Shown piece after piece: positions 1 to 64,000 of a stretch of 64,000 nt of DNA. The notes under the pieces were generated by a model. That model searched no databases, had not been told where the DNA came from, and was given only the letters and a program-made list of their open reading frames with translations. The position numbers and the translations under genes are program-made. Numbering within the stretch: the first letter of the stretch is position 1; the number at the start of each line of letters is the position of its first letter. This DNA is from Flavobacteriales bacterium. GTDB lineage: Bacteria; Bacteroidota; Bacteroidia; Flavobacteriales_C; GCA-002722245. Location of the stretch: contig CANFBW010000006.1 of assembly GCA_947444925.1 (NCBI GenBank), positions 20,533 to 84,532 of the forward strand, written 5' to 3'.

Positions 1-496
1 GATCTGTTGCCGCAGTGGTAACAAATGTGATGTCCATACCCAATATTTTATCCACCTTATCGATGTTCATCTCTGGGAAAATGATTTGTTCTTTGATTCC
101 CAAAGTGTAGTTTCCTCTTCCGTCAAGGTTAGAGTTGATCCCTCTAAAGTCTCTTACCCTTGGCAATGCCACAGCAACAAGTCTTTCTAAGAATTCATAC
201 ATCTTATCACCTCTCAAAGTCACTTTCGCGCCGATCGGTAAACCTTTTCTCAATTTGAAGTTAGAGATATCCTTTTTAGAATATGCAGGAACTGCTTTTT
301 GACCTGTAATGGTAGTCATTTGAGAAACCGCATTGTCAATCAATCGCTTGTCAGCAACTGCATCACCAATACCTTGGTTCAAACAAATTTTTTCCAATTT
401 AGGAACTTGCATAAGTGACTTATACTTGAACTCCTCTTTAAGAGTAGAAACAATTTGTTCCTTGTATCTCTTTTTTAATGCTGGTACGTATGCCAT
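1..496 (-). CDS. rplE: 50S ribosomal protein L5 (3' part missing, runs off window start)
   Basis: Reverse translation [46 protein letters not shown]...; position directly downstream of rplX. Confidence 0.95.
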
Positions 497-816
497 TAGT
501 CTAAAATCTTATCGGTTTTCTTTGCAAATCTTTTTACTTTACCATCTACTACTTTTCTACCTACTCTTGTAGCGGCCTTCCCGTCTAGCAACATTAGGTT
601 AGAAATTTGGATGGGAGCTTCCATTGAAAGGATGCCGCCTTGTGGATTTTTTGCAGAAGGTTTAGCGTGTTTTTTCACCAAGTTGATGCCTTCTACGATG
701 GCCTTGTTTACTTTCACTAAAACCTCTTTCACCACACCGCTTTTTCCTCTTTCGTCTCCGGCGATCACCTTAACAGTGTCTCCTTTTTTAATCTTCAATT
801 TTGTCATAACACTCAT
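496..816 (-). CDS. rplX: 50S ribosomal protein L24
   Basis: [28 protein letters not shown] motif; operon position. Confidence 0.97.
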
Positions 817-820
817 TATA

Positions 821-1189
821 TTAAAGCACTTCTGGTGCTAAGGATACTATTTTCATAAAATCTTTCTCGCGCAACTCTCTAGCAACAGGACCAAAAATCC
901 TTGTTCCTACCATTTCACCGGCAGCATTCAACAACACCACAGCATTGTCATCGAAACGGATGTAAGAACCATCGGCTCTTCTCACCTCTTTTCTTGTTCT
1001 AACAACAACTGCTTTAGAAACAGATCCTTTTTTAGCATTTCCTGAAGGCATTGCTGCTTTCACTGAAACAACAATTTGATCTCCAATAGATGCGTATCTT
1101 TTACCTGTTCCGCCTAAAACGCGTATGCAAAGAACTTCTTTGGCACCGCTGTTATCAGCAACTCTTAATCTTGATTCCTGCTGTATCAT
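821..1189 (-). CDS. rplN: 50S ribosomal protein L14
   Basis: [27 protein letters not shown]. Confidence 0.98.
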
Positions 1190-1208
1190 TATTCAAATAT
1201 TTTATCAA

Positions 1209-1469
1209 TTACTTAGCTTTCTCTACAACTTCCACCAATCTCCATCTTTTGCTTTTGCTCAAGGGACGGGTTTCCATTATTTTTACGGTATCACCTTCGT
1301 TGCATTCGTTTTTTTCATCATGCGCAACAAATTTCTTTGATTGCTTTACGAACTTACCGTACTTAGGGTGTTTGAGTTTGCTTTCAATGGTAACCACAAT
1401 TGATTTATCCATTTTAGTGCTGGTAACTACTCCTACCCTTTCTTTTCTTAAATTTCTAGTTTCTTCCAT
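1209..1469 (-). CDS. rpsQ: 30S ribosomal protein S17
   Basis: [22 protein letters not shown]...; operon position. Confidence 0.97.
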
Positions 1470-1494
1470 TTTTCAATTCTTTGATTGCACGCTA

Positions 1495-1683
1495 CTATTT
1501 TTGTCTCGATCTCAATTCTGTATTCAACCTTGCAATTGTTCTTCTTGTAGATCTAATCACAAGAGGAGTTTCCAAAGGAGAAATAGAATGATTGATTCTA
1601 TATTTATTGAGATTTGACTTTTCACCCTCAATACGTTCTCTGACTTCTTCCGTCGTCATTTGTTTTATAACAGATGCTTTCAT
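1495..1683 (-). CDS. rpmC: 50S ribosomal protein L29 (start trimmed from ORF track 1710)
   Basis: MKASVIKQMTTEEVRERIEGEK; internal Met avoids overlap with rplP. Confidence 0.93.
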   Translation of the reverse strand: MKASVIKQMTTEEVRERIEGEKSNLNKYRINHSISPLETPLVIRSTRRTIARLNTELRSRQK

Positions 1684-1684
1684 A

Positions 1685-2104
1685 TTATTCAGTATAATCT
1701 CTTTTAACAATAAACTTTGTTGTAATTGGCAATTTTTGTGCGGCCAATCTCAATGCTTCTTTCGCTACCTCTAAAGGAACGCCTTCCGCTTCAAAGATGA
1801 TTTTACCAGGCTTAACAACAGCTACCCAAAGTTCAGGAGCTCCCTTACCTTTACCCATTCTCACCTCTGCAGGCTTTTTGGTTACCGGTTTGTCTGGGAA
1901 AATTCTAATCCACAATTGACCTTCTCTTTTCATATGGCGAGTTACCGCAACACGAGCAGCTTCAAGCTGACGGCTGGTAATCCAGGTCTCTTCCAATGCT
2001 TTCATTCCGAATGATCCAAAAGCCAACTGATTGCCTCTTTGTGCAAGGCCTTTCATTTTGCCCTTTTGCATCTTTCTGTATTTTGTTCTTTTTGGCTGTA
2101 ACAT
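1685..2104 (-). CDS. rplP: 50S ribosomal protein L16
   Basis: [25 protein letters not shown]. Confidence 0.98.
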
Positions 2105-2134
2105 TTCTATCTTTTTTAAGACTGAAAACTCTTC

Positions 2135-2842
2135 TTATTTCTCGTTTCTTTTGTTGCTTTTTGCTTTGAACTTGCCTTTTGGCTTAACACCTCCGATGTT
2201 TGGTGAAAGGTCAGGTTTACCGTAGATTTCTCCTTTGCAAATCCAAACTTTGATACCAATCAAACCGTAAGTGGTGTGTGCTTCGCTGATAGCGTAATCA
2301 ATATCGGCGCGGAAAGTATGCAATGGAATTCTTCCTTCTTTCTTGTGTTCGTTTCTCGCCATCTCAGCTCCGTTCAAACGACCAGAAGCCAAAATTTTGA
2401 TTCCTTCAGCACCCATTCTCATTGTTGAAGCGATGGCCATTTTCATTGCTCTTCTGAAAGAAATTCTTCCTTCAATTTGACGGCAAATGCTATCTCCTAC
2501 CAACTTAGCATCCAACTCAGGTCTCTTAATTTCAAAGATATTGATTTGAACTTCTTTGCTGGTGATCTTTTTCAACTCCTCTTTCAATTTATCAACCTCT
2601 TGTCCACCTTTACCGATAATGATACCCGGACGTGCAGTGTGTATGGTAATGCTGATCAATTTCAAAGTTCTTTCAATCACTATCTTAGAAACAGAAGCCT
2701 TAACAAGACGCGCTCTAACATAATTTCTGATTTTGTGATCTTCAGCCAATTTGTCTGAATAATCATTTCCACCATACCAATTAGAATCCCATCCTTTGAT
2801 AATTCCTAATCTGTTCCCTATAGGGTTTGCCTTATTTCCCAT
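2135..2842 (-). CDS. rpsC: 30S ribosomal protein S3
   Basis: [27 protein letters not shown] domain [11 protein letters not shown]. Confidence 0.98.
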
Positions 2843-2851
2843 GTTAAATAA

Positions 2852-3253
2852 TTATTTTGCAATTTCAATTTTATCAATAAACAATGTCACGTGATTTGAT
2901 CTCTTTCTCACACGGTGCGCTCTACCTTGAGGAGCTGGTTGAACTCTTTTCAACATTCTACCAGAATCAACATGTATAGAAGATACTTTCAATTCACCTT
3001 CACTCACAGCAGCACCAGTTTTCTGTTCAAAATTGTGCATTGCAGATTTAAGCAAAGTCTCCAACTTAGTTGCCGCTTCCTTTGGTGTAAATTGTAACAC
3101 ACCTAAAGCTTTGTTTACTTCCATTCCTCTAACAAGATCAGCGACCAAACGCATTTTTCTTGGTGAAGTTGGGCAGTTGTTCAACTTAGCAAAGTAAGTG
3201 ATCTTCTTTGCTTCCTTTGCTGCGTCTGCTGCTAATTTTTTTCTTTGTCCCAT
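2852..3253 (-). CDS. rplV: 50S ribosomal protein L22
   Basis: [17 protein letters not shown]-terminal [14 protein letters not shown]. Confidence 0.97.
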
Positions 3254-3275
3254 GACTTAACTTATATTCAGTTTT

Positions 3276-3545
3276 TTACTTCTTTTTGTTACCACCATGT
3301 CCTCTGAAGTTTCTGGTTGGAGAAAACTCACCGAGTTTGTGACCTACCATGTTTTCAGTAACATATACCGGAATAAACTTATTGCCGTTGTGCACACCAA
3401 TGGTTACTCCCACGAAATCAGGAGTGATCATAGATGCTCTTGACCAAGTCTTGATAACATTTTTGTTGTTTCCTTTTTCTGCAACACTTACTCTTTTGTT
3501 CAATCTTGTCTCTACAAAAGGAGGTTTTTTTAATGATCTCGCCAT
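3276..3545 (-). CDS. rpsS: 30S ribosomal protein S19
   Basis: [15 protein letters not shown]...[16 protein letters not shown]. Confidence 0.98.
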
Positions 3546-3551
3546 ACTAGC

Positions 3552-4376
3552 TTATTTTTTTCTTCTTTCGAGTATATATTTATTTGACGCTTTCTTTTTT
3601 GATCTTGTTTTGTAGCCTTTAGCCGGCATACCGTTTCTAGATCTTGGATGTCCACCTGATGATCTACCTTCACCACCACCCATAGGGTGATCCACTGGAT
3701 TCATCACAACACCTCTAACTCTCGGACGGATACCCAACCATCTTGATCTACCCGCTTTTCCTGATACTACCAATTGGTGGTCAGAATTAGAAACAGATCC
3801 TACAGTTGCCAAACATGTTACCAAGATTTGACGTGTTTCACCTGAAGGCATTTTCAATACGGCAAATCTACCGTCTCTTGCCAACAATTGCGCAGAAACA
3901 CCAGCACCTCTTGCAAATTTACCTCCTTGACCAGGATTCAATTCAACGTTGTGCACTACAGTTCCTAAAGGCACCTCAGAAAGCAACAAAGTGTTACCTA
4001 CTTCAACTGGTGATCCTTTTCCTGATTGAATGGTTTGACCCACTTTCAATCCGTCTGGAGCAATAATGTATCTTTTTTCACCGTCAACGTAGTTCAACAA
4101 AGCAATACGTGCGGTTCTATTTGGATCGTACTCAATAGACATCACTTTAGCTGGAATGCCAAACTTCTCTCTTTTAAAGTCGATGATTCTGTATTTTTGT
4201 TTGTGACCACCACCAGTGTATCTCATGGTCATTCTACCGGAATTGTTTCTTCCGCCGCTTCTGGTGTTCTTAGCGATCAAGCTCTTCTCTGGCGTGTTCG
4301 TAGTGATTTCCTCATAATTGGGAACCACTTTGTGACGCTGAGTAGGAGTAGTCGGTCTAAATTTTAATAAGCCCAT
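3552..4376 (-). CDS. rplB: 50S ribosomal protein L2
   Basis: [21 protein letters not shown]...; [16 protein letters not shown]. Confidence 0.98.
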
Positions 4377-4381
4377 ACTTC

Positions 4382-4672
4382 TTAAATGTTGTTGTATAAA
4401 TCAATAACTTGTCCTTCCGCCAAAGTCACTATCGCCTTCTTGTTGATAGGTGTTGAACCTGTCATCATTCCTTTCTTAGTGTACTTTTGCTTTACTTTTC
4501 TTGGTGTTCTAAGCGTGTTGATTGCTTCTACTTTAACACCGTACATTTTTTCAATGTCTTTTCTGATCGTCACCTTGTTGGCTTTATCGTCAACGATAAA
4601 ACCGTACTTGTTCAATTTCTCCTGGATAGAAGACATTTTTTCAGTAACAATTGGTTTCTTAACTACACTCAT
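4382..4672 (-). CDS. rplW: 50S ribosomal protein L23
   Basis: [42 protein letters not shown]. Confidence 0.96.
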
Positions 4673-4677
4673 GACTC

Positions 4678-5304
4678 TTAGCTTAATGTATTTTCTAATT
4701 CTTTAACTGAACTTTCGATAAACACCAATTTGTTTGTGTTTAAAATATCGTAAGTGTTTAACTCACCTACCGAAAGAACTTTGATACCCTCTAAATTTCG
4801 GGAGGACAAATATATGTTTTTATTCTGTTCGGCTAACACGAACAACACTTTTTTATTCGTCAACTCTAGATTCTTCAAGATAGAAACGAAAGACTTTGTC
4901 TTTGCAGCATCCAAGTTAAAGTCCTCAAGAACAGAGATATTCGAGTTTTTAGCTTGATCTGTCAAGGCAGATTTTCTAGCCAATTCTTTTACTTTTTTAT
5001 TCAGTTTAAAACCGTAAGTATGTGGTCTTGGACCAAAAACAGCTCCTCCGCCTTTGAATAATGGGTTTCTGATAGATCCGAAACGTGCACCACCAGAACC
5101 TTTTTGTTTTCTGATTTTACGCGTACTACCTCTAACTTCGCCTCTTTCTTTGGCTTTGTGAGTACCTTGTCTTCTGTTTGCTAAATGTTGTTTAACATCT
5201 AGGTAAACCGCATGTTCATTCGGTTCGATCGCAAAAACTGACGCTGGCAAGGTTACTTTTTTGCCGGTCGCTTTTCCTTGGATATTTAAAACTGATAATT
5301 CCAT
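4678..5304 (-). CDS. rplD: 50S ribosomal protein L4
   Basis: [41 protein letters not shown]. Confidence 0.97.
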
Positions 5305-5918
5305 TATTTCTTAATTATTACGTAAGATCCTTTTGCACCAGGAACAGCTCCTGAAAGAACCAAAATATTTCTCTCTGTCAATACTTTCAGAACAACCAAG
5401 TTGGTCACTTGTACTCTGTCACCACCCATTCTACCAGCCATTCTCATTCCTTTGAATACTCTTGAAGGTGTAGAACAAGCTCCTAATGAACCTGGCGCTC
5501 TACCTCTATTGTGCTGACCGTGAGTTTGACCACCCACACCCGCAAAGTTGTGACGTTTAACAACCCCTTGGAAACCTTTTCCTTTTGAAGTTCCAGTGAT
5601 AGAGATTTTGTCTCCTTCAGCAAAAACATCAATCGTTACAGATTCACCCAATTTAGCGTCGTTCAAGTCTTTAAACTCTACTAGTTTTTTCTTAGGAGTA
5701 GTGTTGGCGTTTTTAAAATGACCTTGCAACGCTTTAGTTGTAAGTCTTTCTTTTTTCTCACCGTAACCCAATTGAACTGCGGCATAGCCGTCTTTTTCAA
5801 CTGTTTTTACTTGAGTCACAACACAAGGACCTACTTCTACGATGGTACATGGAATATTTTTTCCATTTGCATCGAAAATGCTGGTCATTCCTATTTTTTT
5901 TCCTATCAATCCTGACAT
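5304..5918 (-). CDS. rplC: 50S ribosomal protein L3
   Basis: [32 protein letters not shown]. Confidence 0.98.
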
Positions 5919-5964
5919 GGCCTATTTATTTAAAATTCTTTATTCTTTACTGATCTACTATTCA

Positions 5965-6270
5965 CTAAACTTTGATCTCTACTTCCACACCGCTTGGAAG
6001 TTCAAGCTTCATCAAAGCGTCAACTGTTTTAGAAGTAGAGCTGTAGATGTCAAGAAGTCTTTTGTAAGAACTCAATTCAAATTGCTCTCTCGCTTTTTTG
6101 TTAACGTGTGGAGATTTCAACACAGTAAAAATTCTTTTGTGAGTAGGCAATGGAATTGGTCCACTAACAACTGCTCCAGTAGCTTTTACTGTTTTTACGA
6201 TTTTTTCAGCAGACTTGTCTACCAAGTTGTGATCGTAAGATTTTAATTTAATTCTGATTCTTTGGCTCAT
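5965..6270 (-). CDS. rpsJ: 30S ribosomal protein S10
   Basis: [25 protein letters not shown]. Confidence 0.98.
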
Positions 6271-6291
6271 TTGATTAACTATATCTAATTA

Positions 6292-8397
6292 CTATACAGA
6301 TGCTTCTTTTTTTCCTTTTGCTTTTGCTACTACTTCTTCCGTTACACTTTGAGGTGTTTGCTCGTAGTGCGCGAATTCCATTGTTGAAGTTGCTCTTCCT
6401 GAAGTGATGGTACGAAGATCGGTTACATATCCAAACATAGCTGAAAGAGGAACCGTTGCGCTAATTACTTTAGCTCCCGCTCTTTCGTCCATACCCAATA
6501 TTTGACCTCTTCTTTTGTTCAAGTCACCAATCACGTCACCCATGTTCATCTCAGGAGTCAATACTTCAAGCTTCATGATAGGTTCCAATAAGATTGGTTT
6601 TGCTTTTGGCAAAGCCTCTCTGTAGGCAACTTTCGCACAAATCTCAAATGATAAAGCGTCCGAGTCAACTGCGTGGAATGAACCGTCTAACAATGTTACT
6701 TTCAATGAATCAATTGGATATCCAGCCAAAACACCGTTTTGCATTGAGGCTTCAAATCCTTTTTGAACAGATGGCACAAATTCTCTTGGAATGTTACCAC
6801 CTTTCACAGCGTTAATGAATTCCAATCCAACTTTACCTGCTTCTCCTGGTTCAATTTTAACAACGATATCGGCAAATTTACCTCTACCACCTGATTGTTT
6901 TTTATAAACCTCTCTGTGTTCGATTGAATTTAAGATCGCCTCACGGAAAGTTACTTGAGGAGCACCTTGGTTTACCTCAACTTTAAATTCACGTTTCAAA
7001 CGATCCACCAAGATTTCAAGGTGAAGCTCGCCCATACCACTAATGATGGTTTGACCAGATTCTTGATCTGTTTTAACTTTAAAGGTTGGATCCTCTTCAG
7101 CCAATTTATTTAATGCCATACCCAATTTATCAACATCTGCTTGAGTTTTAGGCTCAATAGCGATACCGATAACCGGTTCAGGGAATTTCATTGCTTCTAA
7201 TACGATAGGGAATTTTTCATCACACAAAGTATCTCCTGTACGGATGTCTTTAAAACCAACACCTGCTCCAATATCACCAGCTTCGATGAAGTCAACAGAG
7301 TTTTGTTTGTTGGCGTGCATTTGAAACAAACGTGAAATACGCTCTTTGTTTCCAGTACGTGTGTTGAAAATATAAGATCCTGCATCCAAACGTCCCGAAT
7401 AGGCACGGAAGAAACACAAGCGACCAACAAAAGGGTCAGTTGCGATCTTAAACGCAAGAGCAGTAAATGGTTCTTTTACATCTGGCTTACGAGTTACCTC
7501 TAAACCGGTGTCAGGATTGATACCTTTCAATTCTGGTTTGTCCATTGGACTTGGCATCAACTCCATTACCAAGTCAAGCATTGTTTGTACACCTTTGTTT
7601 TTGAAAGATGACCCACATACCATTGGTACAATCTTGTTGGCAACGCATGCTTTACGCAATGCTGCCAAAACTTCCGCTTCAGTGATGGTTTCAGGAGCAT
7701 CGAAGAATTTCTCCATGATCTTGTCATCAAACTCAGCAACAGCTTCCAACATTTTTTCTCTCCACAAAGTCGCTTCCTCCAACATATCTTCAGGGATAGG
7801 CACTACTTCGTAAGTCATTCCTTTATCGTGCTCATTCCAAATCATTCCACGGAAGTTGATCAAGTCAACTACTCCTTTGAATGTTTCTTCAGCACCGATA
7901 GGCAATTGCAAAGGAACTGCATTACCTTTCAACATTTCTCTTGTTTGCGCAACTACTTTTAAGAAGTCAGCACCTTGACGGTCCATCTTGTTAACGAAAC
8001 CGATACGGGTTACATTGTAGTTGTCGGCCAAACGCCAGTTGGTTTCTGATTGTGGCTCAACACCATCAACAGCAGAAAATAAGAATACCAAACCATCCAA
8101 AATACGAAGGGAACGGTTTACCTCTACGGTAAAGTCAACGTGACCTGGAGTATCAATGATGTTGATTTTGTAATTGTTATCGCGGTATTTCCAAAAACAA
8201 GTAGTGGCCGCTGACGTGATTGTGATTCCGCGCTCCTGCTCCTGAACCATCCAGTCCATAGTAGCAGCACCGTCATGAACTTCACCAATCTTGTGGTTCA
8301 CACCTGTGTAGTACAGAATACGCTCAGTCGTCGTTGTTTTACCAGCGTCGATGTGGGCAGCGATCCCAATGTTTCGTGTATATCTTAAATCAGCCAT
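6292..8397 (-). CDS. fusA: Elongation factor G
   Basis: [24 protein letters not shown]; full-length 701 aa. Confidence 0.98.
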
Positions 8398-8408
8398 TTA
8401 TCTAACTA

Positions 8409-8876
8409 TTAAAATCTAAAGTGTGAAAAAGCTTTGTTCGCCTCAGCCATTCTGTGCACATCTTCTTTCTTTTTGAAAGCAGCGCCTTCTTCTTTTGAAG
8501 CAGCCAAAATTTCGCCAGCCAATTTTTCAGCCATTGATTTTTCGTTTCTTTTTCTTGAGTAGCCAATCAACCATTTCATAGCCAAAGATGCTTTTCTAGA
8601 ATCTCTCACTGGTTGTGGGATTTGAAAAGTTGCTCCACCTACTCTTCTTGATTTCACTTCCACATTTGGAGTTACATTCTCCAATGCTTTCTTGAAAGTT
8701 TCCAATCCGTCAGATTCAGTTTTTTTACTCACTATATCCATAGCGCCGTAAAAAACATCCATTGCTGTAGATTTTTTACCATCATACATCAAGTTGTTTA
8801 CAAACTTGCTTACCGTTGCATCGCTAAACTTAGGATCAGGTAGTATGGGTCTTTTTTTTGCTTTAGCCTTTCTCAT
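8409..8876 (-). CDS. rpsG: 30S ribosomal protein S7
   Basis: [30 protein letters not shown]. Confidence 0.97.
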
Positions 8877-8882
8877 TGCCTA

Positions 8883-9257
8883 TTATTTCTTAGGTTTTTT
8901 TGTTCCGTATTTTGATCTTCTTTGATTTCTTCCGTCAACACCAGCAGTATCGAGTGCACCTCTTACGATGTGGTACTTAACACCAGGTAAATCTTTTACT
9001 CTTCCACCTCTTACAAGAACAATCGAGTGCTCTTGCAAATTATGGCCTTCACCGGGGATGTAGGCATTCACCTCATTTCCGTTAGTCAACCTAACCCTTG
9101 CCACCTTTCTCATTGCTGAGTTCGGTTTTTTTGGAGTTGTGGTATAAACTCTAACACAAACACCTCTTCTTTGAGGACATGAAACCAGTGCAGCTGACTT
9201 GTTTCTTTTCGCTTGACTGGTTCTTCCAGTGCGTATTAACTGCTGAATTGTTGGCAT
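8883..9257 (-). CDS. rpsL: 30S ribosomal protein S12
   Basis: [12 protein letters not shown]...[21 protein letters not shown]. Confidence 0.98.
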
Positions 9258-9313
9258 ATTACTTTATTTCTTTTTCGATCAAAAAATATCTCCCCAATAA
9301 AATTTTGGGAGGG

Positions 9314-9343
9314 CAAAGCTATGAGAATAATTCGAAATATCAA
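9314..9343 (-). promoter_or_regulatory. Bacteroidetes-type sigma promoter for the rpsL-fusA-S10 operon (TTG-N19-TAGCTTTG)
   Basis: Reverse strand reads TTG (9343-9341), 19 nt, TAGCTTTG (9321-9314), matching the Bacteroidetes -33/-7 consensus TTTG...TAnnTTTG. Confidence 0.7.
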
Positions 9344-9529
9344 TAGATCCATCAAATTATTTTCACTTTTTTTTTCACTTGTTGAGATTTCAGCCCTTTT
9401 CCTTCTATAAGTAAGGGCTGCAGAAAGCTAATCCAATGATATTCAAGCGATGACCAAATTACTAAACTATTTGAACAAAATCCTAAGCGGCAAAGAGAAA
9501 AGCTGCCGTACCTTTCATTTCAACCTTAA

Positions 9530-9751
9530 AACAAAACAACAATTAATAAACAACGACCAATATCTGAACTCCTAATTGCAGCCAATGCAGTTCAAGTGAA
9601 AGTTTTTGACAACTTGGGCAGAAACATAGCGCAATTCTCTCTTTTCGGAAGTCAGCAATTGGATGCCGATTATGCAGCAAATATTTATCACATCATGCTG
9701 GTCAACGCTGGCGACGTAACTAAAACTGTAAAAATGAACAAAAAATATTAA
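9530..9751 (+). pseudogene. Remnant of a T9SS type A sorting-domain protein (C-terminal fragment only)
   Basis: Start-less frame ...LLIAANAVQVKVFDNLGRNIAQFSLFGSQQLDADYAANIYHIMLVNAGDVTKTVKMNKKY*; same pattern as the CTD of the GH5 protein downstream. Confidence 0.6.
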
Positions 9752-9782
9752 TCTATTAGGTTGTTTCAGGTGTGTTGTTAAG

Positions 9783-9814
9783 GCCGTTCGCAGGGGTGCG
9801 GACGGCTTTTTTTC
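9783..9814 (+). terminator. Rho-independent terminator
   Basis: GCCGTTCGCA-GGGG-TGCGGACGGC (10-bp stem, one G-U) followed by TTTTTTT. Confidence 0.85.
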
Positions 9815-9886
9815 ACCACCAGAACCGCAACTACCCAACCTCATTCACAACCAAAACAACAACACAACTCTATTAAACCAAACATT

Positions 9887-11746
9887 ATGAAATTTAAAAA
9901 TTGGACTTTCTCAATCGCCCTTATATTTATTGCACTCAGCTCAACAGCAGAAGCACAAAGTCCTGTTGAAATACACGGACAACTAAAAGTAAGCGGCAAT
10001 AAAATTTTAGGCGCTGACAACAATCCCGCTCAATTGCGCGGAATGTCCCTATTCTGGAGCCAATGGGCCGGCAAATATTACAATTCCAATGTGGTAAAAT
10101 GGCTTAAAGACGACTGGTGTTCAAGCGTTATTCGCGCAGCACTGGCAGTAGACAACGGAGGGTATGCCACCAACAGTACAGCAGAAAAAAACAAGGTTTT
10201 TGAGGTCATTGATGCTGCGATCGCCAACGGCATCTATGTCATTGTTGATTTTCACGTGCACGATGCTGTTTTGTATAAAAATGAAGCCAAAACATTTTTC
10301 ACTGAAGTAGCAACCAAATACGGTGCTCAACCCAATATTATTTATGAAATATGGAATGAACCACTCAATGTTTCTTGGTCGAACGTGATTAAACCTTATC
10401 ACAATGAATTGGTGCAAACCATAAGAGCCATTGATCCCGACAATATAATTATTTGCGGCACGCGCTCTTGGTCACAAAGAGTTGACGAGGCTGCCAATGA
10501 TCCTGTTACCGGAACAAATATCGCGTACACTTTACATTATTATGCGGCAAGTCACGGACAATATTTTCGCGACTTATGTACACAGGCTTTAAATAAAAAT
10601 GTAGCAGTGTTTGTAACTGAATACGGAGTTTGCGAAGCCAGTGGTGATGGCGCAATAAATGCTGCAGAAAGCAATGCTTGGTGGGCATATCTCGACAGTA
10701 AAGGCATCAGTTACTGCGCCTGGGCAATATCTGATAAAGCAGAAAGTGCTTCGGCACTTCCTGGTGGAGCTAGCGGAAATGGAGGATGGGCTGCCAATAC
10801 CTTAACCGCTTCAGGAACATTGGAGCGCAATTATTACAAAAGCAAATGCAACTCCGCAGTAGTGGTTGTTCCACCCGTAGCGAATTACAAAATACACAAA
10901 ACAATGAACCCTATTGCTATTGATGGAACGATAGATGCCGACTGGAACAACCCAGTAGTTCTCGCACAACCAATCACAAATATTATTCAAACTGGCATAA
11001 CGAATGCAGCCGATTTATCGGGTACTTTCAAGGCATTGTGGGACAATAACTATTTATATGTTTTAGGCGAAATAAAAGACAATGCGCTCAATCAAGATAG
11101 TCCAAATGCTTGGGACGACGATGGTGTTGAAGTTTATATTGACATCAATAACGATAAAGCAGGAACTTATGGCGCAAATGATGTAGAATATAATTTTGAA
11201 TACAACAACAATGACATCGTTACGGCAAATCCGGGAACAAGACCAATCACCAATGTAAATTACGTGATCCTTCCAAATACAGGGGGCTATATTTTTGAAG
11301 CCAGAATTCCTTGGACGACTGTGCTAGGATATCCTGTTGTCGGACAACTTGTTGGTTTTGATTTTCACGTCAATGACGATGATGACGGGGGCGTTAGAGA
11401 TTCAAAATTAGCCTGGACAGCTATTGCAGATGATGCATGGCAATTTACTTCCTCTTTTGGAACTGCTGTACTTGAAGATGCTTTGGGTATTTTATCGCAT
11501 ACCAAAGAAATAGGGACAAATAATTTAAATGTCTTTCCAAATCCTGCAATAAATAGGGTAACCATTCAACAACAAAACTTACAATTTAACACAGCTACAT
11601 TACTCGATGTTCGCGGAAACACCGTGCAAAATTTAAGGCTCAATCAACTTTCAGAAACTATATCTCTTGATAATCTTGCACAGGGAATATATATTTTGAA
11701 ACTTTCGGGAGAATTAGATAAAATGGTTAAAATTGTTGTTCAGTAA
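9887..11746 (+). CDS. Secreted GH5-family endoglucanase-like glycoside hydrolase with CBM9-like/DOMON-like domain and T9SS type A C-terminal sorting domain
   Basis: Signal peptide; IIYEIWNEP acid/base motif; VAVFVTEYG nucleophile motif; second domain IAIDGTIDADWNNPVVLAQPI...; CTD VFPNPAINRVTI...GIYILKLSG..KMVKIVV. Confidence 0.9.
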   Translation: MKFKNWTFSIALIFIALSSTAEAQSPVEIHGQLKVSGNKILGADNNPAQLRGMSLFWSQWAGKYYNSNVVKWLKDDWCSSVIRAALAVDNGGYATNSTAEKNKVFEVIDAAIANGIYVIVDFHVHDAVLYKNEAKTFFTEVATKYGAQPNIIYEIWNEPLNVSWSNVIKPYHNELVQTIRAIDPDNIIICGTRSWSQRVDEAANDPVTGTNIAYTLHYYAASHGQYFRDLCTQALNKNVAVFVTEYGVCEASGDGAINAAESNAWWAYLDSKGISYCAWAISDKAESASALPGGASGNGGWAANTLTASGTLERNYYKSKCNSAVVVVPPVANYKIHKTMNPIAIDGTIDADWNNPVVLAQPITNIIQTGITNAADLSGTFKALWDNNYLYVLGEIKDNALNQDSPNAWDDDGVEVYIDINNDKAGTYGANDVEYNFEYNNNDIVTANPGTRPITNVNYVILPNTGGYIFEARIPWTTVLGYPVVGQLVGFDFHVNDDDDGGVRDSKLAWTAIADDAWQFTSSFGTAVLEDALGILSHTKEIGTNNLNVFPNPAINRVTIQQQNLQFNTATLLDVRGNTVQNLRLNQLSETISLDNLAQGIYILKLSGELDKMVKIVVQ

Positions 11747-11794
11747 AACCAATCACATTAAAATAAATTCTATTTTAGCGCAAAAAAAAAAATA

Positions 11795-11911
11795 ATATCA
11801 AAGCCCACAAAAAAAGAATGGTTAGCACCCGAGTTGGAATTATACGAAGTAGATCAAACAAAAGGAGGAATTACCACTTTAGGCCGTGAAATAAGTGCAC
11901 ATAGGTCCTAG
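11795..11911 (+). CDS. Putative lasso-peptide-like RiPP precursor (un-annotated small ORF; non-ATG or lost start)
   Basis: Frame reads (ATA)SKPTKKEWLAPELELYEVDQTKGGITTLGREISAHRS*; W-x2-P-x-L-x7-T spacing of lasso leaders; candidate core GG..., Glu at core position 9; 7 nt upstream of HprK-like kinase ORF. ATG absent, so start is uncertain. Confidence 0.5.
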   Translation: MSKPTKKEWLAPELELYEVDQTKGGITTLGREISAHRS

Positions 11912-11918
11912 CTAAAAT

Positions 11919-12779
11919 TTGATCAGCGCGAAACAAAATAGCAATAAATATGAAGCAGGTGGTTTCGTCATTGAAACCACCTTTTCTTTTTCGTGTCTTG
12001 AGTACAGTAAAGAGACCAGCACGAGTGCTTGGAGTAGAGGCAAGGTACTTTACCCCGATAAAATAAATGAGAATGAATCTCCTTTAATTGCAATAGAAGA
12101 CACCTATTTCTACCGCGTATTCCATCTTGCTAAAATTGAAATCCGTAGTGACGACAATGTTGTCATTGAGCTTTTGGTGCCTGAACAGGAAGACCACCTC
12201 AACACCATAGCGCTTCATATATTGGGATTGCTGGCTCAGAAAAAAAATAAATTCCCTTTGCATGCCGCCGCTATTTGCTATAAAGGACAAGCCTACCTCT
12301 TTACTGGACTTTCAGGAGCAGGCAAATCAACTTGTGCAAAAGCATTGTCTGATGCCGGATTCGAATACATATCCGATGAACATGCTCCGCTCATTGTACA
12401 TGACAACAAGCTGCATTTGCAAGTCGTGTGCACATCATTGCACTGGGCTGCATCGCCTTTGCAAGAAAAAAAATGGCAACGGCAATTGCATCAAAACACA
12501 AACAAAACGCTGCCCGTAAACACCATTTACGCCCTTGAACTCAACACTGACCGCGCCGTCATCTCCAACAAAAACACTTTTGACGCAATTAAAATATTGC
12601 AAGAAAACCACTTCAAGCCATTTTTACAATGGAACAAAGAACACCACATGCAGCGTTATCGATTCTGCATTGACATTGTTGAAAAATGTACAATAAAAGC
12701 TTTCGCCCGGCCGAAAAACACCGACAACTTAATGCAAAACCTGCAAATACTGATAGAAGATATTCGCAGCAATAGTTGA
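11919..12779 (+). CDS. HPr kinase-like (HprK-related) protein, possible RiPP precursor kinase
   Basis: FPLHAAAICYKGQAYLFTGLSGAGKSTCAKALSDAGFEYISDEHAPL: P-loop plus downstream acidic motif typical of HprK-like kinases; TTG start. Confidence 0.75.
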   Translation: MISAKQNSNKYEAGGFVIETTFSFSCLEYSKETSTSAWSRGKVLYPDKINENESPLIAIEDTYFYRVFHLAKIEIRSDDNVVIELLVPEQEDHLNTIALHILGLLAQKKNKFPLHAAAICYKGQAYLFTGLSGAGKSTCAKALSDAGFEYISDEHAPLIVHDNKLHLQVVCTSLHWAASPLQEKKWQRQLHQNTNKTLPVNTIYALELNTDRAVISNKNTFDAIKILQENHFKPFLQWNKEHHMQRYRFCIDIVEKCTIKAFARPKNTDNLMQNLQILIEDIRSNS

Positions 12780-12855
12780 CGATCAGTAATCACAACGTTG
12801 TTTGAGGTGACAACGCCAATAATTCCCTTACCTTCGCGGCAACAATACCTCACTC

Positions 12856-14976
12856 ATGATGCATCTAAAAAGTATAGCCCAAAGCGTAAACGCTAGTGAA
12901 AAACAAATTACCAACGTCATTCAACTCCTTGAAGCTGGTGGCACTATCCCCTTTATCGCGCGCTATAGAAAAGAAAGCACGGGAAGTTTAGATGAAGTAA
13001 AAATAGCAGAAATCAAAAATCACTACGACGCTTATATTGAATTTGAAAAGCGCCGTTCCAGTATTGAAAAAGTTATTGAACAGCAAGGGCAACTTACTCC
13101 TGCATTGCAAGCGCAGCTGCAGTCGGCACAAAGTCTGCAAGCATTAGAAGACATTTACTTGCCCTACAAGCAAAAAAGAAAAACACGCGCGAGCACTGCC
13201 ATTGAAAAAGGACTGGAGCCTCTGGCGAAAGTAATCCTTCTGCAAAATGAAAAAAACATAGAGGTACTCGCCGCTCAATACGTAAATGAAGATGTCAAAA
13301 ATGCAGAAGAGGCATTGGCTGGCGCCAGAGACATTGTAGCGGAATGGATCAACGAAAATGTGAATGTCAGAAATACAATTCGACGAATATATGAACGCGA
13401 CGCTACCCTCGCCTCAAAAATTAAAAAAGGAAAGGAGATAGAAGCCATGAAGTACCGCGACTACTTCAACTTCAAACAAGAGCTCAAAAAAGTGCCCTCG
13501 CACCGCTTATTGGCAATCAAACGCGGCAAAGAGGAAGGTTTTTTAAAGGTCTACATCGACATCATCGAAGAGCCTGCCATTGATTCATTGAACGCGCAGT
13601 TGGTCAAAGGAACTGGCGTGGTGCAAAGCCAAATGAAACTGGCTATAAAAGACGCCTACGAAAGATTGTTGATCCCGAGCATGGAGAACGAATTTGAAAA
13701 TCTATCCAAAGAAAAAGCCGACAGAGAAGCCATTCAAATATTTAGCACCAATCTGCGCCAACTGTTGCTCAGTGCGCCTTTAGGACAAAAACGAATCTTG
13801 GCCATCGACCCTGGTTTCAGAACGGGTTGTAAAACAGTAGTATTAAATGAACTGGGTGATTTGCTTGAAGATTTGGTAATGTATCCCCTGCAAAAAAAAC
13901 AGGAAAGCGAACAAATATTAAAGCACCTACTCAGCCAGCACCAACTTGAAGCGGTTGCCATTGGCAATGGCACAGGAGGCAGAGAAACTGAAACCTTTGT
14001 TAGAGAGGTCATCAAGCACAACAATGAATTTAAAAACATTCAAGTGCACATGGTTTCCGAACAGGGCGCATCCATTTATTCGGCATCGCCAATAGCTCGG
14101 GAAGAATTTCCCGACAAAGACATCACGGTACGTGGCGCAATTTCCATTGGCCGACGACTTAAAGACCCCTTGGCCGAACTGGTGAAAATCGATCCGAAAT
14201 CAATAGGCGTTGGTCAATACCAACACGACGTAAACAGCAAATTACTCAAAGAAAGTCTCGACCAAACCGTTGCCAGTTGCGTGAATCAAGTGGGCGTTGA
14301 ATTGAATACGGCAAGCAAACATTTGCTTAGCTACGTATCGGGACTCGGACCGGTGTTAGCGCAAAACATTATCGACTACCGCGGTGAACACGGAAAATTC
14401 ACGTCGAGAACTCAACTAAAAAAAGTGCCGCGATTGGGAGAAAAAGCCTTTGAACAAGCGGCAGGTTTTTTGCGCATTCACGGCGCTAAAAACCCCTTAG
14501 ACAATTCTGCAGTACATCCCGAAACGTACGCTATTGTGGAACAAATGGCAAAAGACGCAAAAGTTAGCATCGCCGATTTAATTGAAAACACCACCCTGCG
14601 CTCGTCCATCGACCTGACGAAATATGTCACCGAACAAACAGGACTACCTACCCTCAACGATATTTTGAATGAACTTGCCAAACCCGGTCGCGACCCCCGC
14701 GAAATATTGGAAGCGTTTTCATTTGGCAACGTCAACAGCATCGAGGAATTAACAGAAGGAATGATATTGCCCGGAATTGTCACCAACATCACCGCCTTTG
14801 GCTGCTTCGTTGATATTGGTGTTCATCAAGATGGACTGGTACACATCTCGCAAATGACCGACAAGTTCATCAAAGATCCCAGCGAAGTCGTGAAACTTAG
14901 TCAACAAATCACGGTTAAAGTCACCGAAGTAGACAAGGCCAGAAAGCGCATTGGACTAAGCATGAAAGGCATTTAA
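12856..14976 (+). CDS. tex: RNA-binding transcriptional accessory protein Tex (S1 domain)
   Basis: IPFIARYRKESTGSLDEV; ILAIDPGFRTGCKTVVL (YqgF-like); C-terminal S1 GIVTNITAFGCFVDIGVHQDGLVHIS. Confidence 0.96.
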   Translation: MMHLKSIAQSVNASEKQITNVIQLLEAGGTIPFIARYRKESTGSLDEVKIAEIKNHYDAYIEFEKRRSSIEKVIEQQGQLTPALQAQLQSAQSLQALEDIYLPYKQKRKTRASTAIEKGLEPLAKVILLQNEKNIEVLAAQYVNEDVKNAEEALAGARDIVAEWINENVNVRNTIRRIYERDATLASKIKKGKEIEAMKYRDYFNFKQELKKVPSHRLLAIKRGKEEGFLKVYIDIIEEPAIDSLNAQLVKGTGVVQSQMKLAIKDAYERLLIPSMENEFENLSKEKADREAIQIFSTNLRQLLLSAPLGQKRILAIDPGFRTGCKTVVLNELGDLLEDLVMYPLQKKQESEQILKHLLSQHQLEAVAIGNGTGGRETETFVREVIKHNNEFKNIQVHMVSEQGASIYSASPIAREEFPDKDITVRGAISIGRRLKDPLAELVKIDPKSIGVGQYQHDVNSKLLKESLDQTVASCVNQVGVELNTASKHLLSYVSGLGPVLAQNIIDYRGEHGKFTSRTQLKKVPRLGEKAFEQAAGFLRIHGAKNPLDNSAVHPETYAIVEQMAKDAKVSIADLIENTTLRSSIDLTKYVTEQTGLPTLNDILNELAKPGRDPREILEAFSFGNVNSIEELTEGMILPGIVTNITAFGCFVDIGVHQDGLVHISQMTDKFIKDPSEVVKLSQQITVKVTEVDKARKRIGLSMKGI

Positions 14977-14985
14977 GAAAATGCA

Positions 14986-15756
14986 TTAACTGCCACTGCG
15001 AAGCATAGCAGAAGGAGCAACGTTGTAAAACTCTTTGAAACGCGTACTAAAATACCCGGGGTCACTATAGCCCACCGCGTAAGCTATTTCAGAGATATTT
15101 AAATTCGATTTCAACAGCAAATCATGCGCCTTTTGTAGGCGATAAATTTGCAGCAAATCCAAAGGCGACTTACCTGTGATGACTTGTAATTTTCGGTACA
15201 AAGACGATCGACTCATGCCCAGTTCCACTGCCAGCGCATCAATAGTAAGTTCGGCATTGGCGTAATGAACGTTCAAAAAAAACATTACTTTCTTCATCAA
15301 TTCAGCATCGTGCTTATTAGAAGTGTACTCTTCAAAATTATTTTTTTCAATAGAAAATTTTGCCCGCAACTTCTTCACTGAATCTAAAATATTTCTAATC
15401 TTCAACTGCAGAATTGACGCCACAAATGGTTTCACAATATAATCGCTCGCTCCGCTTTCATAACCTTTGAGTTGATCGTTCTCCAGAGCACGGGCAGTAA
15501 TCATTACTACAGGAATGTGCGCTGTTTCGGCCGATGATTTTAAGCGGGCGCAAAATTCCAAACCATCGCTTTCGGGCATAGAAACATCGGTTAAAATCAA
15601 ATCGGGAATTTCAGCCTGAGCAATCTCCCATCCTACTTTGCCATTCTCTGCCAAAAAAGTATTGTAGATCGGGCGCAGAAAAGAGTCGATGTGCTTGCGC
15701 AATTCGGCGTGATCTTCTACAATTAAAATGGAAAACTCTTTTGCTTCTGTCGTCAT
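14986..15756 (-). CDS. Response regulator receiver + AraC-type HTH (C-terminal part of a split hybrid two-component system)
   Basis: ILIVEDHAELRKHI...LILTDVSMPESDGLEF..VKPF; AraC HTH ISEIAYAVGYSDPGYFSTRFKEFYNVAPS. Confidence 0.92.
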   Translation of the reverse strand: MTTEAKEFSILIVEDHAELRKHIDSFLRPIYNTFLAENGKVGWEIAQAEIPDLILTDVSMPESDGLEFCARLKSSAETAHIPVVMITARALENDQLKGYESGASDYIVKPFVASILQLKIRNILDSVKKLRAKFSIEKNNFEEYTSNKHDAELMKKVMFFLNVHYANAELTIDALAVELGMSRSSLYRKLQVITGKSPLDLLQIYRLQKAHDLLLKSNLNISEIAYAVGYSDPGYFSTRFKEFYNVAPSAMLRSGS

Positions 15757-15757
15757 A

Positions 15758-18700
15758 CTATTGTTTTTTTTTAGAAAAAATCATTGTGAATTCAACGCCG
15801 TCCTTTGTGTTTTTCACGGTAACACGTGCTTTGTGCAAGGCTGCAATTTCTTTGACAATGGCGAGACCTAAACCAAAGCCCTTGTCATTTTTAGAGGTGA
15901 AAAACGGATCAAATATTTTGCGTTGCAAATCATCGGCAATATGCGAACCGCTGTTGCACACTGAAAACAATACTTGCTCCTCAGTGCTCCACAGCGACAC
16001 TATTACACTGCCATTTTCAGGTGTAAATTTAAAAGCGTTCACCAACAAATTATTAAGTGCCTTATCTACTAAATGAGGATCAACCGTCGCAGCACAATCT
16101 ATAAAAGAACTGCTCAATTGTATGTTCTTAATCAGCGCTTCATTGCTGAAACGCAGCATCACTTTTTCAAAAATTTCTTGCAGTGCTGTATGCTGCAATT
16201 TTATTTTTCTTTCACCAGACTCCAAAGTTTTAAATTCCAACAATTCGTTTGTCAAATCAAGTAAGTTATGCGCATTAGCATCGACTGTATCTAACATTTC
16301 AAGTGCCTCTTCATTCGATTTAATTTTATCGCGCAGCAAATCGAGTGGTGACAAAATCAAAGTTAACGGGGTTCGGATATCGTGAGAAATAGAAGTAAAG
16401 AAATCAATTTTAGCATTGTAAATCTCCAGCTTCTTTTGATGTTCTAATTTCTGCAAAGTCAACTTATTTTGAGTACGCAAAGCAAAGGTCAAAAAATAAT
16501 AAATAAAATACAATAAAGAGATTGCAAGCAACACATACACGACATACGCCACAGCGCTTTTATACCAAGGGGGAAGCACTATCAAGCGCAATTTAGCACT
16601 GTGTTTCGAATAAACGCCATTTGCGTTTCGCGCTCTAACACGCAGCACATATTCACCTGGCGAAAGATTGGTAAAACTGACGAAATTTTGCTTACCCAAG
16701 TCCACCCAATTGTTGTTATAGTTTTCAAGATAGTAGGAGTAGCTGATATTTTTTGAATTGCACAAATCTACAGCAACAAACTTAAATGTCATGGCACTGT
16801 TTGAATAATCCACCTCCATCGTGTCAAGACTTTGAATGTGGCGTTGACCATCAGCCGCAGGCACTTGTGAAATGTAGTTCAACTGAAAATCACTAAACAA
16901 CACTTCGGGCGCCACTTTAGACAAGCGAATACTGTCGGGATTAAAAAAAGTAAAACCATTCAAACTTCCAAAAAGCAAATATCCTTGTGGCGTTATAGAT
17001 GCTGAATTTTGGTAAAAAGTATTGCTTGGAAGACCATCTTTAAATGTAAAATGCAATAGCGATTTCGCACTGTAATCAAAGCAGACAATGCCTTCATTAG
17101 AAGATAGCCACAAATGCCCTTTTTGGTCTTCAACAATGCCCTTCATATTCTTCGGCAATTTATACAGTGAACTGCAGTGTACAAAAGAATGATCGCGTTC
17201 TTTAAAAAGATCTAAACCTTCATTGCCAATGATCCAAATGTTTTTTTTTGCATCTTCATAAACCGCTGAAATTTGATTCGATGCTATGGATTTTTCATTT
17301 TGAATGTCCTTTGTAAAATGTTTAAACATTTTACCCTTACTCATAAACAATCCCTTTGCAGTGGAAATCCAAAGTCTCTGCTGGGAATCCACAAAAATAC
17401 TGTTGCACCACCTCGGCTTGGCGAAATCAAAAAGGCGCTGCTTTGAATTTCTATTGACAAATTTTTGAGTAGTCAAATTGTATGTAAAAACACCATCGCC
17501 ATTTGATGAAATCCAAAGCAATGAATCGCTAACACAAAGCCCCTTAATATCCATATTACCAAGGCTTTCACCACCTAGGTGATTTTCTGAAAAATGCTGT
17601 ACCACTTTAAATGTGAGGGGATCAATGCTCGCTATACCCTGCTCCCAAAAAGCCAGCCAGATAAGTGTCGCGCTTTGCTCGATCGCCAGTATTTTAGCAT
17701 TTTGAAATTGAGCTCCGAGGTCCACCGATTCAAATCCACCCCCATTCGGACGAAATAAAAACAGACCCGCACCATCACTACCCACCAATACATTGCCGTT
17801 TGGCAAACAGAGAAAAGAAGAAATTTTATTTCCATTGGAAAGTGCCGAAGCACTCCCCACATTAATGAAGTTTTGCTTATGCTTGTTCACACTAAGCAGT
17901 CCATTGCCGTGCGAACCTATCCAAGTATTTTCAAAGCGGTCAATGAGAAAACAGGAACTGGCGATGATTTCTTTTGGCCCTTTAGTTTCCTGCGCGATCA
18001 CAAAGCGTTCAAAGTTATTTTCAATTCTATTGAACTTGTTGATTGTTCCATTTGGCGCCACTACCCATAAGTTGTCGACTTCATCCATATATATGGATTC
18101 TACTCTATTGTCAGAAATACTTTTACTGTTGTTGACCGAAAACACGAAACGCCTACTCTGCAAGGGGCTAGCAGGAAGATAGTGAAATAAACCACTGTTG
18201 GAAGTTCCGATCCAAAGAGATCCATCACCATCGAATTGCATACAACGAATGTGCTGCGGCACAACACCCGACGCAGCAATATTCACTGGAGTCAAATTCA
18301 CTGCGCCTGCAGTCCAAAGTAAAATTCTGCTGGGAAATGCAATCCATAACGCACCGCTTTTGTCGCAAGCCAACGCGCTAATTTCCTCTCCTTTAACAAA
18401 TAACTCTGCGCTAACATTCTTTGTTTCTAGAATTTTTTCAGAACGCGGGTCGATTTTAAAAATCGCATTTCCAGCAGCAGCAAACACGTGACCAAAACGA
18501 TCTTCCTGTAGTGCAATGATCGCGTGTGCCGGAACATCTAAAACTCTTTGAAAAACATCCAAACCCTCATTATAGCATGCGACACCTTCATCGGTGCCCA
18601 CCCAAATTTTTCCATTTCTATCTTGAATGATGCAGTAAATCCAACTACCAGGAATAGTGTTTTTAGACGAAGTGCCTTTTGTATAAGTTTTATAAACATC

Positions 18701-18937
18701 GCCATCAAAGCGACTTAGCCCACTCCAGGTGCCCACCCACAAAAAACCTTTATTGTCTTCAAGCAAGCATTGCACGTAATTGTCTGCCAATCCGTCGTTC
18801 ACGTTGTGACTGTCCCAATTCGCAAATTCTTTACCAAAAACGTTAATACACGACAACAGCCACAAGCACAAAAATAAAACCCTGAAACTTGAAACGTTCT
18901 GCTTGTGCATGAATACTCTTTCTGTATTAATTTTCAA
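15758..18937 (-). CDS. Two-component sensor: two-component regulator beta-propeller + Y_Y_Y domain + TM + histidine kinase
   Basis: Repeated propeller motifs (GFLWVGTWSGLSRFDG, GKIWVGTDEGV, GSLWIGTSNSGL...); H-box SISHDIRTPLTLI; N-box NNLLVNAFKFTPENG; G-box GFGLGLAIV. Confidence 0.93.
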   Translation of the reverse strand: MKINTERVFMHKQNVSSFRVLFLCLWLLSCINVFGKEFANWDSHNVNDGLADNYVQCLLEDNKGFLWVGTWSGLSRFDGDVYKTYTKGTSSKNTIPGSWIYCIIQDRNGKIWVGTDEGVACYNEGLDVFQRVLDVPAHAIIALQEDRFGHVFAAAGNAIFKIDPRSEKILETKNVSAELFVKGEEISALACDKSGALWIAFPSRILLWTAGAVNLTPVNIAASGVVPQHIRCMQFDGDGSLWIGTSNSGLFHYLPASPLQSRRFVFSVNNSKSISDNRVESIYMDEVDNLWVVAPNGTINKFNRIENNFERFVIAQETKGPKEIIASSCFLIDRFENTWIGSHGNGLLSVNKHKQNFINVGSASALSNGNKISSFLCLPNGNVLVGSDGAGLFLFRPNGGGFESVDLGAQFQNAKILAIEQSATLIWLAFWEQGIASIDPLTFKVVQHFSENHLGGESLGNMDIKGLCVSDSLLWISSNGDGVFTYNLTTQKFVNRNSKQRLFDFAKPRWCNSIFVDSQQRLWISTAKGLFMSKGKMFKHFTKDIQNEKSIASNQISAVYEDAKKNIWIIGNEGLDLFKERDHSFVHCSSLYKLPKNMKGIVEDQKGHLWLSSNEGIVCFDYSAKSLLHFTFKDGLPSNTFYQNSASITPQGYLLFGSLNGFTFFNPDSIRLSKVAPEVLFSDFQLNYISQVPAADGQRHIQSLDTMEVDYSNSAMTFKFVAVDLCNSKNISYSYYLENYNNNWVDLGKQNFVSFTNLSPGEYVLRVRARNANGVYSKHSAKLRLIVLPPWYKSAVAYVVYVLLAISLLYFIYYFLTFALRTQNKLTLQKLEHQKKLEIYNAKIDFFTSISHDIRTPLTLILSPLDLLRDKIKSNEEALEMLDTVDANAHNLLDLTNELLEFKTLESGERKIKLQHTALQEIFEKVMLRFSNEALIKNIQLSSSFIDCAATVDPHLVDKALNNLLVNAFKFTPENGSVIVSLWSTEEQVLFSVCNSGSHIADDLQRKIFDPFFTSKNDKGFGLGLAIVKEIAALHKARVTVKNTKDGVEFTMIFSKKKQ

Positions 18938-19113
18938 TACAATCTACTTTCTAAATAACCTTTGGAAATTACAAAATATTTATAAATATCATAGCATTGC
19001 TTTGCTATTTTTCGTGCTATTTACCTCTGTCAATTAACTCAAGCAACAAATAATAAAAAATCAAATGAATTAATAGAGCGACAATTGTTACTTTTACAAC
19101 TCAACTTCACATC

Positions 19114-21375
19114 GTGCAAGATTACATCAAACAATTAAATCCCAGTCAGGCAGAAGCAGTGCTGGGAACCGAAGGACCATCTATGGTTCTTGCTGGAGCT
19201 GGCTCCGGAAAAACTCGGGTACTTACCTACCGCATTGCCCACCTAATCGGCAATGGCGTGAGTCCTTTCAATATTCTCGCGCTAACCTTTACCAACAAGG
19301 CTGCGAAAGAAATGCGCGAAAGAATTGAAAAAATTTTGGGACCACAGGCACGCAACACTTGGATGGGTACTTTTCACTCTGTATTCGCTAAAATTTTGCG
19401 CATTGAACACCTTAAAATTAATTTTCCTGCCGACTTCACTATTTACGACACCGTTGATTCAAAAAACCTGATCAAGGCCATCGTTAAAGAACTGGCCCTC
19501 GACGATAAAATATACAAAAGTGGCGTGGTTCTGAGCCGCATCTCCACGGCGAAAAACAATTTGATCTCGGCTGAAAAATACAGCAACGACGAACACATCA
19601 AGCAGGAAGACAAAATGACTGCAAAACCACGAATGGCAGAAATTTACACGATGTACCAAAACAGAATGCTAAAGTCTTCTGCGATGGATTTCGACGACCT
19701 GCTTTTCAAAACCAACATATTGCTGAAAGACCAACCCGATGTGCTACTGAAGTACCAGCACATGTTCAAGTACATTTTGGTTGACGAGTACCAAGATACC
19801 AATTTTTCGCAATATGTCATTGTAAAAAGACTCGCCGCAGCGCACCGAAATCTTTGCGTGGTGGGCGACGACGCACAAAGTATTTACTCTTTTAGAGGTG
19901 CCGATATCGGCAATATCCTTTCCTTTCAAAAAGATTATCCTGAAGCACAATTGTACAAGCTCGAGCAAAATTACAGAAGTTCGAAAAATATTGTGAACGC
20001 CGCCAACGCCATCATTGCCAACAACAAAGACCAGATTCACAAAACGGTGTGGACAGATAACGGCGACGGCGAAAAAATAAAAATAATCAAAACCGCCACC
20101 GACAATGAAGAAGGCTCCTTTGTAGCCAAAAGCATTTTCAGCGAAAAAATGAATTCACAGGCGCAAAACCTAGAGTTCGCTATACTTTACCGCACCAACG
20201 CACAATCGCGCTCTATTGAAGAAGCACTGCGAAAACACAATATTCCCTATAAAATTTACGGGGGACTCTCCTTTTACCAGCGCAAAGAAATCAAAGAACT
20301 CATCGCTTACTACCGTTTGGTGCTGAATCCACATGATGAAGAAGCGTTAAAAAGAGTCATCAATTTCCCCGGACGCGGCATTGGAAAAACCACCATCGAC
20401 AAAGTCATTATCGCCGCCAACAATAATGAAACCAGCATGTGGAACATCATCAGTTCACCCAATAAATACCCAGGTATTGGCGACTCCACCCAAAGTAAAC
20501 TTGCAGCCTTCGTTGACATGATCAATGGTTTTCATAAGGTTATTCGAAAATTCACGGCATACGACCTCGGACAGCAAATTGCATCCGCGTCAGGCATTTC
20601 AAAAGAATATTTCACCGACAAAACACCAGAAGGCGTAAGTCGTTATGAAAATATTCAGGAATTGCTCAATGGCCTCAAACACTTCAGTGCTTTGCAAGAA
20701 GACGAACATTTTGAAGAACCAACACATACCTTAGACAAGTTTATGTCGGATATCGCACTGCTCACGGATGCCGATAATGAAAAAGATGAAGACAAAGACA
20801 AAGTAGCACTAATGACCATACATGCCGCAAAGGGACTTGAATTCAACCATGTATTTATTGTAGGAATGGAAGAAAACCTTTTTCCTTCTCAGCTTTCGGT
20901 ACATTCACGCACAGAACTAGAGGAAGAACGCCGATTGTTCTACGTAGCCCTTACGCGTGCAAAGAAAACAGTACACCTCACCTATGCGCAAAACCGCTTC
21001 CGTTATGGCAATGTTGTTTTCTCAGAACCGAGTCGATTCATTGCTGAACTTAACGAAGAATACATTGAAAAAAACACCAACAAACCAGTGGTGCGTGTGC
21101 AAGCATCGTCGAGCCACTCTGCTGAATTTGCCGCGCCGCGACCAGTGATCAAAAGTACATTTGTAAAATTGTCTTCAGTAGTGCAAGCCAAAAGCAGTTC
21201 AAACAACTCGGCCGACATCAGCGAAGGTGTTGACGTGGAACACATGCGCTTTGGAAAAGGAAAAGTGATCTCTATTGAAGGTAATGATGCCAACCGAAAA
21301 GCGACCATTGATTTTGAAAAACACGGAAAAAAACAACTACTACTGAAGTTTGCTCAACTAAAAGTAATAAATTAG
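19114..21375 (+). CDS. ATP-dependent DNA helicase UvrD/PcrA family (GTG start)
   Basis: LNPSQAEAV..SMVLAGAGSGKTRVLTYRIAHL; VDEYQDTN; VALMTIHAAKGLEF; C-terminal Tudor-like region. Confidence 0.95.
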   Translation: MQDYIKQLNPSQAEAVLGTEGPSMVLAGAGSGKTRVLTYRIAHLIGNGVSPFNILALTFTNKAAKEMRERIEKILGPQARNTWMGTFHSVFAKILRIEHLKINFPADFTIYDTVDSKNLIKAIVKELALDDKIYKSGVVLSRISTAKNNLISAEKYSNDEHIKQEDKMTAKPRMAEIYTMYQNRMLKSSAMDFDDLLFKTNILLKDQPDVLLKYQHMFKYILVDEYQDTNFSQYVIVKRLAAAHRNLCVVGDDAQSIYSFRGADIGNILSFQKDYPEAQLYKLEQNYRSSKNIVNAANAIIANNKDQIHKTVWTDNGDGEKIKIIKTATDNEEGSFVAKSIFSEKMNSQAQNLEFAILYRTNAQSRSIEEALRKHNIPYKIYGGLSFYQRKEIKELIAYYRLVLNPHDEEALKRVINFPGRGIGKTTIDKVIIAANNNETSMWNIISSPNKYPGIGDSTQSKLAAFVDMINGFHKVIRKFTAYDLGQQIASASGISKEYFTDKTPEGVSRYENIQELLNGLKHFSALQEDEHFEEPTHTLDKFMSDIALLTDADNEKDEDKDKVALMTIHAAKGLEFNHVFIVGMEENLFPSQLSVHSRTELEEERRLFYVALTRAKKTVHLTYAQNRFRYGNVVFSEPSRFIAELNEEYIEKNTNKPVVRVQASSSHSAEFAAPRPVIKSTFVKLSSVVQAKSSSNNSADISEGVDVEHMRFGKGKVISIEGNDANRKATIDFEKHGKKQLLLKFAQLKVIN

Positions 21376-21393
21376 CCCATTCAATTAAGATTC

Positions 21394-22074
21394 ATGGAAT
21401 ACAATACACAAAGAGGAAACCTTACCATACCAGAATACGGAAGAAATGTGCAGAAGATGATCAACTTCGCTTTAACCGTTAACGATAGAGATTTGCGCAC
21501 TACAGTGAGTCGCTCTATTATTAAGGTGATGGGGCAATTGAGCCCACATTTGCGCGACGTTACCGACTTTAACCACAAGCTTTGGGACCAACTGATCATC
21601 ATGTCGGATTTCAAACTCGATGTTGATGCTCCTTATCCCTACCCTGATAAAGCGGTGCTTTTTGAAAAACCAAAAAGACTTGCTTACCCCCACAAAGTCA
21701 TCAAAAACAAACACTACGGTTATGTAATTGAAGACCTGATCAAGAAGGCCAGCGTGATGGAGGATCCAAAAGAAAAACACGCCCTCACATACACCATCGC
21801 GAACATGATGAAAAAAGCTTACATGAACTGGAACAAAGAATCGGTAAGCGACAAAATCATCATCGAACAATTGGCGCACTTCTCAGGCGGCAAATTGTCA
21901 CTCGACATCAACACACGTCTTGAAGTTATATCTGAACCAACAGCGCCTATCAATCAAAAAGGTGGTTCATCATTCAAAAAGAACAACAACTTTAAGAAAG
22001 GCGGACACTTTGGTAAAGGAGGAGGCGGAAGCGGAAGCGGAAGCAACAATAACAACAAAAGAAGATTTAAATAA
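21394..22074 (+). CDS. DUF4290 family protein (conserved in Bacteroidetes)
   Basis: MEYNTQRGNLTIPEYGRNVQKMI...MGQLSPHLRDVTDFNHKLWDQLIIMSDFKLDVDAPYPYP; low-complexity Lys/Gly/Ser/Asn tail. Confidence 0.85.
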   Translation: MEYNTQRGNLTIPEYGRNVQKMINFALTVNDRDLRTTVSRSIIKVMGQLSPHLRDVTDFNHKLWDQLIIMSDFKLDVDAPYPYPDKAVLFEKPKRLAYPHKVIKNKHYGYVIEDLIKKASVMEDPKEKHALTYTIANMMKKAYMNWNKESVSDKIIIEQLAHFSGGKLSLDINTRLEVISEPTAPINQKGGSSFKKNNNFKKGGHFGKGGGGSGSGSNNNNKRRFK

Positions 22075-22095
22075 AATAGAAAAAGCTGATTCAGA

Positions 22096-23403
22096 ATGGC
22101 AAAATTCATCATACAAGGAGGCACAAAACTCAAAGGCGAAATCACTCCACAAGGCGCTAAAAACGAAGCATTACAAATTTTAAATGCCGTTTTATTGACT
22201 CCTGAAAAAGTACGCATCAACAACATACCGAACATCGTTGACGTGAACAAGCTCATCGACTTGCTGAAAAGCTTAGGCGTTAAAGTGGACAAAATTAGCG
22301 AGAGCACCTATGACTTTCAAGCCGATGATGTCAATCTTGACTATTTGCAATCTCCTGAATTCATGAAAAAAGGTGGCGCTTTGCGTGGCTCTATCATGAT
22401 CGTTGGACCAATGTTAGGCCGTTTTGGAAAAGGCTACATCCCTGCTCCCGGAGGAGATAAAATTGGACGAAGAAGAGTCGACACACATTTCGACGGATTT
22501 CAAATGCTCGGTGCTAAATTTGAATACCAAGCAGCAAGCAAATTCTATAAAGTTGAAGGAAAACCTTTGCGAGGCGCCGATATATTACTTGACGAAGCGT
22601 CTGTTACTGGAACAGCCAACATCGTAATGGCCGCAGTTTTAGCCAAAGGCAGAACCACAATCTATTATGCTGCATGCGAACCCTATTTGCAACAACTCTG
22701 CAAAATGTTGAACCGTATGGGCGCAAAAATTAGTGGTATCGGCTCTAACTTATTGACCATTGATGGTGTTGATGCCCTCGGCGGAACAGAACATACCATG
22801 CTTCCCGATATGATTGAAATTGGCAGTTTCATTGGTTTGGCAGCAATGACCAAATCGGAAATTCGCATCAAAAACGTGTCTTACGAAAACCTCGGTATTA
22901 TCCCGCGAACTTTTCAACGCTTAGGTATTCAAATGGAGCTGCAAGGCGATGACCTCATTATTCCATCTCAAGAGAATTATACTTTAGATACTTTCATCGA
23001 CGGCTCCATTCTAACAATTTCCGACGCTCCATGGCCAGGTTTCACACCCGATTTGCTCAGTATAGTTTTGGTTGTCGCTACACAGGCCAAAGGAACGGTA
23101 CTGATTCATCAAAAAATGTTTGAGAGCAGATTGTTCTTCACTGACAAACTCATCGACATGGGTGCACAAATCATATTGTGTGATCCGCACCGCGCCACAG
23201 TAATTGGCTTGAACCGACAAACGCGTTTACGAGGTATTGAAATGACCTCTCCCGACATCAGAGCCGGAGTTTCTTTGTTGATCGCTGCCATGTCGGCAGA
23301 TGGACAAAGCACCATCCACAACATCGATCAAATCGATAGAGGATATCAAAATATCGACACCCGATTGAATGCCATCGGCGCTAAAATTCAAAGAGTAGAC
23401 TAA
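22096..23403 (+). CDS. murA: UDP-N-acetylglucosamine 1-carboxyvinyltransferase
   Basis: GGTKLKGEITPQGAKNEALQILNAVLL; EPSP/MurA fold throughout. Confidence 0.95.
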   Translation: MAKFIIQGGTKLKGEITPQGAKNEALQILNAVLLTPEKVRINNIPNIVDVNKLIDLLKSLGVKVDKISESTYDFQADDVNLDYLQSPEFMKKGGALRGSIMIVGPMLGRFGKGYIPAPGGDKIGRRRVDTHFDGFQMLGAKFEYQAASKFYKVEGKPLRGADILLDEASVTGTANIVMAAVLAKGRTTIYYAACEPYLQQLCKMLNRMGAKISGIGSNLLTIDGVDALGGTEHTMLPDMIEIGSFIGLAAMTKSEIRIKNVSYENLGIIPRTFQRLGIQMELQGDDLIIPSQENYTLDTFIDGSILTISDAPWPGFTPDLLSIVLVVATQAKGTVLIHQKMFESRLFFTDKLIDMGAQIILCDPHRATVIGLNRQTRLRGIEMTSPDIRAGVSLLIAAMSADGQSTIHNIDQIDRGYQNIDTRLNAIGAKIQRVD

Positions 23404-23939
23404 TGAAAGCAACACTTGTTCTGCTTGCATTTGCAACATTGCTTTACGCGTTCAATACATCTGTATCAAAGCAGAGTGTGTTAGGAAAAAGTGCTCCTGA
23501 AATTGTACTACTCAATCCAGAAGGCAAAAGCATTAAGCTCTCCTCGCTGCGAGGAAAATACGTATTGCTAGACTTTTGGGCATCATGGTGTGGCCCTTGC
23601 CGACGTGAAAATCCAAATTTAGTAAGCACATACGCTGCCTACAAAACAAAAAAATTCATCGTCGCTCCAGGCGCTAAAAAGACAGCCAAAGGTTTTGAAA
23701 TCTATCAAGTTTCTATTGATGAAAACAGCGCCCAATGGAAAGCTGCCATTCAAAAAGATGGCTTAAACTGGCCCAATCATGTGGTAGATCCTGCCGGATG
23801 GCATTCAGCCGTGGCGCGACTTTACAACGTAAACTCTATTCCAAGCAACTTTTTAATTGACCCCAAAGGCGTCATTGTTGCTAGCAACCTGAGAGGCAGC
23901 GCCCTCAAAGAGAAACTCGACTTGCTATTGGCAAAATAG
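23403..23939 (+). CDS. TlpA-like thioredoxin-fold protein, exported
   Basis: LDFWASWCGPCRRENPNLV; N-terminal signal. Confidence 0.9.
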   Translation: MKATLVLLAFATLLYAFNTSVSKQSVLGKSAPEIVLLNPEGKSIKLSSLRGKYVLLDFWASWCGPCRRENPNLVSTYAAYKTKKFIVAPGAKKTAKGFEIYQVSIDENSAQWKAAIQKDGLNWPNHVVDPAGWHSAVARLYNVNSIPSNFLIDPKGVIVASNLRGSALKEKLDLLLAK

Positions 23940-23951
23940 GTCGTCTGTCAA

Positions 23952-23984
23952 TTTGTCTATTATTTTTCAATGGCACTATATCTG
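23952..23984 (+). promoter_or_regulatory. Putative Bacteroidetes promoter upstream of grpE
   Basis: TTTG (23952-23955), N21, TATATCTG (one mismatch to TAnnTTTG), ~30 nt before grpE ATG. Confidence 0.4.
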
Positions 23985-24014
23985 CAAAGACGCGTGTGAC
24001 TAAAACAATTTACC

Positions 24015-24539
24015 ATGAATACTGAAGAAAAAGAAACACAAGAAATCAACAACGAAGCTGCGCAAGAAAGCACAGAAACCCCTATTGAAAAGCCTTCCCA
24101 AACGCCGGAAGACAAAATAAATGAACTCAACGACAAATATTTGAGATTGTACTCAGAGTTCGACAACTTCAGAAAAAGAACAAATAAAGAGAAAGCCGAA
24201 ATATACAATAGTGCCACAAGTGACGTATTTAAGTCATTTTTGCCTGTATTAGACGATTTTGACAGAGCCGCAAAATCAGTGCAAGAAGCACAAGACCTCA
24301 AAAGCCTAAAGCAAGGTGTTGAACTTATACGCAACAAACTGATCACTACCCTAAAGCAAAAAGGTTTAGAAGAAATGGACGCCAAAGGAAAAGAGTTTAA
24401 TGGCGACCTACACGAAGCCATCACTGAAATTCCGGCTCCTTCTGAAAAGATGAAGGGCAAAATCGTTGATGTGATCGAAAAAGGATACACCCTCGATGGT
24501 AAAATAGTGCGCTACGCAAAAGTGGTGGTTGGTAAATAA
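24015..24539 (+). CDS. grpE: Nucleotide exchange factor GrpE
   Basis: [23 protein letters not shown]...; C-terminal [23 protein letters not shown]. Confidence 0.96.
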
Positions 24540-24562
24540 CAGCAAAGATCTGCATTGAACAT

Positions 24563-25711
24563 ATGGCAAAAAGAGATTTATACGAAGTATTAGGCCTAAA
24601 GAAAGGCGCAGCTGAAGACGAAATAAAAAAAGCCTACCGCAAAATGGCTTTGCAGTTTCACCCTGACAAAAATCCAGGCAACAAAGAAGCCGAAGAAAAA
24701 TTTAAAGAAGCTGCTGCAGCCTACGACGTACTGAGCAGTAAAGAAAAAAAACAACGCTACGACCAGTTTGGACACGCAGGTGTTGGCAGCGCTGCTGGCG
24801 GTGGTGGCGGCGGCGGTGGATTTGGCGGTGGCATGAACATGGACGACATCTTCTCACAATTCGGCGATATCTTTGGCGGATTTGGCGGCGGTGGCGGACA
24901 GCGCGCCGGACGACGTGTCAACAGAGGTTCGAACATACGCATCAAAGTAGCATTAACACTAGAAGAAATTGCTACTGGCGTTGAAAAGAAAATCAAGGTC
25001 AACAAACTCATTGCCTGTGACACCTGTACAGGCACTGGATCAGAGGCTGGAAGCGGCTTTGACAATTGCGGTACTTGCCGCGGAAGCGGACAAGTTACAC
25101 GCGTTACCAACACCATTCTTGGTCAAATGCAATCAACAGCAACGTGTCCCACTTGCAGCGGAGAAGGAAAAATCATCAAAAACAAATGTAAAAAATGTAC
25201 TGGTGAAGGAGTAGTGCGTGGTGAAAATGTAATTCCCATCAACATTCCTGCAGGTGTGCAAGAGGGCATGCAATTGCAAGTAAGCGGAATGGGCAACGCT
25301 GGCGCACGAGGCGGCGTAAACGGCGACCTACTTGTTGTCATTGAAGAAAAAGAACACGAGTGCCTATCCCGCGATGGCAACGACTTGCACTACGACCTAT
25401 TCGTTAACTTTGCTGATGCAGCACTTGGCGCTGATGCCATAGTACCTGCTCTTAGTGGCAAAGTGAAAATTAAAATTGAACCTGGAACTCACGCTGGCAA
25501 AATATTGCGCCTTAAACACAAAGGACTGCCAAATGTCAGCTACCATGAAACTGGAGATCTACTGGTGAATATCAATGTTTGGACGCCTCAAAAACTGAGT
25601 TCCGACGAGAAAAAAATTCTAGAGAAATTGCGCGATTCAGAAAACTTTATTCCGAGTCCTAGCAAGAAAGACAAAGGTTTTTTTGGTAGGATGAAAGAGA
25701 TGTTTGAGTAG
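24563..25711 (+). CDS. dnaJ: Molecular chaperone DnaJ
   Basis: [39 protein letters not shown]; four CxxCxGxG zinc-finger repeats. Confidence 0.97.
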
Positions 25712-25814
25712 TAATTTAGATTTTCTTATTGAATACGAATTTCTATCTTTAGCGCACAAAGAACGAAAATTAACAAGGACTGTAATCACGATCATCAGTC
25801 TAAAAATTTGTAAA

Positions 25815-26717
25815 ATGAAATACTTCTCTTTTTTACTATTGATGTTACTAAGCACAATCTCATTTGCTCAAAACCTTGTAAGCAATGGTGATTTTGAAGC
25901 TGGAAACACTGGCTTTACAACTACCTATGTCAATGTTCCACCAGCTGCAAATCCAACACCAGGCCCATCACATTACGCCATCACTGATACCGCTGAATGG
26001 TACAAACCTATAGGCGGACAACCGCATCCTTGGCAACCCTGCACCGACCACACACACTTGAGTGGCCCTGGTAAAAACATGATGGTGATGGATGCAGCAT
26101 CGGTAGCAAACCAACCCCTTTGGTGTCAAACAGTATACAATATCAAACCCAATACTGCCTACAAATTTTCAACGTGGGTAGAATCGGTAATACTTATTAA
26201 AGAGTACGGAACCCCATCTTTACCAATCCTACAATTTAAAATTAACGGCGAATTATTGGGACAGCCATTTAAAGTAACTGATGATGCATGCAATTGGAGC
26301 CAGTTCTACGAAATCTGGAATTCAGGTAATTCAACATCAGCAGACATTTGTATCGTTAACCAAAATCTTGAACAAAAAGGAAATGACTTAGCGATTGACG
26401 ACATTTCGCTGATGGAAGTTGGTCTTTCGATGCCCAATGTTTTTACGCCAAATGGCGATGGTAAAAACGACACTTATGTTCCTATCACCTTTGAAGAGGT
26501 GGACTCTTATTCATTCATTATCATAGACCGCTGGGGCCGTTTAGTATATGAGCAAAAACAAGCTGCTTCCGTTATACAACCCACATGGAACGGGAAAATG
26601 ATGGGCGATGGTGCCGATTGTGCTGCAGGAACTTACTATTGGGTGCTGAACTATGGCGTTGTAACCAACACCACAGAAAACAAAACCCTCACAGGCTACC
26701 TTACATTAATTAGATAG
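25815..26717 (+). CDS. Secreted protein with gliding-motility-associated C-terminal domain (T9SS type B / CHU_C)
   Basis: Signal peptide MKYFSFLLLMLLSTISFAQ; C-term MPNVFTPNGDGKNDTYVP...IIDRWGRLVYEQ...WNGKMMGDGADCAAGTYYWVLNY...LTGYLTLIR. Confidence 0.9.
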   Translation: MKYFSFLLLMLLSTISFAQNLVSNGDFEAGNTGFTTTYVNVPPAANPTPGPSHYAITDTAEWYKPIGGQPHPWQPCTDHTHLSGPGKNMMVMDAASVANQPLWCQTVYNIKPNTAYKFSTWVESVILIKEYGTPSLPILQFKINGELLGQPFKVTDDACNWSQFYEIWNSGNSTSADICIVNQNLEQKGNDLAIDDISLMEVGLSMPNVFTPNGDGKNDTYVPITFEEVDSYSFIIIDRWGRLVYEQKQAASVIQPTWNGKMMGDGADCAAGTYYWVLNYGVVTNTTENKTLTGYLTLIR

Positions 26718-26733
26718 TTCTCAACCTTACTGC

Positions 26734-27654
26734 ATGCTCAAGGTTGACAACATCGATAAATTTTACGGCGATTACCAAGCTTTAAGCAACGTCAGTATTT
26801 TTATTCCTGAAAAATGCATCTATGGCTTACTCGGCCCGAATGGTGCCGGTAAAACATCCTTGTTACGCATCATCAACCAAATCACCGCACCCGACAGTGG
26901 TGGCATTACCTTACACGGCCAACCCTTGGAGCGAAAGCACTGTGAAGTCATCGGCTATCTTCCCGAAGAACGCGGATTGTACCGCAAAATGAAAGTAGGC
27001 GAGCAAGCCATGTACCTCGCACAATTAAAAGGCTTAGACAAAGTTGAAGCAAAAAAAAGATTACTACGCTGGTTTGAAAAATTTGAAATTGCATCATGGT
27101 GGAACCGCAAAGTAGAAGACCTTTCCAAGGGAATGCAGCAAAAAGTGCAATTCATTGTAACGGTGATTCACGAACCCGAATTATTGATTCTCGATGAACC
27201 TTTCAGTGGCTTCGATCCCATCAACGCAGAGCTGATTAAAAACGAAATTTTACAACTTCGCAAAGAAGGCGCCACCATCATTTTTTCTACACACAACATG
27301 AAATCAGTAGAGGAAATGTGCGACAAAATTGCGCTTATTCACCGCTCCAAAAAAATACTGGAAGGAAAGGTAGAAACCATTAAAAACAAATACAGAGCCG
27401 ACCTCTATGAAATCGCATTTGAAGGCAATATGATTTCATTCACTACGGCCCTATGGGCGGGCTACACACTGGTGAAGCACGAAGGCGAAAAAAACAATTT
27501 CAAAGCCACCATTAAATGCGACGGCAAACAATCCATCAACGATTTACTAGCGGTGCTTTTACCTGCCGTAAAAATAAAAAGCGTAATTGAGGTCTTGCCA
27601 AGCATGCACGATATATTCATTCAAAAAGTACAAGAGATCAATGAACAAAACTAA
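26734..27654 (+). CDS. ABC transporter ATP-binding protein (NatA-like)
   Basis: LLGPNGAGKTSLLRI; LSKGMQQKVQ; LLILDEPFSGFDP. Confidence 0.93.
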   Translation: MLKVDNIDKFYGDYQALSNVSIFIPEKCIYGLLGPNGAGKTSLLRIINQITAPDSGGITLHGQPLERKHCEVIGYLPEERGLYRKMKVGEQAMYLAQLKGLDKVEAKKRLLRWFEKFEIASWWNRKVEDLSKGMQQKVQFIVTVIHEPELLILDEPFSGFDPINAELIKNEILQLRKEGATIIFSTHNMKSVEEMCDKIALIHRSKKILEGKVETIKNKYRADLYEIAFEGNMISFTTALWAGYTLVKHEGEKNNFKATIKCDGKQSINDLLAVLLPAVKIKSVIEVLPSMHDIFIQKVQEINEQN

Positions 27655-28981
27655 GTTGATCATAGGTCGCGAATATTGGACGAGGGTGCGCAAGCCTTCG
27701 TTCATCATCATGTCAATTTTAGGGCCTTTACTCATCGCCTCAACCTTCATTATTCCAATACTGATTAAGGCCAGTAATTTTAAAACAATGTACGTGCAAG
27801 TGGTTGACTACTCGCACATCGTTCACCAAAACATTCGTTATTACAATTCTGATCACGTAGTATACCTGACCAATTTTGCCGATGGCGAAATCAATAAAGT
27901 TGTTGATCAATTTGCGCATTCTGATGATACTGCCGTGGTGCTGATTCCAGCACACTTTATGTCGGTGCCAAATGATGTCACCATTTTTCACAAAGACCAT
28001 CCTGGTGTAAATACCATCACCAAACTAAAAAACGATTTGCAGGATTTACGCGTGAAATACGCGGTAAAACAAGGCAACAACATTAACCTTGTCGATCTTG
28101 AAAAAATAATGCAGAAGGTTGACGTACACTTCTACAACGAGGGCACAGCCTTGGAAGTAAAAATATTTTTAGGCATTGCTGCTGGCTTTCTCATGTATCT
28201 GCTAATCATGTTGTACGGCGTTCAAGTAATGCGCGGTGTAATGGAAGAAAAAACAAACCGTATTGTAGAAGTCATCATTTCGTCAGTACGTCCGCTACAA
28301 TTACTTTATGGAAAAATAATTGGAATCGCACTCACAGGACTCACACAATTCGTCATCTTAATTGCCTTGCTACTCGTGCTCATTTCGTCGGCAAAAACAC
28401 TCTTTGTGCAAAGCTCAGTTGAAAAAGCACACGAACAAGTAACTGCGTTGCAAAGCCAAGGACAGGTGAATATGACTCCTGTTGAATCAGAAAAAAAGAC
28501 CAGTGTGAGCGAAGAAGAAATCACGCAATACATGTCGGATCTCGCGACAATTGCACCGCGAATGCTCTTTTGTTTTCCGCTATTTTTTATTGGCGGATAT
28601 CTTTTATACGCCTCTTTTTATGCAGCTATTGGTGCTGCTGTCGACTCTGAAACCGAAACACAACAGTTCGTTTTGCCTGTCACCATCCCTATCATTATCA
28701 GTATTTTTATCGCCAGTAATATTTTTGAAAACCCACATGGCGATCTTGCTTTTTGGACAAGCATCATTCCTCTCACTTCTCCAATTGTTATGCTCGCGCG
28801 ATTGCCCTTCATGGACCTCAGCACACAATGGTGGCAGGTTCTGCTAGCCCTTCTGCTGCTCTATGCAACATTCGTATTCACAACGAAACTTGCAGCTAAG
28901 ATTTACCGTACAGGCATACTCATGTATGGACAAAAAGCGAGTTACCGCTCCATTTTAAAATGGTTGCGCTATAAAAATTGA
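27641..28981 (+). CDS. ABC transporter permease (NatB/ABC-2 type)
   Basis: MNKTKLIIGREYWTRVRKPSFIIMSILGPLL; EEKTNRIVEVIISSVRPLQLLYGKIIGIALTGLTQF. Confidence 0.92.
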   Translation: MNKTKLIIGREYWTRVRKPSFIIMSILGPLLIASTFIIPILIKASNFKTMYVQVVDYSHIVHQNIRYYNSDHVVYLTNFADGEINKVVDQFAHSDDTAVVLIPAHFMSVPNDVTIFHKDHPGVNTITKLKNDLQDLRVKYAVKQGNNINLVDLEKIMQKVDVHFYNEGTALEVKIFLGIAAGFLMYLLIMLYGVQVMRGVMEEKTNRIVEVIISSVRPLQLLYGKIIGIALTGLTQFVILIALLLVLISSAKTLFVQSSVEKAHEQVTALQSQGQVNMTPVESEKKTSVSEEEITQYMSDLATIAPRMLFCFPLFFIGGYLLYASFYAAIGAAVDSETETQQFVLPVTIPIIISIFIASNIFENPHGDLAFWTSIIPLTSPIVMLARLPFMDLSTQWWQVLLALLLLYATFVFTTKLAAKIYRTGILMYGQKASYRSILKWLRYKN

Positions 28982-28985
28982 AACC

Positions 28986-29912
28986 ATGAAAAAAGTAGCA
29001 GTCATCGATTTAGGCACCAACACCTTTAACCTCTTGATTGCTGAATTGGCAGAAGGACAACAACACAGCATCATATACAGCACACAATTTCCTGCAAAAA
29101 TCGGAGAAAAAGCAATCAACGAAAACAAAATTATTCCCGCTGCTTTTGAACGCGGCCTCCAATGCCTCAAAGAAATGAAAGGCATTATTGACGACTACAA
29201 AGTCGACGAAATTTTCGCCTTTGGCACATCAGCGCTGCGTGGCGCCGCGAACGGCAAAGAATTTGCCGCTGCGGTACAAAAAGAATGCAACATTGAAATA
29301 CACATTATCGACGGAGATCGGGAAGCTGCACTAATCTATAGCGGCGTACAACTCGCCTTTCCATGCGACGAGAAATTGCGAATGGTACTCGATGTTGGCG
29401 GCGGCAGCAATGAATTCATCATTGGCAACAAAGACGAGATTTTTTGGAGCCAGAGTTTCAATCTCGGTGTGGCACGTTTGCTCTATAAATTTGCACCTGC
29501 GAATCCTATCACTGCGGAACAAGTTTCAGCAATCAAAAGCTACTTAGATGCTGAATTGCAATCCTTATGGAAAGCACTAGAAAAATATCCCATCAGCGAT
29601 TTGATAGGCTGCGCAGGTTGTTTCAGTACTTTTTACGAAATGGTTTGTGCTGCCGCACAAATTCCTGCGAACGAAAAAAGTACTTGGGAGGAAATTTCAC
29701 TTGAAGGCTATCATAAAATGTACGAAAAATTATTGCCTTCCACCTACGAAGAACGTCTCGATATGGAAGGTTTACTTTTCATGCGCGCTGATATGATTGT
29801 AATTGGAACGGTTCTTGTAAATCTTGTTCTCGAAAAAGCGAAAATTAAAAAAATGTACTTGTCTAAATACGCTTTGAAAGAAGGAGTATTACATGAAATA
29901 GCAAAAAAATAA
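28986..29912 (+). CDS. Ppx/GppA phosphatase family protein
   Basis: AVIDLGTNTFNLLIAE; MVLDVGGGSNEFIIG. Confidence 0.93.
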   Translation: MKKVAVIDLGTNTFNLLIAELAEGQQHSIIYSTQFPAKIGEKAINENKIIPAAFERGLQCLKEMKGIIDDYKVDEIFAFGTSALRGAANGKEFAAAVQKECNIEIHIIDGDREAALIYSGVQLAFPCDEKLRMVLDVGGGSNEFIIGNKDEIFWSQSFNLGVARLLYKFAPANPITAEQVSAIKSYLDAELQSLWKALEKYPISDLIGCAGCFSTFYEMVCAAAQIPANEKSTWEEISLEGYHKMYEKLLPSTYEERLDMEGLLFMRADMIVIGTVLVNLVLEKAKIKKMYLSKYALKEGVLHEIAKK

Positions 29913-29922
29913 AATCTCTACT

Positions 29923-31095
29923 ATGCCGAAAATACTAATCATCGACGACGAAAAACCTATCAGATCAACATTGCGTGAAATTTTAGAGTACGAGAAATTT
30001 CAAATCGACGAAGCCGCAGATGGCGCGGCCGGTCTAGAAATGGCGAAAAACGGAAAGTACGATGTGGTATTGTGCGACATCAAAATGCCTAAAATGGATG
30101 GCATGGAAGTGCTCGAGAACATTATGAAACTCACCGATGAACCTGCGGTAATCATGATATCAGGCCACGGCACTATAGATGTTGCTGTTGACACTTTGAA
30201 AAAAGGCGCTTTTGATTACATTGCAAAACCGCTCGACCTCAACCGCCTACTTATCACCATTCGCAATGCCCTCGATAGAACGGAGCTGGTGAAAGAAACA
30301 AAAGCGCTTAAAAAAAAATTGAGTATATCTAAGAGCAGTGAAATCATTGGCGCTTCCGATGCTATCAAAAAAATAATGGAGATGATTGCTAAAGTGGCAC
30401 CCACCGACGCACGTGTGTTGGTCACTGGTGGAAATGGCTCAGGAAAAGAATTGATCGCGCGACAAATTCACCAGCAAAGCAAACGCGCTGCTGCCGCACT
30501 CATTGAAGTGAATTGCGCTGCAATACCATCTGAATTGATCGAAAGCGAATTGTTTGGACACGAAAAAGGAGCATTTACCTCTGCCATAAAACAGCGCATC
30601 GGCAAATTTGAACAAGCGATAGGTGGCACTTTGTTTCTCGACGAAATTGGTGATATGAGTTTGTCGGCGCAAGCAAAAGTATTGCGCGCACTGCAAGAAA
30701 ATAAAATAACAAGAGTGGGTGGCGAAAAAGAAATTTCGGTAGATGTGCGCATCATCGCCGCTACAAATAAAGACCTCAGAAAAGAAATCGAAGTCGGTAA
30801 TTTTCGAGAAGATTTGTACCACAGATTAAGTGTGATTTTAATTCAAAATCCATCGCTCAACGAACGTAAAGAAGATATTCCTTTGCTCGCTGAACATTTC
30901 ATACAAGCGATTTGTGAAGAATATGGAAATGGAAAAAAAACGATCGCTAAAGAAGCTGTAAAAGAATTGCAAAAAATAAATTGGACCGGCAACATACGTG
31001 AATTTAGAAACGTGATGGAAAGACTAATTATCCTCAGCGGAAACAACATCAGCGTTGAAGATGTTATCAGTTTCGCGCAACCGCTGAGTAAATAA
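29923..31095 (+). CDS. Sigma-54-dependent response regulator (NtrC family)
   Basis: Receiver domain; GGNGSGKELIARQIHQQS; GAFTSA motif (ELFGHEKGAFTSA). Confidence 0.95.
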   Translation: MPKILIIDDEKPIRSTLREILEYEKFQIDEAADGAAGLEMAKNGKYDVVLCDIKMPKMDGMEVLENIMKLTDEPAVIMISGHGTIDVAVDTLKKGAFDYIAKPLDLNRLLITIRNALDRTELVKETKALKKKLSISKSSEIIGASDAIKKIMEMIAKVAPTDARVLVTGGNGSGKELIARQIHQQSKRAAAALIEVNCAAIPSELIESELFGHEKGAFTSAIKQRIGKFEQAIGGTLFLDEIGDMSLSAQAKVLRALQENKITRVGGEKEISVDVRIIAATNKDLRKEIEVGNFREDLYHRLSVILIQNPSLNERKEDIPLLAEHFIQAICEEYGNGKKTIAKEAVKELQKINWTGNIREFRNVMERLIILSGNNISVEDVISFAQPLSK

Positions 31096-31203
31096 AGAGT
31101 CCATTTATGTTGCCATTCGGACAAGTTGCAATAATGGTTCTAATGCAATGCAACCTAAACATACAAAGAACTCTTTGTATATTTAGACTTCAATATTTTA
31201 AAC

Positions 31204-31497
31204 ATGTCAACCCTTAGAATTTGCGCGAAATGCCACACCTGGAATGAAAACCAGGATCATTGCACAAACTGCGGTCATCTTTTGAATCCTGATCTAATCA
31301 GAAAAATTGAACTCGAAAAAAAAGAAGAACTCGAAGCGGGTCGTGAACTCGACAAGGTGGATCTCTTGCTTCACAAAATCAAGAACTCTCGGTATATTCT
31401 CGTGCGTGCTGTATTCTATTTCTTTTATTCGATTTGGTTTATTTTCACCGCCATTGTATCATTCTTTATTGCCATCATCGCCGCTGGCCCAGGATAA
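31204..31497 (+). CDS. Small protein with N-terminal zinc-ribbon (CxxC...CxxC) and C-terminal TM segment
   Basis: ICAKCHTWNENQDHCTNCGHLLNPDL...; hydrophobic C-terminus. Confidence 0.7.
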   Translation: MSTLRICAKCHTWNENQDHCTNCGHLLNPDLIRKIELEKKEELEAGRELDKVDLLLHKIKNSRYILVRAVFYFFYSIWFIFTAIVSFFIAIIAAGPG

Positions 31498-31877
31498 TGA
31501 AAAAAGCAAAAACATATATAGTCATTGCCTCTGCACTATACTTGCTTCAACTTGTTTTAAAGTTCAGCAAAACAACTGTTCCTTCCTGGTATATCAGCTA
31601 TTTTAGCGATTTTCTTTGCATGCCCCTCCTCCTTTTCTATGCCTTATGGTTCCTACGAAAAATAAAAAAATATAGCGCCTTAATTTTATCTTGGAAAATG
31701 ATTTTTTTTGCATGGATCTACGTCTCGATAGTTTTTGAATTATTACTGCCAAAATTCGCGCACAAATTCACCGCTGATATTTTCGATGTTTTAGTTTACG
31801 GACTGGGGGGCCTCCTCTATTTTGTATTTCAAAAACAAGTGATAGGCAGCAACAGTTCAATAACAGTAACGCGTTAA
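31497..31877 (+). CDS. Hypothetical membrane protein, TAATG overlap with upstream gene
   Basis: MKKAKTYIVIASALYLLQLVLKF...; multiple hydrophobic segments; overlapping stop/start. Confidence 0.7.
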   Translation: MKKAKTYIVIASALYLLQLVLKFSKTTVPSWYISYFSDFLCMPLLLFYALWFLRKIKKYSALILSWKMIFFAWIYVSIVFELLLPKFAHKFTADIFDVLVYGLGGLLYFVFQKQVIGSNSSITVTR

Positions 31878-31931
31878 CAACTTTCTATAGAGCCTCCAAT
31901 CTTTTGCTCATTTACTTTTTACTTTTCCATC

Positions 31932-33176
31932 ATGGCATTAAATATTGTTTTCATCGCATTTTTCTTGATCGCCTTCGCCATCGCTTTGGTACAGGCAATT
32001 GTATTTCAAAACTTCGATGTTTTTGATCTCATCATCAAAAGCACCATCGACACTTCGAAAACCGGATTTGAAATTTCACTCTACCTCACCGGAACGCTAT
32101 GCTTGTGGATGGGCATCATGAAAATCGGAGAAAATGGCGGCGCAATCAACATCTTGACCCGCCTCACTGCGCCCCTGTTTACACGCCTCTTCCCTGATGT
32201 TCCTAAAAATCATCCGGCCTATGGATCCATCATGATGAATTTCACGGCAAATATGTTGGGCTTAGACAATGCCGCAACACCAGCGGGTTTAAAAGCAATG
32301 AGTCAGCTGCAGGAAATCAATCCTGAAAAAGACAGCGCCAGCCGATCGCAAATCATGTTCATGGTCATCAACGCCTCGGGACTCACCATCATTCCTATCG
32401 GCATCATCACCATTCGCTCACAAATATTAGCCGAACAAGGTATCGTTGGAAATCCAACCGATATTTTTATTCCTGTACTGATCGCCACTTTCTTTTCTAC
32501 TTTGGGTGGGATAATACTCACCAGCATCATTCAAAAAATTCGTTTCGACAAAGTGATCATTGCTTATTTGGGAGGTGCTGCAGCGCTCATCGTAGGCTTG
32601 TTATTCGCCGCGTCACGCATGAGTCCGGCACAATTGGAACTCTTTTCTAAAACCTTAGGATCGTCGGTACTACTTTCAATTATTGTAAGTTTTATGCTGA
32701 TGGCGCTGCGCAAGAAAGTGAATGTGTATGAGTCCTTCATCGACGGCGCAAAAGACGGCTTCAACACCGCCATCAAAATTGTACCCTACCTCATCGCTAT
32801 ACTGGTTGCCATTGGTGTGTTTCGCGCCAGTGGTGGCATGGACTGGTTGATGGAAGGATTCCGTTTTGTGTTTGCGCAAATATTCCCCAGCACCGAATTT
32901 GTTGACGCTTTACCTACCGCCATCATGAAGCCTCTAAGTGGCAGTGGCGCGCGGGGAATGATGGTTGACACTATGAACACATACGGCGCAAATTCGTTTG
33001 CCGGAAGACTTTCTTGCGTGTTTCAAGGAGCGGCCGACACCACCTTCTTTATACTCGCAGTGTACTTCGGATCTATCGGCATCAAAAAAACAAAATATGC
33101 TTTGGGTGTGAGTTTGTTTGCCGATTTGTGCGGCGTCATTGCAGCGATCATCACGTGCTACATCTTCTTCAAGTAA
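31932..33176 (+). CDS. Nucleoside-recognition / spore maturation protein SpmA-SpmB fusion
   Basis: 414 aa; SpmA-like LDNAATPAGLKAM and SpmB-like LSGSGARGMMVDTMNTYGANSFAGRLSCVFQGAADTTFFILAVYFGSIGI. Confidence 0.85.
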   Translation: MALNIVFIAFFLIAFAIALVQAIVFQNFDVFDLIIKSTIDTSKTGFEISLYLTGTLCLWMGIMKIGENGGAINILTRLTAPLFTRLFPDVPKNHPAYGSIMMNFTANMLGLDNAATPAGLKAMSQLQEINPEKDSASRSQIMFMVINASGLTIIPIGIITIRSQILAEQGIVGNPTDIFIPVLIATFFSTLGGIILTSIIQKIRFDKVIIAYLGGAAALIVGLLFAASRMSPAQLELFSKTLGSSVLLSIIVSFMLMALRKKVNVYESFIDGAKDGFNTAIKIVPYLIAILVAIGVFRASGGMDWLMEGFRFVFAQIFPSTEFVDALPTAIMKPLSGSGARGMMVDTMNTYGANSFAGRLSCVFQGAADTTFFILAVYFGSIGIKKTKYALGVSLFADLCGVIAAIITCYIFFK

Positions 33177-33193
33177 AACATATACTTTACTTC

Positions 33194-33229
33194 AAAAAAA
33201 AGTCCCGCAACATTTGCGGGACTTTTTTT
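33194..33229. terminator. Bidirectional rho-independent terminator between convergent genes
   Basis: AAAAAAAGTCCCGCAA-CA-TTGCGGGACTTTTTTT. Confidence 0.92.
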
Positions 33230-33236
33230 GTAGCTT

Positions 33237-33866
33237 TTATTTTCTACTCAAAACCTTGGCTTTTAATTCGCCATCACTTTTTTTTTGATAGCGTAAATTC
33301 CGGATAGACGGGAATTTATTGGCATCTAAAAAGAAAATATCCAATTCCTTACGCGTTGCATCTTCTACCAAATGCATCAAAGGTTGCTCAACTTCCATCA
33401 AATGCTTTAAAGCACTTATGATCTCTCCATCCCACTTTTCAAAGTATGTATCGAGGTCATTGGGCTTAATGCTTCCTCGGCAGTTTACTGCGCCACATCC
33501 ACAGTTGAACTCATCGTCGAGGTTGAAGATACCATACTCGTCGGTAATTTCTTCGCCAGCTTGAATATCTCGAATTGCAATTTCAAATCCGTAACCTGTG
33601 CTGATAGTGTTTCTATTGCAGTTGTGGTTTACATATTTAGCAAAATCCCAGCTTAAAATTCTAATGCCGCGCTCATCAACGTATGAGAATTTATCAATGA
33701 CTTGCTGCATAGCTGGAGAATGCTTGTCAAACGCCGATTCCGAAACTTCGATTTCAAGGCTGTCTTTAACGTAAACTATTGTTCCTTTTGGAATAAGTTT
33801 GTTTGCGAAAACGCCATATCCTATTGCTTCGCTAACGTGTCTTACTTCAGTATCCGGATGAATCAT
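33237..33866 (-). CDS. SET-domain protein (lysine methyltransferase-like)
   Basis: GYGVFANKLIPKGTIVY; AKYVNHNCNRNT; AGEEITDEYG; post-SET-like CGCGAVNCRG. Confidence 0.9.
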   Translation of the reverse strand: MIHPDTEVRHVSEAIGYGVFANKLIPKGTIVYVKDSLEIEVSESAFDKHSPAMQQVIDKFSYVDERGIRILSWDFAKYVNHNCNRNTISTGYGFEIAIRDIQAGEEITDEYGIFNLDDEFNCGCGAVNCRGSIKPNDLDTYFEKWDGEIISALKHLMEVEQPLMHLVEDATRKELDIFFLDANKFPSIRNLRYQKKSDGELKAKVLSRK

Positions 33867-34057
33867 GAGTGCTGCTGTGGTTAAAATGAATAATAGCAGT
33901 AAATTTTCATTTATTCCGCGATAAAATAAAATTGCGTAGACACTATTTTTACTTTATTTATCAACATATTAACAATGCCAAAACACGCACTAAGACCAAA
34001 ACAAAGATAGGTCGACAAAGCAGCAAACTTTTAGGCATAGAACACAACACTAAAACA

Positions 34058-36664
34058 CTATTCTACGTAATTTTTAGCCTTGCTGAGTGCCCCCGAAAGC
34101 CCGTTCAAATTAGTGCCGCCCGCATTGGCGTAAAATGCCTGTCCACCACCGCCTCCTTGAATTTCCTTTGCCAATTCACGCACAATATTTGATGCATTCA
34201 GCGCTTTGCTTTTAACCAATTCTTCGTTGATCACCACACTCAAGTTTGGCTTGCCACCCACCTCCGCGGCGAGCACCATAAATATATTGGGAACTTCAGC
34301 TTTCAATTGAAAACAAAGATCTTTCAATGCATCGGCAGAATCTAAATCAATGCGTTCAGCCAAAAAACTAACCCCATTGACTTGCGCGACTTTACTAAGC
34401 AAAACAGCTTTGATAGCCAATGCTTTTTCATGCAGCAGCGCAGCAAATTCCTTGCTCAAACGGGTATTATCGTCGAGTAAAAGCTGTACCGATTTTTTCA
34501 AATCTTTAGGGCTTTTCATCAAATCCTTCACCTCTTGCAATAAAAGTAACTGCTCATTAATGTAGGCATCCGTTTTTTCGCCAGTGATGGCCTCAATTCT
34601 TCGAATTCCGGCAGCAACAGCACTTTCAGAAAGCACTATCACTCTTCCAATAACACCAGTTGAAGCAACATGACAACCACCACACAATTCCACTGAATCG
34701 CCAAACTGCACCACGCGTACTTTGTCGCCGTATTTTTCACCAAACAAAGCCATAGCTCCACGCTTTTTAGCGTCGGCAATAGCAATTGCACGCTCTTCCT
34801 GCAGCGGAATATTGGCACGAATATTTTGATTGACTATTTCTTGAATCTCGATCATTTCAGACTCGCTCACTTTTTGAAAATGAGAGAAGTCGAAACGCAA
34901 ATTATTTTCATTCACTAAAGATCCTTTTTGCTCAACATGTGTTCCCAAAACTTTACGCAGGGCGTGGTGCAACAAATGTGTTGCGGAATGATTGGCTTCT
35001 GTTGCCGATCTTTTGCTTTTGCTCACCACCGCTTTTACAGGGACACCAAGCTCTTTCGGCAGCTTGTCTAGAAAGTGCAAGAACACTCCGTTTTCTTTTT
35101 TGCAATCGACCACCGTATATTTTTCACCCGCTACTTCCAAATAACCGCGATCGCCAACTTGGCCACCTCCTTCAGCATAAAATGGTGTTTGATCCAACTC
35201 CACTTGAAACATTTCTTTTCCTTTTGCTTTCACTTTGCGGTAACGCATAATTTGAGCATTGCTTTCTAAGTGATCGTAGCCCACGAATTTTCCTTCGCCA
35301 GCACTCACCACTACCCAGTCATCGGTCTCTACAACAGAAGCTGCACGCGAACGATCTTTCTGTTTGTCGAGTTCCGCTTGAAATCCCTTCATATCAACAC
35401 TCAATCCATGTTCACGCGCAAGTAAATCGGTTAAATCTACAGGGAATCCAAAGGTGTCGAACAATTCAAAAGCAAAAACACCATCGATTACTTTTGAACT
35501 TTGCGTTTTTATTTTGGCTTCAAATTTAAGAATCCCTTTTTCCAAAGTTTTTAAGAAATTTTGCTCTTCTTCTTTGATTACCTTTTCAATGAATTCCTTT
35601 TGCCCCACCAACTCAGGAAAGAATCTTCCCATGTGATCCGCCAACACCTGCACCAATTGATAAATGAAAGCTTCATTCATCCCTAATTTACTGTAACCAT
35701 AACGCACCGCGCGTCGCAAAATACGTCGAATAACATAGCCCGCGCCTGTGTTCGATGGCATTTGCCCATCGGCAATGGCAAATGAAACGGCGCGTATGTG
35801 ATCCGCAATCACGCGAATGGCAATATCGGTTGTTTCCGTTACGCCATATTTTTTATTGGTCAGCGCTTCTATTTTTTCAATAGTTGGTGTAAAAACATCG
35901 GTGTCGTAGTTCGACTGTTTGCCTTGTAAAACACGCACCAAACGCTCAAAACCCATTCCTGTATCCACATGCTGCGCTGGCAATTTTTCTAAACTTCCAT
36001 CGGCTTTACGGTTGAATTCCATGAACACGTTGTTCCAAATTTCAATCACTTGCGGATCGTCATTGTTCACCAAAGTAGCGCCATCAACCTTTTGTCTATC
36101 GGCATCAGAACGGCCATCGTAATGAATTTCAGAACAAGGACCGCAAGGACCTTGATCACCCATTTCCCAAAAATTGTCTTTTTTATTGCCGTTTAGAATG
36201 CGGTCCTCGGCGATATATTTTTTCCACTCGTCGTAAGCCTCTTGATCGAAACCAAGGTTACTGTCTTTATCGCCTTCAAAAACCGTTACGTACAAACGAC
36301 CTTTGTCAATTTTGTAAACATCGGTTAACAATTCCCATGCCCATGCAATCGCATCTTTTTTGAAATAATCGCCAAACGACCAGTTACCGAGCATTTCAAA
36401 CATCGTGTGATGGTAAGTATCAACACCTACTTCTTCGAGATCATTGTGTTTTCCCGACACACGCAAACACTTTTGAGTATTGGCGATGCGAGGATGTTTG
36501 ACGGGTGCATTGCCCAAGAAAATATCTTTAAACTGGTTCATCCCCGCATTGGTAAACATTAGCGTTGGATCGTTTTTTACCACCATGGGTGCAGATGGAA
36601 CAATTTGGTGTCCTTTGCTTTCAAAAAACTTCAAAAACTGCTCACGTATTTCAGCAGACTTCAT
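34058..36664 (-). CDS. alaS: Alanine--tRNA ligase
   Basis: [51 protein letters not shown]; 868 aa; [17 protein letters not shown]. Confidence 0.98.
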
Positions 36665-36723
36665 ACTTCTATATTTTAGTTTAAAATTTTCCGAATAACC
36701 AGAAAACCCTTAATTATCAACAC

Positions 36724-36754
36724 TTGTAACAACAATAAAAATTACTTATCTTCA
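36724..36754 (+). promoter_or_regulatory. Putative Bacteroidetes promoter for M23 peptidase gene
   Basis: TTG (36724-36726), N20, TATCTTCA (weak match to TAnnTTTG). Confidence 0.35.
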
Positions 36755-36790
36755 CGTCCCTTTGCCTCAAGCGCAAAGCTAATCAATCTT

Positions 36791-37738
36791 ATGTCTAAAG
36801 AGAAATTTGGAGTAGGTCAATCGATTAAATACGCGAAAAGAAAACCGCGAAAAGCGCTTTTATTTTTGTCGATACTGGTATTGATGTCCTTTTTGGTCAA
36901 CTTGCTTTTGCTGCCATATATTGAAAAATACGTATCTAAAAACAAATCTAGAGAAATAGAAAAACTTAAAAACGAATATGCCCTATTGAGCATCCGTATG
37001 GAACGCATGAATAAAGGCATTGAAGATTTAAATCTTAAGGACGACAGTTTGTATTCAAATATTTTCGGACTCGAGCCTTTGTCAAAAGAAGTGCGCATGG
37101 CAGGCACTGGCGGGCACGACATGCATGCCGACTTGAGTGGATACGAATATTCCTACCTTTTAAAAACCACCAATGCGAAACTAAAAGCGCTGGAAGCTAA
37201 AATTCAAATTCAGCAGGAATCTTACAAAAGAATTGACAATAAAGTAAAACTTGTTGCCAATAAAATAGCAAGCATCCCGGCCATTCAACCCATTCTCAAT
37301 AGAAATATGGCGCAAATCTCGTCGGGCTACGGCATGCGATTGCATCCCATTCACGACACCATGCGCATGCACTGGGGCATTGATTTCGCAGCGCGCAAGG
37401 GCACAAAAATATATGCTACAGGCGACGGCACAATTGAATACGCTGATCAAGATTACGGCTATGGGAAACACGTTATTATTGACCACGGATTTGGCTACAA
37501 AACACTTTATGGCCACATGAGCAAGATGACGGTGCACAAAGGACAGAAAGTAAGCCGTAAAGATTACATCGGGGACGTAGGATCTACAGGAGCATCCACC
37601 GATCCGCATTTGCACTATGAAGTCATCAAAAAAGATCGAAAAATTGACCCTATAAACTTTTTCTTTGGCGATTTAAATTATTCGGAATACCGCCAAATGA
37701 TGGACATTTCAAACCGAATCAAACGTGCTATGGATTAA
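36791..37738 (+). CDS. M23 family metallopeptidase (murein endopeptidase-like), membrane anchored
   Basis: YGMRLHPIHDTMRMHWGIDFAARKGTKIYATGDGTI...HVIIDHGFGYKTLYGHMS...GASTDPHLHYEV. Confidence 0.93.
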   Translation: MSKEKFGVGQSIKYAKRKPRKALLFLSILVLMSFLVNLLLLPYIEKYVSKNKSREIEKLKNEYALLSIRMERMNKGIEDLNLKDDSLYSNIFGLEPLSKEVRMAGTGGHDMHADLSGYEYSYLLKTTNAKLKALEAKIQIQQESYKRIDNKVKLVANKIASIPAIQPILNRNMAQISSGYGMRLHPIHDTMRMHWGIDFAARKGTKIYATGDGTIEYADQDYGYGKHVIIDHGFGYKTLYGHMSKMTVHKGQKVSRKDYIGDVGSTGASTDPHLHYEVIKKDRKIDPINFFFGDLNYSEYRQMMDISNRIKRAMD

Positions 37739-37748
37739 ACCTATTACT

Positions 37749-38156
37749 ATGGAAAAAGAAGTTGGCACAAAAGACAATCCGTGGAAACTCAAAACACCTC
37801 CCGGAACATCTGAGTTCACAATGCACAAAGACGAAAAAGAAGGCAAAGCCATTTTGGTGTGCACCGTTGGAAAAACTATTTTACACTACGACTACCGCTG
37901 CTTGGCCGAGTTGCATGCTATGCTAAAAAAACAAGGCGACTGGATGGAATTGGGAAGCGCCGACGAACAAAAACCAGCAAAGGAAGGTACGGTAGAAGCC
38001 TGGGGCCGCTCTGAAAAAAATCCCATTGGCGGTTGGTATGGACTCAAAAAAGGTTTGCGCGGACGATTTGGAATGTATGTTCCTCCGTTAATGGAAAAGC
38101 TCGGATTGGCCGAATTGACGCACGATGCCAAAGGCAACAAAATGAAATTCAAATAA
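37749..38156 (+). CDS. Conserved hypothetical protein (DUF6855-like)
   Basis: MEKEVGTKDNPWKLKTPPGTSEFTMHKDE...RSEKNPIGGWYGLKKGLRGRFGMYVPPLMEKLGLAEL; intact ORF. Confidence 0.75.
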   Translation: MEKEVGTKDNPWKLKTPPGTSEFTMHKDEKEGKAILVCTVGKTILHYDYRCLAELHAMLKKQGDWMELGSADEQKPAKEGTVEAWGRSEKNPIGGWYGLKKGLRGRFGMYVPPLMEKLGLAELTHDAKGNKMKFK

Positions 38157-38234
38157 ATTAATTACAAAAAGTTGACCATAGCATCCACAAACTCTCGCTG
38201 AATTTCATATTTTTACGCTTCAATTTTTCACACA

Positions 38235-38570
38235 ATGCCTTACAAGGAAAAAGAAACATCCAAGCTCTACTATACCATTGGCGAGGTCGCCGAAACCTTT
38301 GATGTCAACACTTCACTGATTCGCTTTTGGGAAAAAGAATTTGAAATTCTGAAACCTAAAAAAAGCAAAAAAGGCAATCGACTGTTCACCAATGACGATG
38401 TTGAAACACTCAAACTCATTCACCACCTGGTAAAAGACCGAGGTTTCACACTGAACGGCGCCAAGGAGAAATTGAAAAAACACAAATTGGAAACCAAAAA
38501 AGAAGTAGAAATGATCAAGTCACTTGAAAAAGTGAAATCATTTTTGCTCGCCCTTAAAAAAGAATTGTAG
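38235..38570 (+). CDS. MerR family transcriptional regulator
   Basis: YYTIGEVAETFDVNTSLIRFWEKEFEILKPKKSKKGNRLFTNDDVETLKLIHHLVKDRGFTLNGAKEKL. Confidence 0.92.
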   Translation: MPYKEKETSKLYYTIGEVAETFDVNTSLIRFWEKEFEILKPKKSKKGNRLFTNDDVETLKLIHHLVKDRGFTLNGAKEKLKKHKLETKKEVEMIKSLEKVKSFLLALKKEL

Positions 38571-38575
38571 CAGTA

Positions 38576-39544
38576 CTACAAGTAGTTTTTACCAACTAAA
38601 TAGTTGTTCACATAATCCATCACGCCATCTTCTAGCGACGTAAATTCTTGCGTAAATCCCGCTGCGCGCAACTTCGCCATATTGGCTTGCGTGTAGTATT
38701 GGTATTTGTCGCGAATGTCAGCAGGAGTATCAATAAACTCAATATTGGGCTGTAAATTCATTGCCTTGAATGTTGCATTGGCCAAATCAGAAAATGCACG
38801 GGCTTGTCCGGTTCCCAGATTGTAGATGCCCGATTTTTTTCGCGACTCCATTAAAAACACAATCACATCAGCAACATCTTTTACATATATGAAATCGCGC
38901 AATTGTCCGCCATCACTGTAATCGGCGCGGTGTGATTTAAACAATTTTACTTTTCCCGACGATTGAATTTGATTAAAGGAATGAAAAACCACAGAAGCCA
39001 TGCGTCCTTTATGGTATTCATTTGGTCCGTAAACATTGAAGAATTTCAATCCCGCCCAAAAGAAAGGTTTTTTATCTTGTTGCAAAGCCCAAATGTCAAA
39101 ATCGTTTTTTGAATCTCCGTATGGGTTTAATGGCTTTAAATTTGGGATAACATCGTGCTTGTCATCATAACCCAACTCACCACCACCGTAGGTTGCCGCA
39201 GATGACGCGTAAATCAAAGGCAAAGCATATTTGACACACAATTCCCAAACTTTTTTACTGTACTCTAAATTGAGCTCGTCAAATATACTTTTATCAAATT
39301 CAGTGGTATCAGTTCGCGCCCCCAAATGAATCACAGCCTGCGCAAAACGTTGGTTTTTCTCCAACCAATCAAAAAAATCATTGCGCTCCACTTTTGCGGT
39401 AAACACTTTGTCTTTGTAGTTATTGGCCTTCGCAGGATCTTTTTGAAAATCATCCACCAACACAATGTCCTTGTACCCCAATGCATTGAGGCGCGACACC
39501 ACTGCACTGCTAATAAATCCTGCTGCTCCTGTAACTATGATCAT
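38576..39544 (-). CDS. hldD: ADP-L-glycero-D-manno-heptose 6-epimerase-like NAD-dependent epimerase
   Basis: MIIVTGAAGFISSAVVSRLNALGYKDIVLVDDF...; YASSAATYGGG; FFNVYGPNEYHKGRMASVVFH. Confidence 0.9.
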   Translation of the reverse strand: MIIVTGAAGFISSAVVSRLNALGYKDIVLVDDFQKDPAKANNYKDKVFTAKVERNDFFDWLEKNQRFAQAVIHLGARTDTTEFDKSIFDELNLEYSKKVWELCVKYALPLIYASSAATYGGGELGYDDKHDVIPNLKPLNPYGDSKNDFDIWALQQDKKPFFWAGLKFFNVYGPNEYHKGRMASVVFHSFNQIQSSGKVKLFKSHRADYSDGGQLRDFIYVKDVADVIVFLMESRKKSGIYNLGTGQARAFSDLANATFKAMNLQPNIEFIDTPADIRDKYQYYTQANMAKLRAAGFTQEFTSLEDGVMDYVNNYLVGKNYL

Positions 39545-39624
39545 GGGAATATTTTTTTGTAAAAATAGCAAATGTTCTTTTGCAATGAACATTCACTTAT
39601 ATTTGTAGCCTAAAATATTGCAAG

Positions 39625-40035
39625 ATGATTTACCTGACAAGACGAGAGCGCTTCAATGCTGCCCACAAACTGTACAATCCGGAATGGAGCGCAGAAAAAA
39701 ACGATGCCGTTTTTGGGAAATGCGCCAATCTCAATTGGCATGGCCACAATTACGAACTCTTTGTTACAGTGAAAGGCGACATCAATGCCGAAACAGGTTT
39801 CTTAATTGACCTAAAACAACTCAGCATTATTTTGAAAGACAAAGTAGTAGATCCACTCGACCACAGAAACATCAATCTCGACGTGCCTTTCATGAAAGGC
39901 AAAATGGCTTCTACGGAAGTATTGGCAATGGAAATTTGGATGCAAATACAAAAAGAAGTTGAAGCATTGGGCTGCATGCTGCATTGCGTTAAAATACAAG
40001 AAACAGAAAATAACTCAGTAGAATACTACGGATAA
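39625..40035 (+). CDS. queD: 6-carboxytetrahydropterin synthase / 6-pyruvoyl tetrahydropterin synthase family
   Basis: [17 protein letters not shown]...[28 protein letters not shown]. Confidence 0.88.
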
Positions 40036-40036
40036 T

Positions 40037-40636
40037 ATGAGCAATTATACCCACACAGAATCCTTCAATGAAGAGGCTACTTTAAAAATGGCTGAATACA
40101 ACAGAGAAATCTTGAAAATCATAGGTGAAAATCCTGATCGAGAGGGACTCTTAAAAACACCTGAAAGAGTTGCGAAATCGATGCAATACCTCACCAGAGG
40201 CTATTGTCAAAACCCAGATGAAATAATGCTTTCAGCAATCTTCAATGAAGACCACAACGAAATGATCATTGTAAAAGACATTGAATTGTATTCCTTGTGC
40301 GAACACCACATTCTGCCTTTTTTTGGCAAAGCACACATCGCGTACATTCCCAGTGGTAAAATAGTAGGACTAAGCAAAATACCAAGAGTGGTTGATGCCT
40401 ATTCGCGTCGCTTGCAAGTGCAAGAGCGATTGACCACTGATATTTTAGAGTGCATACAACGCACACTGAATCCCATTGGCGTAGCCGTAGTGATTGAAGC
40501 GCAGCACATGTGCATGCAAATGCGTGGCGTACAAAAACAAAACTCAGTCACCACTACCTCTTCGTTCAAAGGTGCCTTTGAAAAACAAGAAACACGCAAT
40601 GAATTCATCAAGTTACTTTCGTCGAAACTACATTAA
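40037..40636 (+). CDS. folE: GTP cyclohydrolase I
   Basis: [66 protein letters not shown]. Confidence 0.97.
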
Positions 40637-40665
40637 GCAATTTTAATCCTTGAACATTTAAATAT

Positions 40666-41541
40666 ATGAACGCATACGTTTACCCAGGTCAAGGCTCGCA
40701 ATTTCCAGGAATGGGAAAAGAGCTGTACGACAGCAATCCAGAAGCAAAAAAATTATTCGACAAGGCCAACGAGATTTTGGGATTCAACATCACCGAAATT
40801 ATGTTCAACGGCACTGACGAAGATTTGAAGCAAACTAAAGTAACGCAGCCAGCCGTATTTTTGTACTCAGTGATTCTTACGTTGACTCAAGCAGACTTTA
40901 AACCCGACATGGTTGCTGGACATTCGCTTGGTGAATTTTCCGCATTGGTGGCCAACAAAACCATTTCCTTTGAAGATGGCTTGCGTTTGGTATTTATTCG
41001 CGCACAAGCAATGCAAAAAGCTTGTGAAATCAACCCATCAACGATGGCTGCCATTTTAGGATTAGAAGACGCTGTTGTAGAAGATATTTGCAAAAATATT
41101 GACGGCGTGGTGGTTGCGGCCAATTACAATTGTCCGGGCCAACTTGTTATCTCGGGCGAAAACAAAGCCGTTGAAGCGGCTTGCGCAAAACTCACTGAAG
41201 CAGGAGCAAAGAGAGCATTATTACTTCCTGTTGGCGGTGCCTTTCACTCTCCATTAATGGAACCCGCACGCATTGAATTAGCGGCTGCGATTGGCAAAAC
41301 CACTTTCAATACACCAATTTGTCCAGTGTATCAAAATGTAAACGCGCAAGCGATCACTGACCCCAACACTATCAAAGAAAACCTGGTTACGCAGTTGACG
41401 GCACCAGTGCGTTGGACGCAAACAGTAATCAACATGATCGCCGCTGGCGCTACAAAATTTACTGAAATTGGTCCAGGAAAAACACTGCAGGGTTTGGTCA
41501 AAAAAGTTGATCGAGCAATGCCTACAGAAGGCATCTCCTAA
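40666..41541 (+). CDS. fabD: Malonyl-CoA-[acyl-carrier-protein] transacylase
   Basis: AYVYPGQGSQFPGMGKELYD; MVAGHSLGEFSALVA. Confidence 0.96.
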   Translation: MNAYVYPGQGSQFPGMGKELYDSNPEAKKLFDKANEILGFNITEIMFNGTDEDLKQTKVTQPAVFLYSVILTLTQADFKPDMVAGHSLGEFSALVANKTISFEDGLRLVFIRAQAMQKACEINPSTMAAILGLEDAVVEDICKNIDGVVVAANYNCPGQLVISGENKAVEAACAKLTEAGAKRALLLPVGGAFHSPLMEPARIELAAAIGKTTFNTPICPVYQNVNAQAITDPNTIKENLVTQLTAPVRWTQTVINMIAAGATKFTEIGPGKTLQGLVKKVDRAMPTEGIS

Positions 41542-41550
41542 TAAATACAA

Positions 41551-41579
41551 AAAGGCTGTCACACAAGACAGCCTTTTTA
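41551..41579 (+). terminator. Rho-independent terminator after fabD
   Basis: AAAGGCTGTC-ACACAA-GACAGCCTTTTT. Confidence 0.9.
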
Positions 41580-41600
41580 TTTGCTAAAATCAGCGGCAAT

Positions 41601-42179
41601 ATGAATATTTTCAAAATACTATTAACGATTCTTTTTTTACAAAACGCAGCAGATGTAAAGGCTTGTGCCTGCGCCGAGCTGCACCCGCTAACCCTTGCCG
41701 ATTGCGGCAGATACGAAGTTATCTTTGAAGGAAAAATTGACTCAGTAAGCAAATGTAAGAACGAAAAAGCATTGACTTATTTCTCCATAACACAGCAATT
41801 CAAAGGCAATTTTCTAAGCATCGTTCCAGTATATTTTGAATGCGGCACATCGTGCGAAATGGATTTTCAAAAAGGAGATACATGGATCATCTATGCCGAA
41901 AAAAACAACGCCCAAGAAGTTGTCGTGAATTTCTGTTCTCGTTCACGCAAGGAGCCGCTGCCGGGACAAACAGACAATTACACGTACAATTCAATACACA
42001 GCTATGCGCAAGAGCGCACGCTACTCAACGAATTTTTTGAAGGCGAAGAAAATGAAAAACAGGGACTGCAAGCTCGAAAATACGAAAAAGTTGACCCCTC
42101 TCTGATTCCAATATTACTCACGGCATCTGTAGCTTTTATGGCCATCGGCATGTATCTATTCCGACGAAAAAAGAAATAA
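41601..42179 (+). CDS. Hypothetical exported Cys-rich (NTR/TIMP-like) protein with C-terminal TM anchor
   Basis: Signal peptide; ACACAEL...YEVIFEGKIDSVSKC..QFKGNF...YFECGTSCEM...W.IYAEK; C-terminal TM + RRKKK. Confidence 0.65.
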   Translation: MNIFKILLTILFLQNAADVKACACAELHPLTLADCGRYEVIFEGKIDSVSKCKNEKALTYFSITQQFKGNFLSIVPVYFECGTSCEMDFQKGDTWIIYAEKNNAQEVVVNFCSRSRKEPLPGQTDNYTYNSIHSYAQERTLLNEFFEGEENEKQGLQARKYEKVDPSLIPILLTASVAFMAIGMYLFRRKKK

Positions 42180-42233
42180 AATTTCGGCAGCTGCGTGGCA
42201 AAAAACAAATCCTATTTTACAACAGCAACATTA

Positions 42234-43130
42234 TTACAGCGTCGACAAGGTATTCAACACATCTTGCTCGGTAACAACTTTCATGTCTAAGGTCACCGTA
42301 ATACCAAAACCAACTGTGAGCGTTGAAGAATGCAAACGGTACTTTTTATTTTGATCCATTGCCATTGCGACAACTGTCACTGGCTCGCCAAGGGGCAATG
42401 CGATCGACTGCAAATTTTTCACTTTAACAACAGAGAAATAATTTTTTGCAATAAGGTACACGTCGATGAACTCCGTACCGCTGCCTTCTGCAACAAAAGT
42501 GATTGCTGCAACACCTAATAATGATGGTCGCAATTGAGCACAATTCACCCAACCCATTTGGTGCAATGCCAAAGTGTACGACGATGCATTAGTCACCACA
42601 AAAGAACCATCGGTAGCTTGCGTCCAACTAACATCAGTATCGGCATTAGCGCCATAAAAAATCTGCATTCCATTAAGCAAGTTATTGGTATCGGTCATCA
42701 CAGCAACAAAACTTTTATTGGGCTTCAACACCAACTCCACACCATCTTTGAAAGCACGTACGCGTATGGCACCAGCCGATTCAGTCATTACACCCCCAGC
42801 AACTGTGCTCATTGGATATTCCACGAAATCTGAATGCGTATACAATTCAATCAATTTGATCGTAAAAGGATATTTAACATCACTGCCTCCAGGATACATA
42901 AAAAGTGATGTATCGGCATAGAGCCTTGTATTTTGCTTACCTACAATTGGCCCCTTACCAACTGAATCCACAATAAATTCTTGCTCCTCTTGCCGATGCG
43001 TATTGTAAAAAGCATCCATTGATGAAAAAGTATCGTCACTGTCATCGCGCGTACTTTCACAAGAACTAAGCAATAAAGAAAATGCACAAAGGGCGACACT
43101 TGCTGCCTTAATAAAAAAATTATTTTTCAT
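42234..43130 (-). CDS. Hypothetical lipoprotein
   Basis: N-terminal lipobox ALCAFSLLLSSCES; no recognised family. Confidence 0.7.
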   Translation of the reverse strand: MKNNFFIKAASVALCAFSLLLSSCESTRDDSDDTFSSMDAFYNTHRQEEQEFIVDSVGKGPIVGKQNTRLYADTSLFMYPGGSDVKYPFTIKLIELYTHSDFVEYPMSTVAGGVMTESAGAIRVRAFKDGVELVLKPNKSFVAVMTDTNNLLNGMQIFYGANADTDVSWTQATDGSFVVTNASSYTLALHQMGWVNCAQLRPSLLGVAAITFVAEGSGTEFIDVYLIAKNYFSVVKVKNLQSIALPLGEPVTVVAMAMDQNKKYRLHSSTLTVGFGITVTLDMKVVTEQDVLNTLSTL

Positions 43131-43134
43131 ATCA

Positions 43135-43668
43135 TCATTGATTTAAAGTGTAGGCCGGGCAAACTTCGTGTTGACCTCCGCAGTCTCCAAAGAAAAACGT
43201 AAGACCTACACGAAGGTTGCCTTCGTTCCACTTAACATTATAGCGCGCCTCGGCAAAAGGCCGCAAACAACCATAGTTTCGAATGATGCCCAAACCAGGT
43301 TCAGCATTCCAATTGTTTTGTTGCGCCTTGGGATTGGTAGATTCAGCATAATTGATCCAGTCGTGGTAAGAAGCATGGGCTAAGGCATACACGCCCCAAG
43401 CGTACGACGGCGTGAAATTAAAATGCAGCGAAGCCCCTGCATAAAAATCATGAAAACGATTAATAGCTGGATAATACTGCAATTGAGGCGCCACGGTAAA
43501 TCGATTGTTCAAAATCAAATGTGCCCGAAAATCAGCACCAAAAGTTTGGGCGGTAAAATTGTAGATTCCAGCGAAGCCAAGCCCCCATTCCTGCAATACT
43601 TGTGCTCGAGCACTCACAGTGCCAAAAGAAAACAGTAAAAAGACAATTATTTTTTTGAGGTGGCGCAT
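43135..43668 (-). CDS. Hypothetical outer-membrane beta-barrel-like protein
   Basis: Signal peptide; alternating aromatic beta pattern; 4 nt upstream of the lipoprotein gene. Confidence 0.6.
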   Translation of the reverse strand: MRHLKKIIVFLLFSFGTVSARAQVLQEWGLGFAGIYNFTAQTFGADFRAHLILNNRFTVAPQLQYYPAINRFHDFYAGASLHFNFTPSYAWGVYALAHASYHDWINYAESTNPKAQQNNWNAEPGLGIIRNYGCLRPFAEARYNVKWNEGNLRVGLTFFFGDCGGQHEVCPAYTLNQ

Positions 43669-43746
43669 TGGTTTATCATCTTGTTGTGAATAAAATTAAT
43701 AATAATTGACGAAGCAAAATTTTAAATTTGAAAAAATGATTTTACT

Positions 43747-45744
43747 GTGAAGCTCTGTATTGCTGAAAAGCCAAGTGTTGCTGGAGAAATAGCGAAAATT
43801 TTAGGCGCCAACAACCGCAAAGACGGCTATTGGGAAGGCAATGGCTATTGGGTGTCATACACCTTTGGACACCTTTGCTCTTTAAAAGAACCACACGACT
43901 ACAAACCCGGCGACAAGTCGTGGGACATGTACAGCCTACCCATTGTACCAAAGGTATTTGGCATAAAACTCATACAAAACAAGGGCGTTGAAAAGCAGTT
44001 CAACACCATCAAAAAATTGGTTGCAGAATGTGAAGAAATCATCAACTGCGGTGACGCCGGCCAAGAGGGAGAACTCATTCAACGATGGGTCATGCAGCAT
44101 GCCGAATACAAAGTACCGGTGAAACGACTTTGGATTTCGTCACTAACCGAAGAGGCCATAAAAGCAGGCTTCAACAAACTTGTTGACGCCAAGGAATTTG
44201 ATTCACTATTTCAAGCTGGCGAATGCAGAGCAATCAGCGACTGGCTTTTTGGCATCAATGCCACGCGTTTGTTTACCATGAAATACGGGAAAAACAAACA
44301 AGTACTGAGTGTTGGTCGCGTGCAAACGCCTACTTTGGCAATGATTGTGCAGCGCTACCACGAAATACTTAATTTTGTACCGCAAACCTACTTTGAACTC
44401 AAAACAAACTATAGAGAAGCCATTTTTTCCTACAGCAAAGGAAAATTAGAAGACGAAGCCAAAGCGCAAAAACTTTTAGAAGAAATCAAAGATCAGCCCT
44501 TACTCATTGCTAAAGTAAGCATCAAAGAAGGCAAAGAATTTCCTCCAAATCTTTTCGATTTAACTTCTTTGCAAATTGAAGCCAACAACAAACTGTCTCT
44601 TTCAGCAGAAAACACTTTGGGTATTGTACAAAGCTTGTACGAGAAAAAAGTAGTGACCTATCCGCGCGTTGACACTGTGTTTTTGCCCAACGATATGTAC
44701 CCAAAAATACAAAAAATGCTGGAGGGGCTCATCGATTACAAGGCGCTTGTTGCTCCGCTGCTCGGCAAAAAAATAGCGAAGTCCAAAAAAGTATTCAACG
44801 ACAATAAAGTAACCGATCACCACGCCATTGTTCCCACGGGTGTTATTGCAAACAACATTACAGGACTCGAAAAAGACGTTTACGATTTGATCACACGACG
44901 TTTCATTGCTGCCTTTTATCCTGAATGTAAAGTATCGAATACCACCATCGATGCCACCATCGACAAACACGCTTTCAAAGCAACAGGCAAGCAAATTTTA
45001 GAAGCAGGATGGCGTGTTGTTTTTGACAAAGTAGAGAAGGCGAAAGAGGAAAAAGAAAGCGAAAAAGACGAAGAAAAAATACTGCCACTGTTCGATGAAG
45101 GCGAAAGCGGTCCGCACCAACCGCTTGTCGACAAAAAGAAAACATCGGCACCTAAAGAATACACCGAAGCAACATTGCTTCGCGCTATGGAAACCGCAGG
45201 AAAAGCAGTGGAAGACGACGAACTGAAAGCCTTGATGAAAGACAACGGCATCGGACGACCATCCACCCGAGCAAACATTATCGAAACACTTTTTAAGCGA
45301 ACGTACATTGAAAAAAAGGGAAAGAAATTACTGCCAACTGAAATAGGAATTAATCTTATTGGCTGCATTCAAAATCCGACTTTAAAATCCCCAGAACTCA
45401 CCGGACTTTGGGAAAAGAAACTACGTCAAATTGAAAGCGGAGAATTCTCGGCTCCGCAATTCATTAAGGAAATGGAGGAATTAGTCGGCAGCATGGTCAA
45501 CGAAGTGCTCTTCAACAAAGCGCCTATTGTTGAGCAAAAACCATTGATATGCCCAAAATGCAAAAAAGGAAATGTCGTCAAAGGAAAAACGGCCTTCGGT
45601 TGCAGCGACTGGAAAACAGGATGCAATTTCCGCATTCCCTTTGAAGTGCTTTCAAATGATGAGGCCGTAAAACTTTTGGTAAACAATGGCAAAGTAACAT
45701 TGCGCGGAAAAGTATATCTACTGGAGGAAATTATTCGTCAGTAA
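43747..45744 (+). CDS. topB: DNA topoisomerase III (GTG start)
   Basis: MKLCIAEKPSVAGEIAKILG; VGRVQTPTLAMIVQRYHEI; C-terminal zinc-ribbon-like CPKCKKGNVVKGKTAFGCSDWKTGC. Confidence 0.93.
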   Translation: MKLCIAEKPSVAGEIAKILGANNRKDGYWEGNGYWVSYTFGHLCSLKEPHDYKPGDKSWDMYSLPIVPKVFGIKLIQNKGVEKQFNTIKKLVAECEEIINCGDAGQEGELIQRWVMQHAEYKVPVKRLWISSLTEEAIKAGFNKLVDAKEFDSLFQAGECRAISDWLFGINATRLFTMKYGKNKQVLSVGRVQTPTLAMIVQRYHEILNFVPQTYFELKTNYREAIFSYSKGKLEDEAKAQKLLEEIKDQPLLIAKVSIKEGKEFPPNLFDLTSLQIEANNKLSLSAENTLGIVQSLYEKKVVTYPRVDTVFLPNDMYPKIQKMLEGLIDYKALVAPLLGKKIAKSKKVFNDNKVTDHHAIVPTGVIANNITGLEKDVYDLITRRFIAAFYPECKVSNTTIDATIDKHAFKATGKQILEAGWRVVFDKVEKAKEEKESEKDEEKILPLFDEGESGPHQPLVDKKKTSAPKEYTEATLLRAMETAGKAVEDDELKALMKDNGIGRPSTRANIIETLFKRTYIEKKGKKLLPTEIGINLIGCIQNPTLKSPELTGLWEKKLRQIESGEFSAPQFIKEMEELVGSMVNEVLFNKAPIVEQKPLICPKCKKGNVVKGKTAFGCSDWKTGCNFRIPFEVLSNDEAVKLLVNNGKVTLRGKVYLLEEIIRQ

Positions 45745-45786
45745 TTTGACATTTCAAAATAAGATTCCTCGCACAAAAAAAACACA

Positions 45787-46794
45787 ATGACAAGTACAGA
45801 CTTACGAGCGAAATCCATAGACCTGCTGCGCGGTTGCGCCATTTTATTGATGCTTTTGGCCAACCTTTCTCCTTACTTTTATCTTGACAGCACTCCACTA
45901 TTTTTACGCATCCTTTATTCAATGGCAGCGCCCATTTTTGTTTTTTTATCGGGCTATTCATCCTTCGCATTTTCGAGTGAAAATAACACGCGCTTTCCCT
46001 TCGCGTTTTGGCGCCTTATTTTTGCAGCAGCTTTTATCGACATTTTCCTTTGGCGCATTCTCCCCTTTCAAAATTTCGACGTGCTGTACGTGATCTCCTT
46101 TGTTATTTTAACACTGCACCATCTAAAAAACAAGCCTGCTATTTTACTAAACCTGCTTTTCGCAACTTTGCTTTTCAGCTGGATGGCTATCTCAACCTTT
46201 GTGCCTTACCGCTTTGAACTGCAAGACTTATCTCTTAACCATCTTTTTCAAGTGAATTTTAAAGAAACATTGCAGCGTTTTATCAGAGATGGATGGTTTC
46301 CCATTTTACCTTGGTTACTGATTGGTTGGTCAGGTGCATACTTTGCGCGCTACAGACTGGCAGAACGCAAAGAAGTAAAAATTGCTGCCACTGTACTCTT
46401 TATTGCTGGCCTCTACTACTTTCAGCAAAACCCTGTGAATGCAGGTCGCAACGGATATCTTGAAATATTTTACCCACTGCACCTTCCTTTCCTATGCTTG
46501 AGTTTAGGCGCAATTGCCTTGTTATTATGGGGCACACACTGCGTGCAGCAATTCGCGTCGTCAAAAAATCCAATTTGTATGCTGGGCCGAAATTCATTGT
46601 TTGTATACATCCTCCACTGTGGCATTAATGCTTTCTTGATTTCTAATTTAAATTGGGCTGTGTCCATTGGCACTCATGTTTTGACATACACCCTACTACT
46701 TGGCGTTGTTTTATCGCTCACATACGCCAAGGAACACTACGTAGTCAATGCGAAGAAATTACCGAAATGGCTGCAATTAGTCAGTGGAATGTAG
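45787..46794 (+). CDS. DUF1624/heparan-alpha-glucosaminide N-acetyltransferase-like membrane acyltransferase
   Basis: RAKSIDLLRGCAILLMLLANLSPYF...; multiple TM segments. Confidence 0.75.
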   Translation: MTSTDLRAKSIDLLRGCAILLMLLANLSPYFYLDSTPLFLRILYSMAAPIFVFLSGYSSFAFSSENNTRFPFAFWRLIFAAAFIDIFLWRILPFQNFDVLYVISFVILTLHHLKNKPAILLNLLFATLLFSWMAISTFVPYRFELQDLSLNHLFQVNFKETLQRFIRDGWFPILPWLLIGWSGAYFARYRLAERKEVKIAATVLFIAGLYYFQQNPVNAGRNGYLEIFYPLHLPFLCLSLGAIALLLWGTHCVQQFASSKNPICMLGRNSLFVYILHCGINAFLISNLNWAVSIGTHVLTYTLLLGVVLSLTYAKEHYVVNAKKLPKWLQLVSGM

Positions 46795-46814
46795 CACAAA
46801 AGGAGTGAAAAAAG

Positions 46815-46842
46815 AAAATGCCGGACGGGCATCCAGCATTTT
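46815..46842. terminator. Imperfect hairpin, possible terminator/processing structure
   Basis: AAAATGCCGGA-CGGGCA-TCCAGCATTTT, 11-bp stem with one mismatch, weak T tract. Confidence 0.5.
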
Positions 46843-46843
46843 C

Positions 46844-46873
46844 TAACCTAACCTAACTAAACTTAACTAAATC
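46844..46873. repeat. Degenerate TAACC/TAACT pentamer tandem repeat
   Basis: TAACC TAACC TAACT AAACT TAACT AAATC directly after the hairpin. Confidence 0.6.
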
Positions 46874-47117
46874 ACTTACAGTTGTACTGTAGAAGTATTT
46901 TTAGTGAAGCAAAGATACAAGAAGAAAGCACACAAGTCAAATTTTAGTCGAATATTATCTATCGTTTGTCGATAAATATCATTGTTTAGTGACTATTTTA
47001 TTTAAATTTAAGAAACTAGTGGGATTTGGGGATCCATTAAATAGTTGCGAGGGAACGCAATTATCACTAAATTGTAAATAGGGTAATTAACAATTGTTTT
47101 TAAGTACGGGATTTATT

Positions 47118-47774
47118 ATGCGCAAAATTAAAGTATTGATCGTTGACGATCACAAACTCATTCGCAGAGGCATTTGCACTTTGCTAAATAGCGACGAAGA
47201 TATTGAAGTAGTAGGAGAAGCAGCAGATCCCGAACAATGCTTAGAAATACTTCAACTCAACAAACCCGATGTGATTTTAATGGACATTTCGTTAGATGCA
47301 GCTGACGGCATTGCACTCACCAAAGAAATAACACAAAACAATCCACGAGTAAGAGTAATCATGCTTTCGATGCATTTGCAAGAGAGCTATATCAAGCGAA
47401 GTGTGCAAGCAGGAGCAGACGGCTATATTTTAAAAAACTCACCAACAGAAGAACTCATTACCGCCATTAAAGAGGTCGCCAACGGCGGAAAATACCTCGC
47501 ACAAGAGGTATCTCGCATTATGGCTTTGAATTATATGTCATCACAAGATGGCGTAGATTCAAAATACGCGAAAGGAGAAATTTTAACCAAACGAGAACTA
47601 CAAATCGTAAAGCTAATTTTAGACGGGCTCAACAACCAAAAAATTGCAGATCAGCTCTCTATTAGTCACCGCACTGTAGACACGCACCGCACCAACATCA
47701 TGCACAAAGTGAAAGTTAAAAACGTAGCAGAACTAGTGATGTACGCTGTTAAAAATAAGTTGATTGAAATCTAA
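47118..47774 (+). CDS. LuxR/NarL-family response regulator
   Basis: MRKIKVLIVDDHKLIRRGICTLLNSDEDIEVVGEA; HTH LTKRELQIVKLILDGLNNQKIADQLSISHRTVDTHRTNIMHKV. Confidence 0.93.
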   Translation: MRKIKVLIVDDHKLIRRGICTLLNSDEDIEVVGEAADPEQCLEILQLNKPDVILMDISLDAADGIALTKEITQNNPRVRVIMLSMHLQESYIKRSVQAGADGYILKNSPTEELITAIKEVANGGKYLAQEVSRIMALNYMSSQDGVDSKYAKGEILTKRELQIVKLILDGLNNQKIADQLSISHRTVDTHRTNIMHKVKVKNVAELVMYAVKNKLIEI

Positions 47775-48994
47775 ACTTCCGAAAACTGAAAAGCAACACT
47801 TTTTAAATCGGTCCAAAATGCTGGATAAGATTTCTCCACCACTTCTGGTTCTTCTATAAGCACGCCTTCTAAAAGCATTGCCAATGGCGCGAAAGCCATT
47901 GCCATCCGATGGTCTTCATAGGTGTGCACAGGAACTGCGCTAGGCTTGATACTTCCGGCATGCACAATCATTGCGTAATCACCGTCAGCGTCTACGACAA
48001 TGCCAAATTTCGCAAGCTCATTTTGAATGGCCGCAATGCGATCAGTTTCTTTAATGCGCAAACTTTCCAGTCCAGTCAGTCTTCCTCCAAGGCCTAAGCC
48101 CGCAAGTGTAACCGCCAGGGTTTGCGCAACATCAGGGCAATCGGTAAAATCATCATTAAATAGCGCAGGCAAAGCATTGTTGCTTTTTGTGAGGCGCACA
48201 CCATCATTTAAAAATGTGCTACGCACACCCAATCTATCGTACATCTGCACAATTGCTGAATCGCCTTGCAAACTAATTTGTTTCAATCCTTTAATCGTTA
48301 AATCTAAGTCAGTAGAAAAAGCCGCCATTTGATACCAATAGCTAGCACCGCTCCAGTCGGCTTCTACTGTAAATTCTTGCGGCGAATAAACGCCCTCCTC
48401 TACTTTAATAATTGATCCTTCCCAGGTATATTTTGCACCAAAATTTTCCATCAGGCGCAAAGTCATTTTCAAATAAGGCACCGAAGCGACTTTGCCCGTC
48501 AATTCCATTTCTAATCCGCCAGTCAATTTAGGCGCAATCATTAAGAGTGCGGAAAGATACTGACTACTCACACTGCCATCGATCGTAATTTTTCCGCCAC
48601 GCAATTTCCCTCCTTGAACGCGCATTGGCGGACAACCCTCTTTTTCAAGGTATTCAATATCGGCGCCTAAAGCGCGTAGCGCATCAACCAGTATTTTGAT
48701 AGGACGGTTGCGCATGCGCTCACTGCCTGTCAATATTTTAGTGCCCGGCTGCAATGCAGCGTAAGCTGTCAAAAAACGCATAGTTGTACCTGCCGGACCA
48801 ACATCCCACGTTTCGCCATCATTGTCCAAAAGCTGCACCATTGTTTGCGTGTCTTTGGCAGCCGCCAAATTGTGTATAGAAAAATGAGATGCGCACAAAG
48901 CGCGAATCAACAAAAGGCGATTGCTTTCACTTTTAGAAGCAGTGAGTACAATTTCTCCTTTTAATACGCGGTGGTGTTTTAATATTTTAAGCAC
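47771..48994 (-). CDS. aroA: 3-phosphoshikimate 1-carboxyvinyltransferase
   Basis: LTASKSESNRLLLIRAL; GPAGTTMRFLTAYAALQPG; KETDRIAAIQNELAKFG. Confidence 0.94.
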   Translation of the reverse strand: MLKILKHHRVLKGEIVLTASKSESNRLLLIRALCASHFSIHNLAAAKDTQTMVQLLDNDGETWDVGPAGTTMRFLTAYAALQPGTKILTGSERMRNRPIKILVDALRALGADIEYLEKEGCPPMRVQGGKLRGGKITIDGSVSSQYLSALLMIAPKLTGGLEMELTGKVASVPYLKMTLRLMENFGAKYTWEGSIIKVEEGVYSPQEFTVEADWSGASYWYQMAAFSTDLDLTIKGLKQISLQGDSAIVQMYDRLGVRSTFLNDGVRLTKSNNALPALFNDDFTDCPDVAQTLAVTLAGLGLGGRLTGLESLRIKETDRIAAIQNELAKFGIVVDADGDYAMIVHAGSIKPSAVPVHTYEDHRMAMAFAPLAMLLEGVLIEEPEVVEKSYPAFWTDLKSVAFQFSEV

Positions 48995-50078
48995 GGGCGA
49001 TTACTGAATTATAATATTTAAGTGCGGCTACAATTTGTTTTTTGTTAGCGGTATAATTCACTTCGCCATCACCAATGGCTTTGAGCAAAGTAAAATTAAT
49101 CGCGCCTTTGTCGTTCTTTTTATCCTGCATCATCAAATGCAAATACGCGTCAAAAAAATCTTCACGCAAGGGCGTCGGCTGGTACAACTTCACCAAAATC
49201 GATTCTATCTCTTCGGCCTGCTGTGATGACAAGCCGGCAAGCGATTGGCTCAAATACAATTCAGCGATCATTCCTACTGCAATGGCTTCGCCATGCATCA
49301 ATTCGCTGAGCGCAAGATTGTCAATTGACAACGTTTCAACAGCATGACCAATCGTATGCCCGAAATTGAGCAATTTGCGCAATCCCTTTTCACGCGGATC
49401 TTGCAGCACAATGTTGTTTTTGATATTTACCGACCAATAAATAATGTCTTCAAAATCAATTTTCTTCTTCAGCGTTATTTTTTTAACAAGATCCCAATGT
49501 TTTTGATCGCGAATCAGGGCGTGCTTCAATACTTCAGCAAAACCTGATCGAACCTGACCCTTTGGCAATGTTTCCAAAAAAGAAGGTAGAATAAAAACAC
49601 CTTTTGGATAAGCAAAAACACCAATTTGATTTTTCAAACCATTTAAATCAATGCCCAACTTACCTCCAACCGATGCATCCACTTGCGACAACAATGTGGT
49701 TGGAATATTAATAAAATCAATTCCTCGCTTGTAGGTTGATGCAATAAAACCACCCATATCACCAATCACGCCTCCTCCTAAATTCACAAACAAGGCTTGT
49801 CTGTCGGCTTCCGCTTCGCTCAGTGTTATCCAAACTTGAGTCACTACTTCAATACATTTGTTTTGCTCACCACTTTCAATCTCCACAATTTCTGCGTCTT
49901 TCAAAAACGGAACATGAAACTGAACGATAGGCAAACAGTGCTCTATAGTGTTTTCATCCACCAAAATAAAAAACTTGGTGTACTGCGCAGCATGCTCCTC
50001 TAAAAAGCTTTGCACTTGCTGCAATACATCGTCTCCGATGAAAACAGAATAATCCTGCGACTTAATTTCTTTCAGCAT
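48987..50078 (-). CDS. aroB: 3-dehydroquinate synthase
   Basis: ALFVNLGGGVIGDMGGFIASTYKRGIDFINIPTTLLSQVDASVGGKLGIDL. Confidence 0.96.
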   Translation of the reverse strand: MLKEIKSQDYSVFIGDDVLQQVQSFLEEHAAQYTKFFILVDENTIEHCLPIVQFHVPFLKDAEIVEIESGEQNKCIEVVTQVWITLSEAEADRQALFVNLGGGVIGDMGGFIASTYKRGIDFINIPTTLLSQVDASVGGKLGIDLNGLKNQIGVFAYPKGVFILPSFLETLPKGQVRSGFAEVLKHALIRDQKHWDLVKKITLKKKIDFEDIIYWSVNIKNNIVLQDPREKGLRKLLNFGHTIGHAVETLSIDNLALSELMHGEAIAVGMIAELYLSQSLAGLSSQQAEEIESILVKLYQPTPLREDFFDAYLHLMMQDKKNDKGAINFTLLKAIGDGEVNYTANKKQIVAALKYYNSVIARA

Positions 50079-50128
50079 AATAAATGTTGGGAAGGCAAAA
50101 GTAAGAAATAGAATGCCGAAAGTGGAAA

Positions 50129-50173
50129 AGTAGGAGACCTAAAGTTAAAATTCACAACTTTAGGTCTCCTACT
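50129..50173. terminator. Long perfect inverted repeat (18-bp arms, 9-nt loop); probable terminator of the minus-strand gene ending at 50188
   Basis: AGTAGGAGACCTAAAGTT-AAAATTCAC-AACTTTAGGTCTCCTACT; minus-strand reading is followed by TTTTCC. Confidence 0.7.
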
Positions 50174-50187
50174 CTATCTATAGCCTA

Positions 50188-52140
50188 CTACTGCAGCGGA
50201 CAACCACCGTTGTCGGCACCTCCCGCATGAATTGGACATTTGTCAAAAACATCGGGAACACCATCTACATCACTGTCTTTATCAGTGCACCCCTTGAACT
50301 CTGCAGATCCAGGTGTATTTTTACATAGGTCTTCGTGGTCATAAACACCATCACCGTCGCTGTCTGGACATCCTTGATGTTCAATGTCGCCTGGCACATC
50401 TATGCACTTGTCGTTGTTATCCGATACGCCATCTCTATCTATATCAGGACAGCCTTTCATGGCTCGAGAACCAGGAGCACCCGGACAAAGATCTTCGGCG
50501 TCTATGATGCTGTCTTTGTCAAAGTCAGGACAACCGCGCAATCCACCGTACAAAGTAGGACACTCATCAATTCTATCGGCTACACCATCGTTATCGCCAT
50601 CGGGACAGCCACCCAAATCAGGATTACCAGCCTCGGTAGGACAAATATCATCGTTGTCGGCTACACCATCACCGTCTTTATCGGGACATCCTTTGTGTTC
50701 AACAGGTCCTGCAATGTCTTTACACAAATCCAAAAAGTCGTTCACGCCATCTTTATCACTGTCTTTACGAGACAAAGTGCGTTTGATTTTCTCTTGTTCT
50801 TTTTGCTCTTTCGACAATTTATTGCTGTAACCCGTTAGGATGTTTACGCCCACTCTCACGTTGAGTGTTTTAGCATAATCAAGTTGCGAAAAACCCAACA
50901 CATTGTCGCCTGCAGCATAAATCTGCACAGGACCAAGATTCAATGCCAATGCGGCGCCCAAATTGTTGTAACTTCTGTTGACTACCGAATAACTTACTGT
51001 AGCTTGAACCATAGAACCTAAATTAACACCGCCAGTTGCGGTATACGAAGGGTACAAATTACCAGCAAAAAGCTGTCCATGAAACAATAATCCAAGGTTG
51101 AAATATTTATTGAAATCACATTTTCCGCCAACATATATATTTCCGACAATACTTGTTGAATAGGAGTAATTTTCCTTTTTCTTTAAGCCGAAAATATTGG
51201 TCAAACTGTCGGTTAAATTCTTAGTGTATGCAGCATTGTTTGTGTCACCGAGATACTTAATGATATCAAGTCCACTCCATGTGAATTCTGCTTTATTGTT
51301 GTAATAACGTGTGGCATCCGTTTTCCATTGAATAGCACCTACATCAGTGGCAGCAATGGAGGCAGATAATTTTTTAGTGAATTTGTAATTTGCACCCAAA
51401 TCAAATGCGGCACCAACGTTCTCAAAATTCGAAAGATAAGTACCCGCGTTGAAAGGCGAAGATGGGTCGGTTACGAAGCCCAAACCCGAAGTACGAAATC
51501 CTATGGTTGACGTAGCTTTCAACGTGAAGTCGTCAGCCGAAGTATTCAAGCCAATATTCATTTCTTCGCTATTGAAATTGCTCATGCCTTGCAACAACTT
51601 AACCTTTACTCCTGCAGTCAATTTATCCGTCCACTGTCGGGTATACCCAACAGCGTACTCACGGTAATGCGTAAAGCGAAACCCCATACCACGCATCGAC
51701 ATTGTTTCGCCAATAAAAGGCACTGTACCCTTGGTAACAAAGGTCATAAAGTCTTTAGAATAATCGAAATTGAAAGCCACTTTTTCGGTACTATTGAACG
51801 AAAAATAATTCTTGTCTTTCACCTTAAATCCCAGAGAAAACAGGTCTATATTCAGTCCCAATGAAATATAATTATCGGGTTGTAATTTTGACAACATATT
51901 GTCTGGCGTAAGGCTGGCGAAATTAATCACATCAGAAAACACGAATCCATTGTTCACCAAACTAACATCTAGACAGGACAAGGCGGGCAAGCCCAAATGA
52001 AAATTGGCTTTCGGCATCAAGCCTGGATTGGTGCGCGAGGCTTGCGGAACCATGTCCATATTGTACATGGTGAGTCCTTGCGAAAACACAGTATTGGCAA
52101 GCACTACAAACAAAAGAAGTATACTTAATTTTTTGATCAT
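50188..52140 (-). CDS. DUF5723-like outer-membrane protein with C-terminal thrombospondin type 3 repeats
   Basis: Signal peptide; YNMDMVPQASRTNPGLMPKANFHLGLP; repeated DxDxDGVxDxxDxCP/GCPD motifs to C-terminus. Confidence 0.82.
   Translation of the reverse strand: MIKKLSILLLFVVLANTVFSQGLTMYNMDMVPQASRTNPGLMPKANFHLGLPALSCLDVSLVNNGFVFSDVINFASLTPDNMLSKLQPDNYISLGLNIDLFSLGFKVKDKNYFSFNSTEKVAFNFDYSKDFMTFVTKGTVPFIGETMSMRGMGFRFTHYREYAVGYTRQWTDKLTAGVKVKLLQGMSNFNSEEMNIGLNTSADDFTLKATSTIGFRTSGLGFVTDPSSPFNAGTYLSNFENVGAAFDLGANYKFTKKLSASIAATDVGAIQWKTDATRYYNNKAEFTWSGLDIIKYLGDTNNAAYTKNLTDSLTNIFGLKKKENYSYSTSIVGNIYVGGKCDFNKYFNLGLLFHGQLFAGNLYPSYTATGGVNLGSMVQATVSYSVVNRSYNNLGAALALNLGPVQIYAAGDNVLGFSQLDYAKTLNVRVGVNILTGYSNKLSKEQKEQEKIKRTLSRKDSDKDGVNDFLDLCKDIAGPVEHKGCPDKDGDGVADNDDICPTEAGNPDLGGCPDGDNDGVADRIDECPTLYGGLRGCPDFDKDSIIDAEDLCPGAPGSRAMKGCPDIDRDGVSDNNDKCIDVPGDIEHQGCPDSDGDGVYDHEDLCKNTPGSAEFKGCTDKDSDVDGVPDVFDKCPIHAGGADNGGCPLQ
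50190..50770 (-). repeat. Degenerate coding repeats encoding thrombospondin type 3 (calcium-binding) units
   Basis: DSDKDGVNDFLDLC, DKDGDGVADNDDICP, DGDNDGVADRIDECP, DFDKDSIIDAEDLCP, DIDRDGVSDNNDKC, DSDGDGVYDHEDLC, DKDSDVDGVPDVFDKCP. Confidence 0.9.
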
Positions 52141-54218
52141 TTTGCTGAATTATTAAGATCTAATTTAACTTGGGCCAAAATCCCCAAACGAACATTCATT
52201 ATGTAATCGGCATAAAATTTTGCTGCTGTAGCTCCCGCATTGGCTGTGGCCAGTTTTGTAGCAACCACAATGTATTTTGCATTTTTCAATGTCCCTACCC
52301 TAACTTCGTCTACAACAATATCTGTGCGGGCAGCAGAAGCCGACAGCAATTCACCATTTACATCTACCAATGACGAAGGCACAACTTCTTTGTATCCATC
52401 GCTAAAAATAGAATCGAGCACAGCATGATTTTCATCTAAGAAATACATTTGCACATCAGCTTCAACAGGGTATTCGTTTAAAATATTGACACGCAAGGTT
52501 GCAGTGAGCACATTTTGAAAAGCCTCAACGGGAAAGGCAATGGTATCCTTAATCACCAAATTTGACACGCTGCCATACAGCGGCACATCAAGATCCATAG
52601 AAACATCAATGGCGCTAGAATCGGTAATGAAATTTACAGCAAAACCATTAGGATTCAATGTGCCTGTCATCCCATAAATTAATTTTGCAGGATTACTGCT
52701 CAAAACGGTGGTGACGTTGGTAGTACTTTTATCAATCAATATATTGGTTAGCGCAGTAGTACCTGCCGACACCGGACTATTGATCACGAGCGGGTTGGCA
52801 ATACCAGTAAACGGAATCGTTGCCCCAGCACCTGAAACCACCGACAAGGCCGACAAATCACCACTGATAGGAATACCTACCGAACTTTTAATTTTCAATG
52901 TCAATTTAGGATCGGCCAAAGAAATATTTCCACCCAAAGGACTTTTGAAGAAAGAAAAGTCCAAAGAATCTTTAGGTATCGTTAAGGCTTGCGTGCCGAG
53001 ATAGCCTTCGATGTAGGAGAAGTCTAAATTATCAATAGTAATCACTGCACTAACAGAATCGGTGGGACTGATGGGAACTGGGTTGCCAGAAGAAATAACA
53101 GATGCCACGAAGGTGGCAGGCAAATAATTCACTTGGCCACCACCCGCGGTGAGGTCAAAGGAATATCCCGTCAAATCAAAAGAACCAGATGCATTCGTAG
53201 ATGAAACGTGGTTAGAATTCAATGGAATAACTTTAGAAAACGGCACACCTTGCTTTGTTGCATATGGCAAAGTAATCGTAAGTTCGGCGGTCTCACGAAT
53301 ACCATAGTCAATGTTGTATGATATTTGTCCACCCTTTAAAACCAAGGTATTCAACTGTGCACCATTGGGCATTGTTAAGTTAGTATTGATTGTTTGATTG
53401 AGCACTTCCTGCGAAGGAAATACGGCGCTTGCAGAAGACACATTCAAATTTGCTGTAGTCAAATCCACCGTTAACGCATCACTAAATTTTATTGCGACGG
53501 GAGTTGGGATGGTACCTGGGGAACTAAAGGAAGCGATCACCACTTTCACATCACTGTTCATTGTTTTTCCAATTAAACTTGCATTTTTTGAAACACTTGC
53601 ACCAGCAGCAATACTCGGATAAACAAAAGTCGCTACCAGACCATTTCCAACTACATTTCGAATTTCAACGGTTAAGTTGGTGAGTTGTGTTGGCCAGTGA
53701 TTGGTAATGGCCATAGTCAAAGTTCCGGCAGAAAATGTAACGGAGCTGAATCCACTCAGAGTGGGCACCGCGACAGATCCTCCCGCTTGCGGTGGCACAG
53801 CTGGAAATGGAGCATTGTTGCCATTTGCAGCAGTCAAAGTTCCTTTTGCAGGATTGGCCATACCCGCCACCACAGTGCCCAAAGTAATAGAAGAAGTAGT
53901 ATTAATCGCTGGAATGGTAAAGGCTGCAAAGCCGAATTTTTTAGAAATGGACTGTGCTGGTATGCTGATCATTTCGGCAACATTGTATGAAAACAATGCT
54001 GCTGAATAGGTAAGATGCAACAACTTATTTTGATCACTTTTAATCAACGTGGTATCCACTGCTTTCAACAAATCACCAAGTATCAAATCGGTATTGATGA
54101 GCGGCGCAGCAATACCCGGGTTATAGCCCGTAGTATCGAGATTTTTTAAGTCGTATTTGTCTTTCACGCAAGAAGACAATAGAAGTGCAGGCAGAGCCAG
54201 TAGCAAGAGTCGTTTCAT
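52137..54218 (-). CDS. Large hypothetical lipoprotein
   Basis: MKRLLLLALPALLLSSCVKDKYDLKNL lipobox; ATGA overlap with downstream gene. Confidence 0.75.
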   Translation of the reverse strand: MKRLLLLALPALLLSSCVKDKYDLKNLDTTGYNPGIAAPLINTDLILGDLLKAVDTTLIKSDQNKLLHLTYSAALFSYNVAEMISIPAQSISKKFGFAAFTIPAINTTSSITLGTVVAGMANPAKGTLTAANGNNAPFPAVPPQAGGSVAVPTLSGFSSVTFSAGTLTMAITNHWPTQLTNLTVEIRNVVGNGLVATFVYPSIAAGASVSKNASLIGKTMNSDVKVVIASFSSPGTIPTPVAIKFSDALTVDLTTANLNVSSASAVFPSQEVLNQTINTNLTMPNGAQLNTLVLKGGQISYNIDYGIRETAELTITLPYATKQGVPFSKVIPLNSNHVSSTNASGSFDLTGYSFDLTAGGGQVNYLPATFVASVISSGNPVPISPTDSVSAVITIDNLDFSYIEGYLGTQALTIPKDSLDFSFFKSPLGGNISLADPKLTLKIKSSVGIPISGDLSALSVVSGAGATIPFTGIANPLVINSPVSAGTTALTNILIDKSTTNVTTVLSSNPAKLIYGMTGTLNPNGFAVNFITDSSAIDVSMDLDVPLYGSVSNLVIKDTIAFPVEAFQNVLTATLRVNILNEYPVEADVQMYFLDENHAVLDSIFSDGYKEVVPSSLVDVNGELLSASAARTDIVVDEVRVGTLKNAKYIVVATKLATANAGATAAKFYADYIMNVRLGILAQVKLDLNNSAK

Positions 54219-54279
54219 AATCAAAATTTCGTCAACTACACCTCGTACGACGAAACGCAAAGAAGGTTATCGGCAAGCA

Positions 54280-57024
54280 CTATTTAATTGTCAATGGATA
54301 GAAGTACAGGCTCCCTTTGTCGTCTCCAACAATAAATTCAGGAATAGCATCATTGTCCAAATCCTCAATTAAATAAGGGGATGCAGCCTCAATAGGGAAG
54401 CCATCAGAAAGCACACCTGTATTGTCGACGAGGTATACTTTATTTTTTAAATAATCAACATATCCCATGCGAAACGTTCCCTTGTTGACATTGTCAAAAT
54501 ACAATTTACCTCTAATGTCAGCTTCGCCCAAATCGACGGTAAAAATCTCCGCCTTACTTAATTTGTAGGCATAGATATTTTCCTCGTCACTGAAAATGAT
54601 ATCCTTTGCGCCATCACCATTGACATCTTCCAAATACCACGTGTGTTCGTCGCCAAAAGATTTAAAGGCAATTTTCTCCACAGTGCCATTCAAATACAAC
54701 AAGTGCAAAGTGCCGTCTTCGTCGGTATTGACCACTGCGCAACGGTCGAATGAAGCACCAGTCAACACTGCAAATTCATTGTTTTTAGATTTAGGCACTT
54801 TGCCTTTTACTTTCGCTTTTTCTTCACCTTTGCGGCCGATGACTTTCACATTCCCCGCGACATCCACCACCACGATGTAATCTTTACCAGCATAATTCAA
54901 ATACACTAATGCGCTTTTGATTTCTCTGGGCATGCCTTCAAATTCCCAGCCTTTAACAGCGGCACCACTTATTTCGTAATTCGTGATTTTACCATTGGCA
55001 AAAGGCACCAAAATACGGTAGTTCCTAGTTTTATCGTAATCTAGCACGGTGAGCGGCGCACTAGAGCGCACATTGAAATTCACAGGAAAACCGCGCACAT
55101 CGCCACCATTTCTATCAATCAAATACAGATGGTTCGGTGTGTTAAACAAATATTGCAACTTGCCGTTTTTATAGCAGTCGACTTGCTGAATTTCGCCTAA
55201 TATTTTTTCATTTAATTTTTTCTTCCACAATATTTTACCGCCCTTATTGATCAAATATAGATTGGTGGCATCGTCTTGCAAAATAATTTCTTTCTCCTTA
55301 TTCACATGGTTCAACATGCTTTGAGGGCGACGCGACAACGTGCTATCGAGTTTAATTTCAAGCAATGAAATAGATTTGCTTTCTACCTTTGGATTGTACT
55401 TCAGGTAAGCGGATGAGTAAAACAAATTTCCGTTTGAATTGATTTGGTAAGCCAATGCTTCAAACTTGCCAATACTGTCAAGGCGCGGCTCCATATTTTT
55501 GAAAAAAGCATTCGACGTAAATGGCTTCCACAAATTTTTGGCCATCTTAAAATTAAGATATGTCATGATGTTCGTATTGTCAGAAAACTGCTCCATAAAC
55601 TGAGTAAAGCGAGGATTTTTACCAAGCGTTTTGCCACTGATGTACGAATTGATAAAATGCTTGAGTGCCCCAGGTGTATTGGCAAAAACAACATACTCTT
55701 CAATCATGATGTAAAAGGAATTCTCAATAATTCCCGCCATATTTCCGAAGGCGCGAGGCAACAATCCAACGAGGCCTAAATCTTCAATTTTGTAGCCTTG
55801 AAATTCAACAAGATCGGCAGCCGGATTTGTTTTGGCTTGCATTTCCTTAAGCTTACTATCGGCGAGTTCCACGTCATTCACATGTATCACAAGATAGGCC
55901 GACTCTTTGTAATCTTCCGACGGCGACTGCGCCATCGTTAAACAAATTTCATTGCCCACCCAAGGATAAACATCGTCTTCAATATTGATGTCGTGCTCCA
56001 TCACCATATCGGTGAATTGTTTTTCAAATTCGTATAGCGTTTTTGTTCCTGCAAGATAATTTTTATAGCCTTTTTTAAAGTTTGAAAAATCTTCGATTCC
56101 GAAATACAAAAAGAACGCTGAATTTTCGGGAAGCACTGAAGTGACAGTAATTTTTTGAGGTTTTTGTCCCGAAAACAATTTCAAATAGGTGTTCACACTA
56201 TCCGGCTCATAACTCAAACCGTTCATCGTAAATCCATCATTTTTCAAATTAATATCGATTTCCGACCAAGTAGCAAAACTTGAAAAATCTTGTATCGCTG
56301 TTGCGAATTCCTCATTAACCAAAACGGTTAGTATATCTGGCAATCGTCGGTAATTCACAAATACATTTGCCGACGCGTTGGGGTCGGCAGCTTTAAACAC
56401 TTTCACAAAAGCAGTATTGGTAACCAACGGAGAACCATGCTTCAAATACCGAACTGCATCTTCTATTAACAAAGAGCTCGGACTGATTACAAGAATGCCA
56501 TCAGAAAAAGCAATGGAATGACCTCGTCCACTTCTACTATCGATACTTTCAAATATTTCAACTCCTTCATAAATCTTTGAAAAAGTTTTAATAGCAGTAT
56601 CCCCCCTATTGATCACCGCTTGAAATTCTTTCAGAACAGAAGCATCTTTGCACTGAAAAGAAAAAAGCACCGAACATTCGTGCACCCCTGTTTTATGCAA
56701 AGACAAAAATGCAGGCTCACCCTCGAGCAAGCTGCGCAACTTGGCGCTTTTTTTGAATGCTATTGAAAAATAAGTGATTTGACTATCAAGGGCCACAATG
56801 CCTGAAAAAGCCGACAAATCTTTCCAGTATTCGGCTTTGTTCTTAATGTCGTTCCATTTTGCGAAAGGATCAGACGCACGAATGATCAATCCTGCGCTTT
56901 CAGGAATGGCGTTGAGCGTCAACTGTACTTTAACATCAGATTCCGTTTCGACGTAAAAATAAGCGAGCGCACCTGCAACAGCAAGGGCAGCTATAATTAA
57001 AACAATGACAATTCGTTGAGACAT
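54280..57024 (-). CDS. DUF3352-like protein with C-terminal propeller/FG-GAP-like region
   Basis: N-terminal TM; IPESAGLIIRASDPFAKWNDI; C-terminal LEDVNGDGAKDIIFSDEENIYAY and LIEDLDNDAIPEFIVGDDKGSLYFY. Confidence 0.65.
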   Translation of the reverse strand: MSQRIVIVLIIAALAVAGALAYFYVETESDVKVQLTLNAIPESAGLIIRASDPFAKWNDIKNKAEYWKDLSAFSGIVALDSQITYFSIAFKKSAKLRSLLEGEPAFLSLHKTGVHECSVLFSFQCKDASVLKEFQAVINRGDTAIKTFSKIYEGVEIFESIDSRSGRGHSIAFSDGILVISPSSLLIEDAVRYLKHGSPLVTNTAFVKVFKAADPNASANVFVNYRRLPDILTVLVNEEFATAIQDFSSFATWSEIDINLKNDGFTMNGLSYEPDSVNTYLKLFSGQKPQKITVTSVLPENSAFFLYFGIEDFSNFKKGYKNYLAGTKTLYEFEKQFTDMVMEHDINIEDDVYPWVGNEICLTMAQSPSEDYKESAYLVIHVNDVELADSKLKEMQAKTNPAADLVEFQGYKIEDLGLVGLLPRAFGNMAGIIENSFYIMIEEYVVFANTPGALKHFINSYISGKTLGKNPRFTQFMEQFSDNTNIMTYLNFKMAKNLWKPFTSNAFFKNMEPRLDSIGKFEALAYQINSNGNLFYSSAYLKYNPKVESKSISLLEIKLDSTLSRRPQSMLNHVNKEKEIILQDDATNLYLINKGGKILWKKKLNEKILGEIQQVDCYKNGKLQYLFNTPNHLYLIDRNGGDVRGFPVNFNVRSSAPLTVLDYDKTRNYRILVPFANGKITNYEISGAAVKGWEFEGMPREIKSALVYLNYAGKDYIVVVDVAGNVKVIGRKGEEKAKVKGKVPKSKNNEFAVLTGASFDRCAVVNTDEDGTLHLLYLNGTVEKIAFKSFGDEHTWYLEDVNGDGAKDIIFSDEENIYAYKLSKAEIFTVDLGEADIRGKLYFDNVNKGTFRMGYVDYLKNKVYLVDNTGVLSDGFPIEAASPYLIEDLDNDAIPEFIVGDDKGSLYFYPLTIK

Positions 57025-57104
57025 GCAGCGTATATTTCGAATTACAAAAATATAGCGATAAAAGGCAAATGCCCTTGCTGCCGGCAATACTTATAAACAA
57101 AGCC

Positions 57105-57710
57105 CTATTCAAAAAGCGACAATTGCTCTCCTTGAGGCAACAGCGCAAACGACATTCGGTGAAAAGGCGTTGCACCAAAACAGCGAATTGCCTCGCGGTG
57201 CTGCTTGGTAGGATATCCTTTGTTTACAGCCCATCCATAAGCAGGATAGTCAAGCGAAAGGTTTTCCATAAAAGCGTCACGCTCTGTTTTCGCCAAAATA
57301 GAAGCTGCAGCTATGCTGAGGTATTTTCCGTCACCCTGAACAATGCATTGATGCTCTATTTCAGGGTATTTTTTAAAACGATTTCCATCAATGAGCAACA
57401 ATTCCGGCTTTAACGTCAATTGATCTACAGCTCTGTGCATGGCCAAAAACGAAGCATTAAGTATATTGATCTCATCAATCTCACTGTGGCTCACCGAAGC
57501 GATATGCCATGCCACTGCATCTTTCAGTACTTCGTCACGCAAAATCAAACGCTTTTTTTCGTTTAGTTTTTTGGAGTCGTCGAGCATTTTGTTTTTATAC
57601 TTGGGCGGAAGTATTACTGCAGCCGCGAATACTGGTCCGGCCAAACATCCGCGACCGGCTTCATCACAACCGGCTTCAACAATACCCTTTTTAAAATAGG
57701 ACTTTAGCAT
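57105..57710 (-). CDS. rnhB: Ribonuclease HII
   Basis: EAGCDEAGRGCLAGPVFAAAVILP; ASILAKTERD. Confidence 0.96.
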   Translation of the reverse strand: MLKSYFKKGIVEAGCDEAGRGCLAGPVFAAAVILPPKYKNKMLDDSKKLNEKKRLILRDEVLKDAVAWHIASVSHSEIDEINILNASFLAMHRAVDQLTLKPELLLIDGNRFKKYPEIEHQCIVQGDGKYLSIAAASILAKTERDAFMENLSLDYPAYGWAVNKGYPTKQHREAIRCFGATPFHRMSFALLPQGEQLSLFE

Positions 57711-57850
57711 TCAACAAAACTATATATTTTTAGCAATTTGTTATTGAAAAACTCAATAAAAACAACATTCTAGGATAGGTTTAACAAATTATTGCTGTGC
57801 TCAAAAATATGTGCTAATTTCCCACACTCAAATTTTAAAAACAAAATACC

Positions 57851-58405
57851 ATGCAGATCGACATTAAAAAGAAAAAAATCAATAAGACACTCATAATGTT
57901 AACTATTGGCTCGCTCCTTCTTGCCGGTTGCGGAAAAAAGGAAAGCAAAGAAGAAGGCGTGATTTTCAACAATGATTTTGAAGCCACTCTGGGATGGATT
58001 GAAAATGTAAATGGCGTAGTTCGCGGAGAAGCACATTCAGGAAACTTTTTATGCAAAACCGACACGCTTGGACCTTATGGAAACACCTTCACTCTTGAAT
58101 TGAATAAGAGCAGCGACAAGCCGTTGAAAAAAGTGTCGGCTAGCGTTTGGATGCTAAAAAGCACTGATGCTGCGGAAGGCGTGCTCGTTATTGAAATATC
58201 TAATAAGGACAAAAAAAGTTTGGCCTATATTTCTTCTTTGACAAAAGGCGTTGCGAACAGCACGCATGAATGGACAAACATTGAAGCCTTTTCCGATCTT
58301 ACCAAAAAAGATTTAAACAATCCAAGCAATAAAATCACTGTTGTTTTCATAAACACAAGCAAAGACAGAATTGATATAGACGATGTCAAAATCAAATTTG
58401 AATAA
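57851..58405 (+). CDS. Hypothetical lipoprotein
   Basis: IGSLLLAGCGKKESK lipobox; C-terminal jelly-roll-like DRIDIDDVKIKFE. Confidence 0.7.
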   Translation: MQIDIKKKKINKTLIMLTIGSLLLAGCGKKESKEEGVIFNNDFEATLGWIENVNGVVRGEAHSGNFLCKTDTLGPYGNTFTLELNKSSDKPLKKVSASVWMLKSTDAAEGVLVIEISNKDKKSLAYISSLTKGVANSTHEWTNIEAFSDLTKKDLNNPSNKITVVFINTSKDRIDIDDVKIKFE

Positions 58406-58410
58406 CATTT

Positions 58411-58440
58411 AAAAAAGATGCTGAAAAGCATCTTTTTTTT
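58411..58440. terminator. Rho-independent terminator with GAAA tetraloop
   Basis: AAAAAAGATGCT-GAAA-AGCATCTTTTTTTT. Confidence 0.93.
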
Positions 58441-58470
58441 TGCACCAAAAGAGCCATCAACGGTTCGTTA

Positions 58471-59898
58471 CTACTTAGCCGTGTTATACAAAACAAATCC
58501 TTTTCCTATCGCATCATAATTCGCAACCGCTTTGCATAAACCAAGGTGGAGCGAATCGATTTTATTTTCAGGAGCCGTAAAATCCTGAATGATGTATTTG
58601 TGTTTATTGAATTCTTTTAAAACAGGTGAAAAATCCAATCCCACGCAAGCTTTTCCACCTGCAAAATCAGGATACAGGTGCATATAAATAGACTTTTCCT
58701 TTAAGTATTTACTCTCAAAAGAATCAGCGATTGCAATCACCAAACGGTACTTAAAAGGTTCTTTAAGTGAAATTAAATACACCGACTCAATTGTCATTTT
58801 TGACGTAAGAACTTTGCTTCCAAGCAGCTTTCTACTATTACCAAGTTCGTTCAAATGAAGCAACTGTACTTCAATGACATCACTCATCCGCGCAATCCAC
58901 TCTTTTTCTGCCCTTCTGTTTGGCAGCACAGCACCGTATTTTTCGCCAATAAATTCGGCCAAATACGCACTTGACATGAGCGCACCATCAATACTAATGT
59001 GTTGATTTTTGTGAACTACGTTTTCAAAGCAATTACTACTGTAATGCAATTGGTTGTTGAGTAAATTGAAATCAACAAAAGGAATACTATTCCTATCGGC
59101 ATTTGCGAGTAATGCGGCGTGTTTGTATTTGTACTCCTTACTCAACAAATCATAGTAGGTCGGTGCCAGAGTATAGACCAAAGAAAAATTGTTTTCCTTT
59201 GCTAACTCCACAAATAGTTTTAAATACACTTCGTTTAAATAATCAATTTTGTAGTGCACATAATCTAAAGTATCGGTAACAGCGCCAGCATCGTACTCCT
59301 TCACACAATTATCGTCCATGGCACTTAACACAGGTTGAAATCCCCTGGTATTTGAATGTTGACTTTTATAATAATTTTTATCATTTAGAAGTGAGTCTCT
59401 AATTTTCCAATTGTCATGATTTCTAATCGATGGAAAAAGACAATGGATATAATCAGAAGGAGGGCGACAACTTGCAATGGCTTGCATTTTATTCAAAGAA
59501 AAAGAATAACCATCCAAAGTAGCATAAACCCATATACTGCTGGTGTCCGAATAAAAAGAAGGCAACAAAGCAAAGAGTTCCAGTACCACAATTTTTGGCT
59601 TTTGAGTTTTTAATGCTTCCTTTAAATTATAGTAGCACAACTCTAAATTATTGGCATCAAAAGAGAGATTAAAACTATTGGTTCCCAACTTATTGTCAAT
59701 AATCGCGGGATCGAAACAAGCATACGAATGTGAATTACCAATAAAAAGAATGTCTACTGAATTTTCTTTCAATTCATTAAACTCTTCCCATCGGTTGTAT
59801 GGTGAATATTGCGGCGTTAATGTAGGCCCCATGACCAACACCAAAGCAACAAAAAGAAGTCCAAGCAGCACTATTTTTGCAATTGCTTTCCCCATCAA
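58471..59898 (-). CDS. SGNH/DUF1574-like membrane-anchored protein, partner of MBOAT acyltransferase
   Basis: N-terminal TM; VDILFIGNSHSYACFDPAII (GxSxS-type block I); overlaps stop of MBOAT gene. Confidence 0.7.
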   Translation of the reverse strand: MMGKAIAKIVLLGLLFVALVLVMGPTLTPQYSPYNRWEEFNELKENSVDILFIGNSHSYACFDPAIIDNKLGTNSFNLSFDANNLELCYYNLKEALKTQKPKIVVLELFALLPSFYSDTSSIWVYATLDGYSFSLNKMQAIASCRPPSDYIHCLFPSIRNHDNWKIRDSLLNDKNYYKSQHSNTRGFQPVLSAMDDNCVKEYDAGAVTDTLDYVHYKIDYLNEVYLKLFVELAKENNFSLVYTLAPTYYDLLSKEYKYKHAALLANADRNSIPFVDFNLLNNQLHYSSNCFENVVHKNQHISIDGALMSSAYLAEFIGEKYGAVLPNRRAEKEWIARMSDVIEVQLLHLNELGNSRKLLGSKVLTSKMTIESVYLISLKEPFKYRLVIAIADSFESKYLKEKSIYMHLYPDFAGGKACVGLDFSPVLKEFNKHKYIIQDFTAPENKIDSLHLGLCKAVANYDAIGKGFVLYNTAK

Positions 59899-61361
59899 AA
59901 TTGAAAATAAATGAATTTACCATCACTGTAATTTTGGTACTTCCCAAAATAAACAATCAGCACTAAAAAGGCAAAATAAACAGTCCAACGCAGTACTGCC
60001 GGAGCCTGCAAAATCTTACGTTTCAATGCATGTTTTCGCTGAAAAAACTCAATCAACGCCAACACCAAAATCGAAAGTAGGGCAACTGAAAAATCTGCCT
60101 TATCCAATCCATGAGAATACAAAGATCCATTACTGAAATCCATATAATCAATGTAGCCCAAATTACCTGCTACATATAGCGCGTCCGCAAAAGTTTTGGC
60201 TCTGAAAAATATCCATGCGAACGACACCAGACCTAGGGTAAGAAAAGCGCCAGACATTCGAAGGAAAAAAGAACTTGCGTCAATTTTAAAAAATGCAAAC
60301 ACTGAATTTTTAAAAGGACGGATGACACTTTCTACAAGTTGAAATACACCATGCAGCAACCCCCAAAACAAAAAATTCCAACTTGCTCCATGCCACAAAC
60401 CACTTAATAAAAAAACAAGCAAAACATTGCTGTTCTTTCTCCATGCTAAAACACGATTCCCCCCTAATGGAATGTATACATAATCTCGAAACCAGGTACT
60501 TAATGAAATGTGCCACCGGCGCCAAAACTCGCCTATCGATTTTGAAAAATAAGGTCGATTAAAATTTGTCATCAAATCAAACCCCATCACTTTGGCAGAT
60601 CCAATTGCAATATCAGAGTAGCCCGAGAAATCACAATATATTTGTACCGCAAAAAACAATGTAGCAACAATCAAAGGCACTCCCGCGAGATCACCTAAGT
60701 CACCATAAACACTGTTTACAAAAATAGAAAGCCGATCAGCAATCACGATTTTTTTAAAAACCCCCCACAACATTAGCAAAAGTCCGCTCCTTAAATTTTC
60801 GTAGTTAAACTTTTTTTCTTCTCGAAATTGCGGCAATATATTCTGAGGACGCTCAATTGGTCCTGCCACCAGTTGCGGATAAAACATTACGTATAAAGCA
60901 TAGATCCCAAAATGCTTTTCCGCTTTTTGATTTCCGCGGTAAACCTCAATAGTATAGCTCATCGCTTGAAAAGTGTGAAAAGACAAACCAACGGGCAATA
61001 GAATACTGAGCAAAGGCAAGCGCGATACATCATTCACTTCAAAACCCAACAAATCGTTTACATTTTCAATAAAGAAATTGTAGTACTTAAACACACAAAG
61101 AAAACCCACATTCACTACAATACTCAGAATCAAAACGGCTTTCCTTGTTTTTGCAGCCAGCGTTTTCTCTATCATTATTCCCGCAAAGAAATCAACGATG
61201 ATCGTCACAAAAAGGATGGCGATGTAAACCGGTATAAAAAACATGTAAAAGATGCAACTCGCCAGCAAAAGCAGCATCCATCGGTAGCGGTGCGGAAGCA
61301 TAAAATACAACAGCGTAACGATGGGAAAGAAAAACAAAAACTCAATTGAATTAAAAAGCAT
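59895..61361 (-). CDS. MBOAT family O-acyltransferase (AlgI-like)
   Basis: MLFNSIEFLFFFPIVTLLYFMLPHRYRWMLLLLASCIFYM; FWRRWHISLSTWFRDYVYIPLGGNR; LLSGLWHGASWNFLFWGLLHG. Confidence 0.95.
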   Translation of the reverse strand: MLFNSIEFLFFFPIVTLLYFMLPHRYRWMLLLLASCIFYMFFIPVYIAILFVTIIVDFFAGIMIEKTLAAKTRKAVLILSIVVNVGFLCVFKYYNFFIENVNDLLGFEVNDVSRLPLLSILLPVGLSFHTFQAMSYTIEVYRGNQKAEKHFGIYALYVMFYPQLVAGPIERPQNILPQFREEKKFNYENLRSGLLLMLWGVFKKIVIADRLSIFVNSVYGDLGDLAGVPLIVATLFFAVQIYCDFSGYSDIAIGSAKVMGFDLMTNFNRPYFSKSIGEFWRRWHISLSTWFRDYVYIPLGGNRVLAWRKNSNVLLVFLLSGLWHGASWNFLFWGLLHGVFQLVESVIRPFKNSVFAFFKIDASSFFLRMSGAFLTLGLVSFAWIFFRAKTFADALYVAGNLGYIDYMDFSNGSLYSHGLDKADFSVALLSILVLALIEFFQRKHALKRKILQAPAVLRWTVYFAFLVLIVYFGKYQNYSDGKFIYFQF

Positions 61362-61427
61362 TGCTGACTATTGGTTTAATTCGTGATAGGGAAGGCAAAC
61401 CGCAAACAATCGAAAGTGAAACACAAA

Positions 61428-62771
61428 TCAATCTCTCTCACCATTGCGTGCTTTTTCATAATCTACAGTCTCCACATGTTCAAAAACACTCGCCGGTACA
61501 TTTCCTCTGTTCCATTCGCCAAACACACCCCAATACACTTCTTCTGTTACTCCATCCCAATGTAAAATATTGCTCTTATACTGCCAACATTGGCAAATAT
61601 TGAGATAGGCAAAAAACAAAACAAAGGGCACCAATATAAATCGCAACACCTTTTTTTGCCACATCATTGTATAAAAAGCTGCCATAGGCAAGGCAAAAAG
61701 AGGATAACTTTGTATGAGGGCGCGCATACCAAAACAACCGCCATACCACCAGCACCACCAGCATGACAGCAAATAAATTATCAGCACCGTGTAAGTAATC
61801 ATACCCAAGGAAAATTGCTTGATCTTTTTCATCTGAAAAAAACCAATCAAAGCAAAAATCATAACAGGAGTATACAGCAACCACCCTTTTCTGTAGCTAA
61901 AAAGCAGATTCATAATCTGAGGATCATCAAAAAAGAATCGTTCACTGTCACCATATGAAAAATACAAATACTGCCCTGTAGCCCACTTCCAATAGATCAA
62001 TTGCGGAATGATAGGAAGCCAAAAAAAACAAAATGCACCAATAAGTTGAAGATAATTCGATTTGATCAAATGCATTTTATGCAAGAAAGTTTCTTTTGAC
62101 GAAATGCCGTACAATAGCGGAATGAGCGCAATCAACACATCTAAAGGTCTGATCACCGCAATGAGTCCAATTAAAAAACCAATGCCCAACATTGTTGTTG
62201 CTTTTTGGTTTTGATGCCACTTCACCACCAATAAAAGCAGAAGCGAAAACAAGAAAAACAAATATCCATGCGACAACAGCGGCCATGCTAAAGTGTAGTA
62301 AAATAAATTAGTGGCGCAAAAAATAGAAAACAAAGTAAGTGCTGTTGGCCATTCGGCAAAGAAAATTAAAAGCAATTTCCTCAGAAAAAAAAGTCCCAAC
62401 AAACAGTAAATAATGCTTCCCCAATAAACACTGTAGGCGTATGGTTTTGAATAGCCATCAGCCAAATATTTATCACTGTTACTAGCCACCAAATGGCCAA
62501 TACCAAAAAAAGGTGCATACATATAAGCCATTCCCATTGACACTTTTGGAACTGGGATTCCATTTGGTTGAAACAGCCAATAGCCATTTGGGAAATGAAA
62601 AGTAAGGTCTTGTTCGATCACTGTCGCCACCAAATAACTATAGTACTGATCAGCATCAGAGAAAAAAGGATGCCCTCCCTTAAAATCCTTCCAAGTATTA
62701 TAATTCGTTGAAGAGAAGAGTAAAATCACCATCAACACAATGGCGGAGGGACTTTTAAATATTTTTTTCAT
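61428..62771 (-). CDS. Integral membrane protein, GT-C-type glycosyltransferase-like
   Basis: Many TM segments; GHPFFSDADQYYSYLVA, SHGYLFFLFSL, RPLDVLIALIPLLYG. Confidence 0.55.
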   Translation of the reverse strand: MKKIFKSPSAIVLMVILLFSSTNYNTWKDFKGGHPFFSDADQYYSYLVATVIEQDLTFHFPNGYWLFQPNGIPVPKVSMGMAYMYAPFFGIGHLVASNSDKYLADGYSKPYAYSVYWGSIIYCLLGLFFLRKLLLIFFAEWPTALTLFSIFCATNLFYYTLAWPLLSHGYLFFLFSLLLLLVVKWHQNQKATTMLGIGFLIGLIAVIRPLDVLIALIPLLYGISSKETFLHKMHLIKSNYLQLIGAFCFFWLPIIPQLIYWKWATGQYLYFSYGDSERFFFDDPQIMNLLFSYRKGWLLYTPVMIFALIGFFQMKKIKQFSLGMITYTVLIIYLLSCWWCWWYGGCFGMRALIQSYPLFALPMAAFYTMMWQKKVLRFILVPFVLFFAYLNICQCWQYKSNILHWDGVTEEVYWGVFGEWNRGNVPASVFEHVETVDYEKARNGERD

Positions 62772-63114
62772 CGTGCTCTTTTTCCTTTAACTTCTGATTT
62801 AACAACGCAATTTCCTGAACAAGCTTTTTACTCGATTGCTGAAGTTTCGAATTTACAATCGACAAATGTAGTAAATATATAAAAATGGTAAAGATGGCAA
62901 CGGTGAATATTAAATTGGGCGCTTCATAAACTTCCATCGTTTTGGCCAAGAGTTCAAAGCCTGAGGTCCAAAAAGTAAAAACGACCAACAACAAAGAAAT
63001 GCCAATCCAAAAAATAGAATATTCAACCCTCAATTTCCCTTTGAGCACCAATCGAGAAACGTAAGCCAACAAAATAAAACTAACAATTAAGGTAATGAGT
63101 TGAATACGGGTCAT
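62755..63114 (-). CDS. DUF2304-like membrane protein
   Basis: RLVLKGKLRVEYSIFWIGISLLLVVFTFW...; coiled C-terminus; adjacent to GT2 as is common for DUF2304. Confidence 0.8.
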   Translation of the reverse strand: MTRIQLITLIVSFILLAYVSRLVLKGKLRVEYSIFWIGISLLLVVFTFWTSGFELLAKTMEVYEAPNLIFTVAIFTIFIYLLHLSIVNSKLQQSSKKLVQEIALLNQKLKEKEHDEKNI

Positions 63115-63118
63115 AAGA

Positions 63119-63820
63119 TTATTTTTTACGAATTGTAGCGAAGATAAGTGCCAATGTAACTTTTACCATATAATAGATCGATCGCGAAAATGTAATAGAA
63201 GAAGTCCCACCTGTGCGCTCGTGCATCACAACCGGAATTTCTATAAATTTTAATCCAGCCTTTTTAAACAGCACTATAGCTTCAGGCTCAGGATAGTCAT
63301 CGGGATATTGCTCCACAATAGCTGCAATTGCCTTTTGATTGAACAGCCTTAAACCGGAAGTATTATCAGTGATTCTAACGCCCACCAATAAGTAATTCAA
63401 GTATTCAAAATACTTTATACCAACCCTTCTCGAAAAAGTGGAACGAAAACCTTTGTTTTCAATGTAACGCGACCCAATCACCACGTCAGCTCCTTGTTCT
63501 TTCATCGCGCTAATCATCAACAAGATATTTTCAATGGGATGCTGACCATCTCCATCTACCTGCACAGCGTGACTGCAGTTGCTGCGCAAAGCATAAAGCA
63601 ATCCTGTTTGCACCGCCGCGCCAATACCCTGGTTAATCGGCAAATGCAAAGAAACGCAATCGAGCTCCTCCAAAATTTCAGCAGTAGCATCTGAAGATCC
63701 ATCGTTCACCACCACAGGACACAATTGCAGTCCCTTCTCCTGACTAAACAAATTGATTTTTTTCACCACCTCAGCGATATTTGCTTCTTCGTTAAAGGCA
63801 GGAATAATTACGGCAATCAT
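63119..63820 (-). CDS. Glycosyltransferase family 2 (dolichol-phosphate mannosyltransferase-like)
   Basis: AVIIPAFNEEANIAEVVKKI; VVNDGSSDATAEIL; QVDGDGQHP. Confidence 0.93.
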   Translation of the reverse strand: MIAVIIPAFNEEANIAEVVKKINLFSQEKGLQLCPVVVNDGSSDATAEILEELDCVSLHLPINQGIGAAVQTGLLYALRSNCSHAVQVDGDGQHPIENILLMISAMKEQGADVVIGSRYIENKGFRSTFSRRVGIKYFEYLNYLLVGVRITDNTSGLRLFNQKAIAAIVEQYPDDYPEPEAIVLFKKAGLKFIEIPVVMHERTGGTSSITFSRSIYYMVKVTLALIFATIRKK

Positions 63821-63894
63821 TACAGGTGGGAATATCGAACTAATTTCTATATTTTTTCTAACAAATCAAAAGATACTTTACCTTAGCCCGAAGC

Positions 63895-64000
63895 ATGAAA
63901 AAAAAATTTCTATTAAATATAGCACTATTGGTTTTCCTCAATTTACTGGTGAAACCACTTTGGATATTTATTGAAATTGAAGTGCAAAACAAAGTTGGAA
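63895..64000 (+). CDS. Polysaccharide flippase-like membrane protein (N-terminal fragment, runs off window)
   Basis: MKKKFLLNIALLVFLNLLVKPLWIFIEIEVQNKVG: N-terminus typical of Bacteroidetes lipopolysaccharide flippases. Confidence 0.6.
   Translation, partial: MKKKFLLNIALLVFLNLLVKPLWIFIEIEVQNKVG

Follow-up and report, generated by a model that had tools for sequence, protein, structure and literature searches.

Prochlorosin-type RiPPs are made by one set of enzymes that acts on precursors scattered in the genome, which have their leaders in common and differ in their cores. In the paeninodin family of lasso peptides, the substrate of the kinase PadeK is the C-terminal Ser of the linear precursor, and a His-Lys-Asp-Asp motif of the kinase has been called essential in a review (PMC9266682). 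According to a 2026 paper, phosphorylated paeninodin-like lasso peptides, as well as the linear polyphosphorylated peptides (LPPs), are restricted to Bacillota (PMC13381572).

A first-pass annotation of the stretch of DNA considered here (64,000 nucleotides in its entirety and referred to as the window) had described a small frame followed by a gene encoding an HprK-like kinase, and had interpreted the pair as specifying a phosphorylated lasso-type peptide. The precursor-kinase observation was confirmed as real, and the interpretation placed upon it was partly supported. The following features were delineated.

11771-11779, + strand: Bacteroidetes-type -7-like box TATTTTAGC, read directly, with a putative promoter role
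11792-11911, + strand: lasso-type precursor gene with a putative ATA start, encoding (I)ISKPTKKEWLAPELELYEVDQTK followed by GGITTLGREISAHRS, with the stop codon TAG at 11909-11911
11792-11863, + strand: leader region of the precursor, with WxxP at 11819-11830 and Thr(-2) at 11858-11860
11864-11908, + strand: core peptide of 15 residues, with Gly1, the candidate ring acceptor Glu9 (11888-11890) and the candidate phosphosite Ser15 (11906-11908)
11919-12779, + strand: gene for an HprK-like kinase of 286 residues with a TTG start, assigned from family models, fold, alignment and tree
11957-11982, + strand: terminator-like hairpin (11 pairs) with a T-rich tract behind it, among the 5' codons of the kinase gene
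12306-12332, + strand: P-loop GLSGAGKST of the kinase, with the invariant His115 upstream and Asp153-Glu154 downstream

Re-reading of the small frame returned the coordinates and sequence that had been claimed for it. The open frame at 11792-11911, comprising 39 codons with ATA taken as start (ATA ATA TCA AAG CCC ... TCC TAG), translates as IISKPTKKEWLAPELELYEVDQTK-GGITTLGREISAHRS, with KKEWLAPELELYEVDQTK corresponding to the leader and GGITTLGREISAHRS to the core. The spacing reported for the leader (Trp at 0, Pro at 3, Leu at 5 and Thr at 13, and then one residue before Gly) was likewise correct, as were Gly1, the Glu at position 9 and the C-terminal Ser of the candidate core. The leader conforms to the lasso arrangement [Y/W]xxPx[L/V..] with Thr at -2, and the core to the lasso arrangement of an amine at residue 1 and Asp or Glu at positions 7-9, with Gly1 and Glu9 being found in both of the orthologues described below. 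The NCBIfam model of the paeninodin family (NF033524) matched the precursor with an E-value of 1.7e-4 and a score of 21.2 bits, below its cut-off of 27 bits, and an annotated paeninodin precursor on a Priestia plasmid (MKKEWKKPELEVLDVNKTM-LGGSGEYTD...) presents the same leader layout. A strict pattern combining the leader, Thr(-2), the acidic residue and a Ser/Thr terminus was matched once in the window and in none of 200 random 64-kb sequences produced by a second-order Markov model with the trinucleotide make-up of the window, while a looser leader/core pattern was expected 0.02 times per 64 kb. A chance ORF was ruled out by this pattern null together with the orthologue in a congener.

Among 395 genomes of the class, an orthologous kinase was detected in just one other, G001, which belongs to the same genus. 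There, on contig 73 (CAMBXP010000073.1), the kinase gene is directly preceded by the frame IKIKPAKKQWIAPELDEYTIDQTK-GGVTPAVSEVRTWQLT. An absence of conservation in relatives had been named beforehand as an outcome that would count against the proposal; the search found the pair to be conserved in G001. No cassette was encountered beyond the genus in the 395 genomes, and one genome-contig scan returned only the G001 record. When the two copies were compared by the Nei-Gojobori method, pN/pS values of 0.22/0.74, 0.54/0.74 and 0.35/0.80 were obtained for the leader, the core and the kinase, respectively. Given that synonymous sites are near saturation between the copies, the leader and the kinase are under clear constraint, and the variability of the core, in which G1, G2, T4 and E9 are kept and the other residues vary, is as expected of such peptides.

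Examination of the flanking genes revealed the two copies to occupy different sites. In G001, the pair lies between the gene for a 310-aa protein and panB, beside dnaK; in the window's genome and in G002, G004 and G005, these two genes adjoin and the pair is missing. The reverse holds for the window site, upstream of tex, at which G001, G002, G004 and G005 carry no pair. That the genes are still together at two distinct sites argues for a precursor and a kinase that move and work as one unit. Visual inspection of the aligned inserts revealed no terminal repeats common to both. The precursor-kinase unit is, as such, real, conserved and mobile, and is paeninodin-like in design.

The kinase ORF was found as described, with its TTG start 7 nt past the precursor stop, its P-loop and its end at 12779, and its HprK-like identity was backed by family models, by fold and by kinase matches across phyla. 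The Pfam Hpr_kinase_C model gave a weak score, NCBIfam HprK-related models matched at 1e-8 to 1e-9, and the top fold matches of an AlphaFold model of the protein (mean pLDDT 70.5) were the HprK/P proteins of L. casei and Coxiella (E about 2e-5). His115, the P-loop Lys136 and Asp153 were invariant in all ten kinases aligned. These may correspond to the first three residues of the His-Lys-Asp-Asp motif and are followed by residue 154, which is Glu in the window kinase and its congener orthologue and Asp in the remaining aligned kinases, and which may not be the second Asp of the motif. In a small kinase tree, which had weakly resolved inner branches and lacked an HprK/P outgroup, the window and congener kinases paired (100/100) and fell on the side of the kinases of lasso clusters, away from the LPP-like kinases. 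Plasmid matches of the kinase included that of the Priestia paeninodin cluster and a Thalassobaculum lasso-like cluster. The two features of paeninodin-type tailoring, namely, an adjacent HprK-like kinase and a C-terminal Ser, are both present in the window pair; the congener precursor ends in Thr. Were the kinase to act on another substrate, as would a regulatory HprK, its adjacency to the peptide would be incidental, a reading in line with the low identity to known lasso kinases and the altered second acidic residue. Such an explanation is nonetheless considered very improbable, given that two species have the genes side by side at sites that are unrelated and that, in the tree without an HprK/P outgroup, both kinases fall on the side of the lasso-cluster and not the LPP-like enzymes.

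Between the upstream in-frame stop codon (TAA at 11759) and the Trp codon, the precursor frame holds no ATG, GTG or TTG, leaving ATA 11792/11795 as the sole start candidate in the window; these three codons are also absent in frame from the congener copy. An upstream in-frame ATG/GTG/TTG start was thus rejected, as was a fusion of the precursor to the upstream gene, there being no such frame. AUA initiation is weak in bacteria. A codon-by-codon alignment pairs ATA with ATA in the two copies, and hand counts on both loci gave the same spacing of 12 nt between the -7-like box and the ATA, namely, from TATTTTAGC to ATA 11792 in the window and from TATATTTGC to ATA 7537 in the congener (L028). This agreement between sequences suggests that translation of the precursor may begin at AUA, two copies amounting to less than proof.

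The hairpin inside the kinase gene is similarly found in both species, with 11 pairs in the window (folding z = -5.1) and 10 in the congener (z = -2.8), within about codons 13-22 of both kinase genes. Between the two versions, one pair has changed in a compensatory manner and another has gone from G-C to G-U. No such hairpin was seen in two cluster kinases folded across the equivalent stretch, and no known RNA element was found around it in Rfam. Transcription probably drops at this point, an arrangement that would yield more precursor than kinase. The tract that follows the hairpin has, in the congener, expanded to a T10 run that shifts the frame (L028, 7740-7750), and the frame past this run is without an ATG/GTG/TTG start until 8035. 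The shift may reflect a sequencing error, RNA polymerase slippage or decay, which look alike here.

A decaying cluster had been among the options raised at the outset, and it remains the main rival, i.e., the pair would be the decaying relic of a formerly functional cassette whose start codon is gone. Decay is suggested by the absence of ATG, GTG and TTG in both species, by the frameshifted congener kinase and by other stray precursors that are plainly broken (the second copy on C112, those on C105 and C17, and that on C42 of G001, with TGA). Against this stand the constraint on the leader and kinase across saturated synonymous divergence, the window kinase that is intact through 286 codons, and the agreement of the two copies in where the ATA lies and in its distance from the -7 box, such that a relic is deemed rather unlikely.

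The first-pass annotation had also remarked that no lasso B or C gene lies beside the pair. This held for the surroundings, in that searches of the 84-kb contig bearing the pair for B1, B2 and cyclase found nothing, but not for the genome as a whole (3.24 Mb in 123 contigs), which was searched as that annotation had advised. A B2 protease is encoded on C77 (84.4 bits; lasso-specific cut-off 33) and a B1/PqqD protein on C113 (80.3 bits; lasso-specific cut-off 80), with the end of C113 carrying the C-terminal 127 residues of a cyclase, a fragment that shares 58% identity with the full-length G005 enzyme. Full-length cyclases were found in G001 and G005, for which the lasso cyclase model was the best match, below its cut-off. 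The window's genome further encodes an NTP_transf_5 nucleotidyltransferase and a second HprK-like kinase that is split over C77/C112, together with a sulfotransferase, a JmjC protein, methyltransferases and an ABC transporter, as well as local precursors. Complete versions of the lasso locus are present on contig 1 of G001 and contig 82 of G005. As the contig ends C77/C112 and C77/C76 overlap inside the kinase and an Asn-synthetase gene (L016/L017 and L016/L019), the genome's own lasso locus was broken by assembly and not necessarily in the cell. Full lasso loci with a kinase, a sulfotransferase and a PRMT-like methyltransferase were seen in L029 (1068-12803) and L030 (6963-16864), the G001 locus adding a cytochrome P450 and a squalene-hopene-cyclase-like protein, and the combination of kinase, sulfotransferase and cyclase was met again on a Thalassobaculum plasmid (L067).

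A genome devoid of lasso machinery is ruled out by the B1, B2 and cyclase-fragment matches. On the same grounds, processing in trans is now favoured among the options that had been listed. There is no need to invoke a minimal precursor-kinase system that suffices by itself. B2 was detected in 3 of the 11 genomes of the family, both cassette carriers being among those three, a co-occurrence with a chance probability of 3/55 and weak on its own.

The other stray precursors were all found by a profile search built from ten aligned peptides of three genomes, in which K-K-W-P is invariant, Thr(-2) is present in nine of the ten, and the aligned acidic residue (Glu) and a C-terminal Ser or Thr are present in all. 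One on C66 of the window's genome (MKTQQNTTDKKIWVAPEFTSLIVEATE-GKFLVSVPENTFFGS), beside ordinary genes, and one on C16 of G001 (...EETE-GGASPALSEALSGLLSS) are ATG-started and share the design of the window precursor. More lie beside ordinary genes on C83 of G005 and C37 of G002, the latter genome having one stray precursor and no B2 match, and damaged or atypical versions were seen on C17, C104, C105 and C15 and on C42 of G001. The stray WxxP loci L094 and L097-L103 include some that are intact (Glu9, C-terminal Ser) and some that are truncated or without the ring acid. Among the strays seen, those with their own kinase are confined to the window pair and its orthologue. Given the short contigs, some strays of the window's genome could be nearer to the main locus than is apparent, a caveat that spares the window pair, embedded as it is in an 84-kb contig without machinery matches. 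A non-exhaustive search of the literature on scattered lasso precursors returned no relevant match.

An LPP-like locus was also noted in the window's genome, on C5 (41000-54000; L020, at 4329-7192 and about 7310-7780). This locus encodes an HprK-like kinase, an archaeal-type signal peptidase I (59.4 bits; cut-off 51.85), a nucleotidyltransferase-like protein and PqqD, together with four tandem near-identical YxxP peptides (MKKKYEKPEVIKVDLDSEIS...) that differ mainly C-terminally; a similar kinase/peptidase/PqqD set is found in L032. On C16, a third and weaker PqqD-like protein (L021, 3146-3400) is encoded next to decarboxylase-like ORFs and a protein of 351 residues, and may be part of another RiPP-like locus. 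The window pair lacks what marks an LPP, namely, a YxxP leader with an archaeal-type signal peptidase and an RRE in the locus. Still, a linear, LPP-like peptide that is phosphorylated and trimmed without ever being cyclised could be envisaged where the kinase is adjacent and the cyclase is not, and in a genome that holds the C5 locus. This is considered improbable, as the leader is of the WxxP form, tied to paeninodin-type B1 rather than to LPP RREs (PMC13381572), as Glu9 and Thr(-2)-x-Gly are conserved, and as the kinases most distant in the tree are those of the C5 type.

It is reasonably likely that the pair serves as a satellite cassette to a paeninodin-type lasso system and is matured in trans. 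In such a pathway, the PqqD-like B1 encoded elsewhere in the genome would bind the WxxP leader, the kinase of the cassette would phosphorylate Ser15, the B2 protease of the genome would cleave past the Thr-x pair, and the Asn-synthetase-like cyclase would link Gly1 to Glu9, generating a 9-residue ring and a six-residue, putatively threaded tail, with the hairpin serving to lower kinase relative to precursor. As PadeK acts on the linear precursor, the presence of a kinase gene beside a stray precursor is in keeping with this order of events. The satellite-cassette reading draws on the leader and core hallmarks, the conserved congener copy, purifying selection on the leader and kinase, a pair that is mobile yet together, B1, B2 and the cyclase fragment in the genome, the co-occurrence with B2, the plasmid lasso-kinase matches, the HprK/P fold and the ATG-started strays. 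It is weakened by the want of an ATG/GTG/TTG start, the frameshifted congener kinase, Glu154, a cyclase represented in the assembly by just 127 C-terminal residues, a G002 stray without B2 and the small numbers behind the co-occurrence. Of the peptide first proposed, the lasso/paeninodin type is borne out by conservation and family models; phosphorylation and threading are predicted. More tentatively, Bacteroidota might possess a dispersed lasso repertoire, in which mobile precursors or AUA-started, hairpin-attenuated precursor-kinase cassettes are served by one trans-maturing locus.

Were this so, lasso peptides would work in a prochlorosin-like manner and genome mining keyed to neighbouring B/C genes would miss strays, phosphorylated paeninodin-like lasso peptides, and possibly LPPs, would extend beyond Bacillota, and the role of C-terminal phosphorylation could be tested against kinase-less strays in the same cell.

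Of the known systems, the paeninodin/PadeA family, with its kinases PadeK, ThcoK, SyanK and the pseudomycoidin PsmK (PMC9266682), shares with the window pair the W-x-x-P leader, Thr(-2), an acidic residue 9, a C-terminal Ser and an HprK-like kinase beside the precursor, with homologues of B1, B2 and the nucleotidyltransferase being present in the genome. Unlike members of that family, the window pair is found in Bacteroidota and apart from B1/B2/C, its precursor scores below the family cut-off and is without a canonical start, its kinase has D-E in place of D-D, and a hairpin lies inside the kinase ORF. LPPs (PMC13381572) likewise combine an HprK-like kinase with a short precursor bearing a [Y/W]xxP leader, whereas in the window the leader has Trp rather than Tyr, the core is lasso-type, and the signal peptidase, RRE and nucleotidyltransferase are not adjacent. 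As with the prochlorosins, one enzyme set is accompanied by genome-scattered precursors whose leaders are alike and whose cores diverge; here, however, the chemistry would be that of lasso rather than lanthionine formation, the precursors are fewer, with several broken, and one has its own kinase. The window pair is, as such, best read as a known kind of peptide in a new arrangement, dispersed in the manner of the prochlorosins.
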